A stretch of 24,635 nt of DNA from Spirogloea muscicola (lineage: Eukaryota; Streptophyta; Zygnematophyceae; Spirogloeales; Spirogloeaceae), in assembly GCA_009602725.1 (NCBI GenBank), contig WELB01000218.1:143752-168386 (forward strand), written 5' to 3'. The notes beneath the pieces are model-generated. The model was not told where the DNA came from. It ran no database searches and was given only the letters and a program-made list of their open reading frames with translations. The position numbers were made by a program, and so were the translations under genes. Positions 1 through 24,635 of the stretch are shown in pieces; the stretch's first letter is position 1, and each line of letters starts with the position of its first letter.

Positions 1-300
1 GTGCCGCGAGGCTCGCCAGAGCCATGGCTGCCGCCGCTTCCGCCGCGCCGCCGCGCACTCGTCCCCGGGGGCGCCGCTAGCCGGCGCGGCGGCCGGCGGT
101 CATGGCGGCAGGCGGCGGGGTGGTACTGCCCGTCGGGCCGCGCTGCCGATCCGAAGCGGCCACTGGCTTATATTGGCAAAGCTGTTTATTTTTGAGAATC
201 TCCAAAATAGCTGGGCTCCAAGTGGCCCCTTCGAATTCTGCTGATTCTTTGTTCTCTGGGCTGGCCAATTGCAGCCATCGCAGCTAGCCTTTCTGATGTG
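1..300. other. GC-rich left edge, no gene recognised
   Basis: The first 130 bases are very GC-rich and carry GCC/GGC-type repeats; the rest is of mixed composition. Short open frames exist on both strands, but none shows a recognisable domain or splice pattern. It could be the 5' end or promoter of a gene lying outside the window. Confidence 0.3.
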
Positions 301-349
301 CGGCTCCTAACTGGAAGTCACGCGGTGGTTATCCCACCGGGAAAAGCTT

Positions 350-890
350 TGGGAAGCTTTGGGCCTTTGGGAGAAGAAAGTGCTCGCCCATTGAGAATAG
401 GGGCTGGAAAAGCCAGCCCAAAAGAGAATGAACAGAGTACGAGAAGGGGGCCAGGGGAAGCGCTAAGACAAACAAGCACACAGAGAAACAAAGCAGCTAC
501 GAATCACTCAGTAACCTCCGCGAAACAGCCGCAGGTCGGAGATGCTAGGCTCGTGGAAGTGGGTCCCCTGGCCAGAGCCAGAGGCAGCAGCGAGGGCTCT
601 GCCGGCACGAAGGTGCAACGCCCGGGCCATAGACCTCTGCAGCGAGACGGCCAGGCGCATTCGATACACTTGCGCCAGCAACCCGGCTGCAGGAAAGTCT
701 ACCGGCTTTCCATGGAAGCGACGGGCGGTGGTGTGCCGGGCGAGCTGGGTGAGCAGCTCGAGCCACCGAGCGCCCAGCGCCCCATGGGTGTCAATTGCCA
801 ATGGGAAGAATTCGTCTTCCCGCGGGTCTGCATACTTCCAGCTCTTTCTGGCCTTTGGGGCCAGAAAGCCGCCCTCTAGTTCTACTGATT
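350..890 (-). mobile_element. 5'-truncated LINE, C-terminal end of ORF2 plus 3' tail
   Basis: This is a fragment of a non-LTR retrotransposon. The open frame runs on the minus strand from about 890 to a TGA at 508-510. It contains the late endonuclease-like signature KSWKYADP, then FFPLAIDTHGALG, then the tail motif MRLAVSLQRSMARALH-RAGRALAAASG, and ends SISDLRLFRGGY-stop. The KYAD...FFPLAI-T-G-LG pattern is the usual end of the restriction-like domain of algal and invertebrate LINE ORFs. After the stop, the 3' tail continues to about 350 and contains the GGGCTGG-CTTTT-CCAGCCC stem-loop (401-419). The same 3' tail recurs at 11842-11995 (+) and 13510-13636 (-). No reverse transcriptase is left, so it cannot be autonomous. 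The long plus-strand open frame at 298-879 is only its complement. Confidence 0.8.
401..419 (-). other. LINE 3'-tail stem-loop
   Basis: Minus strand GGGCTGG-CTTTT-CCAGCCC, a 7-bp perfect stem. Other copies: 10990-11009, 11052-11070, 11931-11949, 12164-12182, 13140-13158 (all +), 13537-13555 and 16396-16415 (-). Stem pair 6 is G-C, A-T, C-G or G-T in different copies. Confidence 0.75.
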
Positions 891-1360
891 TGCACCTTGC
901 TAACTAGAAGAAAACACGCCTAAAGTGTGAAAGCTTTATAGCACACAGTAGATCAAGTAGGCACGTGGAGGTTAGTGAGACCATGGATAAGAGCCCTTCC
1001 AAATAATGCAGTGCATTGCAGGCAATGGCTTCAATCCCTTGCTTTCTTGTCATTGAGTTTATCCAAGCTGGCAATACGACTCAGTGATAAGACCTACTTA
1101 TTGAACTGTGACATAAGGGAGTGACGGAATGCCCTGGCTTGGCCTGCCCAGTTCTTGATCTTAGTAAACACAATTTTATTTTGGAAAGGCAGCATACATT
1201 GACATGAGGGTGGACAGAGAGATGCTTGCTTCTTTGAACAAAAAATCACACAACCGAGCACCCACCGACTACATGCAACACCAGTCCTCTAGCACTTTGG
1301 TGGAAGGCGGCTGTGCTTGCCACGATGTAAACACGACAGGCTCAGTCAGCTTTCAAGGCT
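891..1360. other. Intergenic, no gene seen
   Basis: Mixed AT-richer sequence between the LINE tail and the 3' end of the glutathione S-transferase gene. I see no conserved frame, RNA gene or repeat here. It must include the 3' UTR and polyadenylation site of the minus-strand transferase gene, but no clear signal was found. Confidence 0.4.
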
Positions 1361-2426
1361 TTATAATGATTCGCCCCAACAGCGCCGAGCTTTTAGGGAC
1401 TCATACCAGGCCCGCACAGTCGCCACCTGGTTCAAGCCATACCCCGTGTCCTCTAACTCCGCCAGCGTGCACGCGACAGAGATGTCAGCGATGGTCAGCC
1501 CCCGACCAGTTAAGTACTTGCCGCTTGACTGGGCCAGCCATGCCTCAAGCTGCTCCAGCCCCTGCTTAACGCCAGCGGATGTGTGACCCTGAAGCAACGA
1601 CTGCACAGCCCCATGCCAGAAGGCCGAGTTCCACTCCAGCACCTGCTCAACCTTTGCGGAGGAGCTGGCGGTATCGTTGGGGTACAATGGTGAATGCAGC
1701 TTCTCAGCCAGATACCTCATGATGGCATGACTGCAGCAAGGCCAGAGAGGTATAGAAGAATCAGCATGATGTCACAAGCCGGACTAGGAGCGTATCCAGC
1801 ACGTCCAGCATCCAAATTTAGCAGCAAACTGAAAACTGCAATGAGGGCTGCCAATAACGTCAAGGCATAAATGCAAGAGTGACAAATTGAAGTGATGCTC
1901 ATAACAGCAAGACCTCAGTGGCATTGTGAGCCAGCACCTTTGCCCAAGGACAAGATTCCCTTCTTTGAGGAGGGGCAGACTCCCTGGTGGACCTAAGTGC
2001 GGGACTGCCACGTTGAGGTGAGACATGTGGCCAGCTTCCATCAACACATGCGCAAGCCCAGCCTCAAGGCAGAATAGACGGACAGACCGTGAAGCAGCCG
2101 TCTTGTGATCCACAAGAACCTGCAGAACGACCCTATGAGCACCATGAGATTGTGGCTACACTTTGCATGAGGAGGCCAGTAGACAATGTAATCAAGCAGA
2201 CAGTGGCACACAGTTGCTTCCGGAAGTGCTTGGTGACCTAGATGTCCACAGTGCCAAGACAAAGCATTAGAAACAAGAAAAGGTAGGATGTCTCCACCTC
2301 GATGCCTGTAAGTGATGCAGCTGAAGTTGTGGGGCCTTCGGCGCCTGGTGCTTCTACATGGTTGGCCAATGTGGCTTTATCTTGAGCAGCCCGCTGCAGA
2401 GAAGTTGCGGAGGGGGTGAAGGGCAT
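1361..2426 (-). CDS. Glutathione S-transferase, theta-like, three exons
   Basis: Predicted 226-residue cytosolic glutathione S-transferase, which would conjugate glutathione to electrophiles. Exons on the minus strand: 2298-2426, 1938-2119 and 1361-1730; all junctions are GT-AG and the frame stays open (129+182+370 nt). Residues 1-43 are a non-conserved N-terminal extension. The thioredoxin-like half follows (VLVDHKTAASRSVRLF from residue 44; LPLLKEGNLVLGQS with the cis-proline near 92). The all-alpha half begins HAIMRYLAEKL and has the folding box LTIADISVACTLAEL. Total length is typical of the family. Two oddities: the usual active-site Ser of S-x-x-SR appears to be Thr50, and the usual Glu-Ser pair of the glutathione site is Gln103-Ser104. 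The start ATG at 2426 is the first Met consistent with the first exon; an upstream exon cannot be excluded. The gene lies 291 bp downstream of the SerRS gene on the same strand. Confidence 0.82.
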
Positions 2427-2717
2427 AGCCTCCACTCTCAGGCCCTTGGAGGCTGCCTGGTGAACAACATCGAGATGGATGTTTGAGCACAGGCACAGAC
2501 ATTGCAGAGATGACAACACCGCCCTCGCTCAGTCAAGGCAACAAATAAAACTTGTACCCTCAAGGAATTTTGGTCACATGAACAGATGACACATGCTCAT
2601 AGCTCTATCAGGCACAGGCAATGTGCTTGATGTGACGAGGAGTGTGCTTTCGCCCTGCATAAAGCACACATGATCTTGAGCACCACATGCACTCGTCTAC
2701 AAGTGGACGATAAGTGG

Positions 2718-5700
2718 CTATGAAGTGGTGAAGCCTACCTCACCCAGCATACTTGAAGCAGAAACTGCTGATGCCGAGATAGCAGCAGGGGAAATAGAAC
2801 CGCCTGCTGCTCCATTTGGCAGACTTGAAGGTACACCCTCGGCACCCACAACTGAACCACTAGGCACAACAGCTGGCTTGCCTTTCTTTGCTTTTGCCTC
2901 TTTGGTGGCAGACGGGAGGTTGACAAATGGAATGAATTCAATGCCCATCATGAATGGCTGCAGAACGGATGGGACTCTAACTCCGTCTTCTGACTGGAAA
3001 TTTTCCAAGATGCAGCAGACTGTCCGCTCTGTTGCAGTGAGCGTGGAATTCAACAGATGGACGTACTGCTTTGCCTGGTCATTCATCTGCGAGCACGGCC
3101 ATGTGAAAAGACTGATCCATCTTGAGCTGCTTCCTTCCAAGAGCTTGCTTATCGTGTTGCAGGTGTTGCATGAGGAACTTAATCATTGAGAACTTGCTCA
3201 CTACGAAGGACACTGCATGGACTATCATCCACAACACAGAAAATACTGCGAAGCCCTCTCTAGGATCAGAAGGTACAGTATAAGAATCAGGGCTCCTCTA
3301 AGGCCTGCAATCAAAGTATCACCTTCTTGTTGCCGTATCGAATTTCCAGATTCCGAGCCTGGTAGTCTGTGCAATTGGAACAGGACACAAGCTCCCTGAA
3401 TGTTTGAGAAGCAGGGAACCAGGCCTCTAGATCATACTTCTTTGCAGCTGCATCATTCAATGCACCAGAAACAATAGCCACAACTCTGTACGGAAGCCCA
3501 ATCTGCATGTCAACAGAGCCGTATCATTCAAAGCTGCAGGGAAGTAAAGCAAGCTCTTACACAAGTACAAGAGTTCCTGCTCTCCTGAGCGTAAGCGAAA
3601 TTGAGGATGCCTTAATCCCAGCGACAAGGGAGATGAGAGCAGAGGTGATTTCACATGCATAATGGAAGTGATACCTCTTGATAGAATTCCTCAGAATTCT
3701 TCAACAGCTCCTCATGCATGTCCCATGACTCTGTGCCACCTGGACTTACAATACAGAACTGCTCGACCTTTTCAAATTGATGAACTCTAAATATTCCCAA
3801 TGTGTCACGCCCATGGCTACCAGCCTCCTTCCTGAAGCACGTGGAGTACCCTGCGTACCTGCAGGTGAGGCTGCTGAGATTACTTTCTCAGCAGTTTGCA
3901 GGGCACCCAGAAATCAACTGCCCTCACATGCAGAATGGGCTTTGCCACCACCACGCTATACATGACCAATCGACAAGTCACAAGCAAGCCCTGCACAATT
4001 GTGTGTACCTGAGAGGGAGTGACTTTGGGTCCAACCACTCGCCCTTGTGAAAGGCACAGAGTGGCTGCTCAGAGGTGGCAATTAGATATTTGTCATCTCC
4101 CTCGCCAGACACCTGCAGAAGAGGTTCCAGGTCTGCTGTGAGTGATTGCTTGATAGGCTCAGGCATAGTGTCAGGCTAATGTCGGTCAGGACAGCTGATA
4201 GTCATTAAGTTTTATTGTCGCCACACAACAAGCCACCAGCTGCATGCAGCTGCAGCTACATTCAATTTATCCTCTTCCAAACGAATAGTCCTTCTATTCA
4301 ACAAATGGACACACCTTGTAGAGCTCTTCATCAAATTGCGCCAGCTGGGCACATGCTGCCATGGTTTCCTTTCGCATGAAAAATGGAGTCTGCAAAGGAG
4401 TGTAGCCTCTCTTCACAAGAAAAGACAGGCCAAAACTGATGAGGGCCTGATTTAGTAACACGCCCAGCCCTTTTAGGTAGTATCCTCGCCCTCCTGCTGT
4501 AGCTGTGCCTGCAACACACCCACAAGCTGTAAGAGAAGCACGACTCAAGCACGGCCACAATCAACAATCAAGTGGCAAACTTGGGTGAAGACAACTATAA
4601 GTTCAGGCTCTTTGTAGAGAACAGGACAAGCATGGCTGTCCTGCTGTGGCAACAGAGGAGAAGACTGTGCAGACCTCTGTCCACATCTGCTATATCCAAG
4701 TACTCGATAAGGTCCACATGATTGTACTTTGCACTAGCAGCAGGCTCACCCCATGTCCTTGTGACAAGATTATTGGCCTGTTACGAGGTGCAGCAAGCTC
4801 AGTCGCCAAAACAGGACAAGGCACTTGTGAGCACAACTGATTTGCAGCAGGTACAATATAATCCTCAATCTGCAGATTGAAAGTTATAATTCCAAGCTGG
4901 TGGAAACTTGCACAATGACTGTCAGGGGACAAACTGGCAATGTGCACTTAAAGGAGACCATTGCTACACACACGCGTTCACAATTCTGTTCTTCAATGAC
5001 CAAAGTAGTCCTTCACAAAAGCAACATAAGCATTGATTGGGGCTCTCAAAAAGTTTGTGGTGACAGTAAGGTGGACGTATGATATGGTTTGCTTAAGAGT
5101 ACCTCGTCATTGTCTATGGGAACACTGTCATGTACAAGATTGCCAATTGTGGACAACTGTTGGTCCACTGCTGCTCTTCTCTCCTCCACTTGGAGCTCCA
5201 ACTTCTTGATATCTTCGTCGATAGCCTTGCCTTGAGCAATGAGCTCGGAGGCATCTTCTTTTGCCTGAAACATGTTAAGTGTTTGACAAGCTGCTCAGCC
5301 AGAAGCACACAATCACCAAAACCTGAAAGTTGTATCTATGATGTAAATATGTGTTGGTGGACAGAATGCTGTCATTTGCTTTCTCAGTCTTTAACAGGTC
5401 CACAGAGGCGCTCCATTGACTCCATCTGCTCTCGCCTGCCTTTGTGCTTTGCTGCTTGAGTAGGAACAATGGGAGATTTGAGACGCTTATGAACAATTTG
5501 CTCACTATTTTCTTCTTGGCGACCTCTTTGTTGTTCTTGTTGAAGTCCTTCCTCTTCTGGTCAAGTTGATACTGGCCTGCGCGAGAGCCAACCAGCAAGT
5601 CAGCTTCACACTGGGGCAGCTTGATGCTGCCACACTTGGCAAATGCAGCGTCAGAATCTCTGACGCTGCGCTGCCGGCGGTGGCATCTACGCTCGACTGC

Positions 5701-5894
5701 GCCAGAGAAGCCTGCAGGTTGGGGAGTGCCTGGCACATTTCGTCGCTGCCCGGGCGCTCACATTCGCGCCACGTCTTGTCGAGCTCGATGACCTCGTCCA
5801 CGACCTCGAGCGGCGCGTAGCGGCGCCGCTGCGACTCCCGGATCAGGTCTGGATCGCCGCCCTTCTCCGGACGGAAGAGGTTGATGTCCAGCAT
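2718..5894 (-). CDS. SARS: Seryl-tRNA synthetase, cytosolic type, nine exons
   Basis: Class II seryl-tRNA synthetase, charging tRNA-Ser with serine in the cytosol. Minus-strand exons: 5762-5894, 5506-5576, 5103-5264, 4675-4777, 4315-4508, 4009-4112, 3675-3858, 3323-3502, 2718-3086. Introns are GT-AG and the 1500 coding nt stay in frame (499 aa). The N-terminus [19 protein letters not shown] matches eukaryotic SerRS. A charged helical arm spans about residues 40-122. Motif 1 lies in exon 5 ([20 protein letters not shown]). The serine-binding TxE is T234-S-E236. Motif 2 is [19 protein letters not shown] from residue 264. Motif 3 is [20 protein letters not shown] with Arg398. A C-terminal tail of about 60 residues is Lys-rich (KEAKAKKGK) and then Ala/Ser/Gly-rich. 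The TAG stop at 2718-2720 gives a normal family length. No broken exon was seen. Confidence 0.97.
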
Positions 5895-6017
5895 CTCGAC
5901 GCCGCAGGACTAGCGGCGCTGCAGAATCCGTGCGAGGTGCTCGAAGCCTGGCAAATGGCGGCCGGAGGCGACCAAGACGGCTCGTGCAGCGCCAACGTTT
6001 CGTTCTGAATGGCTCGG

Positions 6018-6041
6018 CAGCGGCGGCGGCGGCGAAGGCGC

Positions 6042-6074
<33 letters not shown>

Positions 6075-6078
6075 AGGT
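6018..6078. repeat. (GGC)n microsatellite
   Basis: Nearly uninterrupted GGC/CGG trinucleotides upstream of the SerRS gene, with a few GAA/GCT interruptions at the left end. Confidence 0.9.
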
Positions 6079-6342
6079 TGGCGGATTCCCAGAGACTGAG
6101 GCGAGTTGGCAAAGGGGACGGTAAGGCGGCCGGGCAGATGCCGGCGCAGGGGGGTGGAGGAGGGGGGGAGGCTCCTCTGGACGGCGAGGATCTGCTGCCT
6201 GTCAGTTCGACGGTGCACGAAGACCAGTACTACCTGTTGGTGACTTCGTCCCTTGACGGTGCAGGCTTCCTACCGCGCCGTCAAGTCTCCCCTTGGCGGC
6301 CAAGCCAGCGTTGAAGCTGTGCAGCAGGCCAGATTGCCGTCT

Positions 6343-6382
6343 CTGCCGCCGCCGCCGCCGCCACCGCCGCCGCCGCCGCAAC
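6343..6382. repeat. (CCG)n microsatellite
   Basis: Run of CCG trinucleotides about 80 bp upstream of the GNAT start codon, possibly in its 5' UTR. Confidence 0.9.
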
Positions 6383-6458
6383 TTGCTGTGTCCGGGGCGC
6401 TCTCGCGGCGTGCTATGGCTGCTGTGTACGGCCGACGCGGCGCGCGCATTCCGGCGCG

Positions 6459-8103
6459 ATGAGCAGCGTGACAGTCGTGAAAGTCGCTACACAGGAGGAG
6501 GTGCGTTTGCGCTTGCTGGAAGCCAGATTTGTATGGCCGCCGTGCTGATCGTCAGCTGCTGCTTCGATCCAGCTCATTTCCGGTAGCGCTTAGGACTCAT
6601 TCGTCAGCTGCCTTGTCGCCGGCAGGCTGAATACCCCGGACATCCTTTGATTGTTCCTATGAAGCCAGGACCCAGTCGCATAGCTTCGGCAATGCTCATG
6701 TTGCAGTGGCCGTGAGACGTACTAATCACGTCATATACCGTCCTATCCGCTGTTGACTGCAGTTCGAACAGTATATGCAGATCCGGAATGACGTATTTGT
6801 GATTGGTCAGGGAGTTCCAGAAGGTTGGGGTGCCAACTTTTAGCACTCCCTTGAACTTTCATCATAAAATGTATGAAGCTCGCGCTGCTGCTTTGAGTAC
6901 CTGATTCATTCTTAAATATCCTCAGAAGCTCTCACATTTACTTACCGCCTGCAGGTGGTTGGCACGTCTTCCCCTCATTAGCCTCATTGGCTGGTCATTA
7001 CCTTCACACTGTTAGGAGATGCCCCTTCATGATGTCTTGTGTAGCAGCCTCATGAAGGCAAGAGATAGAAAACCTGATCTCCTCGTGGTGATAGTGTTAC
7101 TAACATGTTTGTGCTTGATCCTTCTCCAGAAAGAAAGCGGCTGCTGATATGAAAGAATCGGCTGTGAAATGCCAGCCAGATGCATACAGGTGTTCATGAC
7201 GGAGCCAAAGGCTAGGCAGACAGGGCGCCCTCAATACCCCCGTGTCAGCAGTAGGAAGTCAGATGAGCTGAGGGGAGGAAGAGCAACCCCGCTGCGCAAG
7301 CCAGAGGCTGCTGCAAGGGCGCGACCAGCGCGGCGGTGCAAAGCAAGCGCTTGGGAGCGCTGCAGGGACATAGACAGTCGCATACGGTAGCAGGACACCA
7401 GACCCAGAAGAGGAAGTTGACGAGTTTGACGGAGGAGGCCAGGTGAATGAAGCAACAAAACGAGCTGCTCATTTCTTGGCTTTCGTGAATGGTGGTCCAG
7501 CCGGCACAGGTGTGCTGCATCTGGTGCAGCTGACTTCCACGTGCTTGCAGAATCAGCTTACTTTGTGACTGGCAAAAGGCTGATGTGTTTCAGAGGCAAA
7601 AGCTGCCGCCAAGTACATGGCAAGGACTTTGTCAAAACCGCCACTGGTAGATTGTAGCAATTCGAAGTCCACACAGAGCATAAGTAACTCACAAGGGCAG
7701 TTTCCTGTTCTAACGTCTACAGGTAGGCTCCTGACTTACAAGGCGCCAGGTGAGCTCGCCAAGGTCGGGCGCATTGCCACTTTAATGAGGTTTCGACGCC
7801 AGGGGGTTGCGAGGGCCATAATGCTTGGCATTCATGTAAGCTGTACCTTTCCAATATGCTATAACACTGCCTTACAAGTAGGAATGGCAGGACAAAGGAT
7901 GTGCTCAGCTAATGGCACTGGCCATCTCTCATAGTGGCTTCTTTCTCCAGGAAGAGGCACGTCAGTTGGCCTATACCGGTTGCTACCTAGGAGCACAGCT
8001 GGATGCTTGCAACTTGTATTTGTCCCTGGGCTATACCTTTCAATCAGAAGAGGTGTTTCTGGATGCTGGAATCAAGCACCGCTGGATGGGATTGAGATTC
8101 TGA
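6459..8103 (+). CDS. GNAT-family N-acetyltransferase, five exons
   Basis: Acyl-CoA-dependent N-acyltransferase of the GNAT fold; the substrate cannot be told from sequence. Exons: 6459-6530, 6781-6823, 7402-7509, 7723-7835, 7951-8103, all with GT-AG introns and a continuous frame (489 nt, 162 aa). The N-terminus reads VVKVATQEEVRLRLLEARF, then IRNDVFVIGQGVPE, then DPEEEVDEFD, the usual first strand-helix block of the YjcF/ElaA-like group. The acetyl-CoA pyrophosphate loop is R99-R-Q-G-V-A104 after VGRIATLMRF. The C-terminus YLGAQLDACNLYLSLGYTF...AGIKHRWMGL is typical of the family. Intron 2 (6824-7401) contains a LINE tail whose 5' end nearly touches the acceptor of exon 3. The gene is divergent from SerRS. 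The start ATG (GGCGCGATGA context) gives a normal family N-terminus. Confidence 0.92.
7231..7396 (-). mobile_element. LINE ORF2 tail inside a GNAT intron
   Basis: The minus-strand frame reads CYRMRLSMSLQRSQALALH then RAGRALAAASG and ends SSDFLLLTRGY-stop at 7231, the same C-terminal pattern as the other LINE tails in this window. It lies antisense within intron 2 of the acetyltransferase gene, its 5' end within about 10 bases of the 3' splice site at 7401. Its 3' tail downstream of 7231 does not clearly show the shared stem-loop, so it may belong to another subfamily. Confidence 0.7.
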
Positions 8104-8174
8104 GATATGTATACTTTTAGAGATGTTGACATGATGTGATATGCTCTGCCAATATTTGTATTACTCTCAAATCT

Positions 8175-8410
8175 GTTGAAAAAATCTCAATTCCACGAAA
8201 ATCTCCCGTTGGATTACCTACTAAACGAATATTATACACAGTATTAGATCACCCCAGATAGACATAAAATTACAAGAGCAATTCGAGATGGAAATAAGGA
8301 AAAGACTTATTCATATACGTATGGATAATAGCGAATTACATGAGATAACATCTTACTGTGAACTTCACGATTTACGTGGATCTTTGTTAAGGCGTGGAGA
8401 GACTCTGCAC
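8175..8410 (+). pseudogene. rps10: AT-rich fragment resembling organellar ribosomal protein uS10
   Basis: Just downstream of the GNAT stop the sequence becomes distinctly AT-rich. One frame from 8175 encodes VEKISIPRKSPV then LPTKRILYTVLDHP; a second frame, from 8258, continues IDIKLQEQFEMEIRKRLIHI. Together these follow the conserved uS10 pattern (PTK-R-YTVL-SPH-D-K-EQFE-R-KRLI-I). The change of frame near 8256 is consistent with loss of one base, so the gene is broken. Base composition points to mitochondrial or plastid DNA inserted into the nucleus (NUMT/NUPT). Green-algal mitochondrial genomes often keep rps10, which favours mitochondria. The ends of the insertion are not defined. Moderate confidence. 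Confidence 0.5.
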
Positions 8411-8890
8411 AATCTTTCTACTTGCCGGTTACTGTATGTACTTGTAAGTACCTATGATACTCCGCAGCAACTATGGCTAGGTGGCTAGCTTTTGTCAACC
8501 ATGCCACTTGTATTGGCAATTGCAGCAGTGATAACCCCATTGCTTGCCACCTTTGAGATGCATTTTTAGCCGTTGATTGGCTGCAAGCATCAGGCAGAGC
8601 TCCTGGCCAGCACTTGCGGGTCTATAGACATATTCCAATTGCAGCTGTTAGGTGTTGTGTGTTGCCAGCCTAGCTTGTGGGTCTGTGCCAGAAGAGCCTG
8701 CAAAGTGCAACAAGCCCAGTCTGAAGTAAAGGAGCAGTCAAGTCTTTTGCTTAGGTACACAAACTTTCACCATGAGCATGCTCATCAGACTTGGCAAATG
8801 CTTGACAAGATTGTGATATTCCTGTTACCTGCAGGGCGTGCAGCTAGACTACAATCAGATACTGATCGCTTCAGGTACGACAACACTTGC
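8411..8890. other. Intergenic, no gene seen
   Basis: AT-rich to mixed sequence between the uS10-like fragment and the unrecognised minus-strand gene. No conserved frame or repeat was found. Confidence 0.3.
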
Positions 8891-8899
8891 TGCCAATGA

Positions 8900-10250
8900 G
8901 AATCATTCCTCTCCTGGCCACTTCTTTGCATGTCCAAAGAGAGAAGGTCCATCTGCTGTTTGATTTCTTCCTCGTATGTTGCCAGCCTTATCTTGTAGGC
9001 CCGTCCCACTAGGGCCTGTATATGCAATAAGTCCATATTCGATTGAGAGGAGCAGGATATTTGTGGATAGGTACAGGCCTTTACAGCAATGAGATGATGC
9101 AAAATAGCTAATAAGACCATACAAGCTTCCCAATACCTGCAATGTATGCAGCAATTAGACGTGCAAATCAAGAGCAAGCAGGCAACAGTCGCTTCACGAG
9201 CTCATGAAAGCGTGGTACCACGTTAGTACTTCTAACCCTTCCTTCTGCTGCTGACCTTCATAAGGAAGTTGCAGTGCCAATGCTGCAGGTAGGTATAGAT
9301 GAAGGCGCCAGTGCAGCTGGTAACGAAGGCTAACCGATATGCAGCATCCCTCACACTTTCGTCGTCAGTATCTATCACGCGCATGACTCTTGGGCGAAGC
9401 TCTTGGAGGCAGATAAGCATCCTGACCATTTTATTGTTGACGGCCTTCGCGATAATTGGAAGGCTCAATAATCTATCCAAAATAGTGAAGGCCACGCCGA
9501 ACTGCGGAACCTGCAGAGAACAATGCAACAGCATCCCTAAGTTGAGCTTGTGAGAGGATCAGTGTAAGTGACAGGTAGCATCTAGAGATTGTGCACATGT
9601 TCGACAGGTGGTGTCTGAACAATGAGTGACGATGAGCAGATAAGTCAGGTCAAAGCTCCTTACATGCAGGCAAACTGCTCACCGAGTTTTGACCAATCTT
9701 TACTGATCTGATCTATATAGCAGCGGATGCGAGCTGCCATTCACGGCCGGGCTAATGGGCTTAAGCAGTCAATACCGCCCCCAGGGTCTGTAAGGTGTCG
9801 GAGACGACTTGGTATACGGCCGTGCCCCACATTCTTGACAGGTTCTTGGCGCGAAAGCTCTTCAGATTTGTCACCCCCAATTCGCCAACGATCTCTTCTA
9901 AAATGGCATCCGCATCTGGAGGCTGCTGCACTTGAGCATTCACATGGCTGCCAATCTCCGCAAGGGGCGAGCGACTGCGGCCCTGCTCTGCAGTAAGCAT
10001 ACTGCTGCCATCGGCAGTTATGGATATCAAGAATTCATACTGTAGATTCTGTGCGGGTAGCGATTGCCGCTCTTTCAAAATCAGCAGCTGTATTCCTGCG
10101 GGTAGCGCGCCTTGGATGCAGGAGGCAAGGTAAGAAGCATCCGCACTCCACGCCAGGTCCACTTGCTCCTCAGTTATTATACCACTGCCACCAGCAGTTT
10201 GAAAACTAGAGGTTGATACTGTGCAGGTAGATGCTGTGCGGTTGGCGCGT
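8900..10250 (-). CDS. Unrecognised, probably multi-exon gene
   Basis: I do not recognise the family. Three protein-like stretches line up on the minus strand. The first, within 9761-10200, has acidic/helical character (DADAILEEIVGELGV then KSFRAKNLSRMWGTAVYQVV). The second fits an exon at 9256-9510 (85 codons, GCAG acceptor, GT donor) and reads VPQFGVAFTILDRLLSLPII then VRMLICLQELRPRVM. The third is at about 8903-9035 (ALVGRAYKIRLATYEEEI then QQMDLLSLDMQRSGQ), with an alternative frame giving a hydrophobic VLGSLYGLISYFAS from about 9137. Neither the start Met nor the stop is settled, and the exon joins were not proved. The 5' part overlaps an imperfect tandem duplication (9990-10270). A very weak likeness of the first stretch to IFT57-type calponin-like domains was noted and not adopted. 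Confidence 0.4.
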
Positions 10251-10270
10251 CCTAGATGCAGGAGGCAATT
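9990..10270. repeat. Imperfect tandem duplication
   Basis: Two diverged copies lie about 10172-10270 and 9990-10131. Both run from a CAGT-A-ATAC-CTGCCA-C-GCAGTT block to GCGCG-CCT-GATGCAGGAGGCAA. The shift is about 140-180 bp. The copies overlap the 5' part of the unrecognised minus-strand gene. Confidence 0.55.
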
Positions 10271-10559
10271 GAGATGCACCCAAGATGCGGTTGCGCTTGC
10301 CTTGCGAGTGAGACAGTTTGGGCTTACTCCGTGGGTGGACACACTTTGAGCGTGGCCGCCTCCTTATGCCGTCCCTCTACACAAAGCACAAAGGGCAAGT
10401 GTAGAGTCGCCAAGGTGAGTTACTGAGATGCGTAGGAGATGGTGGTCCAGGTAGACACGAGCTCATGTAATCTAGAATTGACAGAAGAATTGGCGAAGAT
10501 GCTGCTAGCTCTGAGAACGCAGAGCGTCCGGTCAGTCGGCTGCTGCTCGTACCCACCTC

Positions 10560-10920
10560 CGGCGGCGGCGTGGCGGCTCCGCTGACAGCGTCACGAGAGG
10601 CGGCGGCGGCGGCGGAGGCGGCGCGTGCGGCAACGGCAGCGGGGGCGGGAGCGCGGGGGCGGGAAGCGAAGGAGAGTGTTGTCTGGAAGGCTCGAATGGG
10701 CCTTTTATGGCCGGATAACGTAGAAAGTGCTCGGCCGTTACGCCGGGCGGGATGCTGTCGCCACGCAGGGGCTCAGCGGGCGGGCCCCGCCACCGGCCGC
10801 CATTGCGGTGGACATTCTCACTGCATCGTGGCTCCGCATTCTCCGCCGGCCCGCACTCTCCACGCTACCAGCTTCTGGAAGAAGCAAGCTCAGGCGACGG
10901 GGGCGAGGGCTGTGCCAAAA
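10560..10920 (+). repeat. GC-rich repeat unit, inverted copy of 13225-13870
   Basis: Starts with a GGC tract (about 10560-10660), then GGGCGGGAAGCGAAGGAG, GGGCCTTTTATGGCC, GTCGCCACG, CTCCGCATTCTCCGCC and ends GACGGGGGCGAGGGC. Every block recurs in the same order on the opposite strand between 13870 and 13225, where a LINE tail (13525-13715) interrupts it after TTTTATGGCC. This copy lacks that tail, so it looks like the unfilled version. Identity is partial, with many small differences. Confidence 0.65.
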
Positions 10921-10939
10921 GTTGTTTTTGTTGTGCTAT

Positions 10940-11180
10940 TTCCTTCGTGCTTCCCCTGGCCCCTTCTCGCACTTTGTTCATTATTTTTTGGGCTGGCCTT
11001 TCCCAGCCCCTATCCTCTTCTTTGGCTTTGGATTTCTTGTCCTTCTTTCTTGGGCTCGCTTTGCGAGTCCCGCGAGTCCTACTTCTCTATAAGCGAGCCC
11101 TTCTCTATGGGCGCGCCCTTCTTCTTGTGCCAAAAGCCCAGCCCGAAGAAGGAGTTGACCAGGTCCGAAGGGCCCAAAAA
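10940..11180 (+). mobile_element. LINE 3'-tail fragments with two stem-loops
   Basis: The segment CTTCCCCTGGCCCCTTCTCGC leads into the stem-loop GGGCTGGCCTTTCCCAGCCC (10990-11009), the same order as in the 3' tails at 350-480, 11880-11960 and 13510-13600. A second stem-loop, GGGCTCGC-TTT-GCGAGTCC (11052-11070), follows. No coding part is attached. Confidence 0.6.
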
Positions 11181-11214
11181 TGGCTGAAAGCTCAGCAGAA
11201 AGCTCAAATTACGC

Positions 11215-11396
11215 CCAGCCGCCCAGCCGTTACAAGCGATGGCTGTGACGAAACACTCGCTGCAGCCTCTGGCTTTCGCCAGGGGGATAATTTGCCGGCA
11301 GCTTGTTTTTCGGATTTGAGGCTCCTCACTCGTAGTTACTGAGCGGTCCATCCTCCACCCGTTCTGACATAAGCGCTTTAGGCCAATCCCCACGTT
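11215..11396 (+). mobile_element. LINE ORF2 tail, subfamily with Ser-Tyr end
   Basis: The frame reads ETLAAASGFRQGDNLPAACF then SDLRLLTRSY-stop (TGA 11340-11342). The following tail, GAGCGGTCC...CCCGTTCTGACATA, matches the tail after 12081, so these two are one subfamily. The tail is cut at 11396 by the start of the next LINE copy. The 196-residue open frame that includes it is a chance fusion of repeat pieces. Confidence 0.6.
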
Positions 11397-11794
11397 CCCG
11401 CAGTGACCACCTCCTCCCGGCCGCAATCGACACTTTTGGCTGCTTGGGTCCTCGCTTCCACCATACCCTACTTGAGATTTAGCGAGTCTGGGATATGCAC
11501 GACTCGAGGATATGCTTCCAGCCCAGATGGGTATGCCAGCAGCCTATCTGTCATTTTTGCGACGTAGAGTGTCAGCTTGTCTGCGGCGACTCAGGCTCAT
11601 GCGTTGCATCAGGAAGCTGGTCGAGCGTTAGCTGGTAGTTCAAGAGCTTGTCGATTGCCGTCCCGTATTCGAGCATCAGTTAGCGACCTCTATGTGCTGA
11701 TTCGTGGTTACTGAGCGGGTCAGCTAAAAAGCCAGTGACGTACATTGGTCAATGTGCTTGCCTTTGTACTTGGCCACACATGGCCTCCCCCTCT

Positions 11795-12000
11795 TAAGAT
11801 GAACGCATTTCTGATCTGCGGCTGCTTAGCAGGGGTCACTGAGTGATTCGTAGCTGCTTTGTTGCTCTTTGTGCTTGTTTTCCTTAGCGCTTCCCCTGGC
11901 CTCCTTCTCGCGCTTTGTTCATTCTTTTTTGGGCTGGCTTTTCCAGCCCCTATCCTCAATGGGCGAGCACTTTCTTCCTCTCCCAGCCACCAGTTGATGT
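11795..12000 (+). mobile_element. Nested LINE tail with stem-loop
   Basis: RISDLRLLSRGH-stop (TGA 11840-11842) is followed by GATTCGTAGCTGCTTTG...CTTAGCGCTTCCCCTGGCC and the stem-loop at 11931-11949. It is almost the same 3' tail as those at 350-510 (-) and 13510-13638 (-). It sits inside the insertion that splits the left LINE copy. Confidence 0.7.
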
Positions 12001-12300
12001 GGCCGCGCTTCCTTTCGTCAGGGGGATAGTTTCCCGGCAGCTAGTCTATCGAATTTGAGGCTCCTCACTCGGAAGCACTGAGTGGTCCTCCCCCGTTCTG
12101 ACATAGCATCTTCAGGCCCCTTCGTAGCTGCTTAGCGCTTTAGGCCCTTGTTCATTTTATTTTGGGCTGGCTTTTCCAGCCCCTATTCTCAATGCGCGAG
12201 CACTTTCTTCTTTTTCCAGCCCCTATCCTCAATGGGCGAGCAATTTTCTTTAGGCCCCTCCGTCATTTGGCCCCTTCGAACCTTAATGAACAATTTTCGG
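12001..12300 (+). mobile_element. Nested LINE tail and further tail pieces
   Basis: Reads SFRQGDSFPAASL then SNLRLLTRKH-stop (TGA 12079-12081), the closest relative of the copy ending at 11342. The tail after it contains the stem-loop at 12164-12182 and partial repeats of CCAGCCCCTATCCTCAATGG near 12216-12240, so the tail unit is partly duplicated. Confidence 0.6.
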
Positions 12301-12479
12301 GCTGGCTTCTCACAGCCCTTGCCCCCATTGGAAAGAGCCAATTCTTATTCTTTGCCCTATTTGGCTCCACCCTCCACCCTCGATTCCAAGGCCAGTGTCG
12401 CCTGGGACCGCAATTCCCTCACCTATTCAACTTCACCTGCCGCTAGCCTGGCCGGTACCAGCCATCACTCGTCAAGGTG

Positions 12480-12700
12480 GGTCACACCCATTGAAGCGGG
12501 GTTCTGGGTTCTTCGACTTCTCTTTGGCTCTTCATCAACGTGCAGGGCGTGCTCTAAGTCAGGCCTCCGGCTTTCGTGGCGGCGCTCCAGCTCCCCAAGT
12601 TAGCTTGTCAGATTTGTTTGTGCTCACCCGTGGGTACTAATGTCATCTTAGGTACCTTAGATTAGGTCTCCGTATTATGTAGCATTGTTTAGTCTGCACT
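12480..12700 (+). mobile_element. Nested LINE ORF2 tail
   Basis: FFDFSLALHQRAGRALSQAS is followed by GFRGGAPAPQ and SLSDLFVLTRGY-stop (stop 12638-12640). It has the best-preserved tail motif of the plus-strand copies. Downstream sequence differs from the other copies up to the 70-bp core repeat at 12702. Confidence 0.65.
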
Positions 12701-12701
12701 C

Positions 12702-12774
12702 GACTCTGCCTGAACAATGTATTGGCTAGAATTGGCCTCCCTTTCAATTCATGCGCCCCGCGCGCCTTCTCTCT
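12702..12774 (+). repeat. Dispersed ~70-bp core repeat, copy 1
   Basis: GACTCTGCCTGAACAATGT then GAATTGGCCTCC and CATGCGCCCCGCGCGCCTTC. Two further copies lie on the minus strand (13955-14018 and 16318-16387). Confidence 0.75.
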
Positions 12775-13114
12775 CTTCTAGCTTTTTTTGAGCGGGTTCG
12801 GACGGTAGGATGCTCCGCCGATGCCAGATCCACGGCTCAGCGGCGTATACGCATCGTTCTTTGACCAGAGCTGAGCTGGAGGTGCCGTCTTCTTGCTCCT
12901 CCTGTCTTACGTGTGACTGCTAGATGGCGTGCCTCAGTTGTCCACGTGTGCAGCCACCTCACATGCCTTGTCAGATCATATCAATCAGCCATCCACGGGA
13001 TGTTTCACGACAGCCTTGCCAATTCAGCCGCTCAAGGATGGGCAATGTAGTTAGTTGTACGTGCGCTCTGACCGCCCGACGTGCCCGACTCCGGCTGTTT
13101 CTTTCCATGAGCCT

Positions 13115-13224
13115 TCAGCCCTTTTTGGCCATTCTTTTTGGGCTAGCTTTGCTAGCTCCTCTTCTCTTTGGGCGAGCACTTTCTCCTTTTTGGCCCCTTC
13201 GGACCTTGTCAGCGGCTTTCTAAC
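13115..13224 (+). mobile_element. LINE 3'-tail fragment with variant stem-loop
   Basis: Holds the stem-loop GGGCTAGC-TTT-GCTAGCTC (13140-13158), then TTTGGGCGAGCACTTTCTCC and GGCCCCTTCGGACCTTGTC, as in other tail pieces. It directly abuts the inverted GC-rich unit. Confidence 0.55.
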
Positions 13225-13764
13225 AACCCTCGCCCCCGTCGGCTGACCTTACTTCTTCCAGAGCCCCAGTAGCGTGGAGAGCGTGCGGGCCCGGCGAAGA
13301 GGGCGTGCGAGACATCCGCGGCACGGGTCGTACTAATGATTATGACGTCACTGGGTCCCAGAAGCCAGTAGCGGAGGAGCGTGGCGGCCGGCGCAAAATG
13401 CGGAGTGCAAGATGCGAGAGAATCTCTTCGGCCGGTTGCGGGTACCGCCCGCAAAGCTCGTGGCGACACCTGCTCCGCACCACGCTATCCCCCGCCGGGC
13501 CGCCATAACGAGCAAGTGCTCGCCCATTGAGAATAGGGGCTAGAAAAGCCAGCCCAAAGAAGAAGCAACGAAGGACGAGAAGGGGGGCCAGGGGAAGCGC
13601 TAAGGAAAACAAGCACAGAGAAACAAAGCAGCTACTCAGTAACCCCTGCTAAGCAGCCTCAGGTCAGATACGCTAGGCTCCTGGAAGTGGGTCCCCTGGC
13701 CATAAAAGGCCCACTCGAGCTCTCCGGAGAGCCCACTCCTTCGCTCCCGCCCTCGCGCTCCCAC

Positions 13765-13796
<32 letters not shown>

Positions 13797-13870
13797 CCCG
13801 CCGCTGCCNCGCCGCTGCCGTCGCCGCCGCCGCCGCCTCCGCCGCAGCAGCCGCGCGCCGCTGTCGCCGC
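13225..13870 (-). repeat. GC-rich repeat unit interrupted by a LINE tail
   Basis: Minus-strand counterpart of 10560-10920. The order of blocks is the same, but a LINE tail of about 190 bp (13525-13715) stands between TTTTATGGCC and the GTTATGGCGGCCCGG block. The GCC tract at 13755-13870 has one undetermined base (13809). Confidence 0.6.
13510..13715 (-). mobile_element. Short LINE tail within the GC-rich unit
   Basis: The minus strand codes for GPTSRSLAYLT in one frame and EPSVSDLRLLSRGY-stop in the conserved frame (stop 13636-13638). The shared 3' tail follows, with the stem-loop at 13537-13555 (GGGCTGG-CTTTT-CTAGCCC, one G-U pair). Only about 75 bp of coding tail remains. Confidence 0.7.
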
Positions 13871-13954
13871 TCCTGACGCAGCCAGCGGAGCCGCCCGGGA
13901 GGACGGACTAGAAGTCGCAGGCCAGGCCGACGGACTCGGGCACGTCGGGCGATT

Positions 13955-14018
13955 AGAGAGAAGGCGCGCGGGGCGCATGAAATGAAGTGGAGGCCAATTC
14001 AAGCCGACACATTGTTCA
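13955..14018 (-). repeat. 64-bp core repeat inserted in the right LINE tail, copy 2
   Basis: Absent from the same place in the left LINE copy. It is flanked by GGCGATT (13948-13954) and GGCGGTT (14019-14025), which look like a slightly diverged 7-bp target-site duplication; the empty site in the left copy has a single GGCGGTC. Confidence 0.7.
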
Positions 14019-15366
14019 GGCGGTTAGAGCGCACGTACTCCTACATGGCCCATCCTTGAGCGGCTAAACAGGCAAGGCTGGCATGAAACATCCCGTGGAT
14101 GGCCGATTGATATGATCTGACAAGGCATGTGAGGAGGCTGCACACGTGGTCAACTGAGGCACGTCATCTAGCAGTCACACGTAAGACGGAGCAAGAAGAC
14201 GGCACCTCCAGCTCAGCTCCGTTCGAAGACAAATGCGTATACGCCGCTGAGCCGTGAATCTGGCATCGGCGGCAGACCGATGTAAGCACATTGACCAATG
14301 TACGTCACCGGCTTTTAAGCTGACCCGCTCAGTAACCACGAGTCAGCACATAGAGGTCGCTAACTGATGCTCGAATACCGGACTGCAATCGACAAGCTCT
14401 TGAACTACCAGCTAACGCTCGACCAGCTTTCTGATGCAACGCATGAGCCTGAGCTCGCTGCAGACAAGCTGACACTACGTCGCAAAAATGACAGATAGGC
14501 TGCCGGCATACCCATCTGGGCTGGGAGCATATCCTCGCGTCGTGCATATCCCAGACTCGCTAGTTCTCAAGTAGGATATGGAAGCGAGGACCCAAGCAGC
14601 CGAAAGTGTCGACTGCGGCCGGGAGGAGGTGATCGCTGCGGGGGTAGCCATAGTGGTGTCGGAGCTTTCTATGCTCAGCACCTCCCACTGCGTGGCCAGC
14701 AATGTGTGTGGAAGCGGAACTCTTGTATGCCTCGGTCACCACCACATCCACCAAGGCTCGTGTGCCTTCGCCGGGTTGTACACCAACAATGTCCAGGGTG
14801 CGACGGTGATGGCGACCCTGGGAATCCGTGGTGATGGGCATTACATTGCTACTTCCACAATGGCGCGGTAGCCGGCGTCGCGCATCAAGCCCGCCAGGGC
14901 GTCCCGTAGGAGATTGTGGACGCCCAACACCTCAGGCCCTGTGGGACACCGCAGCATATGGGTGGCTAGGTCTCCGCCCTCCGCACGGAAGCCACACTCA
15001 CACTGAGTTACTCCAATCAGGCAGGTCGGGGGCAGGCCCAGGACCAGCTGGAGAAGCGTCCGGAATGCTTCAGGGCTGATTCTGAAAGTGTTGTGGATTG
15101 CGTGTGAGGTGAGCCAATCCGTTGCCCCAGGCGTTGGGAGCGATGTGAGACGTGCCAGACTCCTTGGATTGGTCTCAATTTCCGGCATCGTCCTCAACGC
15201 CTTGCGACGCTCGTCCTCAACTGCAGCAACGAGTCTGGCTTGTGCCGCTTTGTCTGGTGCTTGAGCAAGCGCCGAGAAGGGGGTGAGGAGGGGTTGAAGG
15301 GAGGGGAAGGAGCAGAGTGCTGACTCCCGGATGCTCCTCAATTGCACTTGGAATGCCAAGGAGCCT

Positions 15367-15414
15367 TCCTCCACCTCGGCTGCAGGGCCATCCTCCACCT
15401 CGGCTGCAGGGCCA
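15367..15414. repeat. 24-bp tandem duplication inside LINE ORF
   Basis: Two perfect adjacent copies of a 24-bp unit starting TCCTCCACCTCGGCTGC, adding eight residues in frame. Confidence 0.9.
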
Positions 15415-15747
15415 GCCAGGCATGGGAAGCGCGAGGGAAGAAGGGAGGCAACCTGGTGCCGGCGACCGAGAAAGGCTGCCTGCGCCGTCTGTTGAAGTGA
15501 CCGGCAGCTCCTGCCGCCCATTCGTGTGGGAAGGGATGCCTGCAGGGAGGATGAAGGTGAGGGGAAGGATGGGTGTTGAAACAGGGAAGCCAGCGTTTGC
15601 AGGAGGGAGGTGTCAAACTCCTTGTACAGCCCGCCCACCATGTCCGTTGGGGCGAGTATCCATTGCAGGTAGCCCGCTCGTTGACCAATGCAGCGAGTAA
15701 GGATGGCCAGCGCCAGCTGCCGATCTCCGAGGAGAGGAAGGGAGGGA

Positions 15748-15773
15748 AGATCAGAGATGCAGATCAGAGATGC
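15748..15773. repeat. 13-bp tandem duplication at a LINE junction
   Basis: AGATCAGAGATGC occurs twice in a row exactly where the 5' end of the long LINE remnant meets another LINE tail piece (15768-15820). Confidence 0.85.
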
Positions 15774-15820
15774 TAGGCTCCTGGAAGTGGGTCCCCTGGC
15801 CAGAGCCAGAGGCCAGCCCA
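15768..15820 (-). mobile_element. Small LINE tail fragment
   Basis: GATGCTAGGCTCCTGGAAGT and the adjoining CCCTGGCCAGAGCCAGAGGC are nearly identical to 541-585. The minus strand codes for WPLALARGPTSRSLASL, or in the tail frame a SISDL end, before it is cut at the 13-bp duplication. Confidence 0.65.
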
Positions 15821-15883
15821 AAGGAATGGACAAGGTCTGAAGTAGCCGGGGTGCTAAGGACTAAGACATCAGCAAGGGGACGC

Positions 15884-16010
15884 TCAGTAAGCTCTAGTCA
15901 GCACGAAAGCCGGAGGCCGCAGCGAGAGCACGGCCAGCACGCAGATGCAAGGCATGGACCATGGACAGCTGAAGGGAGACTGACAAGCATGCGATAGACC
16001 TGGGCAAAGA
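15884..16010 (-). mobile_element. LINE ORF2 tail
   Basis: One minus-strand frame reads VSLQLSMVHALHLRAGRALA then AASGFRAD-stop. A second frame ends FVLTRAY-stop at 15884. The motif is thus split by a frameshift of one base. The sequence upstream, to about 16130, holds no further LINE similarity that I can see. Confidence 0.6.
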
Positions 16011-16129
16011 GCCTCCTCCAAAAGCAATTTCATTCTTTCCGACCGAGGATAAGCGAACGGAGGGCTGGGAACCGAGACGCGCAACAGCCCTTGCCCCAGT
16101 AGGAAAGCCACTTCTTCCTTCAAGCTGAT

Positions 16130-16215
16130 TATCGCCGCCGCCGCCGCTGTCGTCGTCGCGTCGCTGTTGCCGCTGCCGCCGTCGCTGCTGTCGTCGCTGC
16201 TGCCGCCGCCGCCTT
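16130..16215. repeat. GCC/GTC trinucleotide-rich tract
   Basis: Interrupted GCC, GCT and GTC triplets; open frames here encode low-complexity Ser/Gly or Arg runs. Confidence 0.75.
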
Positions 16216-16317
16216 CGCTGCTACTGCCGAAATCAAGCGCGCGTCCCCCCGAACGTGTCAAAAAGGCACGGGCAGGCGTACTGAGCGGGCTGCTAAAGAG
16301 AGAGGCTTCGCCCATAG

Positions 16318-16420
16318 AAGAAGGCGCGTGGGGCGCATGAAACGAAATGGAGGCCAATTCAAGCCGACACATTGTTCAGGCAGAGTCTAGGATAGGGGCT
16401 GGGAAAGGCCAGCCCAAAAG
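16318..16420 (-). repeat. Core repeat copy 3 joined to a LINE stem-loop
   Basis: The minus strand reads stem-loop GGGCTGGCCTTTCCCAGCCC (16396-16415), CTATCCTAGACTC, then TGCCTGAACAATGTGTCGGC and the rest of the 70-bp core to 16318. This copy suggests that the core lies downstream of the stem-loop in one tail subfamily. Confidence 0.65.
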
Positions 16421-16424
16421 CCCA

Positions 16425-17520
16425 GCTGAAGACCCTTCTACCGGCGACCTTTGTACCTCTGTGCCTTCGTACTTAGCCATATTGGCCTTCAATTGTTTCA
16501 AATACACGGAATTTCCGGCGAACTCCATCAACCGGTACGTGAATCGGTTTGGTAAGACACCCTTGATCTTGCTCGAAGCAAGACTCCGACATAGACTCGG
16601 AAGTCTTTCATCATGCGGTGATTACATCAGTATCATTTGCAAATATTCGTAGAGTGCTATCCATCTTTGCAAGCCTCCGTACTAAGCAATGACCCTAATC
16701 GGGCGAACCATTGGGTACCTGGAAATGAGACCCTAAATGAAGAGGATGCCTCCATTCCAAGTTCTGAATTACACACCGCGTCATCTGTTGGTTACTTCTA
16801 GACTATTCTCCGGTGCAATATTGGTGCAATTCCTTGAATGCTCGCTGTTCACTTTCTTTCATGCTGCGTACGTCGCCAGCAACGTTGACTTTGAAGTGAA
16901 CCTGATTTTTACACAAATCTGCCCTGTTGATGATACCTAGCAATCGACACTGTGTGGCACGACACGGTGTAAATTATGCCATAAGATGTTATTCAGTCAC
17001 TTTGTGACATGCCGATCGTTGACAGACGGATTCTCGAACAGACCAGATCAAAAGTTGGTGATCATGCCAGGCTGTCTGGAAAGGCAGTTGATTCGCTTCA
17101 GAGCTGCTAAACAGAGGAAACATTGAAAGAATGTAGGAGGATTTGTAGGACTCTTTACTGCTGGACTTTGTCAAAGTGAGCTTGGAATATTCCTCTAGTT
17201 AATGAGATTCAGACTAGCTAGTAAGCAATGAGATATTTGCTAATGGCCGTGGCTCTTTGTGTAACATTAGGATATCGGTGAAGGAGATCCCCCAGTCGAG
17301 GGGATCGAGGTCGGTGACCTGTAACGACAACGCAACCTACATCTATACACATGAGTGGGCAGGAAGTGGTGATGGACATAATGTCGTGCACCCTTTCGAT
17401 GGCACAACAGCCGGGCGTCTTGCATCGAATCGCAACATGGCGGCGACGACGCTTCATGGCGCCGCAGCATTGCATGCGGGTCCCTCGTGACGATCATTCA
17501 AGATAGCTACTACCACGGCA
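16425..17520. other. AT-richer stretch, no gene recognised
   Basis: Clearly less GC-rich than its neighbours. Open frames of 60-100 codons are present, but none has a recognisable domain. No tRNA or repeat was seen. Confidence 0.35.
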
Positions 17521-17529
17521 ATTGAGACC

Positions 17530-18163
17530 GTTGCATCGACGAGGCAGCGCGCATGCGAGCTCCCGGGCCGTCCGCCTCCTGACACCACCAAGGTCAATAC
17601 GACGCCCTCTCTGCGTCTCAATGACGCATCAACTCTCGTCGGCCGCAAGCTGCAGCTGCAGGCCTTGCACACGATGCTGATGGAGAAGCCTGTCTCGGCG
17701 TGTGCGGCCTCGCCGGAACGGGCAAGACGCAACTCGCATCCGAATACATGACCAGAACCAGAGCCAATTCGCGCGCATCTTCTGGCTGGACGCTTTGGGC
17801 TCCAGGCTTGCAGCCGACTTCCTCAGCCTCGCTGCGCTGCTAGGCGCTGGTATCACCTCAGATGGTGCCTTACTTCTCAGGCCCCATCACCTTGTGATCC
17901 TGCAGGCTTTGTGATCACCAATGTCTATACACTGGTCTCCTTGCAATGCACTAGGATCTTCTGCATAATATATTCAAGACAACTTCACCTTAAAAGCCTC
18001 CATGCCAGGCTGCGACGCAGAGAAGCGGCATGTGACAACCGTGCGGGCGGCGCTTGAGGGTGCTAATGGGCTCACGCTGCTCGTCCTTGACAACTATGAG
18101 CTCATTAATGCTACACTGGCGGAGGTGCTATCAAGGCATGACTTTGCTGCCGACATTCTTTAG
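17530..18163 (+). pseudogene. NB-ARC relic related to the large receptor gene
   Basis: Fragment of a STAND/NB-ARC NTPase on the opposite strand to the large receptor gene. Homologous blocks in order: ACELPGRPPPDTTKVNTTPS, STLVGRKLQLQALHTML, the intact Walker A GLAGTGKT (17706-17729) in VCGLAGTGKTQLASEYM, RIFWLDALGSRLAADFLSL, and after a 144-nt GT-AG intron (17865-18008) CDAEKRHVTTVRAAL with Walker B LTLLVLDNYE. The blocks lie in different frames (changes near 17550, 17680 and 17760), so it is broken. It stops at a TAG (18161-18163) shortly after Walker B. The TIR domain and TPRs are not found nearby. The intron position (phase 1 after Asp-Gly) equals that of the large gene. Confidence 0.8.
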
Positions 18164-20396
18164 AATGTATGCCACCACATGACAACAGCTGACACTTCGT
18201 ACTCATGCTCGGCATCTTGGATTGAACAGCCCATGCCATTGGCATGTAGTTTGCCTAAGGACCAACGATGTAGTCCTCTGCAATCACATGTATATCATAT
18301 GTATGAATAATACAACGACCTGGCTAGCAGTCAAGTCCTTCGCCAAAGGAGAGTCTCACTACAGGCTCAAGCGTAGACGGTGAGCGACCAAAGATAGCCT
18401 CAAAAGGTTGCCAGGTCTGACTAAGGTTGCTCTCTGCATCTTGCATCATCATGGTCTGCTTGGACAAAAGAGGCCAGAAGCCTCCCACAGAGCTCAAGAC
18501 AAGTTTGGCTTAGACACCATGTAGACAGAGGTATGATACTCAGGTGCTTACCTCAGGAAAGCACCTGCTTAGCTGATTTCTTTCTTAAAAAGAGGATGGC
18601 TGAAATCACCGTCATTGTTCCTCTTCCTGCAAACCGCTGGTGGTCAGGTAGCTGTCTTGGTCGAGCACGGCGGCCCTGAAGGCTCTGGAGTCGCATTTGG
18701 CGGAGTTGCTACGCTGCAATTGGGCTGGAGGTGAGGCGCTGCCTCGAAAGGAAGGCGGCGGTGCTTTGGCAGTCGGGAGTCAAGGCTGGATTGGAGAAGG
18801 TGCACGGTGCGCTTTCCATGGAAGGGTGTCCAAGCCGAGCCAATACACTGATAATGGAGAAGGCGATTGTTGCAAGAATGGGGTTTCACAATGAGGAATT
18901 CCCAGGCTAAAAGGGGCAATAAGAAAAAGGTTGAAAGCACGGCTGGAGGCGGGCTATAGTCACTACGAATGAGCACATAAGTCGGACAGTCTATTTTGGG
19001 AATGTGGAGCACCGCCATGAGGGAGATGGATGGTGAGTAGGAATTGAAGAATGAGCCCCAGCACTAGCCAAGACAAGGTCTTGTGACCACAGCCGCCACA
19101 CCTTCGCAGTCGCGCTCAGCTTTGCACGTGCAATAAGTACTGCAGCTACCTGGCTGCGGGTTCACAAGTTCCTCAACAAGCCATTGCTTGGAAGGCCACG
19201 CTCAGGAGCACATGACTATCAGCATTGTACGTACGTTGAGCAAACCATATACCTCAAACCTTATTTGCTTATGTCCTTGTTATCCCTTTTGCCACCAGAA
19301 CCAGCCCAACTTGCGGTCTGTTGGCTTGCCACTGCAGACCTGCCGAAGTGCACGGTGATACTGGTGTTCATGTAGGAAGAGCTGCCTGTGGTGGCAATGC
19401 CTTGCAGCTAGTGCATTGCACACCACACATGCCAACTCAGACGATCTGGGCTGGACTTACAATTGTTGCAAATAGTTGAGATGCACAGTGCTATACATGG
19501 AGGAATATCTCGCCTTGTCCGTGTATTTGTGGTCTTGAGCTTGGTCTTCTCTTTTGGGATTCTGTAGTGCTTCTGCTAGTTTCATTGCTTCTTGTAGCAC
19601 CTGCGAGATCATCATGTGCAGCATAACCAGAGCGTGTAGTCCGCCAATGCAAGATCAGGGTTGTTCATGCATACTTGGCTGCATACTACAACCAGCTGCA
19701 TACTACAACCAGGGAAGGCGTCAAGCTTGCATCACTTGGTCTGTCTGCTGGGGGGCAAAGCAAGGGGTCACGTTGGAGCACGACTATTGGCGCACTAAGT
19801 TTGTCAAGAAAGAGCATGGAGGTAAAGGGAACATTCTCCAGATCCTAAATATGGGCTCTTTGATGCTTCATACCACAATGTGGCGTAGTTGATCTTGAGG
19901 GAAGAGTGCCGTTGCTTTTCACGAGAGTTGAAGTGGAGAAGTGCATAAGTGCGTGGTGGCTATTTCATGCTCACAACAAGCACAGTGGGTGCCGTAGAGT
20001 GGCAAAGCCCAAAAGCTGCACAACAACCTGCAAGATGGAAAGACCTGGGCATGGTGCGCAGCAGGAATGTTTCAGTGTATGAGCCTGTCTCAACAGCCAA
20101 AGGAAAGTGCCTCAAATGGAAGAAGCTGATTCTAGCAAATCCGGTCTGACCTGCCTTATTGCATGCTACAAAATGCTGGAAACTGATGCCCTGCATGCAG
20201 CAGAGATGGACAGCCCTTTGGTGCACCTTGCCAAGGAGGAGCCGAATGCAAAGTTGGACTGAAGATGCTGGCTTGCTGCTCAGATACAAGTATGGGCAGG
20301 ATAAGAGGAAACAGATGTTGTAACGAGTGGGTCTGGAAAGTAAAAGCAAGAGTCCTTACTTTTCCTCATGGAGACAGCACTGAGCAGTTGCCGTCG
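18164..20396. other. 2.2-kb stretch without a supported gene
   Basis: No domain or convincing exon chain was recognised on either strand. A helical-looking stretch (LWSRIWRSCYAAIGLEVRRC, about 18670-18730, +) and a tandem 17-bp repeat (19678-19712) are the only features noted. It may hold exons of a gene I cannot identify. Confidence 0.35.
19678..19712. repeat. 17-bp tandem repeat, two units
   Basis: GCTGCATACTACAACCA occurs twice in a row. Confidence 0.9.
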
Positions 20397-21713
20397 TCAA
20401 AGTGCACCCACCTTCCTTGCCAGGCTCTTGACGTCAGAGTGCCGTATACCCAACTCAGCATGCTTGGCCTCCAGCGCGATGCTCGCTTCCAGTACGACGC
20501 TCAACTCCTCAAGCGCCTTCCGCAAACGCCCGTCGCCAGTTATCAAGGAGCCAAGGCGCAGAAAGAGACGTCTAGAGCACGCATTCCAGTGGCCTAGTTC
20601 CTCGGCTTGCATCTGCAGAATACCTGGGGTGATGCTTTCTTCCTCCACAATGCTTTCCTGACCCTGCAACGACTTCTGCAGAGCCTCATATAGGTACTGC
20701 GTCTCCGCATGCCTGCTGCCGAGAACCTGCTCTGCAATGGAGATGCTCTCTCGCAGCAGCGGCTCTGCCTCTTCAAAGCGCTGTTGCTCAAAGTAGAGCT
20801 CTGCAAGCTTTGCCAGAGTGTGAGCCAGCTGGAGGTCGTCGCCTGGCGAGGTCGCGGTTGGAGCGCTTCGCCGGACACGCAGTGCCGACCTGAGTAGCTG
20901 TTCTGCCTGGGTCCACCGTCCCTCGCCAATGCGCATGAGCAGGTCGGCATAGTCGAGGTATGTGATTGCCGTCCAGCTGTGCTCGCCCCCAAGCTTCGCC
21001 CCACGAATGTCTACAACCTGGCAGAACAGGTCCTCTGCTTTGCCAAAGCAGGCCGGTCCAAGCAGCTTGAGCACGTTGGCAAGGCCCTCAAGCACAAACG
21101 TGGTTACCGGGTGGCCCGCACCATTGTCGTCCTCTGAGATGAGTCGTGCTTGGCGGCCCTTGCTCTCGGCCTCGACCAGCCGCCCCTGTGATGCCAACGA
21201 GGCGGCCAGCGTGGTGAGGTAGACTGCAGTCTTTGGCCTGCGCGAGAAGCGCGAGCTGCGCCACTCCCAAGGGTTGGCCAGGAGGATGGCCAGGATCTCG
21301 CCTGCACACGTCCCTGCCTCCTTATGGCGGCCAACCGGCTCCAGCACAATCGCCAGGCGACTCGACGGTGTGGCGCAATACGACCGGCTTGATCTCGACG
21401 AAGGTGCCTGTCGAATGCAAAGCGAATCCAGGGCCAGGTCCTCTGCCTCGCTGTGCTTCCCTTGATCGTGGCAGAGCTCAGCGAGCAGGTTAAGCGTTGT
21501 GGCCACCAGGCTGTGCTGCTTGCCGAAGCGGAGCTGGCGGAATTTCAGTGCCTCACGGCATGCTTCCGCCGCTTCAACGTATTTGCCATTGCCGCGCAGG
21601 TGGCTGGCAAGCATCATCATGGACTGGCAGACGAGCTGCGTGGGCTTCTCAGTAGACTGCAGCTTGCCCCGCAGCTTCAGTGCACGGCGGCTCAGCTGCC
21701 ACGCTTCCTTGTA
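20397..21713 (-). other. TPR array segment
   Basis: About 438 codons downstream of the in-frame TGA, in the same frame. At least six kinesin-light-chain-like TPRs are visible, for example YKEAWQLSRRALKLRGKL, GKYVEAAEACREALKFRQ, GKHSEAEDLALDSLCIRQ, GRLVEAESKGRQARLI, RWTQAEQLLRSALRVR and RFEEAEPLLRESISIAEQ. Such repeats usually bind protein ligands. The segment has no other lesion. Confidence 0.85.
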
Positions 21714-22399
21714 TCATCCGATCACATGCAATACCTCCGACCTCCGTTCGAACACAGATGCGCAGACAGCTGGAAATGCCTGCAAGCGGTGCTCAGCGGT
21801 CCAGGCCAGGCGGTCGGCCAGGTGCAGCGCATCTCCAAATCGCCAGAGCACGAAGCCAAGGTGGTGTACCAGACGCAAAGCAGGGCCCTCCACAAAACGT
21901 GCCAGCAGGTCCTCAGAGAGTGCAAGCACAGGCTCTTGAGAGTGGCTGCCCAGAGCAGCATGGATGGCATGGTGGCAGTGCTCAGGGTGCGTGTCCACGC
22001 AGACGAAGGAGGTACAGAGGCTAGCCACTATGGCTGTGCTGGCCTTGGTGCCACCATTAGCCTTGCCGTATTCTTGCACAAGGAGGTGGAAGATGAGGTA
22101 GCTGTCGCACTTGGCGCGCCTCGCCATGCCATAGTGTACAAGCAGCTGCACAGCCTTGTCCACTGCAGCTGGCTTCTGCCGGTCCACCGTGGCCTCAAAT
22201 CGACTCTGGGGTCTACCTTGCCCTTGCCGGCTTGCCTCCTTTGCTTCCACCTCCTCCGCCAATCTTGTCCTGAACTTCTGAGGGGCCAAGGACTTGCTAC
22301 GATCACCGTCGCCCTTCGTGGCCCCCTCTTGTTGTCTCGGTCCATCCTGGACTCTGTGCGAATCTGGCGGCGCAGTGGGCTGCAGAGTCCGCAGGATGC

Positions 22400-23290
22400 T
22401 TGGGAGCAGGGCGGCAGCCTGAGCCAACAGGGGTACTGGGATGGGCACACCAGCAAACCAGCCTGCAGCATGTGCCATGTCGACAGCAAGCTCCCTGTGC
22501 ACGGGGGCAAAGTTCTCATCGCACTGCAGTAGCTCGACGCTCCTGTCGAAGAGGCGCACCAGGTCAGGGTGCGTCCGGAAGTCGGGGTCTCCGGGCTCGG
22601 CAGAGAAGGTTTTCGAGCCTTCGGCTTGTAGTCTTCGCAGGAGGCGTGAAGGCAGCATGGCGCCATGAGCAAGCTGCCGCCGGCAGAATGCCAGGCTGAT
22701 TGTCAGGTAGCCCAACCTGCCAGCAAGGTCCTCTGCAGCCTGCAGCTCCTCACCGCCCAACTCCTCGTGGCCGAGCAGCAGCGCCATGGCGTCACTTTGG
22801 ACCAGCATGTCGAGCGGGAGTTCTGCGAAGTTGGAAACTCCACTCAGACGAGTCGTGATGAGGATGCGGCAGGCTTCGCCAGTGGGCAGCACCTCCACCA
22901 ACACGGCATAATTGTGCTCCAGGTCGTGCAGGACCAGCAGCGTGGGCCCACCGTCGGCCTCAAGTGCGCGCCCTACAGCTTCCACATTCCGCTTCTCTGT
23001 GTCACAGCCTGGCAATGGCGGCTGCAGACAGAGGCCCACCGTCTGCCATATGTGCTGCTCCCTCTTCCTCCGTTCCTTGCGCCAGCTCGACGCCTAGAGG
23101 CTTCATGAGGCCGAGGAAGGCAGCCGCAAGCCTGGACCCAGAAGCATCCAGCCAAAGAATGCGCGAGTAGCCGCGGCGGTGCTGGTGCACGTATTCAAGC
23201 GCAAGCTGCGTCTTGCACATTCCGCCGAGGCCGCATATGGCCCCGCGCGGCCATGGCGTGCCAGCAGCTCGTGCAGCGACTCCAGCTGCG
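22400..23290 (-). other. NB-ARC NTPase segment
   Basis: FVGHTPQLESLHELLARHG precedes the P-loop ICGLGGMCKTQLALEYVHQ. RILWLDASGSRLAAAFLGL follows, Walker B-like GPTLLVLHDLEH (His where Asp or Asn is usual), CRILITTRLSGVSNF as sensor/RNBS-B and GRLGYLTISLAF at the GLPL position. The degenerate P-loop and Walker B would both weaken nucleotide binding. Confidence 0.8.
23009..23039 (-). other. Candidate 31-nt intron
   Basis: GTGGGCC...GCCAG on the minus strand. Its removal joins MADG to CDTEKRNV in frame, matching SDG-CDAEKRHV across the 144-nt intron of the relic (17865-18008). Confidence 0.5.
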
Positions 23291-23514
23291 GCGTGTGGCC
23301 GACGAACTCGACGTTCCGTAGGAAGGGCGTGGTGTCGATGGTGGTGGGCGTGGGCGGCGGCCGGCAGAGGCACTCACACGCGGAGTGCACGGCCTCGTCG
23401 ATGCACAGGTCCCAGTTGCCTCCAAGGTCGCTCAGCTTGTCCATTGTGACTGCAGCCACCCTGGCGACGTCGCGCAGCCGGGCCGCCTCGTCGCTGCCGT
23501 AGCACTCCACAACA

Positions 23515-23944
23515 GGCCGCCGTCGCAGCCGGGCTCGCTCCACACGCCCCGCCATGCTATGATGCGCTCGCCATCCACATTGCTTGCTCGAAGACCCACA
23601 AGGATCGGCAGCACGCAGCTCCGGTCGAGGAACACCTCCAGCTCCCGCATGCAACCACCGCTTGCGAAGAAGCTGCGCGACAGCACGACGATGCCCTAGC
23701 GCGCAGAGTACAAGGCGGACCGCATCACGGCGGGAGCGTCGTCGCCGGGCTCCAGCGACCACTGGTCGAAGAAGACGACCAGGTGCTGCTGGCGCAGCTC
23801 GCGCGCCAGGAACGTGCAGAAGTCGCGTTTGGTGTCCGGCCCGCGGTGGCACAAGAACACGTCATACAGCTGCTGGGGCGCCCCGCGCGACCGTGGCGAC
23901 GGCTTCCACGGCTTTGAGTGCCGGCCATGGCCTCTCACAGTCAA
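23515..23944 (-). other. TIR domain segment
   Basis: QQLYDVFLCHRGPDTKRDFC begins the TIR fold (YDVFLSxRG-DT pattern). FFDQWSLEPGDD follows, then SALYSAR-stop-GIVVLSRSFF and a GCMRELEVFLDR block. The glutamate of MREL is where TIR NADases keep their catalytic residue, so the site is present although a TAG interrupts the frame upstream of it. LPILVGL closes the recognisable domain. Confidence 0.85.

Positions 23945-24635
<691 letters not shown>

Follow-up and report, generated by a model that had tools for sequence, protein, structure and literature searches.

Tail hairpins of LINE copies in the window

The window, that is, the whole 24,635-nt stretch of DNA analysed here (bases 143752-168386 of the contig), carries a series of short hairpins, several of them downstream of LINE open reading frames (ORFs), and was studied together with a genome searched over 153,112,186 bases in 471 contigs, whose LINEs, LTR elements and histone genes suggest a eukaryote. 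The following LINE features were located.

401-419, minus strand: tail hairpin GGGCTGG-CTTTT-CCAGCCC, in a tail match at 374-435 and 91 nt after the LINE C-terminus at 511-900
511-900, minus strand: C-terminus of a 5′-truncated LINE ORF ending in ..SISDLRLFRGGY and a stop, 83% identical to the intact LINE
7156-7177, minus strand: divergent tail hairpin GGCTGG..CAGCC of a different LINE family, 56 nt after a C-terminus ending at 7234
10990-11009, plus strand: tail hairpin GGGCTGGCCTTTCCCAGCCC, in a tail match at 10974-11018
11052-11070, plus strand: tail hairpin with C-G at pair 6, the best fold of the tail being a different helix
11931-11949, plus strand: tail hairpin of a LINE copy, in a tail match at 11915-11976
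12164-12182, plus strand: tail hairpin (pattern match) in an apparent very short insertion starting at 12148
12299-12318, plus strand: second tail type GGGCTGGCTTCTCACAGCCC, with a 6-bp stem and an 8-nt loop
13140-13158, plus strand: tail hairpin whose pair 6 is A-T, within a tail match at 13125-13184
13537-13555, minus strand: tail hairpin whose pair 6 is G-T, located 83 nt downstream of a LINE C-terminus that ends at 13639
14332-15740, minus strand: LINE of a more distant family (protein 35-39% identical by protein comparison), lacking a GGCTG..CAGCC hairpin in the 230 nt that follow its ORF
16396-16415, minus strand: additional tail hairpin GGGCTGGCCTTTCCCAGCCC

Eight of these hairpins had been described in a sequence-only reading of the window, and all eight were present where it had placed them; those at 7156 and 16396 are less similar than these eight. 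A search with the 19-nt hairpin pattern found seven matches in the window, whereas 100 shuffles averaged 0.53 and never exceeded 3. These matches corresponded to six of the eight hairpins plus a poor match at 23531, the hairpins at 10990 and 12299 falling outside the pattern because their loop lengths differ. The proposed proximity to a LINE stop codon held for the hairpins at 401, 12164 and 13537, found 83-91 nt after a C-terminus, and more loosely for that at 12299 (226 nt), but not for those at 10990, 11052 and 13140, for which no LINE C-terminus was found within 400 nt. For the hairpin at 11931, a truncated C-terminus about 91 nt upstream was spotted by eye, the C-terminus search having returned only another one, 219 nt away. 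The eight hairpins are the 3′ tails of LINE copies, often 5′-truncated and nested.

Elsewhere in the window, gene pieces at 20397-24046 on the minus strand encode a TIR domain (23696-24046) and TPR repeats (20397-21710) in an immune-receptor-like arrangement, and a run of 124 A's occupies the window edge (24512-24635).

Anatomy and genome-wide abundance of the tail

At main-family loci fetched by their tail or their C-terminus, the ORF stop was followed by a 3′ UTR, by the hairpin about 80-100 nt downstream and, after about 8 nt, by AATGGGCGAGC. The order of the tail was a short 3′ UTR, GGGCTGG-loop-CCAGCCC, a spacer of about 8 nt, GGGCGAGC and the end CTTTCTTC, without poly(A). Many LINE copies are young and near-identical, and most young copies ended in CTTTCTTC before running into differing flanks. 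Intact elements likewise carried the hairpin near a defined 3′ end, as in stringent-type LINE tails.

The tail hairpin is abundant throughout the genome. The pattern GGGCTGGNNNNNCCAGCCC (exact 7-bp stem, 5-nt loop) matched 7,321 sites, this being the count of one strand since the pattern is palindromic, while the reversed control matched none. Among the 100 matches listed, on either strand, the loop varied (CTTTT, CTTTG, CTTTC, CTTGT, CTGTT, TTGTT, TTATT and others). Exact hairpins with a CTTTN loop numbered 3,757, and at 2,275 sites the CTTTN-loop hairpin pattern was followed 6-16 nt later by an exact GGGCGAGC. The stem itself was nearly invariant in 30 chosen tails, with GGCT and one C showing no change at all. 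In 126 unique tails, substitutions amounted to 0-7 per column of the 5′ arm and 4-19 per column of the 3′ arm versus about 25 per flank column, a contrast overstated by the use of the hairpin itself to find and register the tails.

A LINE C-terminus lay within 400 nt upstream of 110 of 200 collected tail-like sites, the rest of which were partly traced. Because these 200 sites had been found by the hairpin, the count was redone from LINE C-termini alone. In copies of the query family, the hairpin core (at most one mismatch) was found within 230 nt downstream of the ORF in 28 of 29 cases, and arms of the same composition written backward in none of the 29. For incidental copies, the GGCTG…CAGCC core (at most one mismatch) was present within the same distance in 39/54 and backward-written arms in 2/54. 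For 35 of these 39 cores, the distance downstream of the ORF was 56-123 nt. The four remaining cores and two of the 35 (opposite-strand-like) may belong to neighbouring elements, given the palindromic nature of the pattern. Inspection by eye of 64 out of 150 tails without a LINE C-terminus within 260 nt gave no evident SINE body bearing this tail.

A stem-loop near a 3′ end devoid of poly(A) could also mimic the host histone 3′ stem-loop, which the tail hairpin presumably resembles, and serve 3′ end formation of a non-polyadenylated RNA. However, four histone-gene 3′ flanks (of 20 histone matches) had no match in Rfam at E-values up to 1, nor such a hairpin by eye, and one LINE tail matched just two unrelated Rfam families, far below the cut-offs. 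This explanation was dropped as highly improbable, the hairpin being unlike the four host histone flanks and, in the one LINE tail, without an Rfam histone stem-loop match.

The LINE encodes an R2-like protein

The reverse transcriptase of the LINE matched Pfam RVT_1 with an E-value of 7.9e-16, and its relatives in the PDB are R2 proteins. The predicted fold of the C-terminal domain (model mean pLDDT 68.6) best matched the R2 restriction-like endonuclease (RLE); a 619-aa structure model with a pLDDT of 39.6 was left out of use. Two C2H2-zinc-finger-like motifs are visible at the N-terminus, where Pfam matched one stretch at E 0.086-0.36 only, and no apurinic-like endonuclease family appeared among the five Pfam matches up to E 1 obtained for one copy. 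The LINE encodes an R2-type protein combining a reverse transcriptase with a predicted restriction-like endonuclease domain. Thirty further RVT_1 loci (L009-L038) were set aside, the 10 inspected being LTR-type elements.

The LINE is an RLE-type non-LTR retrotransposon of the R2 group in the broad sense. As in R2, NeSL/Utopia, HERO, CRE and R4, it has one ORF with a reverse transcriptase, a CCHC-like motif, an RLE fold and putative N-terminal zinc-finger-like motifs (RLE clades and their structure are treated in PMC4640811), and like R2 and other RLE-encoding elements it has no poly(A). In contrast to the single-site insertion of R2 proper in 28S rDNA, its copies are very numerous and occur on many contigs, the sampled copies being dispersed and 69 sampled junctions having many different 3′ flanks. 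R2-like elements scattered in the genome rather than site-specific have been reported from Blattella (PMC7650587); these also encode an R2-like protein but belong to an animal host, and the passages of that report consulted do not mention a shared tail hairpin. Dualen and L1 elements have been described in green algae (PMC8226300). In a literature search partly framed on green algae and covering few subscription journals, no description of the present element was apparent in the titles and abstract openings of the papers listed.

The hairpin marks one LINE clade

As the sequence-only reading had supposed, the hairpin belongs to LINE 3′ tails. Several LINE families share it, and in young copies it lies close to a fixed 3′ end. 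Identity to the young LINE near the C-terminus (12 copies compared in all) was 62-68% for the hairpin-bearing families measured, one reaching 94%, versus 56-57% for the GGAPAP type and 35-46% for the SDLYVLTRGY group. All six copies ending in ..SDLYVLTRGY or close variants lacked the hairpin within 230 nt after the ORF. Among four GGAPAP-type copies, two lacked it and the other two matched no closer than 168 and 181 nt. The hairpin is thus common but not universal among the LINEs of this genome: since SDLYVLTRGY and GGAPAP copies occur without it, it is not needed by all of them, and its presence in the 62-94% families together with its absence from the 35-46% group indicates that it marks one clade. 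A recurring end, ..GAATTGGCCTCC..TTTCATGCGCCCCGCGCGCCTTCTC, was also observed in the window at 12690-12775, 13955-14021 and 16319-16390, and may be the 3′ end of hairpin-less LINE families.

Such a distribution raises the question of whether the hairpin has any present function or is shared solely through a recent common ancestor of the tails or through tail exchange. Many copies are indeed young and near-identical, the hairpin stops short of the more distant SDLYVLTRGY group, and the contrast between stem and flanks owes part of its size to how the tails were found and registered. We nevertheless regard descent or exchange as an unlikely sole explanation, given that the 62-68% families keep the core while the remainder of their 3′ UTR differs in both sequence and length, and that the C-terminus-anchored count found copies without using the hairpin.

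Covariation in the stem is not upheld

The sequence-only reading had also proposed that both sides of stem pair 6 change together, and that this compensatory change reflects an RNA structure kept while the elements were active. The pair-6 bases that it gave are correct, with 13537 read on the minus strand, but both sides are altered in 13140 and 11052 only. All nine non-self matches of the 11052 tail were G-C (8) or C-C (1) at pair 6, none being C-G. Ten relatives of 13140, fetched from 42 non-self matches, comprised one A-T (L080) and nine G-C; the other A-T row, L099, was chosen because it was already listed as A-T.

Pair 6 was examined genome-wide, the other stem pairs on the collected tails. 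With the scaffold exact elsewhere, pair 6 was G-C at 3,757 sites, G opposite a base other than C at 471 and a base other than G on the 5′ side at 108. Of the 100 sites listed among these 471, 97 were G-T and 91 had a TTTG loop; this form looks like a subfamily in which a wobble pair is kept in the sense RNA. Among 100 of the 108 non-G sites listed, 85 kept C, seven were A-T, four C-T, three T-T and one A-A, with no C-G or T-A. In these listed matches, T was not commoner opposite A (7/58) than opposite C or T (7/42; Fisher p=0.83), and the number of A-T pairs estimated by scaling up from them (about 7.6) was close to that predicted by chance (about 6.6). When any loop was allowed, both sides of pair 6 were changed at 28 sites (10 A-T, 1 T-A, 0 C-G and 17 non-Watson-Crick), against one in the reversed control. 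No C-G was found at pair 6 in the exact scaffold anywhere in the genome. The two sides of pair 6 therefore vary independently genome-wide, without significant covariation, an outcome that the sequence-only reading had itself named as counting against its claim and that removes compensatory change there as evidence of a kept RNA structure.

Tests on the collected tails gave a similar picture. Against a tree-aware null, no pair among seven was significant in 126 unique tails (best p=0.14, at pair 6), these being the unique sequences left from an initial 167 (E at most 1e-3), 9 of which had been dropped. An earlier tree-aware run on 104 tails had returned E-values of 0.018 for pair 5 and 0.064 for pair 3; these disappeared after registering by sequence and were put down to tails registered one base off. 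A permutation across 73 clusters gave a weak signal for covariation in the inner stem (p=0.020) and none in the outer helix (p=0.35). In the A3 pair counts, the covariation score was matched by 20/500 shuffles, the number of cells with both sides changed by 7/500 and the number of pairs with both sides changed by 155/500. The A3 signal rests on four cells, three of which are A-U at pair 6 (13140, L080 and L099), and is biased because L080 and L099 were fetched for closeness to 13140 or for being A-T.

Inner-stem covariation, tested in five ways, is not upheld. Conservation is mainly of sequence, so covariation can neither prove nor exclude an RNA structure here. Dead copies decay neutrally, so that the tests speak mainly about copies, and in the active lineages covariation would be hard to detect because variation is low. 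We took compensatory change as supporting rather than defining a stringent-type stem-loop, an invariant stem having little room for variation. More generally, a few decayed copies can mimic covariation that thousands of copies fail to support.

Folding differs between tail types

In F1-type tails the fold comprised the hairpin and an outer helix closing it, GUUCAUU/AAUGGGC, with z-scores of -4.0 and -3.85 relative to shuffles; this helix was present in their best fold and 87.8% paired in A3, and no covariation test supported it. The tail at 11931 gave a z-score of -3.26 and that at 13140 one of -1.35. The tail at 11052 reached -3.92 through another helix, the best fold of 11036-11103 lacking the hairpin. 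A further hairpin-bearing tail gave -1.00 and a hairpin-less kind of tail -0.37, and two other tail types, as windowed, folded no better than shuffles (+0.62 and +0.89).

The stem being near-invariant in the 30 chosen tails, covariation being absent and some tail types having no stable fold, the motif could be conserved as a linear sequence, with a sequence-specific protein reading GGCTG and/or CAGCC and the inverted repeat being incidental or serving a dimeric binder. We find this doubtful, because both complementary arms are kept (at most one mismatch) at 39/54 incidental ends, the folds of F1-type tails are much more stable than those of shuffles (z -4.0) and the G-T wobble form is abundant among the 471 G-nonC sites, accounting for 97 of the 100 listed.

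Nested insertions and junctions

Nested insertions account for at least part of the crowding of tails at 10985-13560; the following elements provide an example.

12138-12147, plus strand: CTTTAGGCCC, the left copy of a 10-bp direct repeat found on either side of inserted tails
12211-12247, plus strand: 3′ half of a tail, starting inside the hairpin loop and directly following a complete tail
12248-12257, plus strand: right copy of the 10-bp direct repeat CTTTAGGCCC

The two repeat copies enclose a complete tail and a half tail (12148-12247), and from its sequence we read the repeat as a probable target-site duplication. At another locus (L059, minus strand), the loop of an older tail hairpin is interrupted by a young LINE copy with a duplication of 4-8 bp, at least TTTT being duplicated, which reads as a true insertion into the older loop. 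Both arrangements could reflect a preference for TTTT targets or stalling at the hairpin.

In 43 exact-ended tails, the base after CTTTCTTC was T in 81% and the next base T in 63%, with TT in 23/43; these T's reflect either target preference or nucleotides added by the enzyme. The 3′ flank started in another tail in 22/69 cases, compared with 20/128 control flanks taken 300-600 nt away, an excess that arises in regions already dense in LINE pieces. A script found 43 of 142 3′-half motifs to be without a 5′ arm; by eye, seven of these 43 were half-hairpins starting at or near the loop, most others being unrelated or upstream sequence. Conversely, 7/83 5′-half motifs were without a 3′ arm. Separately, tail-to-tail and head-to-head LINE neighbours were observed almost without gaps (L056, 1912-2050; L071, around 433), possibly through paired priming at one break.

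A candidate 3′ recognition hairpin

With moderate confidence, our analysis points to the conserved core as the 3′ recognition hairpin for target-primed reverse transcription of one large RLE-type (R2-like) LINE clade. Recognition by the reverse transcriptase had been suggested from the window. By analogy with LINEs in which it was tested (PMC4176376), it fits the place of the hairpin in LINE 3′ tails, near a fixed 3′ end and in several families; compensatory change no longer counts among its evidence. What argues for it is the position after the ORF, the near-invariant stem, the subfamily-specific loop, the recurrent 3′ end and the T-rich 3′ flank; what speaks against it is that no covariation supports an RNA structure and that two tail types fold no better than shuffles. 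The hairpin-bearing families measured are also fairly close (62-94%), so that common descent accounts for some of the conservation. The element's own protein would bind the tail RNA and use it to choose its template, and target-primed reverse transcription would then begin from the CUUUCUUC end, with a nicked T-rich sequence as target. Recognition is probably of the sequence of the stem as well as its shape, which would explain how little the stem varies. It is conceivable, though we would not expect it, that a fixed GGCUG/CAGCC stem with a family-specific loop lets R2-like families compete for or share machinery, and that T-rich sequence within and next to the hairpins of old copies is a preferred landing site, leading to self-nesting. 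This R2-like LINE group is very abundant, its young copies are near-identical, its open frames are long and its 3′ tail is short and defined, which suits it to testing RNA choice by such proteins in a eukaryote genome.

Comparable hairpins are known from other LINEs. Zebrafish LINE proteins bind and need their own 3′ stem-loops, the loop giving specificity (PMC4176376), and those of ZfL2-1 and ZfL2-2 lie close to the 3′ end with loops differing between subfamilies, as here. ZfL2 elements are of the L2 clade, whereas the present LINE is RLE-type, its stem shows almost no sequence variation and its binding is putative. Plant L1 LINEs and SINEs have 3′ hairpins with compensatory stem changes and a conserved CGAG, according to PMC3747384; there a variable stem carries a conserved loop, the reverse of the fixed stem and variable loop seen here, and plant L1 is not RLE-type. 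The CGAG of plant L1 lies on the 3′ side of the hairpin and that of the present tail inside GGGCGAGC, 3′ of the stem, which may be a coincidence or a shared rule.
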